From Clostridiales bacterium (GTDB taxonomy: Bacteria > Bacillota > Clostridia > Oscillospirales > CAG-272): a stretch of 64,000 nt of DNA. The translations under genes and the position numbers were made by a program. The stretch lies in NCBI GenBank assembly GCA_022793655.1, contig JAAWDG010000011.1:1-64000 (forward strand), read 5' to 3'. This document shows, in pieces, positions 1 through 64,000 of this stretch (its first letter is position 1; each line of letters opens with the position of its first letter). The notes beneath the pieces were generated by a model. The model was not told where the DNA came from and did not search any database. It saw only the letters and a program-made list of their open reading frames with translations.

Positions 1-420
1 ATTGGCGCTGCCGCGAAAAATGTCATTGGTATTGCCGCCGGTTTGTTAGATGGCTATGGATTAGGAGCCCTCAAAGGCGCTTTGATGGCAAGGGGCACGA
101 AAGAGGTGGCAAGGCTCATTAAAGCAATGGGCGGCAATGAGCTGTCAGCTTATGGTCTTTGTCATTTAGGCGACTATGAAGCCACAGTGTTTTCGCCGTT
201 TAGCCATAACAGACGCTTTGGTGAAGCGTGGGTTACCGGAGAATCGTTTGAGGGATTGGCAGAGGGGTATTATACCGTGAAAGCGCTGATGGGTTTGTGT
301 GCGCGCTGTGGCGTGGAAATGCCTATTTCTGAAAGTGTTTATAAAATTTTGTATGAAAAGGCAAATGCGAAAGAGACACTCGGTCAATTGTTCTCCCGCA
401 GTATTAAGAGCGAACTTTGA
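1..420 (+). CDS. gpsA: Glycerol-3-phosphate dehydrogenase [NAD(P)+], C-terminal part (5' truncated by window)
   Basis: Frame +1 is open from base 1: IGAAAKNVIGIAAGLLDGYGLGALKGALMARGTKEVARLIKAMGG... matches the GpsA C-terminal domain; terminator-like hairpin downstream. Confidence 0.9.
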   Translation: MGAAAKNVIGIAAGLLDGYGLGALKGALMARGTKEVARLIKAMGGNELSAYGLCHLGDYEATVFSPFSHNRRFGEAWVTGESFEGLAEGYYTVKALMGLCARCGVEMPISESVYKILYEKANAKETLGQLFSRSIKSEL

Positions 421-505
421 TTGGAACTTTGTCTGAATTGATGATTGAATCGAGCGCAAATCGATTGGTTTGTTTTGGGAAATTGGTTCGATTATGTTAA
501 TATAA

Positions 506-538
506 AAAGCCGCTGTGTTAAAACAGCGGCTTTTTGGT
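506..538 (+). terminator. Rho-independent terminator after gpsA
   Basis: AAAAAGCCGCTGTgttaaAACAGCGGCTTTTT inverted repeat with T-run. Confidence 0.85.
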
Positions 539-563
539 ATATACTAATTGATAGAATGACAAA

Positions 564-1394
564 ATGAAAGGCGTAATCAAAATGGACACCATTCAAATTC
601 AAGCATATTCAGCTAAAGACGAAGTTTCCTTAATCAGCATGACAACCCGTGTGGAGGCCTATAAAGTGCTCATGTCTTTGCCGCGCGCTAACATGCTGGT
701 AGCAAAATATAATGATAAGACTGTGGGTTATGCATCTTATTCGGAGAACGTCTCAAAAGCATTTGTTTATGTTTATGTACATCCTGCTTGCTATCATATG
801 CACATTGGCAATCTTCTGTATCAAGCCATCGAGAATCGGTGCCGTCAAAAAGGGGTAAAACAGGTGTACGCCTGTGCGCGTAAAGAAAGCTTTATTGACG
901 ACGAGCATTTTGATTATACATTTGAATATGTGCGTATGGAATATCAAAAGCCCCAAAAGAATTCGTTTGCTTGCAGCATGCCCGAACGGGCGGCCATTCG
1001 GAAGTATCGGGACGATGATTTTGAGGGATGCAATCACATTCTTTCTTCGATTGGTTATAGACAAAACGCTGATAATTATTATAGTTTTGTCCAAACAGAT
1101 GGCGGATATCAGCAATGCAAAGATGATTTTTTTGTGTTGGACTTAGATGAAACCGTGACAGGCTGCGGCCGTATAAGAGACAATCGCATTGACCTTGTGG
1201 CTGTTGATCCGGCAAAGACAGGCTGCGGCTGTGGCCGCGCGCTGCTTGCCTATATGACCAGACAGATTTTGAAAAAGGGGCATTCCCGTGCTTTTTTGTG
1301 GTGCGAGGCAACAAACGAAAGAGTCAGAACTTTTTATGAAAAAAATGGCTATCGGCCTTGTTATGTCGCGTGTTGGCCGGTGAAACAATTATAA
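564..1394 (+). CDS. GNAT family N-acetyltransferase with tandem GNAT-like halves
   Basis: ORF; GNAT-like motifs VYVHPACYHMHIGNLLYQAIE and VAVDPAKTGCGCGRALLAYM; start may be 582. Confidence 0.75.
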   Translation: MKGVIKMDTIQIQAYSAKDEVSLISMTTRVEAYKVLMSLPRANMLVAKYNDKTVGYASYSENVSKAFVYVYVHPACYHMHIGNLLYQAIENRCRQKGVKQVYACARKESFIDDEHFDYTFEYVRMEYQKPQKNSFACSMPERAAIRKYRDDDFEGCNHILSSIGYRQNADNYYSFVQTDGGYQQCKDDFFVLDLDETVTGCGRIRDNRIDLVAVDPAKTGCGCGRALLAYMTRQILKKGHSRAFLWCEATNERVRTFYEKNGYRPCYVACWPVKQL

Positions 1395-1500
1395 TTTTCA
1401 TAGTCAACTGGTAAAACAGAATAAAATATGCGGCAAAAGGGAAAAATGAATGAGTAAGAAAATTTACCGTTTTAAATGAACATAGAAAGGGTTGTATAAT

Positions 1501-1674
1501 ATGGATATTCGCGATTTACCGCAAGGATTTGCCATGAAACTCATGCAAAACGAACAAGCGCTCAAAAAATTTGAAGCCTTGTCAGAGATGGAGCAAGAGT
1601 CAATTGCCACACAGCTAAAAAGTTTTACTTCTCGCAAGGAAATGCTGCAGTTTGCCAATGAGTTTATTGGATGA
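1501..1674 (+). CDS. Small hypothetical protein (about 57 aa)
   Basis: MDIRDLPQGFAMKLMQNEQALKKFEALSEMEQESIATQLKSFTSRKEMLQFANEFIG; protein-like composition, RBS-like AGAAAGGG upstream. Confidence 0.6.
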   Translation: MDIRDLPQGFAMKLMQNEQALKKFEALSEMEQESIATQLKSFTSRKEMLQFANEFIG

Positions 1675-1724
1675 GGCATCATGTTTGCATGTGCAAGTAG
1701 AGCGGATATAAGAAGTAAAACCGG

Positions 1725-2285
1725 TCATGATTTATTGGCATAGGTCGGCTTTCTTTTTTCGGCGATAAAAAGATAATATCCGGCTTCTTCATAAATCGTC
1801 ACACCGCCAAATATGGCAGTAAGCTTGTTTTGATACCACTTTTTGCGTTTGGTGACCATGTACATGCGTCCGCCAATTTGCAGCCGATTGAATCCTTTTT
1901 CAATAAAGTGTTTCGCTGTGCTGAAGTTGCTGTTGTAAGGGGGATTGGAAAGAATCAGCGTATAGCCTGTATCATCTAAGGCACGTAAACCATCACTTTG
2001 CAGTATACGCAAACAAGGCAGATGATTCAGGTTTGCATTGTGAGAAGCAAGCGATACAGCGCTTGGGTCCACGTCAACCATAGTTACCTTGTCTTGGCCG
2101 ATTTGCTTGGCCGCATAAATGCCGACAACACCATATCCGCAGCCTAAATCCAATACTTTATCTTGCGGCTCGAACGATACATGCTCTAACATAACCCGTG
2201 TGCCGATATCGAGGCCTTTGGGTGAAAATAAATTGGGTGCTGTTTCAAAATGCATAACGGTATTATGGATGGTAATGGTAATCAT
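1725..2285 (-). CDS. Class I SAM-dependent methyltransferase (MTS/RsmC-like small domain)
   Basis: VLDLGCGYGVVGIYAAK and LILSNPPYNSN motifs. Confidence 0.85.
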   Translation of the reverse strand: MITITIHNTVMHFETAPNLFSPKGLDIGTRVMLEHVSFEPQDKVLDLGCGYGVVGIYAAKQIGQDKVTMVDVDPSAVSLASHNANLNHLPCLRILQSDGLRALDDTGYTLILSNPPYNSNFSTAKHFIEKGFNRLQIGGRMYMVTKRKKWYQNKLTAIFGGVTIYEEAGYYLFIAEKRKPTYANKS

Positions 2286-2337
2286 TTTTCTTGATCTTTC
2301 TTGTTTTTATATCGGTGATTTTCAACGTGTTATAGAA

Positions 2338-2365
2338 ACAAGGTCCGGATATCCCGGACCTTATG
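2338..2365 (-). terminator. Terminator-like hairpin
   Basis: AAGGTCCGGATATCCCGGACCTTA inverted repeat downstream of the aldo/keto reductase stop region. Confidence 0.5.
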
Positions 2366-2370
2366 CTTAT

Positions 2371-3513
2371 TTAGCCTGTAATCATGTTATCAATTTTTGG
2401 CAGCAGTGAAATAATGGGCAAATGTTGCGGACATAGGCTTTCGCACTGTCCGCACCCGATACAATGCTGTGCGTTTTTGTCAAATGTGTTATACAGCGAT
2501 TGCGCTTTATTCTTGTCATTATCTTTACAGAATTGATTATAGAGGGCGAAAAGTTCGCTGATTTTAATTTCGGAAGGACAGTCGGCACAGTATTTACAGC
2601 CGGTGCAGCCAATGAGCGCATATTGCTCAATGAGCGTTTTTGCTTCATCAAATAATGACTTTTCTTTTATAAAATATTGGTCGGGTATGTTTTCTGCATA
2701 GGCCAGATTGCCAACAACCTGATCAAGCGAGTTCATGCCTGAGAGGATAGTGCCGATTTCCGGCATGCTCCAGAGAAATTGCAGAGCCGCCTCTACCGGC
2801 TGTTTTCCGTTGGCTGCAAACAAATCCGCTGCTTTTTTAGGGAGATTCGCTAATAATCCGCCCCGCAGCGGCTCCATAATAATCACGCCTAAATTGTGTT
2901 TTGCGGCATATTGCAACCCTTGATAACCAGCCTGTTCTTTCATGTCTAAATAATTGAGCTGAATTTGGCAGAAATCCCATTCGTCGGCCATATAGTCAAC
3001 AATTTCTTTAAAAACCGGAAAATCATCATGGAACGAAAAACCGATAAAGCGGACTTTTCCGTCTTGTTTTGCTTTACGTAGTTTTTCAATTGCGTTATAT
3101 TTTAATACTTTATCCCAGTTTTCGCGCGATAAGGTGTGCAGAAGATAGAAATCGATATGATCGGTTTGCAGTCTTTCTAATTGGGTGTTTAAAAAGGTGT
3201 CAAAATCATCTTCTGATTGATAGAGGTAAGTGGGCGATTTGGTCGCTAAAAACACCTTGTCTCGATAGCCGTCCTGCAAGGCAAGCCCGGTCACACGTTC
3301 GCTATATCCGCCTAAATAGTTGTACGCTGTGTCAACGTAGTTGACGCCATGGTCAATGGCATAGCGTACCAGAGAGATGCTTTTATCAACGTCGATTTGT
3401 CGGCCGTCTCGATCAAAATTTCCTGCCGTACCATCTAACATAGGCAGACGCATCATACCATATCCTAAGGGAGAGACTTCTACATTACACTTGCCCATTT
3501 TACGCTTTATCAT
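2371..3513 (-). CDS. Aldo/keto reductase with C-terminal 4Fe-4S domain
   Basis: PLGYGMMRLPM..., VDTAYNYLGGYSE, C-terminal CIGCGQCESLCPQHLPI. Confidence 0.88.
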   Translation of the reverse strand: MIKRKMGKCNVEVSPLGYGMMRLPMLDGTAGNFDRDGRQIDVDKSISLVRYAIDHGVNYVDTAYNYLGGYSERVTGLALQDGYRDKVFLATKSPTYLYQSEDDFDTFLNTQLERLQTDHIDFYLLHTLSRENWDKVLKYNAIEKLRKAKQDGKVRFIGFSFHDDFPVFKEIVDYMADEWDFCQIQLNYLDMKEQAGYQGLQYAAKHNLGVIIMEPLRGGLLANLPKKAADLFAANGKQPVEAALQFLWSMPEIGTILSGMNSLDQVVGNLAYAENIPDQYFIKEKSLFDEAKTLIEQYALIGCTGCKYCADCPSEIKISELFALYNQFCKDNDKNKAQSLYNTFDKNAQHCIGCGQCESLCPQHLPIISLLPKIDNMITG

Positions 3514-3681
3514 GCTTTTTCCTCACTTTATTAAAATTTGAATGGCTGGTAAAAATTGTAATCACTGGGTTTATTGATCATGATCAATCTCAAAATGATT
3601 GTACCACTTTTTCGAATAAAAAACAATATTTTATCAGGCTAATCGGTTGAAAAAGGCGAACAATAAACATGAAAGGCAGGT

Positions 3682-4458
3682 GTGAAAATGAAAAAAATCA
3701 CAAATACCCTTTTATGTGCGGTGCTTGTTTGTGCGGTGGGCCTTATGTCATTTGCTCATTCAGAAACATCCGCTTATAACTGGTATGTAAAAAATAATGA
3801 TACCCATACGGCTCCTGTTTTAGATAAGGAATTATGCTTTATTGATCGATACGACACCTATTATGTGGATTCAGATGCATGCGAAGATGATAAAGTGCTT
3901 TATTTAACCTTTGACGCAGGCTATGAGAACGGCAACGTGGAAAAAATTCTCGACGTCTTAAAAGACCACAATGCCACGGGCGCATTCTTTGTTTTGGACA
4001 ACATAATTATGCGAAACCCGGAGTTGGTGAAGAGAATGTCCGATGAAGGGCACCTCGTATGCAATCATACGGCCAAACATCATGATATGACTAAAATTAC
4101 GAATAAAGAACAATTCGCACAAGAACTGAAAGCCTTAGAAGATGCCTACTTTGAATTAACAGGAAGAGATATGGCTAAATTTTACCGTCCTCCGGAGGGA
4201 CGTTTTTCCGAACAAAACTTAAGCTTTGCTAAAGAATTAGGATACAAAACGGTATTTTGGAGCTTTGCTTACGCTGACTGGGACAATAATAAACAGCCAG
4301 ACGAAGAAAAGTCGATTGAAAAGGTGCTTTCGCATACGCATAATGGCGAGATCATCCTTCTTCACCCGACATCTGCGACCAATGCCGCGATTATGGATCG
4401 GTTATTGACAGAATGGGAAAATCAAGGCTATCGCTTTGGTTCGCTAAGCGAACTGTAA
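3682..4458 (+). CDS. Polysaccharide deacetylase, PdaA-like (delta-lactam-biosynthetic de-N-acetylase)
   Basis: Signal peptide, LTFDAGYENG, VCNHTAKHHDM, FYRPPEGRFSE; NodB domain. Confidence 0.85.
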   Translation: MKMKKITNTLLCAVLVCAVGLMSFAHSETSAYNWYVKNNDTHTAPVLDKELCFIDRYDTYYVDSDACEDDKVLYLTFDAGYENGNVEKILDVLKDHNATGAFFVLDNIIMRNPELVKRMSDEGHLVCNHTAKHHDMTKITNKEQFAQELKALEDAYFELTGRDMAKFYRPPEGRFSEQNLSFAKELGYKTVFWSFAYADWDNNKQPDEEKSIEKVLSHTHNGEIILLHPTSATNAAIMDRLLTEWENQGYRFGSLSEL

Positions 4459-5135
4459 AAAGAAGACTTGGCGCGCTTATTTCTCTGTCACTTCTGCTTT
4501 TCGGGCCGGGGGTAAGCGCACGTTCCGATGCGGTTGTTTCTTTTCCGAATACAGAAAATAAAATTGCATTGACATTTGACGATGGTCCGCATCCCCAGTA
4601 TACAGAAGAAATTTTAGATATATTGGCTGAGAATGATATTAAAGCGACCTTTTTTATCATTGGACAAAATGCAGAGAAATATCCTGAAATTGTACAGCGT
4701 ATTGTAAATGAAGGGCATGAAATAGGCAATCATACCTATACCCATCCTCACATGCGGGCAACAAGTAAGGAAAAGTTAAATGAGGAAATTGAAAAAACCG
4801 AAAAGTTATTGGAGGGCATATGTTCCTATAAGCCGGTATTGTTCCGACCGCCAGAGGGTTTTTGCTGTTCAACGGTAGAGAACTGTGCAAAAGGCTATCA
4901 CTATCATATTATGTTATGGGATATTGATACCTGCGACTGGGCGCACAATTCGGTAGGCAACATTGTGAAAACAGTGGTGGGTAAAGCGAAAACGGGGGAC
5001 ATTATTCTTTGCCACGATTTTGTGACAAAGCCAAGCCCCACGCCCGAGGCAATTCTTCAATTTATACCACGCCTCAAAGCCAAGGGATTTGAGTTTGTGA
5101 CAGTATCTGAGCTGTTAGAAAGCGAACATGTGTAA
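4413..5135 (+). CDS. Polysaccharide deacetylase (NodB domain, secreted)
   Basis: LTFDDGPHPQYTEEILDIL, EIGNHTYTHPHM, FRPPEGF; signal-peptide-like N-terminus overlapping the preceding gene by 46 nt. Confidence 0.85.
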   Translation: MGKSRLSLWFAKRTVKRRLGALISLSLLLFGPGVSARSDAVVSFPNTENKIALTFDDGPHPQYTEEILDILAENDIKATFFIIGQNAEKYPEIVQRIVNEGHEIGNHTYTHPHMRATSKEKLNEEIEKTEKLLEGICSYKPVLFRPPEGFCCSTVENCAKGYHYHIMLWDIDTCDWAHNSVGNIVKTVVGKAKTGDIILCHDFVTKPSPTPEAILQFIPRLKAKGFEFVTVSELLESEHV

Positions 5136-5166
5136 AAAAGAGCGCTGTATTTACAGCGCTCTTTTA
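5133..5166. terminator. Bidirectional terminator
   Basis: AAAAAAGAGCGCTGTatttACAGCGCTCTTTTA between convergent genes. Confidence 0.85.
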
Positions 5167-5185
5167 TATGCTATCGTATGAAATT

Positions 5186-6142
5186 TTAATCTAAATGATC
5201 TCGAAAAATGGGTTTTTCTTTTTTGACTTCCTCTTCTTTTTCAACATATGGATCAATCATGATTTCTTGTATAGAGGGCCAGGCAGCATACGTACCAATA
5301 AACATGCAAAGCGAAAGGGTAATGGCCAGCGGCATTAAAAAGCCAAGCGGATAAAAAATCATAAGCAAAGCAAAATTGATACCGATCACACAGGCAATAC
5401 CAAGTAAAGCCACCAAGTTTCTTTTGATATTCAGCACCACAAAAAGCAAAGAATTTTTTAATACTTTAAAAAGACTGAGTTTGAAAGTGGGTATGAGAAT
5501 GTAAATATAAAAACGCATTACAAAATAAACAATGAAAATACCGATTGCAGCATAACGCATCATGCCGCCGTATACGATGATGTCATAGACCAGCGCGACG
5601 AGTATTAACGCGTCTAATAAACCAAACAAGAGGCCTTGTTTCCAATTCTTTTTAATAATATCACGAAAATCAGACAGCATAAAAAGAGGTTGTCCTTTTA
5701 CAATATTTCGCAAATTATAGGTAATGCCGAGATTGGCAAAACCAAATGTAAATAATAAAAGAAAGCCTAAGGCATAAAAAACAAAGGTGAGCGGTGTATT
5801 AATCATCATGGTGCCTTGCATACCGGTAACGCCGTAAAGCGCGCTGATCACCGGATTACCTTGCCCTGAACTAATGAGAGGGAAAAGATTTGCAAACAAG
5901 GCAGAGGCCGGCGCTGTTGTTGTTTTACCGACATAGCCGCTGGCAGCCAGCAAAACGAAAAAGAGAGGAAAGTTGGCTAAAAAATAGAGTAAATTTAACT
6001 GTACTAATTTACCAAATTTGCGGCCGGTTAATTTAAAAAAGAAACTAAAATTTCGTGTTTCATCTACATCATCAGGTACGCCTTTGCCATCTTTATTTAA
6101 AAAATTATAAATGTTGAATCGACTCTTTTTTTCTTCTGACAT
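5186..6142 (-). CDS. Multi-pass membrane protein, DUF624/YesL-like
   Basis: Several hydrophobic segments; N-terminal FFFKLTGRKFGKLVQLNLLYFLANFPLF pattern resembles DUF624. Confidence 0.55.
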   Translation of the reverse strand: MSEEKKSRFNIYNFLNKDGKGVPDDVDETRNFSFFFKLTGRKFGKLVQLNLLYFLANFPLFFVLLAASGYVGKTTTAPASALFANLFPLISSGQGNPVISALYGVTGMQGTMMINTPLTFVFYALGFLLLFTFGFANLGITYNLRNIVKGQPLFMLSDFRDIIKKNWKQGLLFGLLDALILVALVYDIIVYGGMMRYAAIGIFIVYFVMRFYIYILIPTFKLSLFKVLKNSLLFVVLNIKRNLVALLGIACVIGINFALLMIFYPLGFLMPLAITLSLCMFIGTYAAWPSIQEIMIDPYVEKEEEVKKEKPIFRDHLD

Positions 6143-6155
6143 TTTGCGAAATCCT

Positions 6156-6704
6156 TTACGAAAAATAAAGTATAGTGTGTGTGAGCAAGCCGCCTAAACA
6201 CATAAGTCCCGCTACCGATGTAAAGTCACGATAGAAGCATCGGCTTGTTTGAGAAAACACGGTTTCAAGTCCATTAGCCTGCTTTTTGGTCTGCGTTCGA
6301 TAAGCCAATGTGCGCACCGCAAGCAGCAAATAGCAATAGCTTAAAAAGGCTCTGGAAGCGATGAGAAACGCACAGGGCAGAATAGCCGATGAGCCTGTTT
6401 TTGTTATAAAAGCGCTGGCAGACAAAATAAAATAGGTATCTTGTGCTGTTTCAAAAATGAGTGCCAAAAGCGAGGCCGGCGTACCATACACCGTGATGGA
6501 TAGAAAGATCACACCAACGATAGGGGCCAGCGTAATAAAAAAGCTGTTCATAAAGCCTGGCCAAAATGAAGCCGTTAACTGATTGGTGCCATCAATATAA
6601 GCGCCAAAGCGAGTCAGGCAAAGCTGGCCGATAGAAATGCCTATACCAGCGGCTAAAAGAGGAATAAGAATGTGTGTCCAATTAATTTTTTTCAAAACGA
6701 TCAC
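6156..6704 (-). CDS. Hypothetical multi-pass membrane protein
   Basis: 182-aa ORF with several TM segments, 13 nt upstream of the preceding membrane-protein gene. Confidence 0.65.
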   Translation of the reverse strand: MIVLKKINWTHILIPLLAAGIGISIGQLCLTRFGAYIDGTNQLTASFWPGFMNSFFITLAPIVGVIFLSITVYGTPASLLALIFETAQDTYFILSASAFITKTGSSAILPCAFLIASRAFLSYCYLLLAVRTLAYRTQTKKQANGLETVFSQTSRCFYRDFTSVAGLMCLGGLLTHTILYFS

Positions 6705-6879
6705 CGTTGATACAATATGCTCGTTTTGTCATAAACATTCCGGCCAAAAAATAAAACGTTCTGGCTCTGCTTAAAAATAACTCATCAGGAATATGATCAT
6801 TTTACCATATTTATGTTAACGAATCAACAACCGCTTGCGCAATTTTGAATAGAGGATTATAATAGACGTTGAAAATGAG

Positions 6880-7521
6880 ATGTTTTTTGCTGAATGCGGT
6901 AGTCGCTTCATGCAGAAAATAGAAAGTGTGAGCCAAGTGACATCAAATATAAAAAATTATTTTGCTAATATACCAACACTACATACCAAGCGTCTGATTT
7001 TGAGAAAAATGGAAATGCGAGATGCAGAAGATGTGTATGAATATTCATCGGATAACCGCGTACCGGAATATTTGCTTTGGCGGCCGCACACCAGTCTGGA
7101 AGAGAGTCGGCGCTATGTTCATTTAGTGAAAAAATACTATGCGAAAAAAGAGTTTTTTGATTGGGCGCTGGAACATCAAGAATCGGGCAGAATGATTGGC
7201 ACTTGCGGCTTTGCCCGCATTGATGAAACGAATTTGTGCGCTGAGCTTGGTTATGTGCTGAACCATGATTATTGGGGGCAGGGGCTCGCGGTCGAGGCGG
7301 CACGCGAGGTGCTTCGTATCGGTTTTGAGGTGCTGTCTTTTCATCGCATAGAGGCCCGTTATATGGTGGAAAACACTGCGTCTGCCCGGGTGCTTGAAAA
7401 ATTAGGCTTTACATTCGAAGGGGTACATCGGAAAGCGATCTATGTAAAAGGAGAGTTTCGAGACATCGGCTATTATGCGCTGTTAAAAGAAGACTATAAA
7501 CAAATAAAGAAAGACGGGTAA
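6880..7521 (+). CDS. GNAT N-acetyltransferase, RimJ/RimL type
   Basis: LHTKRLILRKMEMRDAEDVYEY..., ELGYVLNHDYWGQGLAVEAAREVLRIGFE; start codon uncertain. Confidence 0.85.
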   Translation: MFFAECGSRFMQKIESVSQVTSNIKNYFANIPTLHTKRLILRKMEMRDAEDVYEYSSDNRVPEYLLWRPHTSLEESRRYVHLVKKYYAKKEFFDWALEHQESGRMIGTCGFARIDETNLCAELGYVLNHDYWGQGLAVEAAREVLRIGFEVLSFHRIEARYMVENTASARVLEKLGFTFEGVHRKAIYVKGEFRDIGYYALLKEDYKQIKKDG

Positions 7522-7548
7522 TCCCGTCTTTCTTTATTTGTTTATTTA
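7503..7548. terminator. Bidirectional terminator
   Basis: AAATAAAGAAAGACGGGtaatCCCGTCTTTCTTTATTT. Confidence 0.85.
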
Positions 7549-8765
7549 TATTCAATTTTCATAAATGATTTTTTGCCGCGCTTTAGCAGAAATTCGCCCA
7601 AAAAGTCGGTTTTGCTAAATGTTTTCTTGATGTCGGTGATTTTTTCGCCATTCACCGATACGCCGCCTTGGTCCACGGCACGCCTTGCCTCGCTCTTAGA
7701 GGGAACAAGGCCGCTTGTGCAGAGCAGTGTCAAAATATCGATACTTTCGTCGGCAAAATCATCGTCTGAAAGTTGATGAGAGGGTGCGTTCGCGCTGGCA
7801 CCTGCGCCTGCAAACAAAGAGCGCGAAGCCTCTTTCGCTTTGTTTGCTTCTTCTTCACCATGAACTAAGTTTGTGAGTTCAAAAGCCAAAATCTCTTTTG
7901 CTTCATTGAGTTTACTGCCTTCCCATGTGTCCATTTCATCAATCTGTTCGAGCGGCAGGAAAGTCAGCATGCGAATGCATTTGAGCACGTCTGTATCGGC
8001 CACATTACGCCAATATTGATAGAAATCGAACGGTGAGGTTTTGTTCGGGTCTAACCATACTGCATTTCCGGCGGTTTTGCCCATTTTTTTTCCTTGTGAA
8101 TCGGTCAGCAGGGTGATGGTCATAGCGTAAGCGTCCTTGCCTAACTTACGGCGGATTAGTTCGGTGCCGCCAAGCATATTTGACCATTGGTCGTCACCGC
8201 CGAACTGCATATTACAGCCATGGTGTTGGAAAAGGTAATAGAAATCATAGGACTGCATGATCATATAGTTAAATTCTAAGAAGGAGAGTCCTTTTTCCAT
8301 TCTTTGTTTATAGCATTCTGCGGTGAGCATGCGGTTGACAGAGAAGCATGCGCCTACCTCGCGCAAAAGATCCACGTAATTGAGCTCTAAGAGCCAATCG
8401 GCATTATTGATCATGGTAGCCTTGCCTTCGCCAAATTCAATAAAACGCTCCATTTGCCGTTTAAAGCACTCGGCGTTATGGGCTATGTCTTCTTTTGTCA
8501 ACATTTTGCGCATGTCGGTACGTCCTGAAGGGTCACCAATCATGGTGGTGCCGCCGCCAAGCAACGCGATGGGACGGTTGCCAGCCATTTGCAGACGTTT
8601 CATTAGTGTAAGGGCCATAAAATGACCGGCCGTTAAGCTATCCGCTGTACAGTCGAATCCGATATAGAATGTTGCTTTACCTTCGTTAATCATGCTTTTT
8701 ATTTCGGCTTCATCGGTTACTTGGGCGATTAAGCCTCTGGCTACTAATTCATCATAAATGGTCAT
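7542..8765 (-). CDS. tyrS: Tyrosyl-tRNA synthetase
   Basis: FDCTADSLTAGHF (HIGH-like), KMGKTAGNAVWLD (KMSKS-like), C-terminal S4 domain. Confidence 0.95.
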   Translation of the reverse strand: MTIYDELVARGLIAQVTDEAEIKSMINEGKATFYIGFDCTADSLTAGHFMALTLMKRLQMAGNRPIALLGGGTTMIGDPSGRTDMRKMLTKEDIAHNAECFKRQMERFIEFGEGKATMINNADWLLELNYVDLLREVGACFSVNRMLTAECYKQRMEKGLSFLEFNYMIMQSYDFYYLFQHHGCNMQFGGDDQWSNMLGGTELIRRKLGKDAYAMTITLLTDSQGKKMGKTAGNAVWLDPNKTSPFDFYQYWRNVADTDVLKCIRMLTFLPLEQIDEMDTWEGSKLNEAKEILAFELTNLVHGEEEANKAKEASRSLFAGAGASANAPSHQLSDDDFADESIDILTLLCTSGLVPSKSEARRAVDQGGVSVNGEKITDIKKTFSKTDFLGEFLLKRGKKSFMKIEYK

Positions 8766-8977
8766 TTATTTTAATATCCTTTCAAGAGCAGTTGCTTTAA
8801 TATTCATAACTCAAATTTATGCTCTCTATTATATCGTTTGGCGAAAGATTTGTCAATGAATGATTGAAAGCTAAGTAATTCTGTAGTATAATAAAAAAGA
8901 TCTTTTAGGTTTAGCTCTGGCGATTTCGTGTTGGAAATTTTGTTTTTTGCGTTTTCAAGTGAATTTTCGGCAGAATC

Positions 8978-9085
8978 ATAGCAAGCCAAGCGGCTTGTCT
9001 TACGAAATCTAACTGATTATTTCGCGATATATCCTGCATGGCAGGACCGGCGCTGTCAAATTTTAACATTCGTGAAAATGTGATG
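8978..9085 (+). repeat. Degenerate copy (H) of the intergenic structured repeat family
   Basis: CAAGCC/GGCTTG hairpin, then TCTTACGAAATCTAACTG (unit A has TCTTACGAAATTTAACTG), TCCTGCatgGCAGGA hairpin, GTCAAATTTTAA tail like unit D. Confidence 0.5.
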
Positions 9086-9162
9086 CAGCAAGGGCAGGCT
9101 TTACGGTTTATCTTAGGCTGCTATCACTTTCGTTTAAAATAAATATTGTTGCAGAGGTTCAT

Positions 9163-10527
9163 TTGATACAATCAAAAATAAAACAAAAAAAGAAAATGGC
9201 GGCCCCTCTTGTATTTATCATAGGATTTTTTGTTATTATATGCTTGGGCGCCTTGTTGTTGATGCTGCCGATTTCTTCTGCTGACGGGCGGTTCACCAAT
9301 CCGCTTGACGCTTTGTTTACCGCGGTTTCAGCGTCTTGTGTGACGGGACTTGTGGCGGTGGATACGGCGGTGCATTACAGCTTGTTTGGTCAGGTTGTGG
9401 TGTTATGTTTGATTCAGATTGGCGGGCTTGGTTTTATGTCCTTATCGGTGCTTCTTTCTTCGCTGATTCGCCGAGCCATTACACCCAAAGAAAAGCTGTT
9501 GATTGCGCAGTCGATGGGGATGCGCGAAAGCGGCGGCACAGTTCATTTTATGCGGCGCATTTTGCGGGCGGTGTTTCTTTTTGAGGGAACAGGCGCCTTG
9601 TGTCTAACCCTTTGTTTTGCTGGACGCTATGGCTTTGCCGGCGGCTTATACCGCGGAGTCTTTGTGGCGGTTTCTGCATTTTGTAATGCGGGTTTTGATC
9701 CGTTTGGCACGGTCGAACAACCTTATCAATCGCTGACGGCATTTGCTGGGGATCCGGTGGTGCTGATTGTGGTGATGGTTTTAATTGTTGTCGGCGGGAT
9801 TGGCTTTTTAGTGTGGGAAGATGTATTAGCCGCGCTGCGCCGGGTACGCCGGCTGAGCCCGTATGCTAAATTTGTGCTGTTCATTACCGGCTTGCTGATT
9901 TTTTCAGGCGCTATCTTGTTTATGCTGTTTGAATGGCATAATCCGGATACGTTAGGCGGGTTCACGACGGGTCAAAAAGTGGTGCATTCCTTTTTCCAGT
10001 CGGTAACATTGCGTACAGCGGGATTTGGCGCGCTTGATTTAACCAAATGTACAGAGGAAAGTTCTTTCATTTCTATTCTGTATATGTTAATTGGCGGCGC
10101 TAGTGCATCTACGGCCGGCGGCCTAAAGGTAGGCACGTTCGGTGTGCTGTTAGCGGCGGCTGGCTGCGCTGCACTTGGCCGGACTAAGGTGATTGTTTTT
10201 CATCGAAGAATTTCAAAAGAAACGGTTATGCGTGCGTTGTCAATTACCGTGATTGGTGCAAGTCTTGTGATTGTTTCGGGCCTCGCGATTAGCGTGATTG
10301 AAGGCTCTGGTATATTGGCGGCCATGTATGAAACGGCATCGGCCTATGCTACGGTAGGTCTTTCGATTATGGGTACGCCGGGTGCATCAGCTATTACAAA
10401 ATGTATTCTTATGGTATTGATGTTTTTGGGACGTGTAGGGCTTTTGACTGTGACTTATGCAATTGCTATGCGAATGAACCGACGTACAGGCGTGGACTAT
10501 CCATATGCCAATATGTTGGTGGGATAA
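9163..10527 (+). CDS. TrkH/KtrB-family potassium uptake membrane subunit
   Basis: DALFTAVSASCVTGL, AVSAFCNAGFDPFG, SVTLRTAGFG, ETASAYATVGLS selectivity-loop repeats. Confidence 0.92.
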   Translation: MIQSKIKQKKKMAAPLVFIIGFFVIICLGALLLMLPISSADGRFTNPLDALFTAVSASCVTGLVAVDTAVHYSLFGQVVVLCLIQIGGLGFMSLSVLLSSLIRRAITPKEKLLIAQSMGMRESGGTVHFMRRILRAVFLFEGTGALCLTLCFAGRYGFAGGLYRGVFVAVSAFCNAGFDPFGTVEQPYQSLTAFAGDPVVLIVVMVLIVVGGIGFLVWEDVLAALRRVRRLSPYAKFVLFITGLLIFSGAILFMLFEWHNPDTLGGFTTGQKVVHSFFQSVTLRTAGFGALDLTKCTEESSFISILYMLIGGASASTAGGLKVGTFGVLLAAAGCAALGRTKVIVFHRRISKETVMRALSITVIGASLVIVSGLAISVIEGSGILAAMYETASAYATVGLSIMGTPGASAITKCILMVLMFLGRVGLLTVTYAIAMRMNRRTGVDYPYANMLVG

Positions 10528-10542
10528 AGGAGCGATGAGAGA

Positions 10543-11187
10543 ATGAAAACTTTTTGTGTAATAGGAATGAATCGTTTTGGCCAGACCTTGGCACTAACGT
10601 TAGCGAAAAATAATAAACAGGTTATGATTATCGATGAAAATGCAGAAATTGTTGGCGCTATGGCTGATTTTGTAACCGATGCCGTAGTGGGCGACCCCAA
10701 GAATGAAGAGGTATTGGTTTCTGCTGGCGCGGCTGATTATGATTGCACGATTGTATGCTATTCGGGTGAAATTGACGATAGCATATTAATTACATTGTTG
10801 CTCAAAGATATTGGCGCAGGGTATGTTGTCGCGCGTGCGCAGTCTGATTTGCACATGCGGATTTTAACAAAGGTGGGCGCTGACCGGGTTGTGTATCCAG
10901 AGAAAGACATGGGCGAGCGTTTGGCTAATACTTTGACTCGCAATAATGTAACCGAATACATTGAACTTTCGGAGGATTGTTCGATTGTAGAAATCAAAGT
11001 GCCTGCAAAATGGGTGGGACGAAGCTTGGCAGAACTTGATGTGCGCCGAAAATATCAGGTGACGATTATAGCCATTGGCAGCAAAGAGGGCAAGGTGGAT
11101 GTTTCGCCTGATCCCAATACGCTGCTTGGTAAGGATATGACGGTGACCATGATTGGCTTAAAGAAAAATATAGAGAAAATCTCTTGA
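10543..11187 (+). CDS. TrkA/KtrA-family K+ uptake NAD-binding regulatory subunit
   Basis: MKTFCVIGMNRFGQTLALTLAKNNKQVMIIDENAE Rossmann start, TrkA-C C-terminus; adjacent to the TrkH-like gene. Confidence 0.92.
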   Translation: MKTFCVIGMNRFGQTLALTLAKNNKQVMIIDENAEIVGAMADFVTDAVVGDPKNEEVLVSAGAADYDCTIVCYSGEIDDSILITLLLKDIGAGYVVARAQSDLHMRILTKVGADRVVYPEKDMGERLANTLTRNNVTEYIELSEDCSIVEIKVPAKWVGRSLAELDVRRKYQVTIIAIGSKEGKVDVSPDPNTLLGKDMTVTMIGLKKNIEKIS

Positions 11188-11338
11188 GAAAAGAAAAATG
11201 ATAGGTGAAAACTTGCATTTGACAGAATTAATTGCTTAAAATTTACAAAGACTTCATTGTATACCAGACATTTTCATATATAATGAAAGACAGTTTAAAT
11301 TGTGGTGCCCGGTGTGGGCATGTAATATGGAGGATTCT

Positions 11339-11659
11339 ATGAATATCATGGCACTTGAACAGACAGCCGGCGCGCCGTCATCCATTTTTAGTATTTTAAT
11401 GATTGTGGTTATGCTTGCTTTTTTCTATTTCTTTTTGTACAGACCCCAGAAAAAACAAGAGAAAGCGACCAATAAAATGCGGGAAGGTCTTGAAGTTGGC
11501 GATGAAATTACCACAATCGGCGGTATTATTGGCGAGATTGTTAGTATTAAAGGTGAAACCGTTACGATTGAGACCAGTAAAGACCGCACCAAAATTCGTA
11601 TTTTAAAAGATGCGGTTAAGGTTGTTGACGTGAAGGCCAGCGAAGAATCAAACGATTAA
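11339..11659 (+). CDS. yajC: Preprotein translocase subunit YajC
   Basis: MIVVMLAFFYFFLYRPQKKQEKATNKMREGLEVGDEITTIGGIIGEIVSI; RBS GGAGG upstream of ATG 11339. Confidence 0.93.
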   Translation: MNIMALEQTAGAPSSIFSILMIVVMLAFFYFFLYRPQKKQEKATNKMREGLEVGDEITTIGGIIGEIVSIKGETVTIETSKDRTKIRILKDAVKVVDVKASEESND

Positions 11660-11730
11660 TAGTTGACATAAATTTATAGGCTCCCGAATAAATATGCACT
11701 GTAAAAGCATGTTTATCGGGGGTATTTTAT

Positions 11731-12138
11731 ATGATTAAGCGTTATGCAATTGCAGTAGGCGTCACCTTTGGCGCGGCTTTGCTTGCGGTTATTTTGTTAT
11801 CGGTTGTGTCTTTGAAAATGGGTGATCCGCGAAAGTTTGTTCATGTTTTTGGCATGATTGCTTTTATGGCAGGCTGTGTAACAGCTGGTTTTTCTTTCAA
11901 GATTACAGATGATCATCCTATTATTTCAGCGGCTCTATGCAGTTTTATTTATGTATTTGCCATTATGACCATTTCGCTCTTTTTCAGAAATGAAACGACC
12001 ATGCCAATGGTGCAGAGCGCCATTATTTATATAATTGGTTTGGCGGTGAGTGCTTTAATCGGCCTTTTATTTATTATCAAAAAACCGGGTTCTAAAAAAA
12101 CGCGTAAAAATATGATGAAGAAGCTGAGCGGGCGGTAA
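11731..12138 (+). CDS. TIGR04086-family membrane protein
   Basis: Small 4-TM protein directly downstream of yajC, as in many Clostridia. Confidence 0.65.
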   Translation: MIKRYAIAVGVTFGAALLAVILLSVVSLKMGDPRKFVHVFGMIAFMAGCVTAGFSFKITDDHPIISAALCSFIYVFAIMTISLFFRNETTMPMVQSAIIYIIGLAVSALIGLLFIIKKPGSKKTRKNMMKKLSGR

Positions 12139-12618
12139 TAAATAAAGGGTGCTATAGAATTGATTGTTCATAAAAAAGGGAACATATAAATTTCGGTGCG
12201 GTAACAAATTGTTTATGCAGAGTGGCGGTGCAGTCGTGAGACTGTGCCGCCATTTGCGTTATTAGATAAATTTCTTCTTTGTCGATAAAGGAAAAAGCAC
12301 TGCCAAAGCGATGCCTTTTAAGAGATGGTTTATTTCTATATTGAATTAGAAAACAAAAGCGGCAATACAAGATGGGGCGGCAAGTACCCGTTTGCGTATA
12401 AGCGGCGCCGATATCTTCAAACTAATAATCTCAAAACTTTTCTGTGAAAATCTCATCATGTGGTTTTGCTTGCCTTTTTTCGGGTGTAATGGTATAATTG
12501 AAGCGTTCTAAGAATGAATCGGTTTATTTTATCAACCGAGTCATAAAATATAGTATTGAGTATAAATCGGTTATTCAATTTGTTTATTTAGCTGGTGATA
12601 CGAAAGGATTTTGTTTAT

Positions 12619-13830
12619 ATGGCAAAGAAAAAATTGCTTGTAGTGGGTATTACCATGAACTGCGCGGGGACAGAGAAATCTTTTTTGTCTTTTGCTGATT
12701 CGATTGATTATGACAAATACGAGGTGGACTTGCTGTTAGCTAAAAAAGAGGGGCTTTTTTTAGATTTATTGCCGCCTCAAATTCGTGTCATTGAAATGGA
12801 TGCCTATGGTGATTTGTTTACCCTGACCGGCCGCAGTGCAGCGGCGGTCATTCGAGAGAATTTTTGCAAAAAAAATCCGCTTGTTTACTTTGAACTGCTG
12901 CCCTATGTGATCAAAATGATCTTGTTTCCAAAACAAAAATCATTTACGGCGATGCGCCTTTGGGTAAAAATGATGCAAAAAATGGAAGTATTTCAAGGTG
13001 CTTATGATGCTGCCATTGCTTATTGGGGCGACAAGACCATGTTTTATATGATCGATAAGGTGAATGCGTCTAAAAAGATTGCATGGCTGCATTTTGATTA
13101 TGCGTTTCCGCCCAGAGATGATGCCCTGTACGAGCCTTATTTTAAACAGTGCGATGGGGTGGTCACTGTGTCCGAGAGTATTGATAAGTCCTTAAAAGAA
13201 AAACTGCCTTCGATTGCTGACCGTTGCGTGATGATGGAGAATATACAAAATCCCCGCCTGATTCGGTCTTTAGCCGAACAGGGCGATACTTTTCAGGATG
13301 ACTTTACCGGAACGCGCGTCTTAACCATTGGACGCATTAGTGAGCAAAAAGGATATGATTTTGCCGTAGAGGCATTGTCAAGATTAAAAAAAGAGGGCTA
13401 CCCGATTCGATGGTATATTTTGGGCGGCGGAGAAGAGCGGGACGTTGCAGCGCTGAAACAGCTTGCTGCCGATAAAGAAGTATCGGACTGTCTGGTGCTG
13501 TTAGGCGTAACGCAAAATCCATATGGATATTTGAAGGATTGTGATATCTATGCACAACCTTCTCGCCATGAAGGCAAGCCGATTTCGGTAGAAGAGGCCA
13601 AAATTTTAGGGAAAACGATTCTTATTTCTTCTTATCTTTCGGCGGCCGAGCAGCTTGATAAAGGAGAGCTTGGTTTGATTTGCGAGATTGGGTCAGAGGG
13701 GACTTATCAAGGTCTTAAAACGTTGCTTGACCATCCTGAGATATGCGCACAATACCAGGCAGAACTAATGAAAAGAGATTTTGGCAATGTGCATGAGATG
13801 AATAAAATCTATAAATTGCTTGAATCATAA
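12619..13830 (+). CDS. Glycosyltransferase (GT4-like)
   Basis: [48 protein letters not shown]. Confidence 0.85.
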
Positions 13831-13907
13831 AAAATTGTAAAAAATGCTTGCAAAATTGTAAGGATTATGCTATAATTCATTTTGCATGTTTTATTAAGAC
13901 TAAATTA

Positions 13908-13962
13908 AGGAACAGTCCTCTGCGAAGCTCTGTACGAATGTTCCGGAAAACACGGGAGGCCA
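13908..13962 (+). promoter_or_regulatory. Candidate L19 (rplS) mRNA leader
   Basis: GGAACA...TGTTCC pairing with internal CTCTGCG/CTCTGTACG just upstream of the rplS RBS; L19 leaders are known in low-GC Gram-positives; not checked with a covariance model. Confidence 0.4.
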
Positions 13963-13964
13963 AC

Positions 13965-14306
13965 ATGGATTTACTTAAGGCTTTTACACAAGAGCAACTA
14001 AAGAGCGAAGTACCTGAGCTCAACATTGGTGATACGGTTAAGATTCACAATAAGATTAAAGAGGGTACCAGAGAAAGAATTCAGATGTTTGAGGGAACCA
14101 TTATTGCCAAACACGGCGGCGGAATTTCTGAAACCTTTACGGTAAGAAGAGTGTCCTACGGCGTTGGTGTGGAGAAAACTTTCCCCGTACATTCACCAAA
14201 TGTAGAGAAAGTGGATATTATCAGACGCGGTAAAGTTAGACGAGCAAAGCTTTATTACCTGCGTGATCGCGTCGGTAAGAGCGCGAAAGTTAAAGAACGT
14301 ATTTAA
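13965..14306 (+). CDS. rplS: 50S ribosomal protein L19
   Basis: [53 protein letters not shown]... Confidence 0.96.
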
Positions 14307-14352
14307 GGCGTTCTTTCAGTTAACTTACTTTCTAAGAAAGGGAATCAAAATT

Positions 14353-14571
14353 ATGAAACAGGGAATTCATCCAGAATATAAAGAATGTACAATCAAATGC
14401 GCTTGCGGCAATACGGTTACCACCCGTTCTACCAGCGGTGATCTTCGGGTTGAAATTTGCTCGAAATGTCATCCGTTTTTTACGGGTAAGCAGAAGTTCG
14501 TTGATGCAGGCGGACGTGTAGACAAGTTTAAGAGACGTTTGCAGGCCGCTGAAAACGCGAAAAAGCAATAA
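14353..14571 (+). CDS. rpmE: 50S ribosomal protein L31 (Zn-ribbon type)
   Basis: [51 protein letters not shown]. Confidence 0.96.
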
Positions 14572-14576
14572 GGTAT

Positions 14577-14609
14577 AAGAAAAGGGCAAGTGGACTTGCC
14601 CTTTTTTGT
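14577..14609 (+). terminator. Rho-independent terminator after rpmE
   Basis: AAAAGGGCAAGtggaCTTGCCCTTTTTTG. Confidence 0.85.
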
Positions 14610-14636
14610 TTTCAGCTGAAAAGAGGTGATTTTATA

Positions 14637-15893
14637 ATGGAACGACTGAATTTTGAAAATGAGAAAAGAATAAAGGTTGCCTTGATTGCGATTATTACGC
14701 CTGAACAGGGCGAAACCGAGACAAATTATTCGTTGGCGGAATTAGCAAGACTGGTGGATACGGCTGGCGGCGAAGCAGTGATCTGGTTAACCCAAACTAA
14801 GCAGCGCCCCGATACGGCTTTGTTTTTGGGCAGCGGAAAATGTTGTGAGCTAAAGGAGCTATGCCAAAATGAAGAGATTGAGTTAGTGGTGGCAGACGCC
14901 GAACTCACCCCCTCTCAGATTCGGAATTTGGAGGACGAAGTGGGCGTCCGCGTTATCGACCGGTCTATGCTGATTTTGGATATTTTTGCTTTGCATGCAA
15001 CCACAGCGGAGGGAAAATTGCAAGTGGAGCTTGCCCAGCTTAAATATACTGCACCGCGGCTGATGGGCAAAGGAAAAGAACTTTCGCGTCTTGGCGGCGG
15101 AATTGGCACCAGGGGACCTGGCGAGAGCAAACTGGAAAGCGATCGAAGGCATTTAAGACGGCGCATGGCGGTGCTAGAAGAGAAATTAAAGGAGTTAGAA
15201 CGGGTACGCGCTGTTCAGCGAAAGCAAAGAGAGCGTGCGGGTCTTTTTAAAATCGCGATAGCAGGGTATACAAACGCAGGAAAATCGACGCTGATGAATC
15301 GTTTAACCGATGCTGGTGTCTTAGAAGAGGATAAGCTGTTTGCCACCTTAGACCCGACAACCAGAAAGTTTTCTTTCCCCTCTGGAACGACGGTTTTGCT
15401 GACCGACACAGTAGGGTTTATTCGCCATTTGCCGCATCATTTAATTAAAGCATTTGCTTCAACGCTGGACGAGGCGGCCGGTGCAGATGGCCTTTTAGTG
15501 ATTGTAGATGCTTCGGATCCGCAATGTCATACGCATATAGAAATTACAAATACGCTTTTATCGGATCTTGGTGCGGCCAATAAACCGATTCTATATGTCT
15601 TTAATAAATGTGATGTGCTGACGCAGCTGATGCCGGAGCAAAAAGAAGACTGCTTGTTCATTTCAGCCAAAACGGGTTTGCATCTCGATAAACTGATTGA
15701 AAAAATGGAGCAGATGGCACTTGGCGGAAAGACAAAGGTTTGTTATTTGTTTCCTCCTGCTGACGCTGGCGCGATGCACAAATTGTATGAAAACGGTGCC
15801 GTTGAAAGCGTAGACTATACCGAAGAAGGTGCGGTTGTGCTGGCCGTTGTTGACGAAAAAATAAAGGGGATGTACAGTCGGTGGGAGAAGTAA
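14637..15893 (+). CDS. hflX: GTPase HflX
   Basis: GGGIGTRGPGESKLESDRR, AGYTNAGKSTLMNRLT, DTVGFIRHLPHHLIKAFASTLDE. Confidence 0.94.
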   Translation: MERLNFENEKRIKVALIAIITPEQGETETNYSLAELARLVDTAGGEAVIWLTQTKQRPDTALFLGSGKCCELKELCQNEEIELVVADAELTPSQIRNLEDEVGVRVIDRSMLILDIFALHATTAEGKLQVELAQLKYTAPRLMGKGKELSRLGGGIGTRGPGESKLESDRRHLRRRMAVLEEKLKELERVRAVQRKQRERAGLFKIAIAGYTNAGKSTLMNRLTDAGVLEEDKLFATLDPTTRKFSFPSGTTVLLTDTVGFIRHLPHHLIKAFASTLDEAAGADGLLVIVDASDPQCHTHIEITNTLLSDLGAANKPILYVFNKCDVLTQLMPEQKEDCLFISAKTGLHLDKLIEKMEQMALGGKTKVCYLFPPADAGAMHKLYENGAVESVDYTEEGAVVLAVVDEKIKGMYSRWEK

Positions 15894-16513
15894 CGACGTT
15901 TACGACAATAAAAGAAGAAGGTGTATTCCATCTTATCGAGAAGAAAAGTGAGTTTATTGGGTATGCAAAACCCATTCGCAGCGAACAAGAAGCAGTTGAA
16001 ATGATTGGACTGCTTCGCAAAAAGCATGCGGATGCGCGTCATCATGTATATGCTTATGTGGTAGGCGGCGTGATGCGTTATTCGGACGATGGTGAGCCGC
16101 AGGGAACCGGCGGCGTGCCTGTGCTGGATGTGATTCGTAAAAATAATGTGGATGGCGCGCTCATTGTGGTGGTGCGGTATTTTGGCGGTGTATTATTAGG
16201 GGCCGGCGGTTTAACCAGAGCTTATTCAGCGGCCGCTAAAGGAGCGATTGCCAAAGCACAAATTGTCGTTATGCAGCGGTTTATTGAAACAGAACTCGTT
16301 TGTCAATACGCTGATTATGCGAAAATTTTACGTGATTTAGAACGTTTTCATGGCAAAATGGACTGCTGCGAATATGCCGATGTCATTACCTTGTCAATTG
16401 CTGTGCGTTTTGATCAGCTTGAAAGCCTTCAAAAGCATTTATATGAACTAAGTGCAGGACGTTTGGTTTTGAGAGAAACAGGCTGGCGTTATGATTATGA
16501 GATGGAGGGATAG
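15881..16513 (+). CDS. YigZ/IMPACT family protein
   Basis: KKSEFIGYAKPI, YSDDGEPQGTGGVPVLD, VVRYFGGVLLGAGGLTRAYSAAAK. Confidence 0.92.
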   Translation: MGEVTTFTTIKEEGVFHLIEKKSEFIGYAKPIRSEQEAVEMIGLLRKKHADARHHVYAYVVGGVMRYSDDGEPQGTGGVPVLDVIRKNNVDGALIVVVRYFGGVLLGAGGLTRAYSAAAKGAIAKAQIVVMQRFIETELVCQYADYAKILRDLERFHGKMDCCEYADVITLSIAVRFDQLESLQKHLYELSAGRLVLRETGWRYDYEMEG

Positions 16514-16608
16514 CGCAGCGCTAAAAAAGATATGAAAAAAGGCGTATTTGGTGAAGCAAAAAAGTAATTTTGTGTTTTTTTGCGTATTTAATTATTAATT
16601 AAGGAAAA

Positions 16609-17637
16609 TTGCGCTTGGTTCGCAATATAGACGGAGGGCAGCGTGTGACGATTAAAGAAATGCTGTGTGAAAGAGAGCGGGATACACTCAGTCCATACGC
16701 TTTTTTAAGTGAAAATACGGCAGGCCGTGCCCATGCTATTTCGCCGGACTGTTATCGAACTGAATTTCAGCGTGATCGAGATCGTATTATTCATGCCAAA
16801 GCGTTTCGCAGACTCATGCACAAAACGCAGGTTTTTTTATCGCCTGTGGATGAGCATTACCGCACAAGACTGACGCATACGCTCGAGGTGACGCAAATTG
16901 CACGGACCTTGGCGCGTTCGATGCGGTTAAATGAGGATTTAACCGAGGCCATTGCGCTTGGCCATGATTTGGGGCATACGCCATTTGGCCATGCGGGCGA
17001 ACGAGTGCTGCAAGCGTGTTTTGATCCTCATTTTACTCATTGTAAGCAGTCGTTACGGGTGGCAGAAGTCATTGAAAGGCTGAATTTGACTAAAGAAGTG
17101 TTAGATGGCATTGTTAATCATGCGGGTAAAAATCAAGCATGTACCCGCGAAGGCATTTTGGTGAAATATGCAGACCGAATCGCTTATATTAATCATGATA
17201 TTGACGACGCTGTCCGGGCTGGCGTGATGCAGGAGGAGGATATCCCTCGGCATTTGCGGGAGCTATTGGGCTATACACATGGCCAGCGAATTGAAACCAT
17301 GGTAAAAGCCATTATTCAGGAGAGCGCCGATCGACCGGATATTCGCATGCAGCCAGAAATTGAAGAAGCGATGATGGCGCTGCGTGATTTTTTGTTCAGC
17401 GCGGTCTATACCAATCCGGCGGCAAAGGGCGAAGAGGTACGAGCCGAGGCGATGTTAAAAGCGCTGTATGAATATTTTTGTGAAAATGTAGACCTTTTGC
17501 CGACTGAATATAAATGTATTGCGTTAGAAGAAGGTGTCAAACGCGGGGTGGCAGATTATTTAGCTGGCATGACTGACCGATATGCAATTGGTGTTTATAA
17601 AAAGTATTTTATACCAGAGGCTTGGCGCAGCGGTTGA
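16609..17637 (+). CDS. dgt: Deoxyguanosinetriphosphate triphosphohydrolase-like protein (HD domain)
   Basis: KAFRRLMHKTQVF, RTRLTHTLEVTQIART, ALGHDLGHTPFGHAGE; precedes dnaG. Confidence 0.92.
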   Translation: MRLVRNIDGGQRVTIKEMLCERERDTLSPYAFLSENTAGRAHAISPDCYRTEFQRDRDRIIHAKAFRRLMHKTQVFLSPVDEHYRTRLTHTLEVTQIARTLARSMRLNEDLTEAIALGHDLGHTPFGHAGERVLQACFDPHFTHCKQSLRVAEVIERLNLTKEVLDGIVNHAGKNQACTREGILVKYADRIAYINHDIDDAVRAGVMQEEDIPRHLRELLGYTHGQRIETMVKAIIQESADRPDIRMQPEIEEAMMALRDFLFSAVYTNPAAKGEEVRAEAMLKALYEYFCENVDLLPTEYKCIALEEGVKRGVADYLAGMTDRYAIGVYKKYFIPEAWRSG

Positions 17638-17678
17638 TGGCGGCCATGCATATCGTATCATAGAGGGAGGGATGTAAT

Positions 17679-19412
17679 TTGATATCGCCGGAAGTGATTG
17701 AAGAAATTAAAGAGCGATGCGATATTGAAAGCATCGTTTCCTCTTATGTTACGTTAAAGCGCGCGGGCAGTAATTTGAATGGATTGTGTCCGTTCCATTC
17801 AGAGAAAACGCCGTCTTTTACGGTGTTTCCTATCGCTTCTAATTTTTATTGCTTTGGCTGCGGTGCTGGCGGCGATGTAATTACCTTTATTATGAAAATA
17901 GAGGGGCTTGATTATCCAGGTGCATTAGAGTTTTTGGCCAAACGTGCCGGCATTCCACTCGACCTAAACGGACAAGGTTCAAATGAAGGAAAGCGAAGAG
18001 CACGTATTTTATCGATGAATCGTGAAGCGGGCCGCTTTTTTCATAAACAGTTATATGAAAAGGCTGGCATTGCCGGACATACCTATTTAACGCAAAAAAG
18101 AGGCCTTTCCGATGCCGTTATTAAACACTTTGGCCTTGGCTTTGCGCCTAACGATTTTGGTGCATTAACTTCGTATCTTAGCTCTTTAGGTTATACAAGA
18201 CAGGAAATGACCGAAGGTTTTTTATGCGGCATAAGCCGCAAAACAGATAAACCATATGACTATTTTCGCAATCGAGTGATTTTTCCGATTATCGACGTAG
18301 CCGGCAACCTGATTGCCTTTGGCGGGCGGGTGATGGATGACAGCACACCGAAGTATCTCAATACTTCAGATACACCGGCTTTTAAAAAAAGTAAAAATCT
18401 TTTTGCGCTAAATTTTGCGAAAAAGAGAGGCGCTGAGCATATGATTTTATGCGAGGGCTATATGGATGTCATTGCACTGCATGCAGCCGGGTTTGACAAT
18501 GCGGTAGCAACGCTGGGCACAGCGATTACCCCCGAACAGGCGCGATTACTGAAGCGATATACAAAAAAAGTTTTTATTGCTTATGATTCGGACGCGGCCG
18601 GACAGCGTGCGGCTGAGCGGGCGTTTCGGCTGTTAGCCGAAGTAGGTGTGGAAACTAAGCTATTAAAGATGAAGGGCGCCAAAGATCCGGATGAATATCT
18701 GCGGAAATTCGGAGATGTTCGTTTTAAAAATCTCATGGAAGAGGGAAAGAGCCGGTTTGACTTTACTTTTGATAATGTGTTAGCACGGTACGATTTGCAG
18801 AATTCCGAGGACCGCATTGCGGCGGCAAAAGAGATGACGAATGTGTTGTCCGGCATTGTTTCCGGCGTCGAACGGGATGTTTATACACATAAGGTGGCAG
18901 ATCATTTAAAACTGCCTTTTGAGGCGCTGCAAAGAGATGTTGACCGATTGATGCGTAAAAATCGTTCGGAGACCAAAAAGAGCGAAATGCGGACGATTGT
19001 GCGAAAAACAGAAGGATATCAAGATCGGGTAAATCCCGACTATATTAAAAATGTGAAAGCCGCCAAGGCGGAAGAGGGAGTGTTAGGAATTTTATTGCAA
19101 TTTCCAGAATTGATTCCTGCCGCTCAAAAACTGCTTTCCTGCGATGATTTTTGCACCGAATACGGCAGAATCGTGTATGAAGCCCTGCAGCAGTTTTATA
19201 TAGATGGAAAACTGGAAATAGGACGGCTAAACGAAGTGTTGACCGAAGAACAGATGGGTCGAGTGATGCGTATGAAAGTAGCGCGTGATGGGTTGCTCAA
19301 TAACGAAACGGTGCTGCACGAGTGTGCCAATACTTTGAAAATGGCAAAAAACAAAAAAGAAATGGATATTTATGAGATCATAGATGCGAAAAGGAGAAAG
19401 CAAAATGATTGA
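17679..19412 (+). CDS. dnaG: DNA primase
   Basis: [15 protein letters not shown] zinc-binding region; [19 protein letters not shown]; Toprim region. Confidence 0.96.
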
Positions 19413-20463
19413 GGAGCGCAATATTGACGTCAACGACCTCATTGAGAAGGAAGAGAAGATGGCACAAAGGAATGAGACGGCAGAAGAAATAGAGGCAGAA
19501 GAATATGAAAACGAGTTTGAAGAAGAGGAGGAGTTAGATCTTTCCGGCGATCCTGAGGTCGAAGAGTTAGAAGCTGAGGTAGAACAGCTTGGCAGCGCTG
19601 AGGATATGGAAAAAATGCTGGTTCAAGAGGGACTTGCCATTGATGACCCAGTCCGTATGTATTTAAAAGAGATTGGCAAGGTGCCGCTTCTTGACGCCGA
19701 AACCGAGCTTTCTTTAGCCAAACGAATGATTGCCGGTGATGAAAATGCAAAATCGCAGCTTGTGGAAGCAAATCTGCGTTTGGTGGTCAGTATTGCGAAA
19801 CGCTATGTCGGCAAGGGTATGTTCTTCTTGGATTTAATTCAAGAAGGCAATCTTGGCTTGATGAAAGCAGTAGAAAAATTTGATTACCAAAAGGGCTTTA
19901 AATTTTCAACTTATGCGACTTGGTGGATTAGACAGGCCATTACGCGTTCGATTGCTGATCAGGCGCGAACGATACGTATTCCCGTACATATGGTGGAGAC
20001 GATTCATAAAGTTTCCAGAGTGTCCAGACATTTGCTGCAAGAGCTCGGGCATGAAGCCTCGGCCGAAGAAATTGCAGAGAAAATGGGCATAGGCGTGGAT
20101 AAAATTCGAGAGATTTTGAAAATTGCGCAGGATCCTGTTTCTTTAGAAACGCCAATTGGCGAAGAAGAGGACAGTCATCTTGGTGATTTTATTCCAGATG
20201 ATGATTCACCTGCGCCCGAAGAAGCGGTTTCTTTTACCGTGCTTCGTGAACAGCTTGAGGAAGTGTTGCATACGCTGACGCCCAGGGAAGAAGAGGTTTT
20301 AAAGCTGCGTTTTGGTTTGAAAGATGGAAAAACAAGGACGCTTGAAGAAGTGGGCGAGGTCTTTGGTATTACGCGTGAGCGCATTCGACAGATTGAAGCA
20401 AAGGCGCTGCGTAAGCTGCGGCATCCAAGCCGTTCCAAAAGGTTAAAAGACTATCTGGATTAA
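19405..20463 (+). CDS. rpoD: RNA polymerase sigma factor RpoD/SigA
   Basis: [16 protein letters not shown], region 2 [29 protein letters not shown], region 4 [19 protein letters not shown]. Confidence 0.97.
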
Positions 20464-20582
20464 ATGTAAATTATGTGCGAATTTAGTCTATATAGCACAA
20501 AATAACTTGACAGTGCCTTTGATTATAGTGTAAAATATTCACAATTGATTATTTGTTATTTCCAATTGAGTTTGGGGAGGAA

Positions 20583-22298
20583 ATGAAGCTTATGAGAAAA
20601 AAACTTTCGTGTCTGTGTCTGTGTGTGGCTCTAATGCTTGGCGTTGTGCTGACCGGCTGTGGGACCAATGATGAAAATGCAACTTCGTCCAGCGATGGCG
20701 CAACACAAAACCAGAATGCAACTACAGTGACTATCGCCATGTCTAAAGGTGAGGGCACTACAGATGAAGCAGCCCAGTTGGTAGAGGATGCTATTAATGC
20801 CATTACAGAGAATAAATTAAATACACACGTAGAACTTTATTTGTATGAAAAAAGTGAATTAAAGCAAGCGATTATGAATCGCGTCGGCGAGATTAGCCAC
20901 TTGCTTGAAAATGGTGAAGATCTTGCGGCGAATAATGTTGATAAAGATGCAGAAGATGTAGTTGTAGTCGACAAAGAATCGGGCCGTAAAGAAACGCAGT
21001 ATCCAGAGGTGGCAAACACGCAGTTTGACATTATTCTGATTAACGGAATTGACGATTATTATGATTATTTGAATATGAGTATTTATTTGGATGGTGCAAA
21101 CGAAACCGGTCTTTTAAAACCGATTACCCCTTCCTCCTTAATTCGTCAATATGTAAATGCAACATTGTTGACCACTGCACAGGATAAAATGTTAAGAGAT
21201 TCGGGCAGCGGCAGTGTATATGCGATACCGAATAATCGTGATTTTGGTGAATACACGTATCTTGTACTGAATAAATCGTTATGTGATCGTTTAGGCTATA
21301 ATCCAGATGAACTGACCTCACGTGAAGTAGAAGGAACTTCTTCTGGTTTTGTCGCTTCTTTGAATTCATTGTCAAATTATTTGAATGATGTTCATAACAG
21401 CGATCCCAATATGACGTTGTTAGCGAATGTGCCCAACATTGATACAATTTTCTATACATTTGATGCCAGTATCCCGGTTGGAAGAAGCCAGTATTTTGGC
21501 GCTGGCCAGGAAACAAGCACATTGTTGGAGGCACCTCCAAATAACCTTTATGGTTCTGATGCATATAAAGCTTATTATAATGTGATGACACAGCTTGGTT
21601 CTTGGGGACAAAGACCAACAGCACAGACGGCCGATTTATCAGGTGATTTTGCAGCGGCTTATGTCAAAGGCAATGCAACAACCATTAAAGACATTGATCC
21701 TAATAAATATTACGTGCGTGTGTGCGATGTTCCGGTGAAATCAAATGAATATGTTTATAGTTCTATGTTCGGCGTAACGAAATATTCGATTAATGCCGAG
21801 CGAGCTGCCGCGGTGATTGAACTGTTTAACACAAACGCCCGTTTTAGAAATTTAATGTATTATGGCGTTGAAAATGTTCATTATACAGTTGAAGAAAATG
21901 GCGATTATCTTAAGATCAGTAACGATTGGAATATGGATCTTTATGATACAGGAAATCTTTATCTTTTAGAGCGTTCTGTCGGTCTTGGCGATTACTATTA
22001 TGCGCTTTCAGAAAATAAATGGCAAGCGGGCAAAGATTTGAACCGTGATTCGGTCACTGGCTTGCTGCTCGGTTTCCACTATGAAGCGGATGAGGCAATG
22101 AGAAGAGAAATTGAATCTCTCCGTACCAAAGCGGCACAGTGGAATAGCGAAATTTTAAATGGTTCTATGACGACCGCACAAGTGAAAGATGCCATGGACG
22201 CCGATTCTTCCTTTATGAAAATTGTTGATTCTGAAGATGAAAAATCAATCTATTCACAATACAGAACATGGTATGCAACCATGGTTCCTGAGAAATAA
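20583..22298 (+). CDS. Extracellular solute-binding-like lipoprotein
   Basis: Lipobox VVLTGCG; large secreted protein resembling carbohydrate ABC substrate-binding proteins; promoter TTGACA-N18-TAAAAT upstream. Confidence 0.7.
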   Translation: MKLMRKKLSCLCLCVALMLGVVLTGCGTNDENATSSSDGATQNQNATTVTIAMSKGEGTTDEAAQLVEDAINAITENKLNTHVELYLYEKSELKQAIMNRVGEISHLLENGEDLAANNVDKDAEDVVVVDKESGRKETQYPEVANTQFDIILINGIDDYYDYLNMSIYLDGANETGLLKPITPSSLIRQYVNATLLTTAQDKMLRDSGSGSVYAIPNNRDFGEYTYLVLNKSLCDRLGYNPDELTSREVEGTSSGFVASLNSLSNYLNDVHNSDPNMTLLANVPNIDTIFYTFDASIPVGRSQYFGAGQETSTLLEAPPNNLYGSDAYKAYYNVMTQLGSWGQRPTAQTADLSGDFAAAYVKGNATTIKDIDPNKYYVRVCDVPVKSNEYVYSSMFGVTKYSINAERAAAVIELFNTNARFRNLMYYGVENVHYTVEENGDYLKISNDWNMDLYDTGNLYLLERSVGLGDYYYALSENKWQAGKDLNRDSVTGLLLGFHYEADEAMRREIESLRTKAAQWNSEILNGSMTTAQVKDAMDADSSFMKIVDSEDEKSIYSQYRTWYATMVPEK

Positions 22299-22304
22299 AA
22301 AGGA

Positions 22305-22343
22305 AAATAAAAACCCGACCGATTTATATCGGTCGGGTTTTGT
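22305..22343. terminator. Terminator
   Basis: AAAACCCGACCGATttatATCGGTCGGGTTTTG. Confidence 0.85.
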
Positions 22344-22371
22344 TTAATAGGAGCAAGGCGAATCGGCTGCA

Positions 22372-23466
22372 TTAAACATTAAATCGAAATAATACAACGT
22401 CACCATCTTGAATCACGTATTCTTTTCCTTCACTTCGAACAAGCCCTTTTTCTTTGGCAGCTGTTAAGCTGCCTTCTTTCATTAAGTCATCAAAAGAGAC
22501 AATCTCTGCTCGGATAAAGCCTTTTTCAAAGTCGGTATGAATTTTGCCGGCTGCCTTGGGCGCTTTAGTCCCTTTTTGAATGGTCCAGGCACGTACTTCT
22601 TTGGGACCGGCGGTTAAATAACTGATTAATCCTAATAGAGAGTAACTCTCTTTTATCAGCTTATGTAAACCGCTTTCTTTTATGCCTAATCCTTCTAAAA
22701 ATTCGGCCTTTTCTTCGCTGGGCAATTCAGCAATTTCTGATTCAATCGAAGCACAAATCGGCAAAAGACCAGCGTTTTCGCTTTTAGCATGTTTTTGCAG
22801 AGCCATATAAGATTCATTTTTTGAAAGATCACTGCTAATCTCTTCCTCGCCGATATTAGCGGCATAGATGACTGGTTTTAAAGAGAGCAGGGCGATGTCT
22901 GCAAGCAGTGCACGTTCGTCCTCGGTGTAAGTCAGTGCGCGTGCGCTGATACCTTCATTCAAGGCTTGCAATATTCGTTCGTTGAGTGATAACTCGGCGG
23001 CTAATGTTTTATCGCCTTTCATTTGTTTTTTGATACGGTCTATGCGGCGCTCAATCATTTCAATATCTGAAAGGATTAATTCGGTATTAATGGTTTCAAG
23101 GTCACGCATCGGGCCGATTTTGCCGTCTACATGAATGATATCATCATCTTCGAAACAGCGTACAACATGTACAATGGCATCTACCTCTCGAATGTGAGAA
23201 AGAAATTTGTTGCCAAGTCCTTCTCCTTTCGAGGCTCCTTTAACGAGTCCGGCGATATCGACAAATTCGATGGTAGCGGGCGTATATTTTTCGGGGTGAT
23301 ACATTTCTGCCAGCTTGTCCAGCCGTTCATCGGGTACGGCTACTACGCCGACATTGGGTTCTATTGTGCAAAAAGGATAGTTGGCCATTTCTGCACCTGC
23401 ATTGGTAATGGCGTTAAAAAGGGTGCTTTTCCCTACATTCGGTAGACCGACAATGCCAAGTTTCAT
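22372..23466 (-). CDS. ychF: Ribosome-binding ATPase YchF/OLA1
   Basis: MKLGIVGLPNVGKSTLFNAITNAGAEMANYPFCTIEPNVGVV. Confidence 0.97.
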   Translation of the reverse strand: MKLGIVGLPNVGKSTLFNAITNAGAEMANYPFCTIEPNVGVVAVPDERLDKLAEMYHPEKYTPATIEFVDIAGLVKGASKGEGLGNKFLSHIREVDAIVHVVRCFEDDDIIHVDGKIGPMRDLETINTELILSDIEMIERRIDRIKKQMKGDKTLAAELSLNERILQALNEGISARALTYTEDERALLADIALLSLKPVIYAANIGEEEISSDLSKNESYMALQKHAKSENAGLLPICASIESEIAELPSEEKAEFLEGLGIKESGLHKLIKESYSLLGLISYLTAGPKEVRAWTIQKGTKAPKAAGKIHTDFEKGFIRAEIVSFDDLMKEGSLTAAKEKGLVRSEGKEYVIQDGDVVLFRFNV

Positions 23467-23710
23467 TGATTATTCTCCTGTCAACAAATATAGTGTGCGA
23501 GTCACCGTGATGGCGGTTCGCCTTTGCGATTATATGTAATCCTATTTATTATACACTGAAATGAGTAATTGTGCAAGCGAGGATGCAGGCAAAGACTTGA
23601 ATATAAAAAGAATACAATTAACAATCGATTCACAACTTTTGTTGAAATTGGTGATATAATGAACATGGACAAAAAAATGACAAACTTAATAAAATCAAAG
23701 GAGGCCCCAA

Positions 23711-24400
23711 ATGGCAACCAAAATATTAGTAGTTGATGATGATTTGAATATTTGCGAGATGCTGCGATTGTATTTGAAGAAAGATGGATATGATGTCAGC
23801 AGCGCGAGCGATGGAGAAGAAGGAATCGAAAAGTTTAGAGAATTTGCCCCCGATCTTGTGCTGCTTGATATTATGCTTCCTACAAGAGATGGATGGAGCG
23901 TCTGTCGCGAAATTCGCGAAACGTCGGATACGCCGGTGATTATGATTACTGCAAAAGGTGAAGTATATGATAAAGTTTTTGGCCTGGAGCTCGGGGCAGA
24001 CGACTTTATTGTGAAACCTTTTGATATGAAAGAGCTGACAGCCAGAATTAAAGCGGTACTTAGAAGATATACCAATACAGATGGGCAAGAGGACAGCGAA
24101 ACGATCAAATATGACAACATAGAAATCAGCTTGACTAAATTTGAATTGAAGCTGAACGGACGCTCGGTATCCATTCCCCGTAAAGAGTTAGAACTTCTCT
24201 ATTTCTTGGCTTCTAATCATGATCGGGTATTTACGCGTGATCAGCTGCTTGACAAGGTATGGGGCTTTGATTATTTGGGCGATTCCCGAACGGTAGATGT
24301 GCATGTAAAGCGTTTGCGTGAGAAATTAGATGGCATTTCCGAGAAATGGGCTCTTTCCACCGTTTGGGGTGTAGGATATAAATTTCAATTATTGCAATAA
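23711..24400 (+). CDS. OmpR/PhoB-family response regulator
   Basis: Receiver domain (DDDLNIC, DLVLLDIMLP) and winged-helix DNA-binding C-terminus. Confidence 0.93.
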   Translation: MATKILVVDDDLNICEMLRLYLKKDGYDVSSASDGEEGIEKFREFAPDLVLLDIMLPTRDGWSVCREIRETSDTPVIMITAKGEVYDKVFGLELGADDFIVKPFDMKELTARIKAVLRRYTNTDGQEDSETIKYDNIEISLTKFELKLNGRSVSIPRKELELLYFLASNHDRVFTRDQLLDKVWGFDYLGDSRTVDVHVKRLREKLDGISEKWALSTVWGVGYKFQLLQ

Positions 24401-24402
24401 TA

Positions 24403-24480
24403 CAAGACAATCGAAGATTTTCTTGCAGAGTTTGCTTTTCTGTTAAAGCAAGCAAAATTTTAGTTTGCGGATATATGATA
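24403..24480 (+). repeat. Possible degenerate/truncated member (I) of the structured repeat family, or terminator-like hairpins
   Basis: CAAGACAATCgaaGATTTTCTTG hairpin, then AGTTTGCTTTTctgttAAAGCAAGC hairpin; layout resembles the family but primary similarity is weak. Confidence 0.2.
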
Positions 24481-24540
24481 GAATATAGACAGGACATAAA
24501 TAAATGGGGCGCCATGCAGCGGCAGCCCCTATTTATCTGA

Positions 24541-26037
24541 ATGAACTTGTTTGATAGGAAGAATCGGATGTTTAAAAGTCTTTTTTCACGGTATATAACT
24601 GCTTTTATAGTTATTATATTAACAAGTTACCTGATGTTAGCGCTGGTGATAAGCGTGATGGTTGCTAATTATTCGAACCACACCAATCAAGAAGTGGTTG
24701 TCAATTCAGCGAGTGTTGTTCGAGCGGCTGTTCAGCAGCAATTCGAAACATCGGGAATTAGCGATTTTAATCAGTATGTATATTATGAATCACAAATGCT
24801 GACAAAAGAATTGAATATCGCGGCGCAGTGTACAAGTAATATGTGGATTTTTATCACGGATAAAAACGGCGTAATTTTGGCTGCTGATGACCATGCCGCG
24901 GCTAATTTGAAGCAAACCAGTGTTGACATGACTCAGTTTGATTTGTCAGCCGGCGGATTTAAAGGGTATACTGATTTTAATGGTATGTTTGAATCGAAGC
25001 GGTTGACCAAAATGGCTATGCTGAACGATGCGAATAAAGGCGTATACGGTTATGTTTTTGTATGCCTGCCTGAATCTATGCTAAGTGGATTTGTGAAAGG
25101 CATTGTCAAAGCGATTGGTATTGCCAGTTTGTGGGTCCTGGCAGCGGCTTTGGTGGCTGTGTATTTTCTTTCTGAACGAATTGTTGCACCAGTTCGGGCG
25201 ATTAGCCAAGTAGCTAAAAAATTCGCACAAGGTCATTTTGAGGCGCGTATTCCTGTACGGGGAAAAGATGAAATTTCTGAATTAGCCATTGCTTTTAATA
25301 ATATGGCGACATCGTTAGAGAATACAGAGAATATGAGAAGCGCTTTTATTGGCAATATTTCACATGAACTACGTACACCGATGACAACTATTTCGGGCTT
25401 TATCGACGGCATGTTGGACGGCGCTATACCAATCGAAAAGCATGATCACTATCTGCGGATTATTTCGGGTGAAGTGAAACGATTGTCAAGGCTTGTCTCT
25501 TCTTTATTAGATATTACCAAAATTCAGGCAGGCGAAAGAAAATTCAATCCAATTACCTTTGATATTTGTGAAACAGCCAGACAAATTATTATTTCCTGCG
25601 AACAGCGGTTGAATGATAAAAAATTAGATGTTGAATTTACTTGCGACGAGGATAATATGCTGGCTTACGCTGATCCGGACGCTATTTATCAAATTTTGTA
25701 TAATTTATGCGATAATGCCATTAAATTTGCGCACATGGGTGGCAAATATCGAGTATCAATTATCCGAAATGAAGAAAAAATATTTGTGTCTGTATATAAT
25801 GAGGGCATTGGTATCAAAAGCGAGGATTTACCTTTTGTCTTTGAGCGTTTTTATAAAGGAGACAAAAGCCGGGGCCTTGATAAGGCGGGACTCGGTTTGG
25901 GGCTCTATATATGTAAAGCTATTATGGATGCGCATGGAGAAGAAATTTGGGTAAAGAGCGAATATGAAAAGTATTGTGAATTTGTGTTTACCTTACAAAG
26001 CGCATTAGAAAGCGAAAATGTCGAATTAACAAAATAA
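24541..26037 (+). CDS. Membrane sensor histidine kinase (HAMP, HisKA, HATPase_c)
   Basis: GNISHELRTPMTTISGFIDGMLDG H-box; FERFYKGDKSRGLDKAGLGLGLYICK. Confidence 0.93.
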   Translation: MNLFDRKNRMFKSLFSRYITAFIVIILTSYLMLALVISVMVANYSNHTNQEVVVNSASVVRAAVQQQFETSGISDFNQYVYYESQMLTKELNIAAQCTSNMWIFITDKNGVILAADDHAAANLKQTSVDMTQFDLSAGGFKGYTDFNGMFESKRLTKMAMLNDANKGVYGYVFVCLPESMLSGFVKGIVKAIGIASLWVLAAALVAVYFLSERIVAPVRAISQVAKKFAQGHFEARIPVRGKDEISELAIAFNNMATSLENTENMRSAFIGNISHELRTPMTTISGFIDGMLDGAIPIEKHDHYLRIISGEVKRLSRLVSSLLDITKIQAGERKFNPITFDICETARQIIISCEQRLNDKKLDVEFTCDEDNMLAYADPDAIYQILYNLCDNAIKFAHMGGKYRVSIIRNEEKIFVSVYNEGIGIKSEDLPFVFERFYKGDKSRGLDKAGLGLGLYICKAIMDAHGEEIWVKSEYEKYCEFVFTLQSALESENVELTK

Positions 26038-26090
26038 TCATAAAGCGTATAACCGTCTGTCATGATCATCACATATAATAACATAGAAAA

Positions 26091-26133
26091 AGAAGCCAAC
26101 ATCAAAGTTAGAACGCCGATGTTGGCTTTATAG
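26091..26133 (+). terminator. Terminator-like hairpin after the sensor kinase
   Basis: AGCCAACATC...GATGTTGGCTTTAT. Confidence 0.65.
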
Positions 26134-26242
26134 GTCTTTTCATTGATAAGTATGTATAGTTATGAAATGGATATAGTTTCATTAGTAACCGATTGGCGAT
26201 GCTTAAGTTTTGCAGTGTTTTAAATAGAACGCTGAACAAGGG

Positions 26243-26842
26243 ATGATATTTTCTATGGCTGATAAAATAGGAAAAACAGGAAAAAACGAACTTGCTTGTG
26301 AAAATATATATGGCGGGTTTAAATATCGATTTTCTTATGATGAGTATATGCGAGTGCTGGACGAAAAGCTGGTGCGCAGAGAAAAAAGGGGCCGGCGAGC
26401 TTTCTTTGCAACTTTTTCTTTTGTCTTTGCCATGAGTCTGTGTTCATTGCTTTTTGCGATAAGCTATGTTGGCTTACAAGAAGAACCTGAGCAGCATGAT
26501 AATGCCAAAACTGTGAAAGCTGTTTTGAGCCCAGGCTGTATTTATGATATGACAGCAGTAGGTGGTAATTTTGTTATTGAGAGTGTGCGGCCTGAAACAA
26601 CGCTTTTATATCGCATTCCGGCTGGTGTTGTCGTCACGATGTTAAGTGAAGTATCGGCTAAAAAGAGTGATATGAAGTTAAAAGAAAGAGATATTATTTA
26701 TAAGGTCGATGGTGTGCAGACGCCGGATGTAGCAACTTTTCAGTCGGTCATCGCGGAAAAGCCGCCGGGATATAGTTTTGCATTTTCAGTTTATAGAGAG
26801 GGCGAAGAGGTCATGATTGACTGTGTGATTGATGAGCCATGA
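26243..26842 (+). CDS. Membrane-anchored PDZ-domain protein without a protease domain
   Basis: Single TM near the N-terminus, then IPAGVVVTMLSEVSAKKSDMKLKERDIIYKVDGVQTPDVATFQSVIAEKPPGYSFAFSVYREGEEV (PDZ-like). Confidence 0.65.
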   Translation: MIFSMADKIGKTGKNELACENIYGGFKYRFSYDEYMRVLDEKLVRREKRGRRAFFATFSFVFAMSLCSLLFAISYVGLQEEPEQHDNAKTVKAVLSPGCIYDMTAVGGNFVIESVRPETTLLYRIPAGVVVTMLSEVSAKKSDMKLKERDIIYKVDGVQTPDVATFQSVIAEKPPGYSFAFSVYREGEEVMIDCVIDEP

Positions 26843-27372
26843 AAGAAGGCATTTTAAGACGTATTTTGTTGATGATCATCGTTTTCGCATCGTGTATCGC
26901 TTTGTTTTTTGGCGGTTTATGCATGTATTATACGGTACAGACGAATCAAATTAAGGATAACGTCTCTGATTTTGAGCAGCAGTATCTTTCTGCTTTTCTG
27001 TATGATTATACGTTGCAGGCGTATGAAGACGAGGCGGAAGAACAAATGGCAGGGATTCGGGTGTATCTTAGTGAAGAAGCACTTTTGCAGGTCGAAACAG
27101 AGCTTGCGGAGGCGGCTGGTTTGCTTGCTTCAGGCGCAGCAGAGATAACACGATACGACATGCTTTTGAAAGATATTGATGTTGATTATCGATATGGTGG
27201 CGTGCGGGTGACCGTTCACCTTTATACAGATTATCAAGGATATGGCGCCTTTGTTGGGCAAGAGGGCGAAAAATCGGCTGTTTATGCAGGTCTTGTTACA
27301 CGGACGATGCAGATGGTAAAACAGCAGGGCGTATGGAAAATAGCGTCCATTCAAACTGAATATGAAACATAA
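26839..27372 (+). CDS. Hypothetical single-pass extracytoplasmic protein
   Basis: N-terminal TM; ATGA overlap with the PDZ gene. Confidence 0.65.
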   Translation: MKEGILRRILLMIIVFASCIALFFGGLCMYYTVQTNQIKDNVSDFEQQYLSAFLYDYTLQAYEDEAEEQMAGIRVYLSEEALLQVETELAEAAGLLASGAAEITRYDMLLKDIDVDYRYGGVRVTVHLYTDYQGYGAFVGQEGEKSAVYAGLVTRTMQMVKQQGVWKIASIQTEYET

Positions 27373-27385
27373 TGAATGTTCAATA

Positions 27386-27423
27386 AAAAACCGTTCTGTG
27401 CTTAATGCGCAAAACGGTTTTTG
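27386..27423. terminator. Terminator between convergent genes
   Basis: AAAAACCGTTCTGTgcttaatgCGCAAAACGGTTTTTG. Confidence 0.7.
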
Positions 27424-27432
27424 TTATTGGTT

Positions 27433-28086
27433 CTATTTGGCGGCACTTAGCATAGCTTGTACCGCTGTTTCGGGGTGCTCAGCACCAAAAATAGCGCTGC
27501 CCGCTACCAATACATCGACACCGGCTGAAGAAAGCGTATGCGTATTTGATAAAGTAATGCCGCCGTCTGCTTCAATTAAAAATGAAAGGCCAAGAGCCTT
27601 ACGACGCTTGTGTAACGCGGCTATTTTATCAATCGTTTCAGGTATCAGTTTTTGGCCGCCAAAACCGGGCTCCACTGTCATAATTAATACCATGTCTACC
27701 AGAGGAAGCAAATTGTCTAAGACCGCTATCGGGGTGCTTGGTTTAATGGCGATGCAGGCTTTAATGCCTTTTTTTCGAATCGACGCCAGTACATCGGCGG
27801 GTGCAGTCGTTGCTTCGTAGTGAATGGTCAGCAGATCAGCGCCGCTATCAATAAATTCGTCAATATAGCGTTCCGGCTTGTCAATCATTAAATGCACGTC
27901 AAAAACGGCATCGGTGAGGGGGCGAATGGCCTTGATTACACAGGGGCCAAATGAAATGTTCGGCACAAAAGCGCCGTCCATGACGTCCAGGTGCAGATAG
28001 GCCGCGCCAGCCTCATAAATTTTTTTTACGGATGGGCCTAAACAAGAAAAATCGGCCGCAAGAAGAGAAGGGGAAAGAATAGCCAT
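27433..28086 (-). CDS. rpe: Ribulose-phosphate 3-epimerase
   Basis: SPSLLAADFSCLG, HLDVMDGAFVPNISFGP, VEPGFGGQKLIPE. Confidence 0.96.
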   Translation of the reverse strand: MAILSPSLLAADFSCLGPSVKKIYEAGAAYLHLDVMDGAFVPNISFGPCVIKAIRPLTDAVFDVHLMIDKPERYIDEFIDSGADLLTIHYEATTAPADVLASIRKKGIKACIAIKPSTPIAVLDNLLPLVDMVLIMTVEPGFGGQKLIPETIDKIAALHKRRKALGLSFLIEADGGITLSNTHTLSSAGVDVLVAGSAIFGAEHPETAVQAMLSAAK

Positions 28087-28275
28087 CTTTTTTTCCTTTA
28101 TTTTAAGTAAATTTTGTTTTCTTTGTTTTTTGTGTGTTTACTGGTGCTGTGTCAAGGTTAACCGGCTGTCATAAGATAATAGAGAAAACCCGGTGCAGAA
28201 GGCATGCTTAGGATGTGCAAGCAACAAGATGTGTGAGAAGAAAAGCCTGTTTTCTGCATCTGCGAAGCCGCCCTG

Positions 28276-28770
28276 TTAAAGGGCGGTTTTTTTATATAAA
28301 AGACAAACGGCGTGCGCTGCGATACCGCTGCTATCTCCCGTAAAGCCAAGTCCTTCTTCGGTTGTTGCTTTTATATTAACACAGTTTGCATCACAAGCGA
28401 AAGCGTCGGCAATGTTGTGTTTCATCACCTCGATAAAAGGGGCAAGTTTAGGTCGTTCGGCCAGAATTGTTGCGTCAATGTTGCCAATTGCGAACTGCTC
28501 ATTTTGCATGAGCATACACACCTGTTGGCACAGCATAAGGCTATTTGCACCTTGATAGGCGTCGTCAGTATCGGGAAAATGCCGGCCAATATCGCCAAGG
28601 CCTAACGCGCCGAGCACAGCGTCCATAATGGCGTGCAGCAGTACGTCAGCGTCTGAATGGCCGAGCAGCCCCTTGTCATAAGGAATGTACACGCCGCCTA
28701 AAATGAGTGGACGGTGGCTAATCAGTTTGTGGACATCGTAACCATGCCCAATTTTAAAGGGTTTTGTCAT
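28276..28770 (-). CDS. ispF: 2-C-methyl-D-erythritol 2,4-cyclodiphosphate synthase
   Basis: [11 protein letters not shown]-like start; [32 protein letters not shown]. Confidence 0.95.
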
Positions 28771-29510
28771 GATAGCTCCTTACTGTATTGTTCTGCTATG
28801 GCAAGATCTTCGATCGTTGTTATTTTTATATTTTTATAACCGCAGTCAACTAATTTAATTTTAAAGCCAAGACGTTCGACTAACGAACAATCGTCTGTGC
28901 CTTCAAAATGGTCTTTTTTGGCCATATAGGCAGCGGCGCGATAAATTTCCGCCTTGAAAATTTGAGGCGTTAGTGCTTGCCATACGTGTTCTCGATGGGG
29001 GGTTGACTCAATAAAATCAAGGGCTGTTGCTATTTTAACAGTGTCTTTGGCTCGTGAAGCTGCACAAGCACAATTGTATTTTAGAGCTGCTTTGATGGTA
29101 TCTTCAATGTTTTTTTTGCTGACAAGCGGTCTTGCACCATCATGAATCAAGATAAAATCACATTTTGGGTTTAGCTTGTGAATACATCGAAAAGCAGATT
29201 CCTGTCTATTTGTGCCTCCGCTGACGACGGCCTTAACTTTAGTAAACCCATAGATGTTTGCAAATTCTTTATATCGGATCATTTCTTCTTTTTTTGCGGC
29301 AATAATAATTTCATCAATATATTCACTTTTCTCAAAGGCCATAATTGTTCTCACAATGATAGGAATGCCGTTTAAAGGGGTCATTTGTTTTGTAACATCG
29401 CCGCCCATACGGGTGCTCGAGCCGCCGGCCAGCAAAACGGCCGATATAAAAGATTTGGTTGGACTCGTGTTTTGCAAAAGGCGATTGACGACCGATGAAA
29501 AAAGATTCAT
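28767..29510 (-). CDS. ispD: 2-C-methyl-D-erythritol 4-phosphate cytidylyltransferase
   Basis: [37 protein letters not shown]. Confidence 0.93.
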
Positions 29511-29759
29511 GTTGTTTCCTTTCGATAATAAAGGTGATTTAATCATAATAAACCGCGTGAAATCAATTCTTATGGTACCATATTTTTATGAAAAAGAAAA
29601 GGGGCTTGCTGATTCATAAATAAATTGAGAACTTCGTACCTTAAAAAGGGGACGTTTTTTGTTTGTTTTTAGCATAGATTGGTTACGAATTTGTAGTGGT
29701 AACTTCACAAATTCAAAGCGGGCAGCCATTGTAAAATCTTTGTTTTTATAGTATAATAT

Positions 29760-29862
29760 AAGAAAACCGTTGGTTATCTTAGAAAGTTTATTTTTCTGCT
29801 TTAATGAACGAAACTTGCGGTAAGTTTCACTTACGGTTTATCATATAGTAAAGATTTTATAT
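29760..29862 (+). repeat. Degenerate copy (G) of the structured repeat family
   Basis: AAGAAAACCgttGGTTATCTT hairpin; CTTAGAAAGTTTAT (unit C: CTTAGAAAGTTCAT); GAAACTTgcggtAAGTTTC hairpin; AGTAAAGATTTTAT tail. Confidence 0.5.
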
Positions 29863-30041
29863 GTTTATTGGCTGTTTACCATGTAGTATATAGATTAGGA
29901 CTGTACAAGGGAGTGACGTTTGGCGAGCATGCCTGTATTATAGATTTGATTGAAGCGGCCGATTTTCTTTTAATTGTGCAGGCTTCTATTTAGCCGAGGT
30001 TTATGATGTGTGCCGTTTTAGGGCGGCGGAATGGAGATATC

Positions 30042-30953
30042 ATGGCAGAAGCATTACAGAATATGTATACTTATTTATCCAGCCAAATTAAGTCGATTGG
30101 CGTGACAGATGTAGTCGATATATTAATTGTTGCCGTAGTACTGTATTATATCTTTCGGTTTGTGCAGGATCGTAGAGCTAGTAAGTTAGCCGTTGGCCTG
30201 ATTCTGTTGTTTGTTCTTTATTTGATCAGCGATTTACTAAGCCTAAATACCATAAAATTTATTATGGATAATATTTTTCAAGTTGGCTTGATTGCGGTGA
30301 TTATTGTCTTTCAACCAGAAATGCGCTCTATGCTGGAAAGCTTTGGCGGGCAAACCAAGCGCTTAAAGTCTTTTAGCGCGAAAGAATCGAAAGCAAATGT
30401 GAAAATGGTAGAGGAAATTTGCCGTGCGGCAGGTGATTTATCAAAGGACTGCACAGGCGCGTTGATTGTCATGCAGCGCAGTACGCCGCTTGGCGATTAT
30501 ATTAAGAGCGGAACCATTGTTAATGCAGATATTTCTTCTATTTTGCTGCGCAATCTATTTTTTAATAAAAGTCCCTTGCACGATGGCGCTGTGATTATAA
30601 GAGACGGCCGTATTTATGCGGCGGGCTGTTTTTTGCCGCTGACGATGAAAACCGAAATTATGAAAGAATTAGGTACGCGGCATCGGGCGGCCATTGGGGC
30701 CAGCGAAAATAGTGACGCACTGGTTATTGTGGTCAGTGAAGAGACGGGTACCATATCGGTGGCCTCTGACGGTAAGCTACGGCGGGGATTTACTCCTCAT
30801 TCGCTGGAAAAATATTTAACCAATGTGTTTGTAGAACCATCGGTTAAAAAGCCGAAATCAAAGAAGAAAAAAGAGGAGCAAAAGCAACAGACGAAAAACG
30901 CACAAGAAACAGAACCCAAGAAGGATGAACAGAGAGACGCAAAGGGGGAGTGA
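30042..30953 (+). CDS. cdaA: Diadenylate cyclase CdaA
   Basis: DAC motifs HDGAVIIRDGRIYAAGCFLPL and LGTRHRAAIGASE; N-terminal TM helices. Confidence 0.95.
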   Translation: MAEALQNMYTYLSSQIKSIGVTDVVDILIVAVVLYYIFRFVQDRRASKLAVGLILLFVLYLISDLLSLNTIKFIMDNIFQVGLIAVIIVFQPEMRSMLESFGGQTKRLKSFSAKESKANVKMVEEICRAAGDLSKDCTGALIVMQRSTPLGDYIKSGTIVNADISSILLRNLFFNKSPLHDGAVIIRDGRIYAAGCFLPLTMKTEIMKELGTRHRAAIGASENSDALVIVVSEETGTISVASDGKLRRGFTPHSLEKYLTNVFVEPSVKKPKSKKKKEEQKQQTKNAQETEPKKDEQRDAKGE

Positions 30954-31984
30954 AAATGACTGCGACAGAATTTTTGAATAAACTAAAAAAAGTTTCGCCT
31001 GTAGTACCTATTTTGCTGTCTGTTCTTTGCGCGATGTCACTTTGGCTTTATGTGATGAGCGTGGAAAGTCCGCTGGATAATAACACGTTTTATGGCGTGA
31101 ATGTAGAACTGCGCAATGAAACGGTGCTGCAAAAGAATAGCCTTTCGGTTTTTTCGGGACAAAACACTTCGGTCAATGTAACGTTGACGGGCAAAAAAAG
31201 CCTTTTAAATCGACTTCGCGCTGAAGATTTAGTGGCTTACGTCGATGTGGGCAATATTACCGAGGCCGGCGAATATGGGCTCGATATTAAGCTTGACCCG
31301 GTGGATGGCGTAACCCTTTCGGGATTTAGCGTGAATAAGGTGACTGTGTTTGTTGAATCTATGGTGACAAAATATGTACCGATTGATTCGGAGATTATTT
31401 ATTCGGGCGGGGTAACTAGAGGGTTTGGTTATTCGATGGGTACGCCGAGTATTTTGGCTACGTCTTCTATGCCGGAAGTGACTACTACGGCCATTTCAGG
31501 TCCTTCCTCTCTTGTCAATAATGTAGACAAAGCTAGGGTAACGCCCATTGAGCTTGGTTCAATCAGCAGTTCGGTCACGTATAATGCGGTGCTGCAGATG
31601 GTAGATGCAAACGGACAGGTGTATGCAAGTCCCTATATTACCATTGCTAATCCCAATGTAACCGTTTATTTTCCGGTGGTGACCGAAAAAGAAGTTGATG
31701 TGGTGCCCGAATTTACCGGATCATTTAATAAAGACGAATATTCTTACAGTGTGACGCCTGCAAAAGTGAAAATACGAGGGGAAGAAGCGGCGTTAAGCAC
31801 GGCTGACCATATTACCTTTATCGTGGACGGAAAAGACACAGATCTTGTGGGCAGCAAGCAATTTGCTTTAGCGGTGGATAATGAAAAAATAGAGATTGTT
31901 GACGGCACAGAGCAAGTGACGCTGACCGTGAAGAAGGAAGAATCCAAGAGCGATGCACGCAGTAACGATGAGGCCAAAAAATGA
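30950..31984 (+). CDS. cdaR: YbbR-domain protein CdaR
   Basis: N-terminal TM, YbbR-type repeats, adjacent to cdaA with ATGA-like overlap. Confidence 0.88.
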   Translation: MKMTATEFLNKLKKVSPVVPILLSVLCAMSLWLYVMSVESPLDNNTFYGVNVELRNETVLQKNSLSVFSGQNTSVNVTLTGKKSLLNRLRAEDLVAYVDVGNITEAGEYGLDIKLDPVDGVTLSGFSVNKVTVFVESMVTKYVPIDSEIIYSGGVTRGFGYSMGTPSILATSSMPEVTTTAISGPSSLVNNVDKARVTPIELGSISSSVTYNAVLQMVDANGQVYASPYITIANPNVTVYFPVVTEKEVDVVPEFTGSFNKDEYSYSVTPAKVKIRGEEAALSTADHITFIVDGKDTDLVGSKQFALAVDNEKIEIVDGTEQVTLTVKKEESKSDARSNDEAKK

Positions 31985-33573
31985 GAATTTTGGTACGGGG
32001 ACTGCGCCTGCCATTTGATAAAGATGAACGGTATGCCATAGAAAAAGCAATCAAGAAAATAAAACCATTAGGGAGTCGGTGTATCCAAGAGGGCACGGCC
32101 TGTATTTTTAAAAAATCGTTGGATGCGAGAAAAAAAGATGCTATTTCTTTTGTATATACGGTAGCGCTTACGGTTGACGGCTCGTACAGTCCTGAAAAAT
32201 TAGCTGCTGTTGACGCGGTTGCTTATCAAGAGAAGTCGATACAGGTGACAAACGGGACAGAAAAGCGTGAAGCACCGATTGTTGTGGCTGGCTTTGGCCC
32301 GAGCGGTATGTTTTGCGCTTTGCTGTTAGCAGAGCATGGGTATACGCCTATTGTGGTGGAACGCGGCGGTAACATAGACGACCGCATGCAAGCAGTGGAA
32401 CTTTTTAATCGAACGGGCATTTTGAATCCAGACTGTAATATTCAGTTTGGTGCCGGCGGCGCCGGCACGTTTTCTGACGGAAAGCTGATGACGCGTATTA
32501 ACGATGAAAAATGCCACTATGTGTTATCTCGGCTTTGCGAGTTTGGGGCGCCGGCAGAAATTCTTGTACAGGCCAAGCCTCATATAGGAACCGATCGATT
32601 AAAGACGGTCGTGCAGAATATGTCGGATCGCATCGAGGCGCTGGGCGGCAGGATCTTGTATAATACGAAACTCACCGGCATGGATATTGTTAATGGCAGG
32701 ATAAAAGGAGTAAAAACAACCTGCGGCGATATTCCTTGTGCGGCGCTTGTGCTTGCTTTGGGACACAGCGCCCGCGATACATATGCGATGATCAGCCAGG
32801 CCGGCATGATCATGCAGCCTAAGCCTTTTTCGGTGGGGGTACGTATTGAGCACTTGCAGTGTGCAATCGACGCGGCGCTTTATGGCAAAGCGGCAGGACA
32901 TCCTAAATTACCGAAAGGAGAATATGCGTTGTCAACTCATGCCGCGGGCCGGGGGGTTTATACCTTTTGTATGTGTCCTGGCGGCACAGTCGTGGCCGCT
33001 GCCAGCGAAGAAGGCGGTGTGGTTACGAATGGTATGAGCAAATATGCAAGAGACGGCGTTAATGCTAATAGTGCCTTGTGTGTTTCAGTACAGCCGGAGG
33101 ATTATGGCAGCAATGTGTGGAAAGCGGTCGATTTTGTTCGCGGCTTAGAGCAGCGGGCTTTTTGTGCTGGCGGCCGTGATTATCGCGCGCCGGTACAGAC
33201 TGTCGGTGATTTTTTGCAGAATCGTCAGGGCAGTGTGCCTTCGGTTGTTAGACCCAGTTATATGGATGGCCGCATCACGGTGGCCAATTTAAATGAGGTG
33301 CTGCCGCCTTTTGTAAGTAAGGCTTTGCATACAGGAATTGCTCAGTTTGATCGTAAACTGCACGGTTTTGCCGATGAAAACGCATTGTTGACAGGCGTTG
33401 AAACCAGAACATCTTCACCGCTGCGTCTGCCGCGGGCGGCAGAGGGCACGGCGATTGGCTTTGACAATGTATATCCATGCGGCGAGGGCGCCGGCTATGC
33501 CGGCGGCATTACCAGCGCGGCGATCGATGGCATTAACTGTGCGCTCGCGCTGATGAGACGTTTTCAAGTATAA
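31981..33573 (+). CDS. NAD(P)/FAD-dependent oxidoreductase (uncharacterised FAD dehydrogenase family)
   Basis: PIVVAGFGPSGMFCALLLAEHGYTPIVVERG; NIQFGAGGAGTFSDGKL; PCGEGAGYAGGITSAAIDG. Confidence 0.9.
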   Translation: MRILVRGLRLPFDKDERYAIEKAIKKIKPLGSRCIQEGTACIFKKSLDARKKDAISFVYTVALTVDGSYSPEKLAAVDAVAYQEKSIQVTNGTEKREAPIVVAGFGPSGMFCALLLAEHGYTPIVVERGGNIDDRMQAVELFNRTGILNPDCNIQFGAGGAGTFSDGKLMTRINDEKCHYVLSRLCEFGAPAEILVQAKPHIGTDRLKTVVQNMSDRIEALGGRILYNTKLTGMDIVNGRIKGVKTTCGDIPCAALVLALGHSARDTYAMISQAGMIMQPKPFSVGVRIEHLQCAIDAALYGKAAGHPKLPKGEYALSTHAAGRGVYTFCMCPGGTVVAAASEEGGVVTNGMSKYARDGVNANSALCVSVQPEDYGSNVWKAVDFVRGLEQRAFCAGGRDYRAPVQTVGDFLQNRQGSVPSVVRPSYMDGRITVANLNEVLPPFVSKALHTGIAQFDRKLHGFADENALLTGVETRTSSPLRLPRAAEGTAIGFDNVYPCGEGAGYAGGITSAAIDGINCALALMRRFQV

Positions 33574-33618
33574 AGCCTTGTAAAAGCATAAATAGCAAAA
33601 AAGAAAGAGGGAAAAGCA

Positions 33619-34029
33619 TTGGTTCAAAACGGAAAAGTACTCTCGGTGGATGGCGAGATGGTTATGGTCGAAACGGTGCGTCAAAGCGCATGTGATGGCT
33701 GTCATACAAAAGCTTTTTGTCCCAGCTGCAAAAAGAAAATGACGGCGCGTGCATACAATGCAGCAAAGGCTGACGTTGGTGATTTAGTGGAAATAAGTAC
33801 GCCATCTGGCGTTATTTTACAATATGCGGCTTTTATCTTTGTATTACCGCTTGTCATAGGACTCGTGTTTTATATGGCGGGACAGCTGCTTTTTGAATCA
33901 ATGTTAGCTTCTTATCTTTTATCTTTTGCTTTTTTTGTCGCTTCATTTTTGTTTTTAGGCTTCTTTTTAAATCGAAGAGAGGTCAAAAAAAATTCGCTTA
34001 CCGTTGTCAAAATTATAGAAAAAGCATAA
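33619..34029 (+). CDS. RseC/MucC-family (SoxR-reducing system) membrane protein
   Basis: CDGCHTKAFCPSCKKK cysteine motif, GDLVEISTPSGVILQYAAFIFVLPLV. Confidence 0.8.
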   Translation: MVQNGKVLSVDGEMVMVETVRQSACDGCHTKAFCPSCKKKMTARAYNAAKADVGDLVEISTPSGVILQYAAFIFVLPLVIGLVFYMAGQLLFESMLASYLLSFAFFVASFLFLGFFLNRREVKKNSLTVVKIIEKA

Positions 34030-34076
34030 GATTAGCATGAAATAAACAGACCACATGATGGCAGAAAGGGCTGAAA

Positions 34077-36197
34077 ATGAAGAAATGGGAGATTGCCCGT
34101 GTACGCGAAGAGAACAAGGCGGCTATTTTATCGCTTGCGACGGAGTTAGCCATAGGCACCGTGAGCGCGGCTATTCTGTATCATCGTGGTTATATGGGGG
34201 CGGAACAGGCAAGGGCATTTTTGTGTAAAGAGACAGAGGCCTTTTATGATCCGCTTTTAATGAAAGATATGGATCTGGCTGTAAAAACGATTGAACAGGC
34301 AATTGAGGCTGGTGAGAAAATCGCGATCTATGGCGATTATGATGTGGATGGCGTAACCAGTGTATGCGCGCTTTATCTGTATTTGCAGGAAAAGGGCGCA
34401 CATGTTTCTTTCTATATTCCTCATCGAGAAAAAGAAGGTTATGGCGTGAACCGACAGGCCATTGATGCCTTGCTTGATAAGGGCGTTTCGCTCGTGATTA
34501 CTGTTGATACCGGCATTACAGCTATTGATGAAATTGCGTATGCAAATCAAAAGGGAATGAGGTTTGTGGTGACTGATCATCACACTTGTCTTGAAACGCT
34601 GCCGGCCGCGGCCGCGGTGATTAATCCCAAGCGGCCGGATTGTCCCTATCCTTTTAAAGAGCTTGCGGGTGTAGGCGTTGTTTTTAAGTTGTTGTGTGCG
34701 CTTGAAATGGGCATACCTGGTGCAAATGCAAAAGACAGCGCAGAAGCGTATACAGCCGCATGCAAAAGAATTTGTAAGGAATATGCTGATTTAGCGGCCG
34801 TTGGAACGATTGCTGACGTCATGCCCATTTTAGATGAAAACCGGCTGCTTGTCTGGATTGGCATGTATCAAATAAGAAAAAATCCCCGTGTAGGCCTCAA
34901 GGCGTTGATTGAATTGGCAGCACCAGGGGCAAGGATAGAACAGAAGGTGAATTCTTCTTTTATCGGCTATACGCTGGCGCCGCGGCTCAATGCCGCTGGA
35001 CGAATTGGCAGTGCCGAAAAGGCGCTTTCACTTCTCTTGGCGACGGATGATTGGCAGGCTGCGGTACTTGCCAAAGAACTGTGTGATACCAATGCGGCAA
35101 GACAAAAGCAAGAGGCGGCAATTTTAGAGGGAGCGATGCGCACTATCGCTGAAGAAGTCGATTTATCAAACGCCGAAGCACTCATTTTATCAGATAATGA
35201 TTGGCACCAAGGAGTGATTGGCATTGTGGCCTCCCGCTTGACTGAAAAATATAGCTTACCCACGATTTTAATTTCGTTTGAGGGGGATATTGGCAAGGGC
35301 AGCGGCCGCAGTACGGGCCGGGTCAATTTAGTGCAGGCATTGGCGTCATGTGCCGATTTATTACAGCAGTATGGAGGGCATGCGCAGGCAGCCGGACTCA
35401 CGATTGATAGAGCCAATTTACCCGCTTTTAAAGAACGCTTGCAGGCATACATACGAGAGCATAAAACAGCAGGGTATGAAGAGGTGCTTCCTATTGACTG
35501 CACTCTTTTGCCCGAAGAGATAACCGTGCCCACAGCAGAGGAATTGTCTATGCTTGAACCTTATGGTACGGGCAATCCTGAGCCACTGTTTGTATTAGAA
35601 GATGCCGTGATTGCAGAAATAAAAGCGATCGGTGCGGGCAAACATACAAAGCTGATTGTAGAGAAAGCAGGCATTCGCTGCGAGGGCGTTTTTTTTAATT
35701 TTCGATTTGGTGAGACCAATTTTTGTGTTGGTGATCGGGTGGACGCCGTGTTTCATCTTTCGGTCAATGATTTTATGAAGGTGAAATCAGCACAAATGAT
35801 TTTGCGTGATCTGCGTTTGACGGGCGAAAGCGCCGCTTATTTGGCAGAAGGGCGCAAGCTGTATCAGGAGGTGCAGGTAGGCTGTACAAGTGCCGCGCAG
35901 ACGGATTTGGTTCCCAATCGAGCAGACTTTGCTTTGGTATATCGTATTATGAAAGAAGACATGCAGTATAGTCATATGATCAGCGTCAAAAAAGTGGCGA
36001 AAAAAACAAACGGTTTATCTTATGCCAAAGTGCGGTTTATATTTGATATTTTTCACGAGATGAAACTGATTGAGTTAGAGGCTGTCGGCACAGAGGGGGA
36101 TGTTTTTAAATGCCATGTGAATGCGATGCAGGCAAAAGTGAATTTAGAAAAGTCGCTTATTTATAAGAATTTACAAAGCGGAAAAGAGTGCGGTTAA
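34077..36197 (+). CDS. recJ: Single-stranded-DNA-specific exonuclease RecJ
   Basis: IYGDYDVDGVTSVCALYLYL, VTDHHT, GGHAQAAGLTI. Confidence 0.94.
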   Translation: MKKWEIARVREENKAAILSLATELAIGTVSAAILYHRGYMGAEQARAFLCKETEAFYDPLLMKDMDLAVKTIEQAIEAGEKIAIYGDYDVDGVTSVCALYLYLQEKGAHVSFYIPHREKEGYGVNRQAIDALLDKGVSLVITVDTGITAIDEIAYANQKGMRFVVTDHHTCLETLPAAAAVINPKRPDCPYPFKELAGVGVVFKLLCALEMGIPGANAKDSAEAYTAACKRICKEYADLAAVGTIADVMPILDENRLLVWIGMYQIRKNPRVGLKALIELAAPGARIEQKVNSSFIGYTLAPRLNAAGRIGSAEKALSLLLATDDWQAAVLAKELCDTNAARQKQEAAILEGAMRTIAEEVDLSNAEALILSDNDWHQGVIGIVASRLTEKYSLPTILISFEGDIGKGSGRSTGRVNLVQALASCADLLQQYGGHAQAAGLTIDRANLPAFKERLQAYIREHKTAGYEEVLPIDCTLLPEEITVPTAEELSMLEPYGTGNPEPLFVLEDAVIAEIKAIGAGKHTKLIVEKAGIRCEGVFFNFRFGETNFCVGDRVDAVFHLSVNDFMKVKSAQMILRDLRLTGESAAYLAEGRKLYQEVQVGCTSAAQTDLVPNRADFALVYRIMKEDMQYSHMISVKKVAKKTNGLSYAKVRFIFDIFHEMKLIELEAVGTEGDVFKCHVNAMQAKVNLEKSLIYKNLQSGKECG

Positions 36198-36199
36198 TC

Positions 36200-38407
36200 A
36201 TGGACAAAACAGGAATTGAAAAGCTTTTTCTGACGCTGGAAAGTACTGGGAAAAGTTATGATAAAGAAAAAATCGCAAAGGCGTATGAGTATGCGAGAGC
36301 GCTCCACGAGGGGCAGTATCGGGCCAGTGGGGAAGAATATATCAGCCACCCACTTGCGGTGGCCGAGCTTGTTGCGGGTTTAGAGCTTGATTCCGATTCA
36401 ATCTGTGCAGCGCTGCTGCATGATGTGGTGGAGGATTGTTCTGACAAGACCTCGATTGAAGAAATTCAAAAGCTCTTTGGCGGTGAGATTGCGCTGTTAG
36501 TTGATGGCCTCACCAAATTAGTCCAGATCAAATATGAAGATCGGGACGATCAAAATATGGAAAATCTGCGCAAGATGTTTTTGGCCATGAGCAAGGACAT
36601 CCGTGTGATTTTTATCAAATTGTGCGATCGGCTGCATAATATGCGGACCTTGAATGCCAAAGCGGAAGAAAAACAGCGTTTGACCGCGCTTGAAACCATG
36701 AATGTATATGCGCCGCTTGCCCATCGTCTTGGTATGCAGAAAATCAAAAATGAGTTAGAGAATTTAGCGCTTTCTTATTTGGATCCGATTGGCTTTAAAG
36801 AGGTGCAGACTCATATTGAGGCTAAATTTGGCGAAAATATTGATTTTGTGGAAAATGTGCGGCGCCAAATTTCAGATCGATTAACCAAAGAGGGACTTAC
36901 TTTTACATTAGAGGGACGGGTTAAAAACGTCTATAGCATCTATCGTAAAATGTTTGAACAGAACAAAAGCTTTGATGAGATTTATGATTTTTATGCGTTA
37001 AGAGTGATTACACAAACCGAGCTTGAATGTTATTCGGTGCTTGGTATTATTCATGAGATGTATAATTCCATTCCCGGCCGGTTTAAAGATTACATTTCTA
37101 CACCAAAGCCTAATATGTATCAGTCCATTCACACAACCGTAATCGGGCGGGATGGCGTGCCTTTTGAAGTGCAGATTCGTACCTGGAAAATGCATCAGAT
37201 TGCCGAATACGGTATAGCCGCGCATTGGAAATACAAAACCGGCGAGCAGAGCAAAGAAGAAATTGACGAAAAGCTGAAATGGATCGCCAGACTCATTGAG
37301 ATTGAACGTGAAGAAATTGATCCGGAAGAGTTTATGCGCTCTCTCAAAATTGATATTTTTCATGATGAAACTTTTGTTTTTACCCCGAAAGGGGACGTAG
37401 TGACCCTGCCGCAGGGGGCGACGGTGATTGATTTTGCCTATGCGATTCATTCAGCGGTCGGCAACAAGATGACAGGTGCTAAAATTAACGGGATGATCTG
37501 TCCGATCGATACCATTCCCCAAAATGGAGAGATCGTTGAGATTATCACCTCGGGGGCTTCCAAAGGACCCAGCCGAGATTGGCTTAAGATTGTCAGAACA
37601 GCCGAAGCGCGCAATAAAATCCGTTCTTGGTTTAAAAAAGAGAAGCGCAGTGAAAATATTGATGTTGGCCGCGCCGAGATTGAACATGAAATGCGCCGGT
37701 ATGGCTGTCCATATACCGAAGAGCAGAAAAATTTAGTGCTTAGCAGCGTGGCTGCCCGTATTGGTATTCAAAGTGTAGAAGATTTATACAATACCGTGGG
37801 CTATGGCGGACTTTCCATGAGCAAGCTTTCGCCCCGTATCAAGGATGAATTTGATCGGACCGTGCGCGAAAAGGCGAGCAGTCCAGAGATCATATCGGTC
37901 GATCAAGTCTACACAAAACCGGCCGGCAAACGAAGCCTTGGCGGGGTTGTGATTGATGGCGTTGAGGGATGCAGTGTTAAATTTGCTAAGTGCTGCAATC
38001 CATTGCCGGGCGACGCAATCACTGGCTTTATTACAAAGGGGTATGGCGTTTCTATTCATAAAATTGACTGTCCTAATGTAAAACGGCTTTATGATGATGG
38101 AGAGAATCGCGAGCGATTTATCACCGCGTATTGGCAAAACCATGGCGGCGTGTCATCGAGCGAAAGTTTATTTGAGGCTTACCTTCAGATTTATGCCAAT
38201 GATTCTATTTCACTGGTGTCTGATATATCGACAGCGCTGGCTGATATGCATATTGCACTGCATCAAATCAATATGCAGAAAAAAGAGGGGGCGATTATGC
38301 TTAATTTAGTCATCAGCTGTAAGAATTTAGAGCATTTTCATTCGATTGTTTCGAGAATCAAAAAGATTCCAAACGTCAACAGTGTTGTCAGGGGGTTCAC
38401 GCAATGA
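36200..38407 (+). CDS. rel: Bifunctional (p)ppGpp synthetase/hydrolase RelA/SpoT
   Basis: HD domain ALLHDVVEDC, IKLCDRLHNMRTL; synthetase RFKDYISTPKPNMYQSIHTTV; TGS and ACT domains. Confidence 0.96.
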   Translation: MDKTGIEKLFLTLESTGKSYDKEKIAKAYEYARALHEGQYRASGEEYISHPLAVAELVAGLELDSDSICAALLHDVVEDCSDKTSIEEIQKLFGGEIALLVDGLTKLVQIKYEDRDDQNMENLRKMFLAMSKDIRVIFIKLCDRLHNMRTLNAKAEEKQRLTALETMNVYAPLAHRLGMQKIKNELENLALSYLDPIGFKEVQTHIEAKFGENIDFVENVRRQISDRLTKEGLTFTLEGRVKNVYSIYRKMFEQNKSFDEIYDFYALRVITQTELECYSVLGIIHEMYNSIPGRFKDYISTPKPNMYQSIHTTVIGRDGVPFEVQIRTWKMHQIAEYGIAAHWKYKTGEQSKEEIDEKLKWIARLIEIEREEIDPEEFMRSLKIDIFHDETFVFTPKGDVVTLPQGATVIDFAYAIHSAVGNKMTGAKINGMICPIDTIPQNGEIVEIITSGASKGPSRDWLKIVRTAEARNKIRSWFKKEKRSENIDVGRAEIEHEMRRYGCPYTEEQKNLVLSSVAARIGIQSVEDLYNTVGYGGLSMSKLSPRIKDEFDRTVREKASSPEIISVDQVYTKPAGKRSLGGVVIDGVEGCSVKFAKCCNPLPGDAITGFITKGYGVSIHKIDCPNVKRLYDDGENRERFITAYWQNHGGVSSSESLFEAYLQIYANDSISLVSDISTALADMHIALHQINMQKKEGAIMLNLVISCKNLEHFHSIVSRIKKIPNVNSVVRGFTQ

Positions 38408-38859
38408 TTGCAGTGTTACAGCGGGTAAAACAGGCCTCCGTGACGGTAAACGAGCAATGTGTCGGTGAAATTAACCATGGTCTTTTAATCCTTTTAGGCG
38501 TCAAAGCAGGGGACACAGCGCGGGATGTAAACGCGCTGTGTGCCAAAATTGCAAAGCTTAGAATTTTTGAAGATGAGTCCGGCAAGATGAATTGTTCGGT
38601 GCGCGATGTAGGCGGTGCGTGCTTGGTTATTTCTAATTTTACGCTGCTGGCCGATTATCACCATGGGAACCGTCCGGATTTTTTAAACGCCGAAAAGCCA
38701 GCGCAGGCAAACGTACTCTATGAATCTTTTATCGAGAACTTGTCAGCGCTTTTAGAGGGGCGGGTGCAATGCGGAGAATTTGGGGCCGATATGCAGGTGT
38801 CTTTGGTGAACGATGGACCCGTAACGATTGTCATGGACAGTGAAATTTTAAAAAAATGA
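38404..38859 (+). CDS. dtd: D-aminoacyl-tRNA deacylase
   Basis: MIAVLQRVKQASVTVN...; VISNFTLLADYHHGNRPDF; NDGPVTIVMDS. Confidence 0.95.
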   Translation: MIAVLQRVKQASVTVNEQCVGEINHGLLILLGVKAGDTARDVNALCAKIAKLRIFEDESGKMNCSVRDVGGACLVISNFTLLADYHHGNRPDFLNAEKPAQANVLYESFIENLSALLEGRVQCGEFGADMQVSLVNDGPVTIVMDSEILKK

Positions 38860-38870
38860 AGTAGATAATT

Positions 38871-40331
38871 ATGATTGTTAATATTACAGGAAATACAAAT
38901 CGAAATTACGTTGAAAATTTATGTCTTATATTTTTCCCTGGTTCTAAGTTTGCAAAGGATGAAATATATACAGAAGAAACACCGGTATTAGAACTGTTGG
39001 TCGAGGAAGACGATGAATGGGTGCGGGCAAAAGCATCCATGAAAATAGGCGAGCAGAGTGCTTCTGGTTCGGGTGAACGTCGGCTGACTGTCCAGATGGC
39101 CAATAAAAAGGCCGTGGGTGAGGCCGTGCTGGAGGCTGGCCGCCGTCTTTGCGGTTATCAGCCGGCGTGGGGTTTTTTGACCGGTATACGCCCTGCAAAA
39201 ATTGCTTCTGATATGTTGGCCGAAGGCTGTGATGCGGCTACTGTGCGGCGTCGACTGCGCAATGAATACTTTTTAATTCCGAAAAAAGCGGCGCTGCTCA
39301 CGAATATTGCTGTCAATGAACAGAATATTATTGCTTCACTTGCGGAAAATAGTTGCAGCGTCTATATTTCGATTCCCTTTTGCCCAACTCGCTGTGCCTA
39401 TTGTTCTTTCGTTTCCTATTCGACCAAAAGACTGCTTTCCATGATTCCTGATTATATCGAACGATTAGTGCGGGATATTGATGATACCTTTGCTATGATT
39501 CAAAAGCTTGGCAAAAAAGTAGTGACGGTATATATTGGCGGCGGTACGCCCACAACGCTTAGCGCTGATGAATTATCGATCCTATTAAGTGCTGTGGAAA
39601 GAAATGTTGATGTTGGCCAGTTATTAGAATATACAGTTGAAGCTGGTCGGCCGGATACGGTGACAGCCGAAAAAATGAGCGTGCTGTTAGCGCATGGCGT
39701 AACCCGTGTGAGCATTAACCCACAGACTTTTAATGAGGCGGTCTTGGATCGAATTGGTCGGTGCCATACCGTAGAAGATTTTTACCGTGCTTATGATATT
39801 GCGCGCAACTCGGGCGTAAAATATATTAATGCGGATTTGATTGCCGGCTTGCCTGGCGAGGGGTTCCGCACGTTTGCCAAATCGGTCGATGCCATTTTGG
39901 CGCTGCGTCCGGATAATATTACCTATCATACATTTTGTGTAAAGAAAGCGGCCGATATATTGCGTTCAAACGCGGATATTTATTCCAGAACTGGCGGCGA
40001 TACGTTCAAGAGCGTTGATTATACACAGCTTAAGAGCAAGGCGGCTGGCTATATACCTTATTATATTTACCGACAGAAAAATTCCATGGGCAATCTTGAG
40101 AACGTTGGCTTTGCACTGCCTGGCGCCGAGGGACTTTATAATATTTTTATTATCGAAGAAGTTCATAGTATTTTTGCTATAGGCGCGGGCGCCTCGACCA
40201 AGATGGTTGGCGGGGGTAAGATTAAACGGGCGTTTATGCCTAAATATCCATATGAGTATTTGGCGATGAGCGAAGAGGCTATCACGAGTTATTATGAAAA
40301 AATAGATGAATTTTTCACAGAGAATGGGTGA
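38871..40331 (+). CDS. hemZ: Coproporphyrinogen dehydrogenase HemZ (radical SAM)
   Basis: SIPFCPTRCAYCSFVSY radical SAM motif; VYIGGGTPTTLSADEL; N-terminal HemZ-type region. Confidence 0.9.
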   Translation: MIVNITGNTNRNYVENLCLIFFPGSKFAKDEIYTEETPVLELLVEEDDEWVRAKASMKIGEQSASGSGERRLTVQMANKKAVGEAVLEAGRRLCGYQPAWGFLTGIRPAKIASDMLAEGCDAATVRRRLRNEYFLIPKKAALLTNIAVNEQNIIASLAENSCSVYISIPFCPTRCAYCSFVSYSTKRLLSMIPDYIERLVRDIDDTFAMIQKLGKKVVTVYIGGGTPTTLSADELSILLSAVERNVDVGQLLEYTVEAGRPDTVTAEKMSVLLAHGVTRVSINPQTFNEAVLDRIGRCHTVEDFYRAYDIARNSGVKYINADLIAGLPGEGFRTFAKSVDAILALRPDNITYHTFCVKKAADILRSNADIYSRTGGDTFKSVDYTQLKSKAAGYIPYYIYRQKNSMGNLENVGFALPGAEGLYNIFIIEEVHSIFAIGAGASTKMVGGGKIKRAFMPKYPYEYLAMSEEAITSYYEKIDEFFTENG

Positions 40332-40336
40332 ATTGC

Positions 40337-41245
40337 ATGATCATATTGCGAAATCAGTTTTTGAGCGAAGCAGATAAAATGAAATATATTGGCGATTGTG
40401 AGAGGGCGTTTGAGCAAAAGCTTCGTTATATTTCGCAAAAAATTATAACCAGGCAAGGGGTAAAAATTGTCACCTTGTCTGGGCCTTCTTGCTCCTGCAA
40501 AACGACGGTGGTTAAAAAGCTGGTTCGGGATGTGAGCGAAGCGGGCAAGAGTATCAAAATTATTTCAATAGACGATTTTTTTCTCTCTCGCATTACCAAT
40601 CGAGAAGAAGCGTTAAAAAAAGGGGAGAAAATCGACTTTGACTCGATTGACGCCATTGATTTTGCGTATTTTTGCGAATGTTGTAATCAATTATTCGCTG
40701 GACATCCGGCTCGTTTGCCTGTGTTTGATTTTGTGAGCGCTACGCGAACCGGTTATATCGAGTGTAATCCCGCTGATTATGATATTATCGCTTTTGAAGG
40801 CATACAGGCTATTTATCCAGAGATTCGAGCTAAACTTTCCGAATATGGTTTTATGAGTATATTTATTAGTGTAGAAGGGCCAGTGCAAATTGGCGGCGAA
40901 ATATTTACAGGACGGGATATACGCTTTGCAAGACGGATGGTAAGAGACTATTATTTTCGCAATGCCAAGGCCGAGTTTACCATGTTTCTATGGGATAGCG
41001 TCATTGAAAATGAAGATAAAAATATGCTGCCCTATGCACACTTATCTGATATTCGTATCGACTCTTTTATTCCCTATGAACTCAATATGATTAAAGAACC
41101 GCTGGCGGCCATTCTTTCTACGGTGCCACCGGAGGATCAGCATTATAAGCAGGCTTGCGCCTTTATGGCACGGTTTGCCGATATTGTACCAATCAGCAGA
41201 AATTATTTGCCGAAAGATTCTATGTACAGGGAATTTTTGGGCTAA
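40337..41245 (+). CDS. Uridine kinase-like nucleoside kinase
   Basis: VTLSGPSCSCKTTVVKKL P-loop; ISIDDFFLSR; DIIAFEGIQAIYPEIR. Confidence 0.82.
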   Translation: MIILRNQFLSEADKMKYIGDCERAFEQKLRYISQKIITRQGVKIVTLSGPSCSCKTTVVKKLVRDVSEAGKSIKIISIDDFFLSRITNREEALKKGEKIDFDSIDAIDFAYFCECCNQLFAGHPARLPVFDFVSATRTGYIECNPADYDIIAFEGIQAIYPEIRAKLSEYGFMSIFISVEGPVQIGGEIFTGRDIRFARRMVRDYYFRNAKAEFTMFLWDSVIENEDKNMLPYAHLSDIRIDSFIPYELNMIKEPLAAILSTVPPEDQHYKQACAFMARFADIVPISRNYLPKDSMYREFLG

Positions 41246-41297
41246 TAAACCATTGGCGGCAAGCCAGTTAGTTTTTAGAAAGGCGTGATCTTATTTT

Positions 41298-42938
41298 ATG
41301 GCAAAGAAAGCAAAGAATTTATTTTTATCAGGTGTATTTATCCTGTCGATATCCAATATCATCATTAAAGTTATTGGGCTTATGTTTAAAATTCCCCTTA
41401 CCAATATTATTGGAGACAGCGGTATGGGCTATTTTAATTCGGCCTATACCATTTATGTATGGTTTTATATGATTAGTACCGCCGGCCTGCCGGTCGCTGT
41501 TTCGATTATGATCAGCGAGGCAAGAGCCAAAGGCAACCTGTTAGAAGTAAAACGTATCTATAAAGTGACAATGGGCTTGTTTTTGCTGATTGGCGCGGCC
41601 GGCACGGCTGTGATGATGTTAGGGGCTGGCGGCTTTGCTTCGCTTATCGGTAATGACGGAGCTCGTTTATCTATTTTGGCGATCGCTCCTACTTTGTTCT
41701 TTATCTGTATTTCCAGTGCGATCAGGGGCTATTTTCAAGGCTATCAGTACATGGTGCCTACTGCCATTTCGCAATTAATTGAGGCGGCGGGAAAACTGAT
41801 ATTTGGTATTTTGCTGGCATCCTATGCGGTATCTCGGTTTACCGAACAGTCGGCGCTGCCAACGGTTTCTTCTTATGCAATTTTTGGTCTCGATATTGCT
41901 GTTTTTCTCGGCATGCTGTACTTAATTTTTGCAAAGTTTCGTTTTAAAAGTGAGCAATTCGACAAAGATGTTGTTGCAAAAGAGACTGGTGTAGTGCGTA
42001 GCAATGGGCGTATTGCGGCGACGATTGCCAAAATTGCCATTCCGGTTACGATTAGCTCTTCGGTCATGAGCTTGACCAATTTAATTGATCTTTCGATTGT
42101 TATGCGGCGGCTGCAGTCAATCGGCCTTTCACAGGCGATGTCAAATGCGGTGTGGGGGAATTACTCCTCGCTTGCAGTGCCTATGTTTAATTTACCGCCT
42201 GTTTTGATTTATCCGATTTCTTATTCACTGGTTCCTTTGTTGTCTGGTTATTTTGCGGATGGCAGACAAGAGAAAGCGAATAAGACTATGCATAGTGCTA
42301 TTCGCATTTCGGCTATTATCATTATTCCTATGGCGCTCGGCCTCTCTGTGATGGCGGAACCAATCTTGAAGTTGCTGTATAACCCGCATTCGGCCGAAAT
42401 GGCGGCACCGCTGCTCTCGATATTAGCGCTTTCGGTTTTCTTTGTCGGTATGATTGCCATCACAAATGCCATTTTGCAGGCGTCTGGTCATGAAAAACTG
42501 CCCATTTTGTCAATGGTGGCAGGTGCTGTTGTCAAAATCATTTCCAGTTTGATTTTAATTGGTATACCTTCGATTGGTATCTATGGTACGCCGATTGGCA
42601 CATTCTTGTGTTATATGACAACCACAATTATTAATTTTTATTATATTGCGAAGTACACCGGCGTGGTGCCCAAATTGGTTCAAACCTTTCTTAAACCATT
42701 GGCCGCGGGCTTTGTCTGCTGTATGGGCGCGTATGGCACGTATTTTGTTGCGAGTCGTTTTGTGGATGTATCAAGCCGTGTTGGCAACGGGATTGCTACG
42801 CTGGCGGCTATTATGATTGCTTGCATTCTTTATCTTACTTTGCTATTATTGTGTAAAGGACTTGATAAAGAAGATATTTGCATGTTGCCAAAGGGAAATA
42901 AAATCGCAGGCCTTTTACATAAAATGAGGCTTATGTAA
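41298..42938 (+). CDS. Polysaccharide biosynthesis/MATE-type flippase (SpoVB/MurJ-like)
   Basis: About 14 hydrophobic segments; FLSGVFILSISNIIIKVIGLMFKIPLTNIIGDSGMGYFNSAYTIY; next to the yabO-like/yabP/yabQ cluster. Confidence 0.88.
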   Translation: MAKKAKNLFLSGVFILSISNIIIKVIGLMFKIPLTNIIGDSGMGYFNSAYTIYVWFYMISTAGLPVAVSIMISEARAKGNLLEVKRIYKVTMGLFLLIGAAGTAVMMLGAGGFASLIGNDGARLSILAIAPTLFFICISSAIRGYFQGYQYMVPTAISQLIEAAGKLIFGILLASYAVSRFTEQSALPTVSSYAIFGLDIAVFLGMLYLIFAKFRFKSEQFDKDVVAKETGVVRSNGRIAATIAKIAIPVTISSSVMSLTNLIDLSIVMRRLQSIGLSQAMSNAVWGNYSSLAVPMFNLPPVLIYPISYSLVPLLSGYFADGRQEKANKTMHSAIRISAIIIIPMALGLSVMAEPILKLLYNPHSAEMAAPLLSILALSVFFVGMIAITNAILQASGHEKLPILSMVAGAVVKIISSLILIGIPSIGIYGTPIGTFLCYMTTTIINFYYIAKYTGVVPKLVQTFLKPLAAGFVCCMGAYGTYFVASRFVDVSSRVGNGIATLAAIMIACILYLTLLLLCKGLDKEDICMLPKGNKIAGLLHKMRLM

Positions 42939-42967
42939 ATCAATAAATTAAAGAGAAGGAAAAATAA

Positions 42968-43210
42968 ATGAGACTTGATAAATATTTGAAGGTTTCGCGG
43001 CTTATTAAGCGAAGAACAGTCGCCAATGACGCTTGCGACGGATCGCATATCATGGTAAATGGCCGATCGGCCAAGGCGTCTTATCAGGTGAAAATAGGCG
43101 ATGTGATTGAAATTAAGTTAGGGGCTAAAACATCGAAATTTAAAGTGCTGGATGTGCGTGAGCATGTGCAGAAAAATGACGCTTCAGATATGTATGAGGT
43201 TATAGAGTAA
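42968..43210 (+). CDS. S4-domain RNA-binding protein (RqcP/YabO-like)
   Basis: MRLDKYLKVSRLIKRRTVANDACDGSHIMVNGRSAKASYQVKIGDVIEI. Confidence 0.92.
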   Translation: MRLDKYLKVSRLIKRRTVANDACDGSHIMVNGRSAKASYQVKIGDVIEIKLGAKTSKFKVLDVREHVQKNDASDMYEVIE

Positions 43211-43262
43211 AGATTTTTCGCATATAATCCAAATGGATCATCCATATAGGGGGTATATGCAC

Positions 43263-43532
43263 ATGAGTGAACAAACTATGACCGAAAAGCCACACGCCAT
43301 CGCGGTGAAAAATCGCGAGATTGCTACGGTAACCGGTGTGAGCGAGGTTTTAAATTTTGATGAAGAGGGAATTATGCTGAAAACCAGCATGGGTACCCTT
43401 GGCATTGATGGAGAAGACCTGCGAATTACAAGACTTGATTTAGATCGCCAAGAGGTAGATTTTGAAGGCAAAATCAACGGTTTCATGTATGCACAGCAAG
43501 CCAAACGAAAAGGGCTCTTTCGGAAAAACTAA
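43263..43532 (+). CDS. yabP: Sporulation protein YabP
   Basis: Forespore protein family; upstream of yabQ; ITGVSEVLNFDEEGIMLKTSMGTLGIDGEDLRITRLDLDRQEVDFEGKINGFMY-type sequence. Confidence 0.88.
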   Translation: MSEQTMTEKPHAIAVKNREIATVTGVSEVLNFDEEGIMLKTSMGTLGIDGEDLRITRLDLDRQEVDFEGKINGFMYAQQAKRKGLFRKN

Positions 43533-44044
43533 TGGATATTACCGATCGCAGAGTTCTTTTATTAACGGCTTATTCACTTGTTTTAGGTGTATTTCTGGGC
43601 CTGTGCTGGGGTGTGTTGTCATTTATTCGCATTGTCTTGACCCCTTCTGCTAAGACAGATGTAAAATCGCGCATTATGTGTGATATGATCACCTTCTTTT
43701 TTGATGTGTTCTTTGCACTGTTTTCATCGGTGGCGGCTGTGTTTTTGTTTTTTGGCGCGAATAATGGGCGCATACGTCTTTTGGGTTTAGTGGGCTGCGG
43801 TGTAGGTTTCGTTGTCTATCACACGCTGATTGGCAAGCGGCTCTTGAAGGCGGCCGAGCGTTTTGTTCATATCGTTCGACGGGGTCTTATATTTATTTAT
43901 CGCAAAACATTGGGACGCGTATTTACTATGTTCAAAAATATGTTTATGGCTCCTTGGCGTTTTGCGAAGCGAAAGATGGGACAAAGAAAGAAGAAAGTAA
44001 AGGCAGTCAAACGACGCAAATCTACAGAAAAATTTACGATATGA
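43532..44044 (+). CDS. yabQ: Spore cortex biosynthesis protein YabQ
   Basis: Multi-TM YabQ-like protein directly overlapping the yabP stop. Confidence 0.85.
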   Translation: MDITDRRVLLLTAYSLVLGVFLGLCWGVLSFIRIVLTPSAKTDVKSRIMCDMITFFFDVFFALFSSVAAVFLFFGANNGRIRLLGLVGCGVGFVVYHTLIGKRLLKAAERFVHIVRRGLIFIYRKTLGRVFTMFKNMFMAPWRFAKRKMGQRKKKVKAVKRRKSTEKFTI

Positions 44045-44045
44045 C

Positions 44046-44160
44046 AAGAATAACCCTAAAGGGTTATTCTTACGAAATTTAACTGGTCGTGCGGATGCAC
44101 GACCTGCCGGATTATCCGGCACCGTTAAATTTCAAGGTAGCTGAAACTTTATGATACAAC
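44046..44160 (+). repeat. Structured repeat unit A
   Basis: Perfect 11-bp hairpin AAGAATAACCCtaaaGGGTTATTCTT; outer 10-bp helix GAAATTTAAC(44074-44083)/GTTAAATTTC(44124-44133) enclosing GGTCGTGCggatGCACGACC and GCCGGattatCCGGC; tail AAGGTAGCTGAAACTTTATGATACAAC. Confidence 0.85.
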
Positions 44161-44268
44161 AAAAACCCTGGCGGGTAATTCTTGGAAAGATTGACTTGTC
44201 ACCTAAAAAGGTGACATTCCGGCAGTGCCGGAAACGCCAATCTTTATGGTAGTTAAAACCTTTATAAC
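44161..44268 (+). repeat. Structured repeat unit B
   Basis: ACCCtggcGGGTaaTTCTT; outer helix AAAGATTG(44186-44193)/CAATCTTT(44238-44245) enclosing TGTCACCTaaaaAGGTGACA and TTCCGGCagtGCCGGAA; tail ATGGTAGTTAAAACCTTTATAACAA. Confidence 0.85.
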
Positions 44269-44385
44269 AAGAACACTCCTAACGGATTGCTCTTAGAAAG
44301 TTCATCTTTTTGCTTTCTTAAGCGAAATTCCAGCGAAGCTGGAAACGATGAATTTTTCGTTAGCTGAACGGTTGCGCGATACATA
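44269..44385 (+). repeat. Structured repeat unit C
   Basis: 5' hairpin AAGAACACTCCtaacGGATTGCTCTT; outer helix AAAGTTCATC(44297-44306)/GATGAATTTT(44347-44356) enclosing TTTTGCTTtcttAAGCGAAA and TTCCAGCgaaGCTGGAA; tail CGTTAGCTGAAC. Confidence 0.85.
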
Positions 44386-44399
44386 GAATCATCAATAGA

Positions 44400-44690
44400 T
44401 TGAAAGAGGACGTAATGAAAAACTGGAATTTTTTTATGAAAATAGCCGTGCTTGTGTTCCTTTTATTTGGTATTATCACGACGGTACAGTTAAATTTACA
44501 AATTTCTGAACTGAAAAAAACAGCTACCGCGTCTCGCAGTGAAATTGATTCATTGAATGACGATATTGATGAATTAATCGATGAAATCGAGCAGCCCATT
44601 GACGAAAATTATATCATGAAATTTGCAAGAGAAAGTTTAAACTATCATTTGCCGTCTGAAATTGTATATTATAATGATATGACCAAATAA
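44400..44690 (+). CDS. divIC: Septum formation initiator DivIC/FtsB-like
   Basis: N-terminal TM plus coiled coil; IMKFARESLNYHLPSEIVYYND C-terminus; downstream of yabP/yabQ as in Bacillus/Clostridia. Confidence 0.85.
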   Translation: MKEDVMKNWNFFMKIAVLVFLLFGIITTVQLNLQISELKKTATASRSEIDSLNDDIDELIDEIEQPIDENYIMKFARESLNYHLPSEIVYYNDMTK

Positions 44691-44795
44691 GAATAAGCCT
44701 TACGGCTTATTCTTATAAAATTTGACTTTTAATGAAAACAGCATTCTGCCTTAAGGCAGAATCGTCAAATTTTAAGTTAGTGGAAAGTTTGAAAT
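44689..44795 (+). repeat. Structured repeat unit D
   Basis: Perfect 11-bp hairpin AAGAATAAGCCttacGGCTTATTCTT starting inside the divIC stop codon; outer helix AAAATTTGAC(44717-44726)/GTCAAATTTT(44764-44773) enclosing ATTCTGCCttaaGGCAGAAT; tail AAGTTAGTGGAAAGTTT. Confidence 0.85.
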
Positions 44796-44800
44796 TAAAT

Positions 44801-44932
44801 AAGAACAATTCTAACGGATTGATCTTAAAGAATAAGCCATGCGGCTTGGCCTTAGAAAATTAAACTTGCCGCGTAAGTAAGCGGCATTTTTGTAAAACCG
44901 AAACCGTTTAATTTTCAGATAGCTAAAAAAAT
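44801..44932 (+). repeat. Structured repeat unit E (two tandem 5' hairpins)
   Basis: AAGAACAATTCtaacGGATTGATCTT and AAGAATAAGCCatgcGGCTTGGCCTT; outer 11-bp helix GAAAATTAAAC(44855-44865)/GTTTAATTTTC(44906-44916) enclosing TGCCGC...GCGGCA; tail AGATAGCTAAAAAAAT. Confidence 0.8.
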
Positions 44933-44991
44933 GAGAAAAATAAGGGCAAGTTCGCATCTTAGTCCAAGATATAAAAAATGAGGAAGTTGCT

Positions 44992-45837
44992 ATGAGAGAA
45001 ATAAGCGCACAACAAATTACAATGGAAGTGAAAAAATTATTAATGCAGGCGAATTATGTTTTACCTGCTGATGCTGAAGCGTTGATTGGCAAGGCGCAGC
45101 AAAACGAGACCAATGGGTTAGCAAAAGAAGTACTTGCCGCTTTAGAACAGAACTTGTGCGCGGCAAAGGAAATGGAACTTCCTATTTGTCAGGATACGGG
45201 CATGGCGGTTCTTTTTGTTGAGCTGGGCAGGGAGGTTTGTATCGTGGGCGGTGAATATGAAGAGGCCATTCATGAAGGGGTCAGACAGGCCTATACCCAA
45301 GGCTTTTTGCGCAAAAGCGTGGTAAGAGACCCTTTGTTTGATCGGGTCAATACGAATGATAATACACCGGCCATTATCCATACCAGAATTGTGCCCGGCG
45401 ATAAAGTGAAAATAACGGTGGCGCCCAAGGGATTTGGCAGCGAGAATATGAGCGCGATCAAGATGTTTACGCCATCAGCCAAACGAGAGGATATTATTCA
45501 ATTTGTGTTAGATACCGTAAGAAATGCCGGCGGCAATCCTTGTCCTCCTCTATTGGTGGGCGTGGGTATTGGCGGCACCTTTGAATATTGTGCGCTGCTT
45601 GCTAAAAAGGCTTTAACACGGCCGGTGAGCCAGCACAATGCCTCGCCTGAATATCAAGCGTTAGAAGAAGATCTGCTTACACAGATTAATCAACTTGGTA
45701 TTGGTCCGCAGGGCTTTGGCGGCGATACAACGGCTTTGGCGGTAAATGTAGAGTGGTATCCAACCCATATTGCGGGTCTGCCGGTGGCGGTTAATATAAA
45801 CTGTCATGTTATGCGGCATGCAGAAACAATCCTGTAA
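44992..45837 (+). CDS. Fumarate hydratase (class I) alpha subunit / L(+)-tartrate dehydratase alpha-like
   Basis: [68 protein letters not shown]. Confidence 0.92.
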
Positions 45838-45852
45838 ATCAAATCACGATTG

Positions 45853-45884
45853 TGAAATCTCTCTTTAATTAGAGAGATTTTTTA
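45853..45884 (+). terminator. Terminator after the fumarase alpha gene
   Basis: AAATCTCTctttaattAGAGAGATTTTTTATG. Confidence 0.8.
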
Positions 45885-45906
45885 TGATTGCTTTTTAATA
45901 TTCAAT

Positions 45907-46022
45907 AAGAATAATCTTTACGGATTATTCTTGGAAAGTTTGTCTTGTTACCCACAAGCGGGGGATATTTCGGCTGTGCAGAAACCGCCAATCTTTTTGG
46001 TAGCTAAAACTTTATAATACAA
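45907..46022 (+). repeat. Structured repeat unit F
   Basis: 11-pair hairpin AAGAATAATCTttacGGATTATTCTT (one G-U); outer helix AAAGTTTG(45935-45942)/CAATCTTT(45989-45996) with one mismatch; TTTCGGCtgtGCAGAAA; tail TTGGTAGCTAAAACTTTATAATACAA. Confidence 0.85.
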
Positions 46023-46066
46023 TAAAAGATTCATGAGCAAAATATGACAATTATTTTGATTTTCCA

Positions 46067-46097
46067 TTGACATAACAATACAATATATGGTATCATT
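46067..46097 (+). promoter_or_regulatory. Sigma-A-type promoter for xpt
   Basis: TTGACATAACAATACAATATATGGTATCAT (-35 TTGACA, 18-nt spacer, -10 TATCAT). Confidence 0.55.
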
Positions 46098-46127
46098 TTA
46101 CAGTAAAGCCAATGTGGAGAAGATAGA

Positions 46128-46697
46128 ATGAAAGCACTGGAAAAGAGAATATCTGAGGAAGGCGAGGCACTTTCATCAAATGTTTTGAAAGTGGGCTCTT
46201 TTTTAAATCAAAAAATTGACACAGCCTTTATGTTTGAAATGGGACAAGAAATTGCCTGTTTATACAAAAATGAGCCGATTACTAAAATTATAACGATCGA
46301 GGCATCTGGTATTGCCCTTGCATTAGCGGCGGCGTACTATATGAAGGTTCCGGTTGTCTTTGCGAAAAAAAGCAAGACAAGCAATGTGTCGGGCGAGGTT
46401 TATAGGGCGGCTATTCATTCTTTTACGCATAACTGTGATTATAATGCCGTTATTCCCAAAGCGTATCTTTCATCAGATGATACCGTATTAATCGTAGATG
46501 ATTTTTTGGCCGATGGCAATGCGGTGATTGGTTTAGCCAGCATGATTGGACAAGCAGGGGCGGCGCTTGCTGGTGCGGCCATTGGGATTGAAAAAGGTTT
46601 TCAAGGGGGTGGCGACGCCCTTCGCGCAAAAGGCGTGCGAGTGGAAAGTTTAGCCATCATTGAAAAAATGGAGCCGAATAAAATTGTTTACCGGTAA
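46128..46697 (+). CDS. xpt: Xanthine phosphoribosyltransferase
   Basis: VDDFLADGNAVIGLASMIGQAGA PRPP motif; Xpt-type N-terminus (Sec LSSNVLKVGSFLNQKID). Confidence 0.93.
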   Translation: MKALEKRISEEGEALSSNVLKVGSFLNQKIDTAFMFEMGQEIACLYKNEPITKIITIEASGIALALAAAYYMKVPVVFAKKSKTSNVSGEVYRAAIHSFTHNCDYNAVIPKAYLSSDDTVLIVDDFLADGNAVIGLASMIGQAGAALAGAAIGIEKGFQGGGDALRAKGVRVESLAIIEKMEPNKIVYR

Positions 46698-46744
46698 GGT
46701 AAGCATGATTTTATAAAATATTGCCTAAAGGCAGGAGGAAAAAC

Positions 46745-48019
46745 ATGAAAAGACTGATTTCGTTTTTACTGGTTCTTGCAGTTGCCATTACAGCAGGCAT
46801 GGCTTTGTCTGGCTGCGGCAACAAAGAGAATCAAGAGGGAGAGGGCCAGACTAATCCGTCTGAGGTGCAGAAAGATCTCAAAATAGGCGCTATTTTGCTT
46901 GGCGATGAAAACGAGGGTTATACCTATGCGCATATCGAAGGTATTCGAACTGCAGCAGCAGCGCTGAACATTCCAGAGGATCAAATTATTTTCTATTATA
47001 ATATTCCGGAATCGGATGAATGCTATGATACAGCTGTTAAATTAGTAGAAGCTGGTTGCAACCTGATTCTCTCGAACAGCTATGGTCACCAAACTTATAT
47101 GCAGGAAGTAGCAGAGACCTATAAGGATGAGGATATTACTTTTATTGCAATGACCGGTGATACAGCAAAGAAGAGCGGTCTTGCACATTTTAAGAATGCA
47201 TTTACAAAGATCTATGAATCAAGATATGTGTCTGGCGTTGCTGCCGGCATGAAAATTGCCGAACTGGTTAAAGACGGTAAACTTACCGACAAAAACTATG
47301 ATGCAGACGGCAATGTTAAAATTGGTTATGTAGGCGCACATCCGTTTGCCGAAGTGGTTTCCGGTTACACCGCTTTCTATTTAGGTGTAAAGAGTGTGTT
47401 TGAAGATGTGGTTATGGAAGTATCCTATACCAACTCTTGGTTTGATATTATTGAAGAGGGCGCAGCGGCCGAAGCTATGGTTTCGGATGGTTGTGTTATC
47501 ATTGGTCAGCATGCCGATTCTACCGGTGCGCCGGCGGCTGTTCAGGCCTTGAATCAAGCAGGCACAGTTTGTTATAGTGTTGGTTACAATATCAGCATGT
47601 TAGAGGTGGCGCCTGACGCCGCGCTCGTTTCGGCAACCAACAACTGGGCTGTTTATTATGAATATGCGTTTGGCCAAATGTTAAAGGGTGAAGAAATTGA
47701 TACAAACTGGGCCGAAGGTTATGAAAAAGATGCTGTTAGAACAACAGAGCTTGGCACAGCCTGTGCAGAGGGCACTAAAGAAAAGATTGAAGAAGTAGAG
47801 AAAGCCCTGAAAGAGGGAACACTGCATGTGTTTGATACTTCTAAATTCACAGTTGGCGGTGAAACAGTTACTTCTGCTTTTGCTACTGATACGGATGGAG
47901 ATTTTGTGAACGATGCTGATGAGGCGATTATTGATGGTTATTATCATGAGTCTTATTTCCAGGCGGCACCTTCTTTCTCCCTGCGGATTGATGGTATTAC
48001 AGAGTTAACTAAAAATTAA
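46745..48019 (+). CDS. BMP-family (PnrA-like) nucleoside-binding lipoprotein
   Basis: Lipobox ALSGCGN; LKIGAILLGDENEGYTYAHIEGI; periplasmic BMP fold. Confidence 0.88.
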   Translation: MKRLISFLLVLAVAITAGMALSGCGNKENQEGEGQTNPSEVQKDLKIGAILLGDENEGYTYAHIEGIRTAAAALNIPEDQIIFYYNIPESDECYDTAVKLVEAGCNLILSNSYGHQTYMQEVAETYKDEDITFIAMTGDTAKKSGLAHFKNAFTKIYESRYVSGVAAGMKIAELVKDGKLTDKNYDADGNVKIGYVGAHPFAEVVSGYTAFYLGVKSVFEDVVMEVSYTNSWFDIIEEGAAAEAMVSDGCVIIGQHADSTGAPAAVQALNQAGTVCYSVGYNISMLEVAPDAALVSATNNWAVYYEYAFGQMLKGEEIDTNWAEGYEKDAVRTTELGTACAEGTKEKIEEVEKALKEGTLHVFDTSKFTVGGETVTSAFATDTDGDFVNDADEAIIDGYYHESYFQAAPSFSLRIDGITELTKN

Positions 48020-48041
48020 ATAGAGAAGTGAAATTCGAAGT

Positions 48042-48074
48042 GTGACGGAAGCTGCCATCAGCAGCTTCCGTCAC
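48042..48074 (+). other. Perfect 14-bp intercistronic hairpin
   Basis: GTGACGGAAGCTGCcatcaGCAGCTTCCGTCAC, no strong U-tract, between the BMP lipoprotein and ATPase genes. Confidence 0.9.
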
Positions 48075-48157
48075 CGGATTTCTAACCTTTTGTTTGTATA
48101 AGAGGCGAGAGGAACTCTCGCTTGTTCTATGAGCAAAAGCAAAGGAAGTGAGTGGAA

Positions 48158-49771
48158 ATGGAACAGTCAATTGCGGTGCAGATGCAGCATATAAGCAAAC
48201 GGTTTGGCGCCGTGCAGGCCAACCATCAGGTGACGCTTGAAATTAAGCGTGGAGAGATTCTTTCGCTGCTTGGTGAAAACGGAAGTGGCAAGACCACGCT
48301 TATGAATATGCTGGCAGGTATATATTATCCCGACAGCGGCGAAATCTATGTCAATGGTCAAAAAGCCTCGATTCGTTCACCAAAAGATGCACTGGCGCTG
48401 GGCATAGGTATGATTCATCAGCATTATAAGTTAGTGGATGTATTTACCGCTGCCGAAAACATAGTACTTGGACTCAAAGAATCGCTTAATAAACGGCAGA
48501 TTATAGAAAAAATTCAATCAATATGTGAAAAATATGGGTTTCAGATCGATCCGAATCAAAAAGTGTATAATATGTCTGTTTCTGAAAAACAGACATTAGA
48601 AATAGTCAAGGTGTTATATCGCGGTGCTGATATTTTGATTTTGGATGAACCAACGGCCGTGCTGACCCCGCAGGAGGCTGAGCGGTTATTCACCGTGATC
48701 CGCAACATGCGGGATGATCGAAAGGCCGTTGTGATTATTACCCATAAACTGCAAGAGGTGCTTTCGGTTTCTGACCGTGTGGCTATTCTTCGTAAAGGGG
48801 AATATGTTGGAACCGTGAAAACCAAAGAGGCTACTGAGCTTTCACTGACCGAAATGATGGTGGGCAAAAAAGTAGCATTAGATATAACGCGTACACAGGT
48901 CAAACAAAAACAACTTCGTTTGCAAGTGGAAAATTTGAGCTGTTATAATCAAGAAGGTATCAAGGCGTTAGATAATGTTAGCTTTGACATATACAGTGGT
49001 GAGATTCTTGGTGTTGCCGGTATTTCAGGCTGTGGGCAAAAGGAACTCTTAGAAACGGTTGCCGGTCTTACACCGCCCGCAGAGGGCAGTACGATTACCT
49101 ATTATCCGCCGAGAGAACAACCGCCAAAGTCGCTTATTGGCTTAAGCCCTAAAAAGATCAGACAAAATGGTATAGCGCTTTCTTTTGTTCCTGAGGATCG
49201 CTTGGGTATGGGTCTTGTGGGCAGTATGGGTATGTCCGACAACATGATGTTAAAAAATTATGGACAAGGTCGACCGTTTTTCACTTCTTCCAAAGCGCCG
49301 AAGGCCTTGGCCGAGAAGATTCGCGATGAGCTTGAGGTGGTTACACCGGGTATTAGTACGCCGGTGCGCCGTCTTTCAGGCGGAAATGTGCAAAAAGTGC
49401 TGGTGGGACGCGAAATTGCAGCAGAACCAACCGTGTTAATGACCGCCTATGCGGTGCGCGGGTTAGATATTCACACGTCTTACACAATTTATCATTTGTT
49501 GGACGAGCAAAAGAAAAAGGGTGTCGCTGTTCTTTATGTGGGAGAGGATTTAGACGTTTTGTTGGCCCTTTGTGACCGCATCATGGTGCTCTGTGCGGGG
49601 CAGGTGACTGGCATTGTGGATGCCAAATCGACCACGAAAGAAGAACTTGGCTTGTTGATGACAGGGCAAAGAAATGATACCCAGGAATTATCAGATACAT
49701 GTGAGCAAGACAAAGGCAATCATCTGCAACAGCAAACCCAGCAAGATGAGCAGAAAGGGGAAGTAGAATGA
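48158..49771 (+). CDS. ABC transporter ATP-binding protein, two NBDs (nucleoside/BMP type)
   Basis: LLGENGSGKTTLMNML; LILDEPTAVLTPQEAE; second NBD LSGGNVQKVLVGREI. Confidence 0.93.
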   Translation: MEQSIAVQMQHISKRFGAVQANHQVTLEIKRGEILSLLGENGSGKTTLMNMLAGIYYPDSGEIYVNGQKASIRSPKDALALGIGMIHQHYKLVDVFTAAENIVLGLKESLNKRQIIEKIQSICEKYGFQIDPNQKVYNMSVSEKQTLEIVKVLYRGADILILDEPTAVLTPQEAERLFTVIRNMRDDRKAVVIITHKLQEVLSVSDRVAILRKGEYVGTVKTKEATELSLTEMMVGKKVALDITRTQVKQKQLRLQVENLSCYNQEGIKALDNVSFDIYSGEILGVAGISGCGQKELLETVAGLTPPAEGSTITYYPPREQPPKSLIGLSPKKIRQNGIALSFVPEDRLGMGLVGSMGMSDNMMLKNYGQGRPFFTSSKAPKALAEKIRDELEVVTPGISTPVRRLSGGNVQKVLVGREIAAEPTVLMTAYAVRGLDIHTSYTIYHLLDEQKKKGVAVLYVGEDLDVLLALCDRIMVLCAGQVTGIVDAKSTTKEELGLLMTGQRNDTQELSDTCEQDKGNHLQQQTQQDEQKGEVE

Positions 49772-50943
49772 AAAAGGATAAACAAAAATCCGTATTGGCT
49801 AAAGAACCGCTTTTTCGCCTTTCTCGCCGGGCGCAGATGGTTTGGTATAAAGCGTGGTTGATTCGTGCTGTGGCTTTGTGTATCGCTTTAATACTAAGCG
49901 CGCTTTTGATATATGCGATCACGAAAATGAATCCGTTCAAAGTATATGGCACCATGTTGAAAGGTGCTTTTGGTGATTCACTGTTTGTTAAGAGGGCCGG
50001 CCACCTGTCATTAAACCGTACGGCATGGACTACCCTTAGGGATGTCATGACCCTTCTTTGCATCAGCGTGGGTCTGGCGCCTGCTTTTAAAATGCGCTTT
50101 TGGAACTGTGGTGCCGAGGGACAAGTGTTAGTGGGCGGTATCGCTACCGCGGGCATTATGATCTATTTTGGCGGCACGCTGCCTACCCCCTTGCTCTTTG
50201 CTTGTATGGCCGGTGCCAGCCTTTTGGCCGGCGCGGTGTGGGGGCTGATTCCAGCCTTGTTTAAGGCGAAATGGAATACAAATGAGACCCTTTTCACACT
50301 CATGATGAATTATATCGCCATTCAGCTTACCTCTTATTTTGTAGCGATGTGGGAAAATCCATATGGCTCGAATACGGTAGGGGTAATTAATCGAGATACC
50401 AAGATTGGCTGGCTGCCTAATTTTTTCTCGTCCGGTGCTAATAACGATTTTATGTGGAATGTAATCATTGTCAGCGCGCTCACGATTGCCATGTTTATCT
50501 ATTTAAAGAAAAGCAAGCAGGGGTACGAGATCGCCGTTGTAGGTGAAAGTGAGAATACGGCAAAATACGCGGGTATTAACGTGAAAAAAGTGATCATTCG
50601 CACCATGTTGCTTTCAGGAGCCGTGTGTGGTTTGGCCGGTTTTATTGCAGTGAGTGGTTCAAGTCATACCATTTCGACTGCTACCGCAGGGGGGCGTGGC
50701 TTTACAGCGATCATTGTGGCATGGCTTTCTAAATTCAATACCTTCGTTATGGCATTTGCCTCTCTTTTAATTGTGTTTTTGGAGACAGGCGCAAATGAAA
50801 TTGCTTCTCAGTATAATTTTAATACCTATGCTTCTAAGATGGTAGAGGGCATTATTCTTTTCTTTATTATCGGTTGTGAGTTTTTTATACAGTATAAGGT
50901 GCATTTGCGTGTGAAGCGTGATACTAAGGAGGTGGCCGACTAA
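49768..50943 (+). CDS. ABC transporter permease (nucleoside/BMP type)
   Basis: Multi-TM BPD_transp_2 family; operon with the BMP and ATPase genes. Confidence 0.9.
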   Translation: MKKDKQKSVLAKEPLFRLSRRAQMVWYKAWLIRAVALCIALILSALLIYAITKMNPFKVYGTMLKGAFGDSLFVKRAGHLSLNRTAWTTLRDVMTLLCISVGLAPAFKMRFWNCGAEGQVLVGGIATAGIMIYFGGTLPTPLLFACMAGASLLAGAVWGLIPALFKAKWNTNETLFTLMMNYIAIQLTSYFVAMWENPYGSNTVGVINRDTKIGWLPNFFSSGANNDFMWNVIIVSALTIAMFIYLKKSKQGYEIAVVGESENTAKYAGINVKKVIIRTMLLSGAVCGLAGFIAVSGSSHTISTATAGGRGFTAIIVAWLSKFNTFVMAFASLLIVFLETGANEIASQYNFNTYASKMVEGIILFFIIGCEFFIQYKVHLRVKRDTKEVAD

Positions 50944-52070
50944 TGGATTCTATCATTGCGTGGCTGCAAGCAGCTATTGCTTTTGGTACGGTAATTTTAT
51001 TTGGATGCATGGGCGAAATTTTAACCGAGCGTTCGGGCAATTTGAATTTGGGCGTACCAGGACTTATGTATTTTGGCGGTATTGCCTCTTTAACGGGCGT
51101 GTTTTTATATCAGAATGCGGTGCAGGCGGCTATTCAAGCGCAAATAGAGGCTTTTACTGCCACAGGCGGCGCAGCACAGGATTGGCGCCCAACGGGAATG
51201 TTTTCGCTTTTGGTTCAGCAAAATGCTTCTGCCTCGGCTACACAATATTGGGATGCTAATGGCGTGCTTGGCATAGTGATTGCCTTGGTGTGTGGTTTTA
51301 GCGCGGCGGCGCTTGGAGGTTTGCTCTATAGCTTTATTACCATTACGCTGCGGGCCAACCAAAATGTGACTGGCTTGACACTGACTATTTTTGGCACTGG
51401 CGTAGCTAACTTTTTTGGCGGTTCGCTCGTAAAACTCTCGGGCGGTGTGGGACAAATTTCGGTGGCAACCACCAGCCAGGCTTTCAGAACAGGCTTGCCT
51501 TGGCTTTCTTCACAAGGCGTCATTGGTAAAGTGCTTTTTTCGTATGGATTTTTGGTATATGCGGCGGTTATTTTGGCGATATTGCTTCATCTCTTTTTGT
51601 TTAAAACGCGCAAGGGCCTCAATTTACGAGCTGTTGGCGAAAATCCGGCTACAGCCGATGCAGCAGGGCTTTCCATTACCAAGCATAAATATTTGGCCAC
51701 CTGCCTTGGCGCTGGTATTACAGGCCTTGGCGGAGTCTATTATGTCATGGACTATATTAAGGGGACTTGGGCGAATGACGGCACCATTGAAAAACTTGGC
51801 TGGTTAGCCGTGGCGCTGGTTATTTTTGCTACATGGAAATCGGTGCATGCTATTTGGGGCGCCTATGTTTTTGGATTTTTGTATTGGGCTTATTATTACG
51901 TGCCAAAGGTGTTCCCGTTTATTCAACTTTCCCGAAAAAGCAGCGAGTTATTTAACATGCTGCCCTATGCCGTGACGATTTTGGTTCTGATTGTGGTGAG
52001 TTTACGCCGTAAAAAAGAAAATCAAGGGCCGGGTTCTTTGGGTTTACCTTATTTTAGAGAAGAACGATAA
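50943..52070 (+). CDS. ABC transporter permease (nucleoside/BMP type)
   Basis: Multi-TM BPD_transp_2 family; GEILTERSGNLNLGVPG motif. Confidence 0.9.
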   Translation: MDSIIAWLQAAIAFGTVILFGCMGEILTERSGNLNLGVPGLMYFGGIASLTGVFLYQNAVQAAIQAQIEAFTATGGAAQDWRPTGMFSLLVQQNASASATQYWDANGVLGIVIALVCGFSAAALGGLLYSFITITLRANQNVTGLTLTIFGTGVANFFGGSLVKLSGGVGQISVATTSQAFRTGLPWLSSQGVIGKVLFSYGFLVYAAVILAILLHLFLFKTRKGLNLRAVGENPATADAAGLSITKHKYLATCLGAGITGLGGVYYVMDYIKGTWANDGTIEKLGWLAVALVIFATWKSVHAIWGAYVFGFLYWAYYYVPKVFPFIQLSRKSSELFNMLPYAVTILVLIVVSLRRKKENQGPGSLGLPYFREER

Positions 52071-52213
52071 TATATTTTAACTTTAGCCAGGCAAGAAGCG
52101 ATTGTTAAGACCGCTTCTTGCTTTTTCTTTCCCCCTTTTATTACCAATTCATTTTTTGTTTATGCTTTGTACCTGCCGTCAATACTTGTTATAGTAACCT
52201 TTGGGAGTGTAAC

Positions 52214-53008
52214 ATGTATTATAGCAAGGTAGAAATATGCGGGGTGAATACGGCGAAACTGCCGACTTTAACCGATAAAGAGAAAATAGAATTGCTGCAA
52301 AAAGCGCAGTCCGGCGATGAGTGTGCCAGAGAACGGTTGATCAGCGGAAACTTGCGATTGGTGCTGTCTGTGATACAGCGTTTTTCGGCACGGGGTGAAA
52401 ATCCAGATGATTTATTTCAAGTGGGTTGCGTAGGGCTGATTAAATCCATTGACAATTTTAATACTGAATTAGATGTAAAATTCTCAACTTATGCCGTACC
52501 AATGATTATTGGCGAGATTCGGCGTTATTTGCGGGATAATAATTCCATTCGCGTCAGCCGATCAGTGCGTGATTTAGCCTACCGCGCGTTAAGTGCGCGG
52601 GATGTATTGTCTAAAAAGATGGCGAAGGAGCCGACCGTAGAGGAAATTACCAAACAAATTATAGAAGAAGGGTTCGATTGTACGTCAGAGGATGTCGCTG
52701 CAGCCTTAGAGGCGATTATTGAACCGGTTTCGTTGTTTGATCCTGTCTATAACGATGGTTCTTCTGGCGAGACGCTCTATGTGATGGATCAAGTCAAAGA
52801 CGCCGAGAATACCGATGAAAGCTGGCTTGAGAATATTGCTATTAATGAAGCTATGAAAAAATTGGGCGAGCGGGAGCGTTCAATCATTGACAAACGCTAT
52901 TATAAGGGAAAAACACAAATGGAAATTGCCGATGAAATGGGCATTTCCCAAGCGCAGGTTTCCAGATTAGAAAAAGGGGCGCTTTCACGTATTCGCAAAA
53001 GTCTGTAG
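52214..53008 (+). CDS. sigG: Sporulation sigma factor SigG
   Basis: MYYSKVEICGVNTAKLPTL... is the SigG-type N-terminus; regions 2-4 present. Confidence 0.92.
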   Translation: MYYSKVEICGVNTAKLPTLTDKEKIELLQKAQSGDECARERLISGNLRLVLSVIQRFSARGENPDDLFQVGCVGLIKSIDNFNTELDVKFSTYAVPMIIGEIRRYLRDNNSIRVSRSVRDLAYRALSARDVLSKKMAKEPTVEEITKQIIEEGFDCTSEDVAAALEAIIEPVSLFDPVYNDGSSGETLYVMDQVKDAENTDESWLENIAINEAMKKLGERERSIIDKRYYKGKTQMEIADEMGISQAQVSRLEKGALSRIRKSL

Positions 53009-53049
53009 TCTTGACAGGGAATCCAAAATAGCATATAATAAGAAAAAAA

Positions 53050-53098
53050 GAGGCTGCTAATGGAATCAGCCTCTTCTTTGAGTAAGAAAGCGAATGAA
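53050..53098 (+). terminator. Terminator after sigG
   Basis: AGAGGCTGctaatggaatCAGCCTCTTCTTT. Confidence 0.65.
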
Positions 53099-53101
53099 AG
53101 C

Positions 53102-53881
53102 ATGATTTTTGCAGCGGATATTGGCAATTCCAGCATTTCGGTGGGGATTTATACGCAAGAGGGTACCCTTGCGCTGAGTTTTAAACTCTCTTGTGACCGT
53201 GCTAAAAGTGAAGATGAATATGCGGTCATGCTGAAAAATATCTTTGATATCTATGCTTTTGAGCAAACATTGGTGCATCATGTCATTATCGGCTCGGTTG
53301 TGCCGGCGCTTACGTTTGTGCTTTGCTCGGCGACACAAAAATTGTTTAAAGGCGTAAGGCCGCTTGTGGTGGGGCCAGGCATTAAAACTTCGCTTGATAT
53401 CAAAGTGGATCATCCGTCTGAATTAGGAGCCGATATTGTGGCGAATGCGGTGGCGGCTATCAAGCGCTTTCCCGCCCCGATTGCGATTGTCGATTTGGGC
53501 ACAGCGACTACGGTTACCGTCATTAACAAGAAAAAGCAGCTCACCGATGTGTTTATTTACCCGGGTGTTCAGTCATCCCTTCGTGCGGTGAGCAGTGACG
53601 CGGCCGAGTTGCCGCAGATTGCTTTGTCGGAACCGAAAGCTTTTGCGGGTAAAAACACAGCGGTGAGTATGAATGCAGGTATTTTATATGCCAATGCCTT
53701 TGCCGTAGATGGCTTTATAAAGAAAATAAAATTGACTTATCAGATGGAGAAACTCAGTGTAGTGGCCACCGGCGGCATGGCTGAACTTGTGACGCCGATT
53801 TGCGAAACACTCGTTACGGTGCGTAAGCATTTAACCTTAAAAGGACTCTACTATATTTACTTAAAAAACAGTACAAACTGA
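53102..53881 (+). CDS. coaX: Type III pantothenate kinase
   Basis: MIFAADIGNSSISVGIY; DLGTATTVTVI; GADIVANAVAA. Confidence 0.94.
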   Translation: MIFAADIGNSSISVGIYTQEGTLALSFKLSCDRAKSEDEYAVMLKNIFDIYAFEQTLVHHVIIGSVVPALTFVLCSATQKLFKGVRPLVVGPGIKTSLDIKVDHPSELGADIVANAVAAIKRFPAPIAIVDLGTATTVTVINKKKQLTDVFIYPGVQSSLRAVSSDAAELPQIALSEPKAFAGKNTAVSMNAGILYANAFAVDGFIKKIKLTYQMEKLSVVATGGMAELVTPICETLVTVRKHLTLKGLYYIYLKNSTN

Positions 53882-53976
53882 CTGAAGCTGCACCCAGTGG
53901 GGCGGTATTTGGTCTTTTGTAAATAAATTTTTGTACGCTGTATCCAGAAAGTGGAACGGCAGTAAGGAGGCCTATT

Positions 53977-54564
53977 ATGGCAACAAACACACAAGCAAAA
54001 ACAATGAAAATGGTGCAGATGGCACTGCTCGCCGCGATTGTGGTGGTATTGCAGCTGTTAAGCTACTCCATCAAACTGGGGACGTTTAATTTGACGTTGG
54101 TTTTAATCCCTGTGGTATTAGGCGCTGTTTTGTTTGGCCCAAAAGAAGGGGCGTTTTTAGGCGGCGTTTTTGGGGTGGTCGTATTGATCGCCTGTATTTC
54201 CGGCATGGATGCCGGCGGTAATATACTGTGGAATGTCAATCCCTTTTTAACAGCCGTTGTTTGTATACTAAAGGGCGCAGCAGGCGGTCTTGTTTCTGCC
54301 TTAGTTTATCGGGCACTGTCTAAAACAAATGATTTTGTAGGAACTATGGCAGCGGCGATCGTGTGTCCGGTTGTGAATACAGGTTTATTTTGTCTTTGCC
54401 TGTTTCTCTTTTTCCGTGATACGCTTACGGCTTGGGCCGGTGGAAACGATCTTGTGACTTATATTTTTGTTTCTTTAATTGGCGTTAACTTTTTGATTGA
54501 ACTCGGCGTGAACGTTGTGTTTGGACCGGCGATTAAAACAATCTTAAAAGCAATTAAAAAATGA
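53977..54564 (+). CDS. ECF transporter S component (pantothenate-type candidate)
   Basis: Six-TM ECF S-type protein LGTFNLTLVLIPVVLGAVLFGPKEGAFLGGVFG; adjacent to coaX. Confidence 0.85.
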   Translation: MATNTQAKTMKMVQMALLAAIVVVLQLLSYSIKLGTFNLTLVLIPVVLGAVLFGPKEGAFLGGVFGVVVLIACISGMDAGGNILWNVNPFLTAVVCILKGAAGGLVSALVYRALSKTNDFVGTMAAAIVCPVVNTGLFCLCLFLFFRDTLTAWAGGNDLVTYIFVSLIGVNFLIELGVNVVFGPAIKTILKAIKK

Positions 54565-54696
54565 GATTGACTTGAAAAAATTTACATGAATAAGCGGCAG
54601 GAAAATGTCCTGCCGTTTATTTTCTCTGTTTACATAAATATACAGATGTGGCTAACCGTATGTAAATACGAGAACCAAAAGAAAATGGGAGGAGCC

Positions 54697-55191
54697 GTGG
54701 AAAAAATAATTGTGATTGGATGTCCTGGTGCAGGCAAAAGCACTTTTGCCAGAGGTTTAAGAGAGCGAACAGGGCTGCCTCTCTATTATTTAGATAGGAT
54801 CTGGCATAAGCCAGACCGCACCAATGTGTCAAGAGAAGAATTTGACGCACAGCTGAAAACGATGATAGCAGGGGAGCGGTGGATTATTGACGGCAATTAT
54901 ATACGCACGATGGAAATGCGTCTCGAAGCGTGCGATACGGTGTTTTTCTTAGATTATCCGCTTGCGCTTTGTCTGGCGGGTGTAGAGGCTCGTATTGGCA
55001 AGCCGCGGGAGGATATGCCCTGGATAGAAACAGAATTTGATGAAGAGTTCAAACAATGGATACTTGATTTTTCTGAAACGCAACGGCCAAAGATCATGGA
55101 TTTAATAGCAAAATATCAAAAAGAGAAACATATTATGATTTTTACTTCCAGAGAAGAGGCGGATCAATATTTAACTGCATTATTATCGTAA
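54697..55191 (+). CDS. P-loop nucleoside kinase-like (FlaR / topology modulation) protein
   Basis: IIVIGCPGAGKSTFARGLRERTGLPLYYLDRIWHKPD; GTG start after GGGAGG RBS. Confidence 0.85.
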   Translation: MEKIIVIGCPGAGKSTFARGLRERTGLPLYYLDRIWHKPDRTNVSREEFDAQLKTMIAGERWIIDGNYIRTMEMRLEACDTVFFLDYPLALCLAGVEARIGKPREDMPWIETEFDEEFKQWILDFSETQRPKIMDLIAKYQKEKHIMIFTSREEADQYLTALLS

Positions 55192-55224
55192 ACAAAAAAG
55201 ACGCTTTTAAAAAGCGTCTTTTTT
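55192..55224. terminator. Bidirectional terminator
   Basis: AAAAAAGACGCTTTTaaAAAGCGTCTTTTTTA. Confidence 0.85.
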
Positions 55225-55235
55225 ATGGGATTTTA

Positions 55236-56099
55236 TTACCGTACCGAACCATAATAGAATAAAGCTAACGTGCCGGGTCCTGAGTGTGCGCCGATGACTG
55301 GTCCTACCGGATTAATTTCGATGCGCTCGGGATGAAAATGCTCCTCAATCATGTCGGCTAAGCTCTGCGCGTCCTCGATACAATCGCCGTGTGAAATGAA
55401 AACGGTTTTGTACTTTTCCATACGGGCGGTTTCTTTCATTTTGTCAAACATGGCGATAATCGATTGTTTTCGCCCTCTGGCTTTCCCAATATTGATGAGC
55501 CGTCCCTCGTCGTCTACATGCAAAACTGGCTTAACGCCCAACATGGAACCAACAATCGCCGTCGCTGCGTTGACGCGTCCACCTCTTTTTAAGAAAAACA
55601 GATCGTCCACCGTAAACTGGTGACAGATATGCAGTTTGTTTTCTTCACAAAAACGGGATACTTCGTCAATTTCGCATCCTTCATCTCTCATTTTGGCTGC
55701 ATAATAGATGAGCAGGCCTTGCCCTAAAGAGGCGCATAAGGAATCAACCGTGCAGATTTTACGGTCGGGAAATTCAGACGCCAGCTCATCGGCGGCTAAT
55801 TTACCATTATTGTAGGTGGCTGAGAGGGCAGAGGAAAAGCCGATATATAAAATATCGTTGCCGGATTCAAGGCTTTTTTTCATTTCGTCTTTAAAACATC
55901 CCATGTTTACAGCAGAGGTCTTGGCGCTTTTCTTGTTTCTGAGTTCGGCATAAAACTGTTTAATATCGACCTGATCATTTGGCTTTGCCGGCTGGTCTTC
56001 TACAATGACATCTAACTGCAATACATGTAAAGACAATTCTTGAATCATTTCTTGGCTCATATCGCAGGAAGAATCGGTAAAAATTTCGAATTTGTTCAT
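55236..56099 (-). CDS. DegV-family fatty-acid-binding protein
   Basis: IFTDSSCDMSQEMI; TVDSLCASLGQGLLIYYAAK; GPVIGAHSGPGTLALFYYG. Confidence 0.94.
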   Translation of the reverse strand: MNKFEIFTDSSCDMSQEMIQELSLHVLQLDVIVEDQPAKPNDQVDIKQFYAELRNKKSAKTSAVNMGCFKDEMKKSLESGNDILYIGFSSALSATYNNGKLAADELASEFPDRKICTVDSLCASLGQGLLIYYAAKMRDEGCEIDEVSRFCEENKLHICHQFTVDDLFFLKRGGRVNAATAIVGSMLGVKPVLHVDDEGRLINIGKARGRKQSIIAMFDKMKETARMEKYKTVFISHGDCIEDAQSLADMIEEHFHPERIEINPVGPVIGAHSGPGTLALFYYGSVR

Positions 56100-56268
56100 A
56101 GGCGTAAAGTCCTTTCTGTGAAATATAGTGATTGAAAAAACAGAATATTTATGGTAAGATAATTATAATATATTATGCGGTTTTGATTCAATAACAATTT
56201 TGTAAAATCGCTCTATTTTAGCAAAGAGAGTTTCTACTGATGGTAGAATGCGGTGATATAAGGAAATA

Positions 56269-56859
56269 ATGGACGAAACAACGATTAAAAAAACGATTGC
56301 AGAAAATATAGCATATTATCGAAAAAAGATTGGCTTGACACAATCAGAACTTTCCGAGAAGATTAATTATTCAGATAAATCAGTTTCAAAATGGGAGAGG
56401 GGCGATGGCCTGCCCGATGTGCTTGTGTTAAGCGAATTAGCCGAATTGTATGGCGTCACCTTAAATGATTTGGTTTCAGCCGGTCATAAAAAAGATCCAG
56501 CGAAAAGGCGAACGCGTATAAGAGTTTTTATTACGCTTTTGTCAGCGGGTCTGCCGTGGTTAGTGGCGGCCGTTGTTTATTTTATTATCAAGTTAGCTGC
56601 ACCGGAATATGCCTATGCAGAGCATTTTTTTCTCTATGCGATTGCTGTCTGCGGCATTGTCTCCACCGTTTTAACGACTCTTTGGTTTTCATATCTTTGG
56701 CAAATGTTATCAGTATCCATGATTGTGTGGGGCGTGGCGGTATCAGTTCACTTTACCTGTCGCATTCCGGAGGCGATTTATATTTACATTATAGCCGCGG
56801 TCATGCAGATTTTAACCTTGTTTTGGTTTACCATGAAAAAATTGGGTAATAAAAATTAG
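56269..56859 (+). CDS. XRE-family HTH regulator with C-terminal membrane domain
   Basis: IAYYRKKIGLTQSELSEKINYSDKSVSKWERGDGLPDVLVLSELAELYGVTLNDL; 4 TM segments. Confidence 0.92.
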   Translation: MDETTIKKTIAENIAYYRKKIGLTQSELSEKINYSDKSVSKWERGDGLPDVLVLSELAELYGVTLNDLVSAGHKKDPAKRRTRIRVFITLLSAGLPWLVAAVVYFIIKLAAPEYAYAEHFFLYAIAVCGIVSTVLTTLWFSYLWQMLSVSMIVWGVAVSVHFTCRIPEAIYIYIIAAVMQILTLFWFTMKKLGNKN

Positions 56860-56876
56860 AATGTAATAGGTAAAAA

Positions 56877-56912
56877 ACGACTTTTCTGCGATAGCAGAAA
56901 AGCCGTTTTTTT
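56877..56912. terminator. Terminator between convergent genes
   Basis: AACGACTTTTCTGCgataGCAGAAAAGCCGTTTTTTT. Confidence 0.8.
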
Positions 56913-56918
56913 AGTTCT

Positions 56919-58850
56919 TTACTTTATTTTATCATTGACTTCTTTTAGGGCTTTCTCAATGAAAGCGTCAACTGACATAGCGCCTAAATCTTCGCCTTTG
57001 CGGTTGCGTACCGAAACGGTGCCAGATTCCATTTCTTTTGCGCCGATAATCAGCATGTAAGGCAGCTTTTCAAGCTGTGCCTCACGAATTTTATAGCCAA
57101 TTTTTTCATTTCGATCGTCAACGCTAACTTTAAGTCCTATAGCCGTACAGCGGTTTGCAATTTCATGCGCGTAGTCAGCCTGTTCATCACCAATCGGCAG
57201 CAAACGAATTTGTTCAGGACTAAGCCACATGGGCAGTGCACCGGCATATTTTTCAATTAGCAGTGCCAAGGTTCTTTCGTAACAGCCGATGCTGGTACGG
57301 TGAATAATGTAAGGTGTTTTGGCTTTGCCATCCGAATCTGTATACTTCATGTCAAACTTTTCAGCTAAAAGCATGTCAATTTGAATGGTGATAATCGTAT
57401 CTTCTTTGCCATGGACGTTTTTCATTTGAATGTCAAGTTTGGGGCCGTAGAATGCAGCTTCACCAATGCCGATTTCATAGTCAATACCCATGTTGTCTAA
57501 AATCTTACCCATAACAGCTTGGGCATGATCCCATTGTTCGGTTGTTCCTTCAAATTTTTCTGTGTTCGTGGGATCCCATTGCGAGAAACGATAGGTACAG
57601 TCATCGGCAAGTCCCAGTGTTTCAAGCATATGTTTTGCTAATGCGAAACAGCCTTTAAATTCTTCTTCTAACTGGTCAGGGCGGATGATGAGATGCCCCT
57701 CTGAAATCGTGAACTGCCGCACCCGGATGAGGCCATGCATTTCACCTGAATCCTCATTACGGAATAGCGTAGAGGTTTCACCAAATCGCATGGGCAGATC
57801 ACGATAGGAGCGTTTGCGGTTTAAATATGCCTGGTATTGAAAAGGGCAGGTCATAGGTCGCAGGGCAAAACATTCTTTTGTTTCATCGTCTGGATCGCCT
57901 AAAATAAACATACCATCGCGGTAATGATCCCAGTGTCCTGAGATTTTATAGAGATCTCTTTTAGCCATGAAGGGTGTTTTGGTGAGCAGGTAGCCTCTTT
58001 TTTCCTCTTCATCCTCTACCCAGCGCTGCAATGTTTGAATGACTCTAGCGCCTTTAGGTAAGAGAATTGGCAAGCCTTGGCCAATTACCTCTGAAGTCAT
58101 GAAAAATTCAAGTTCACGTCCTAATTTATTGTGATCTCTTTTTTGTGCCTCTTCGACTTGTGTTAAATAGGCATTTAATTGATCTTTGGCTGGAAAGGCC
58201 GTGCCATAAATACGCTGCAGCTGCTTGTTTTTGGCGTTGCCTTCCCAATAAGCGCCTGTACACTGGGTTAGCTTCAGCGCTTTAATGGCACCCGTGGAAA
58301 ATAGGTGAGGACCTGCGCAAAGATCGATAAAATCTCCTTGTTTATAGAAGCTGATCTCTTCGCCTTCCGGCACTTTTTCAATTAATAATACTTTATAGGG
58401 TTCGCCTTTTTCCTGCATCAGTTTAATGGCCTCATCGCGGGGCAGGCAAAAGCGTTCTAAACGTTGATTTTCTTTGACGATTTTTTTCATTTCTGCTTCG
58501 ATTTTAGCAAGGATATCAGCCGAAAAGGGAACTTCTGAATCAAAGTCGTAATAGAATCCGTTGTCAATCGCAGGGCCAATGGTCAACTTTACTTCGGGAA
58601 ATAAACGTTTGACTGCTTGCGCCAATACATGAGAGGCGGTGTGCCAAAAAACTTTTTTGCCGCCGGTCGATGCAAAAGTAAGCGGAACAAGTTCGCAATC
58701 GGTATCAATGGTGGTTGTTAAATCACATGTTTTACCGTTTATTTCACAAGCAAGAATATCACGGCTGACCGGACCTTGCGAAGCAAGTGCTTCGTAAGCG
58801 GTAAGAGGCTGTTCGAAGCAAAGCTCTTTTTGTTCTACGTTGATTTTCAT
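56919..58850 (-). CDS. thrS: Threonyl-tRNA synthetase
   Basis: TGS domain, HTASHVLAQAVKRLFP, class II motifs MRFGETSTLFRNEDSGEMHGLIRVRQF. Confidence 0.97.
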   Translation of the reverse strand: MKINVEQKELCFEQPLTAYEALASQGPVSRDILACEINGKTCDLTTTIDTDCELVPLTFASTGGKKVFWHTASHVLAQAVKRLFPEVKLTIGPAIDNGFYYDFDSEVPFSADILAKIEAEMKKIVKENQRLERFCLPRDEAIKLMQEKGEPYKVLLIEKVPEGEEISFYKQGDFIDLCAGPHLFSTGAIKALKLTQCTGAYWEGNAKNKQLQRIYGTAFPAKDQLNAYLTQVEEAQKRDHNKLGRELEFFMTSEVIGQGLPILLPKGARVIQTLQRWVEDEEEKRGYLLTKTPFMAKRDLYKISGHWDHYRDGMFILGDPDDETKECFALRPMTCPFQYQAYLNRKRSYRDLPMRFGETSTLFRNEDSGEMHGLIRVRQFTISEGHLIIRPDQLEEEFKGCFALAKHMLETLGLADDCTYRFSQWDPTNTEKFEGTTEQWDHAQAVMGKILDNMGIDYEIGIGEAAFYGPKLDIQMKNVHGKEDTIITIQIDMLLAEKFDMKYTDSDGKAKTPYIIHRTSIGCYERTLALLIEKYAGALPMWLSPEQIRLLPIGDEQADYAHEIANRCTAIGLKVSVDDRNEKIGYKIREAQLEKLPYMLIIGAKEMESGTVSVRNRKGEDLGAMSVDAFIEKALKEVNDKIK

Positions 58851-58965
58851 GATGCATACTCCTTAATATAAAATAAACACCCCGGACACATGTGTCCGGG
58901 GTGTAGATTGCGGTATCGTTCAATCTGCACGGTTCCACCCGAGCTTTTCTCTCATTTCATATAAT

Positions 58966-59006
58966 GAAGACACCATAAAGCAAATACAAACATAACAAGG
59001 TGTCTT
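58966..59006 (-). repeat. 41-bp exact direct repeat, copy 1, inside the thrS T-box leader
   Basis: + strand GAAGACACCATAAAGCAAATACAAACATAACAAGGTGTCTT; termini AAGACACC/GGTGTCTT are inverted repeats. Confidence 0.97.
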
Positions 59007-59058
59007 CTTGAAAATTCACCGCTAAAGCAGTGCATTTTCCAACGCTTACTCGTTTAAC

Positions 59059-59099
59059 GAAGACACCATAAAGCAAATACAAACATAACAAGGTGTCTT
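59059..59099 (-). repeat. 41-bp exact direct repeat, copy 2, inside the thrS T-box leader
   Basis: Identical 41-mer to 58966-59006. Confidence 0.97.
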
Positions 59100-59216
59100 T
59101 ACGCTTTATGGTATAATATAAAAATGGTAAGTGGTATTTTTATAATGTCTACCGCGGTTTCACACCCACGCCGCTCTCTTGAGGCGACCTTTTATAAAAA
59201 CATATCTTACAATAGC

Positions 59217-59245
59217 ATCTTACCATATGCGTATTTTTTTGTCAA
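59217..59245 (-). promoter_or_regulatory. Promoter of the thrS leader
   Basis: Minus strand TTGACA (59245-59240), 17-nt spacer, TAAGAT (59222-59217). Confidence 0.8.
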
Positions 59246-59252
59246 GGGCGAG

Positions 59253-59281
59253 TTGACAAAAAAGTCGCGCTGTGCTAAAAT
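59253..59281 (+). promoter_or_regulatory. Promoter of the HAD hydrolase gene, divergent from the thrS promoter
   Basis: TTGACA (59253-59258), 17-nt spacer, TAAAAT (59276-59281). Confidence 0.8.
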
Positions 59282-59307
59282 AGCGCCTGAAAATGGGGGG
59301 CGACGTC

Positions 59308-60111
59308 ATGGCGAAATATGCGTTTTTTCTGGATATAGACGGCACACTGCTCGACACGGCTTCGGTTGTGTCAGAAGAGAACAAAGCGGCTTTATGCTAT
59401 GCAAAAGAGCAGGGATGTAAGATCTTTGTGAATACAGGACGCGGATATGCTTGTATTCCCGATGAAATTTTATCTTTGCCGCTTGACGGTATTGTGGCCG
59501 GTTGTGGTTGCACTGTTTTGTATGGAGGCAAAGTCGTTCATTCCGAAGTGGTGCCGAACGAGGCAATTTATTCCTATTTAAAAGGTATTGAAAAGCGTAA
59601 ACAAAGTGCTTTTTTAGAAGGAGAAAATTGTCTGTTTCGGATGAATTGCGAGCCGACTGATGCGAAGATAGGTACTCCGCTTGGTGAATACTGCCATGCT
59701 GCACGCTTAGATTTTTCGCTTTGGCAGCCGCTTGTCGGCGCCGGTGACTTTTTGAAGTATCCGCAGCCGCGTATCCCTAAACTTAACTTAGTTGGTTCAT
59801 TTAATAAAGAACTGCTGTTAGATTATCAAGAACATTTTGACGGTGTCATTGATGAAGTTAAATGTGAAATGTACACAAAAGGTCACAGCAAAGCGACGGG
59901 TTTACGTCTAATCATGCAAGATTATCTGCCTGGCTTTTGTAGCGTGGCCATAGGTGACAGCGTAAATGATATTGATATGTTTCGTGCAGCTGATATTTCG
60001 GTGGCTATGGGCAACGCGAGTGAAGTTGTCAAGCAGCTATGCATAAAACAAACGGCTGCTGCAGATGATAATGGCGTAGGAAAAGCGATTATGCAGCTGC
60101 TTCATGGATAA
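59308..60111 (+). CDS. HAD-superfamily Cof-type hydrolase
   Basis: MAKYAFFLDIDGTLLDTASVVSEEN; VAIGDSVNDIDMFRAADISVAMGNA. Confidence 0.93.
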   Translation: MAKYAFFLDIDGTLLDTASVVSEENKAALCYAKEQGCKIFVNTGRGYACIPDEILSLPLDGIVAGCGCTVLYGGKVVHSEVVPNEAIYSYLKGIEKRKQSAFLEGENCLFRMNCEPTDAKIGTPLGEYCHAARLDFSLWQPLVGAGDFLKYPQPRIPKLNLVGSFNKELLLDYQEHFDGVIDEVKCEMYTKGHSKATGLRLIMQDYLPGFCSVAIGDSVNDIDMFRAADISVAMGNASEVVKQLCIKQTAAADDNGVGKAIMQLLHG

Positions 60112-60214
60112 AAATTCCTTGACAGGGTAAACTTGTTATGGTATACTGAATAGGCAAGTGTAGTCATAATATCGATAAATATTATTTTATTGAGTTTGAT
60201 AACGCCCAAGATAC

Positions 60215-60307
60215 GGAGAAGTCGCGTAGCCTGGTCGAGCGCGCGCGATTGGAAATCGCGTAAACGGCAAAACCGTTTCGAGAGTTCGAATCTCTCCTTC
60301 TCCGCCA
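60215..60307 (+). tRNA. tRNA-Ser (anticodon GGA), CCA encoded
   Basis: Acceptor GGAGAAG/CTTCTCC, anticodon arm CGCGA-TTGGAAA-TCGCG, long variable arm, T-loop GTTCGAATC, 3' GCCA. Confidence 0.97.
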
Positions 60308-60421
60308 AAAAGCGACGATTTTCGACAGAGAATTGTCGCTTTTTTTGTTTTTATCGAGTTGTAGTTTGTTGGCTGATATAATATATTTTTGCATAAGATA
60401 AAATGGAAATGGGTGTCACTA

Positions 60422-60841
60422 ATGAAAAGAATTTTAAATTGTATAGTATCTGTATTTGTGATCTTAGTTATCATTTTTTCTTTTGTTGGGTGTTCGGGTG
60501 GTATCAGCAATAATGATGCCAAGGCATATACCAGGGATTTTTTAGATGCAATAGAGGCGAAAGATTATGAACATGCAGCGACTTTTCTTCATCCTGAAAG
60601 ACCAGTTGACCTTGAACCCTTTTTTGAAGGTTTGAAAAGCGAGGAAAACATGGACTTTTCAACCATTGAGATAACAAAATATACCGGTTTTTCATCTTCT
60701 TATTATGACAGTACTGTTGAAGGCTCCGCTTATAGTTTGAGCATGAATGTCAAAGTGGGCGATGATGAAATCAAAATGGAAATAGAAATTGTCAAAAACG
60801 ACAATGGATATGGCATCTATAACTTAGATATTGACATCTGA
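60422..60841 (+). CDS. Small lipoprotein of unknown function
   Basis: Lipobox FSFVGCSGG; 140-aa secreted domain (DUF4878-like helix AYTRDFLDAIEAKDYEHAATFLHPE). Confidence 0.7.
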   Translation: MKRILNCIVSVFVILVIIFSFVGCSGGISNNDAKAYTRDFLDAIEAKDYEHAATFLHPERPVDLEPFFEGLKSEENMDFSTIEITKYTGFSSSYYDSTVEGSAYSLSMNVKVGDDEIKMEIEIVKNDNGYGIYNLDIDI

Positions 60842-61149
60842 AAATTGAGTACGGGAGTTCAAATCATTCAGCCCCGTGGAACAATTTTTTGTGCTGGATG
60901 CGGAAAGAATCGTGTGCATTTAGACTAACACAAATCGGCAAATTGAAGCTTTACAGTCTCCCAAAAACGAAAAGATGAAATGCAACGTTTGTTATACCAT
61001 TCGTATGTTTTGCCTCGAAATTGCAATAAAGTATTTTTTCTTGCTTATATACGCTGTCTATGTTTTCTGCAATGCTGTATAACAGCTGTTTTTCACGTGT
61101 CAGTTCATATTTGATGGCATTTTGGTCCATTTTGAAAATCGATTGCAGC

Positions 61150-61347
61150 AAGCGTGGTATGAGCGAGTTAGAGAAAGCATTAGATGCAAGCGGATTTGTC
61201 AAAATCAACGCAAGTCAGCTTATTCATGTGAAATATATAGAGAAGCTGAAAAACAATTCGATTACATTAACAACAGGCGATGTTTTAAACGCTTCAAGAC
61301 AGTGCAGTGCAGCGCTGAAACGCAAATGTAAAATGTATATGCGCTAA
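61150..61347 (+). pseudogene. LytTR-type DNA-binding domain fragment (no receiver domain)
   Basis: SELEKALDASGFVKINASQLIHVKYIEKLKNNSITLTTGDVLNASRQCSAALKRKCKMYMR matches the C-terminal part of LytTR; upstream sequence in frame is not LytTR-like. Confidence 0.6.
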
Positions 61348-61470
61348 GCGGGACATGAGTGAAAACACCATTGATATCTGAACTCATAAAGTTTGGACTC
61401 AATGGTGTTTTTTGTTGCGCTCTTGACAAAAGTTCGACATGTAATTATAATTATTACAGGTGATAAAATT

Positions 61471-61902
61471 ATGAGAATCAATACACGATTTACAGTTGCG
61501 GTACATATTCTTGCTTTAATTGCGCTAAATGGTGATAGCCCCACGGCATCGGTCATGATGTCTATGAGCGTAGGCAGTCATCCGGTTGCCATTAGACAAG
61601 TGATGTCTTCCTTGAAAAAAGCAGGAATTATTGAAACACAGAATGGGCTTCCCGGCGGGCGATTATTAAAATCGCAGGAAGAAATAACTCTGTATGAAAT
61701 ATATCAATCAGTTAAGAAAAAGGATTCCACCTTGTTTGATTTTCATCCGAAGCCAAATCCCTTATGTCCTGTCGGAAGAAACATTAAAAGAGCAATGACC
61801 CCTTCGCTTTGCGCTGCTCAGACGGCAATGGAAGATGCGCTGAAAACGTATAGTCTTAAAGACATTACAAGCAGCATTTTAGCAGATGTGCGTGGAGAGT
61901 AA
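61471..61902 (+). CDS. Rrf2-family transcriptional regulator
   Basis: MRINTRFTVAVHILALIAL...IRQVMSSLKKAGIIETQNGLPGGRLLKSQEEITLYEIY. Confidence 0.9.
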   Translation: MRINTRFTVAVHILALIALNGDSPTASVMMSMSVGSHPVAIRQVMSSLKKAGIIETQNGLPGGRLLKSQEEITLYEIYQSVKKKDSTLFDFHPKPNPLCPVGRNIKRAMTPSLCAAQTAMEDALKTYSLKDITSSILADVRGE

Positions 61903-61935
61903 ACGATATACTATTATAATAAAGAGGCAGATGAA

Positions 61936-62793
61936 ATGAGCAATATAGAAAAAGTCGGAATTATTGATGTTGGGGGTGGATTTCGCGGCATTTATGCGGC
62001 CGGGATATTTGATCGCTGCATGGATGAGGCGCTCACCTTTGATGTTTGTATCGGTGTTTCAGCTGGCAGTGCAAATACTGTGTCGTTTTTGGCAAATCAA
62101 AAGGGGAGAATACACAAGTTTCTCACGGAATATGCTTTTCGAAAGGAATGGATGGGTTTTCATATTTGGCTAAAAACAGGGTCATATGTCAATTTGCCAT
62201 ATATGTATAGCACACTTTCTAATCATGATGGAGAATACCCTTTAGATTATCAGAAGATTGCAGAAAATCCGTCAGGGCTTGTGATTGTCGCAACCGATGC
62301 GAAAACTGGTATGCCAAAATATTTTGAAAAAAGCAATCTTCAGCAAGACCATTATGAAATCTGTATGGCTTCTTCTACCTTGCCTTTTGTGAATAAACCC
62401 TATGGAATAGACGGTGTTTTATATTACGATGGCGCACTTGGTGATCCTGTACCAGTGAAGAAAGCATTTGAAATGGGCTGTGAAAAGATTGTTCTCATCT
62501 TGACTAAGCCTGTCAATGTTCCCCGGCAGCAGGGGCATGATAAAAGAATTGCCAAAGCGATTCAAAAGAAATATCCCAAAGCTGCTGAAGCCCTGTTACG
62601 TCGTGCTGAAAACTATAACAAAGGGGTTGAACTGGCAAGGAAATACGAAAATGAAGGAAAAGCGTTGATTATTGCGCCGGACGATACCTGTGGGATAGAC
62701 ACAATTCGCCGGGATAAAGCGGCCATGGAACGTCTCTATCAAAAAGGATATCAAGATGCGCAGCGGATTAAACAATTTATCTACAAAGGATAA
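61936..62793 (+). CDS. Patatin-like phospholipase (RssA/YjjU-like)
   Basis: DVGGGFRGIYAAGIFDRCMDE; GVSAGSANTVSF (GxSxG); YYDGALGDPVPV (DGA). Confidence 0.9.
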   Translation: MSNIEKVGIIDVGGGFRGIYAAGIFDRCMDEALTFDVCIGVSAGSANTVSFLANQKGRIHKFLTEYAFRKEWMGFHIWLKTGSYVNLPYMYSTLSNHDGEYPLDYQKIAENPSGLVIVATDAKTGMPKYFEKSNLQQDHYEICMASSTLPFVNKPYGIDGVLYYDGALGDPVPVKKAFEMGCEKIVLILTKPVNVPRQQGHDKRIAKAIQKKYPKAAEALLRRAENYNKGVELARKYENEGKALIIAPDDTCGIDTIRRDKAAMERLYQKGYQDAQRIKQFIYKG

Positions 62794-62831
62794 ATTGCTC
62801 ATCATTTGAATGATTTTGTGAGGTGGTAAGT

Positions 62832-63584
62832 ATGAAAATTTGCAAGATTTTATTTAGTCCTACAGGCGGCACCGCCAAAGTCGCCGATATTCTGTCGAGT
62901 GCGCTTGGCACAGAAGTTGAAACAATCGATTTATCAAAAGCGGCATTTGCAGGCTGCCGCTTGAATGGCGATCAGATTGTTGTAATCGCCATGCCTTCTT
63001 TTGGCGGTCGTGCCCCCAAGGTTGCGATTGACCGATTGAAAATGGTACAGGCAAATGGCGCCAAGGCCGTTGTAGTTGCCGTTTACGGGAATCGAGAGCA
63101 GGAGGATACCTTGATTGAGATGGCAGACACTGCAAAAGAATGCGGTTTTGAAGTGATAGCGGGAATATCGGCTATTGCAGAACATTCGATTGCTCATCAG
63201 TATGCCACGGGTAGACCGGATCAAACGGACGAAGAGCAACTGAAGCGCTTCGCAGAAATCATTACCCAAAAATTGGATAGCGGTTCCATGATTGCCCCTA
63301 AGATTCCTGGAAATCGTCCATACAAGAAAGCGGGCGTTGGAATGGTGCCGAAATCTTCTGCTGCCTGTGTGTCTTGCGGCCTTTGTGCAGAAAAATGCCC
63401 TGTGGGAGCGATAGACAAGAACGATCCAAAAAAGACGGATAAAAATGCTTGTATGAATTGTATGCGTTGTGTTGCTATTTGTCCGCAGCAGGCAAGAACG
63501 GTGAGTCCTCTAATGGTCAAGGCTGTAGGCGCAGCGCTGAAAAAAGCTTGCAGCGAAAGAAAGGAAAATAAGCTGTTTGATTGA
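62832..63584 (+). CDS. EFR1-type flavodoxin/ferredoxin fusion (4Fe-4S)
   Basis: ILFSPTGGTAKVADILSSALG flavodoxin-like start; CVSCGLCAEKCPVGAID and CMNCMRCVAICPQQAR. Confidence 0.9.
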   Translation: MKICKILFSPTGGTAKVADILSSALGTEVETIDLSKAAFAGCRLNGDQIVVIAMPSFGGRAPKVAIDRLKMVQANGAKAVVVAVYGNREQEDTLIEMADTAKECGFEVIAGISAIAEHSIAHQYATGRPDQTDEEQLKRFAEIITQKLDSGSMIAPKIPGNRPYKKAGVGMVPKSSAACVSCGLCAEKCPVGAIDKNDPKKTDKNACMNCMRCVAICPQQARTVSPLMVKAVGAALKKACSERKENKLFD

Positions 63585-63664
63585 GGATAGGCACTTGCTT
63601 CCTTAAAAGCAAAAATGGACCTTATCGATATAATTTTTGCTGAAATAAAGATTACTTATCAATA

Positions 63665-63722
63665 AAACACCGCCTGAATTGAACTCGCTGTGGTTTGAAT
63701 CTGGTGGTGTTTTGTTTTATAG
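63665..63722 (+). terminator. Terminator-like hairpin
   Basis: AAAACACCGCC...GGTGGTGTTTTGTTTT. Confidence 0.6.
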
Positions 63723-63881
63723 TGCAGAATGAAATCGGCATTTTGGGGCTATTTTCGCGATTTGGGTTCAAAAAGGAAAGTTTCAATATTTGCAGACAAG
63801 TGAATGATTTACAGATCGACAAAAATGTAAGAGACGCATATGATGATAGCAACCAGTAATCGTATAAGGGGAGAATCATAT

Positions 63882-64000
63882 ATGAAACGATGTGTTCCAT
63901 TAGAACCTGCCGCAGAGATGGTCTGCGATCAAAACGCTGTGCCTCCGTTGATTTTTCAACTGCCGCCTGAGCAGGGCAGAATGATATTGGAAAAAGCGCA
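63882..64000 (+). CDS. Start of a CDS truncated by the window end (possibly alpha/beta hydrolase)
   Basis: MKRCVPLEPAAEMVCDQNAVPPLIFQLPPEQGRMILEKA; upstream GGGGAGAATCAT RBS-like. Confidence 0.5.
   Translation, partial: MKRCVPLEPAAEMVCDQNAVPPLIFQLPPEQGRMILEKA

Follow-up and report, generated by a model that had tools for sequence, protein, structure and literature searches.

The window analyzed here, a 64,000-nucleotide stretch of DNA from a Clostridiales bacterium, carries on its minus strand a threonine--tRNA ligase gene (thrS) preceded by a leader that extends for about 360 nt from a promoter to the gene. The source genome, a draft in 25 contigs, is 94% complete. The nearest named relatives of its ThrS protein come from Clostridia and Oscillospiraceae genomes, many of ruminant-gut origin, and the habitats of these relatives suggest that the host is a gut bacterium. 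Comparisons were made with one genome per species, the congeners being G002, G003, and G001, the sister species and closest relative, whose ThrS is 94% identical. A divergent gene for a Cof-type HAD hydrolase has a near-consensus promoter (TTGACA-17-TAAAAT at 59253-59281, in the stretch 59253-59308), which stands almost back to back with that of thrS. The features of the thrS locus are as follows.

56919-58850, minus strand: thrS, threonine--tRNA ligase, 643 aa (NCBIfam TIGR00418 equivalog, 631 bits against a cut-off of 384)
58877-58904, minus strand: intrinsic terminator, 12-bp stem and T run
58897-58941, minus strand: antiterminator, including the T-box CGGGTGGAACCG; paired in four congeners
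58941-58930, minus strand: T-box sequence CGGGTGGAACCG
58937-58934, minus strand: antiterminator UGGA bulge, matching the tRNA-Thr end UCCA
58941-58953, minus strand: small Stem III-like hairpin GAG-AGAAAAG-CTC, 5' of the T-box; kept in congeners and compact relatives
58960-58965, plus strand: TATAAT, left boundary of a repeat array; TATAGT at this site in G001
58966-59006, plus strand: palindrome A, copy 1, in unit 1; exact 41-mer with more copies elsewhere in the genome
59010-59039, plus strand: palindrome B of unit 1, GAAAATnCAC/GTGnATTTTC; B also follows A in copies L002-L006
59059-59099, plus strand: palindrome A, copy 2, in unit 2, which has no B; exact 41-mer
59109-59117, plus strand: right boundary of the array, TGGTATAAT, a boundary common to other copies
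59127-59210, minus strand: T-box Stem I, with GTAAG/CTTAC and TTTTTATAA/TTATAAAAA; from a three-congener alignment and paired changes
59133-59135, minus strand: specifier ACC (Thr), kept in four congeners; pairs with the tRNA-Thr anticodon GGU
59179-59174, minus strand: AGAGAG at the apex of Stem I
59217-59245, minus strand: thrS leader promoter, TTGACA-17-TAAGAT; a consensus match from a consensus scan, start not mapped

An earlier note on this DNA had described the leader as a T-box RNA with an ACC specifier, a T-box sequence, and a terminator, and each of these parts was found where it had been placed. The ACC sits in an internal loop of Stem I in all four congeners. The tRNA-Thr of the organism, located by a pattern search (Aragorn missed tRNA-Thr on the sampled stretches), carries the anticodon GGT (GGU) and the discriminator U73 followed by CCA, which fits both the specifier and the UGGA bulge. 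Across the four congeners, the helices of Stem I and of the antiterminator have 94.6% of their cells paired, compared to 34-53% once they are slid, and seven of their pairs have changed on both sides. The two Stem I helices that were tested are 100% paired, with double changes in one of them. Furthermore, the 3' strand of the antiterminator (58910-58897) shares bases with the 5' arm of the terminator (58904-58877), such that the two structures are mutually exclusive. Sequence evidence of this kind supports the assignment of the leader as a threonine-specific T-box, and tRNA-dependent readthrough is predicted from its parts.

A scan of the window at the Rfam gathering score returned no T-box, and a relaxed scan did show one. 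The RF00230 model aligns to the leader from its first to its last position at 30.5 bits (E 4.7e-05), which falls short of the 93-bit gathering score, and most of the duplicated part stays outside the alignment as an insert. The earlier note would have counted as refuted had the model absorbed both hairpin copies as Stem II or Stem III, which it does not do. The low score is not due to the insert, because the insert-free leader of the sister species scores 29.3 bits against the same model; the gathering threshold therefore excludes the compact type as such. The specifier lies 193 nt from the T-box here, 49 nt in G001, and 40-55 nt in compact relatives. Because this last distance leaves no room for a Stem II/IIA/B domain, that domain is absent, and the thrS leader is a compact T-box without Stem II. 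Stem II is present in most T-boxes, and glycine T-boxes naturally lack it (PMC7583486). Like the compact glyQ/glyQS T-boxes, the thrS leader has Stem I with a specifier, a UGGN bulge, a small Stem III, a competing antiterminator and terminator, and an aminoacyl-tRNA synthetase gene downstream, whereas it differs from them in its threonine specificity (ACC), its sub-gathering score, and its long spacer insert. Compact threonyl T-boxes with no room for Stem II also occur upstream of thrS in other gut Clostridia (L049-L066, L081, L085, and L125), and T-boxes of this kind are low-scoring or missed by RF00230 where tested.

The insert occupies the spacer of this compact leader, where it lengthens the stretch from Stem I to the Stem III/antiterminator domain by about 144 nt. 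Its ends cannot be placed exactly, since the species compared have diverged in the flanks. The two identical 41-mers reported earlier are present as described, and no such repeat appears in shuffled sequences even with three mismatches allowed; the ungapped similarity between the copies reaches 50 nt at 94%. Each 41-mer is palindromic and can fold through AAGACACC/GGTGTCTT, as had been proposed. A hairpin in the spacer between them was also correctly noted, though it is really the second module (B) of a repeat whose unit length accounts for the 93 nt between the 41-mers. The array thus consists of two tandem units antisense to thrS, the first having both A and B (58966-59039) and the second A alone. 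Between the units lies GTTAAACGAGTAAGCGTTGG (leader sense), which resembles a decayed form of the boundary usually present, ATTATACCACAAAGCGTTGG. On either side, the two A copies are flanked by different sequence. That the A copies are identical is due to a recent duplication or to gene conversion inside the array; the suggestion of a recent duplication holds within the array and not beyond it.

The earlier note had proposed comparing the thrS leaders of related strains, and those of the related species examined are without the array. Alignment with the leaders of G001, G002, and G003 runs through Stem I and the T-box and leaves the array gapped, and the array is absent from these three leaders and from those of about 20 compact relatives. 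In G001, Stem I and the GAG/CTC hairpin are about 25-30 nt apart, and the alignment is gapped for the full length of the array. The corresponding near-empty site reads TATAGT/GATGATAG, and divergence blurs its ends and limits the comparison for a target-site duplication. On both sides of the array the T-box remains unchanged, down to the purines that precede the GAG/CTC hairpin, and all recognizable T-box parts are intact. Such alignments suggest that the repeat was inserted in the thrS leader of the source species only, among the species examined.

Copies of the same unit are dispersed in the genome, which, along with the near-empty site in the sister species, bears out the earlier proposal of an embedded repeat. 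A DNA search of the source genome revealed five more places that share 77-83% identity across about 80-105 nt, as well as weaker fragments. A covariance model built from eight copies finds eight strong copies (E <= 1e-9), two of which are those of the thrS array; the six further clear copies are intergenic, and all copies checked outside the window lie between ORFs. The order within a unit is TATAAT, palindrome A, palindrome B, and TTTGTGGTATAAT. In L002 and L003, the next TGGTATAAT starts 92 nt on. These two copies are 97% identical over 138 nt, and both continue into a second type of unit. The covariance model found nothing better than E 0.17 in the three congeners, a DNA search with the array of the window found only short chance-level matches in other genera, and a scan of viral contigs for the A-module pattern gave no match. 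Covariation in the A and B hairpins is no better than in shuffles, and therefore the palindromes alone are no proof of RNA function.

In size (about 100-200 bp), intergenic location, strong base-pairing, and occurrence in several copies per genome, the repeat resembles MITE-like elements such as RUP, Correia/NEMIS, and ERIC (PMC2229807). By inspection, however, it has no terminal inverted repeats, and its ends are direct TATAAT-type repeats instead. REP/BIME elements with RAYT are associated with a Y1 transposase, whereas Y1_Tnp (PF01797) is absent from this genome (94% complete) and was detected in five control genomes. The search for a parent transposon or mobilizing transposase, which was limited to PF01797, found none.

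The explanation to which we assign a probability of roughly 0.85 is that a short non-coding interspersed repeat was inserted into a compact thrS T-box, in the spacer between Stem I and the discriminator domain, where it folds on itself and is carried as a tolerated passenger. In the RNA, the A and B hairpins would fold on themselves to give a compact spacer. Stem I could then still read the tRNA-Thr anticodon and the antiterminator the tRNA 3' end, and the insert would be tolerated rather than needed. Stem I and the discriminator domain may need only a flexible spacer, as in glycine T-boxes without Stem II (PMC7583486). The minimum free energy fold has local A and B hairpins and an intact terminator. 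When the fold is cut before the terminator, the antiterminator forms without the insert and does not form with it, a comparison that is weak evidence given that the energy models contain no tRNA. An effect of the insert on switching is therefore possible.

A literature search for repeats inside T-box leaders found nothing direct, and the closest precedent surfaced via BOX elements. In the pneumococcal trp operon, a BOX element lies between two T-boxes, and RNA-seq suggests that the riboswitches still work (PMC3049150). In each case, a T-box leader region harbors an interspersed repeat that is modular and varies in its tandem modules. The BOX element separates two whole T-boxes, whereas the thrS array splits one, between Stem I and the discriminator. 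A further difference from this precedent is that the thrS repeat has TATAAT-type boundaries. The likeness to BOX is one of modular architecture only, and the modules and TATAAT boundaries of the thrS array were read from its own genome alone.

The second type of unit, called C-type, consists of TGGTATAAT followed by GAAACAAATC/GATTTGTTT and occurs at about 20 places in the source genome, with a similar number in G001, many of them weak. Among 196 genomes of the family, the full-length C-type unit matches only the source species and its sister. In the window and 400 kb of sampled stretches, 22 sites with TGGTATAAT and a palindrome could be assigned an adjacent gene, and 20 of them, that of the thrS array included, read toward it; the stretches were picked to include known copies, tandem units were counted singly, and genes were defined with a simple ORF rule. 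Of 69 sites with TATAAT and a palindrome, 13 have a TTG 17 nt before the hexamer, compared to 4 sites at a spacing of 16 nt and 0-2 at other spacings. Four pairs of promoter regions from the source genome and G001 (L016/L159, L023/L160, L027/L138, and L178/L170) are 88-95% identical up to the TATAAT, and past it they switch at once to different palindromes. A further candidate pair upstream of an asparagine-synthetase-like gene, considered as one site with two palindromes, was rejected because the G001 flanks are on different contigs. Tandem units of about 110-113 nt, each of which begins with a TATAAT and a 10-bp palindrome, are present at L018, L020, L021, and L023 in the source genome and at L135, L155, L201, and L205 in G001, the next unit abutting the end of the first.

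The thrS insert lies directly 3' of a plus-strand TATAAT, a position that fits insertion beside -10-like hexamers. A broader proposal, which we advance tentatively and at somewhat short of even odds, is that the source species and its sister share an uncatalogued repeat family whose palindromes are placed or kept directly 3' of TATAAT boxes and turn over together in each species while the promoter upstream stays constant. The thrS array would then have landed off target, at an antisense TATA(A/G)T hexamer in a T-box spacer. Repeats that seem tied to -10 boxes would be unusual in their insertion preference and would make the promoters and 5' leaders of sister species vary, and this wider family may matter more than the thrS array.

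The same observations could be read as signs of an antisense or divergent promoter cassette, in which the TATAAT-type boundaries, which face away from thrS and toward the divergent HAD gene, drive that gene or a transcript that crosses Stem I in antisense. The boundary TGGTATAAT matches an extended -10 element, and the orientation count given above agrees with this view. Such a cassette is nevertheless unlikely, since neither TATAAT of the array has a TTG-type -35 at 17 nt upstream, the HAD gene is preceded by a near-consensus promoter of its own, and insert-free G001 already has TATAGT at the site.

Less probable still is the earlier suggestion that the hairpins are extra regulatory stems under selection, in effect a doubled Stem II-like domain. 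Their position between Stem I and the discriminator is the place of Stem II in long T-boxes, and curious insertions with unexplained functions have been noted in every T-box domain (PMC7583486). The leader also folds far better than shuffles (z -5.4), though mostly owing to the palindromes. However, such stems are absent from every relative examined, the sister species included, similar copies sit in unrelated intergenic places, RF00230 does not take the hairpins as Stem II, and the pairing of A and B covaries no more than in shuffles.

A tandem duplication that was purely local, of a hairpin born in the leader and with no mobile repeat, would agree with the 41-mers being identical to each other and about 80% identical to copies elsewhere, but it is very improbable given the differing flanks of the two copies, the absence of this hairpin from the sister leader, and the occurrence of the composite A/B unit elsewhere in the genome. 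An assembly artefact, whether a doubled copy or a repeat misjoined into the leader, might be feared in a draft of 25 contigs with a repeated family, but is hardly to be expected for an array so short (about 150 nt, close to what one short read or read pair covers), whose copies have distinct flanks and on both sides of which the parts of the leader continue correctly.

With its inserted repeat, the thrS leader offers a natural test of how well a T-box that has no Stem II accommodates about 144 extra nucleotides between its anticodon-reading and end-reading domains. Another thrS leader (L111) has 237 nt from specifier to T-box in a spacer rich in inverted repeats, which is possibly an independent insertion.
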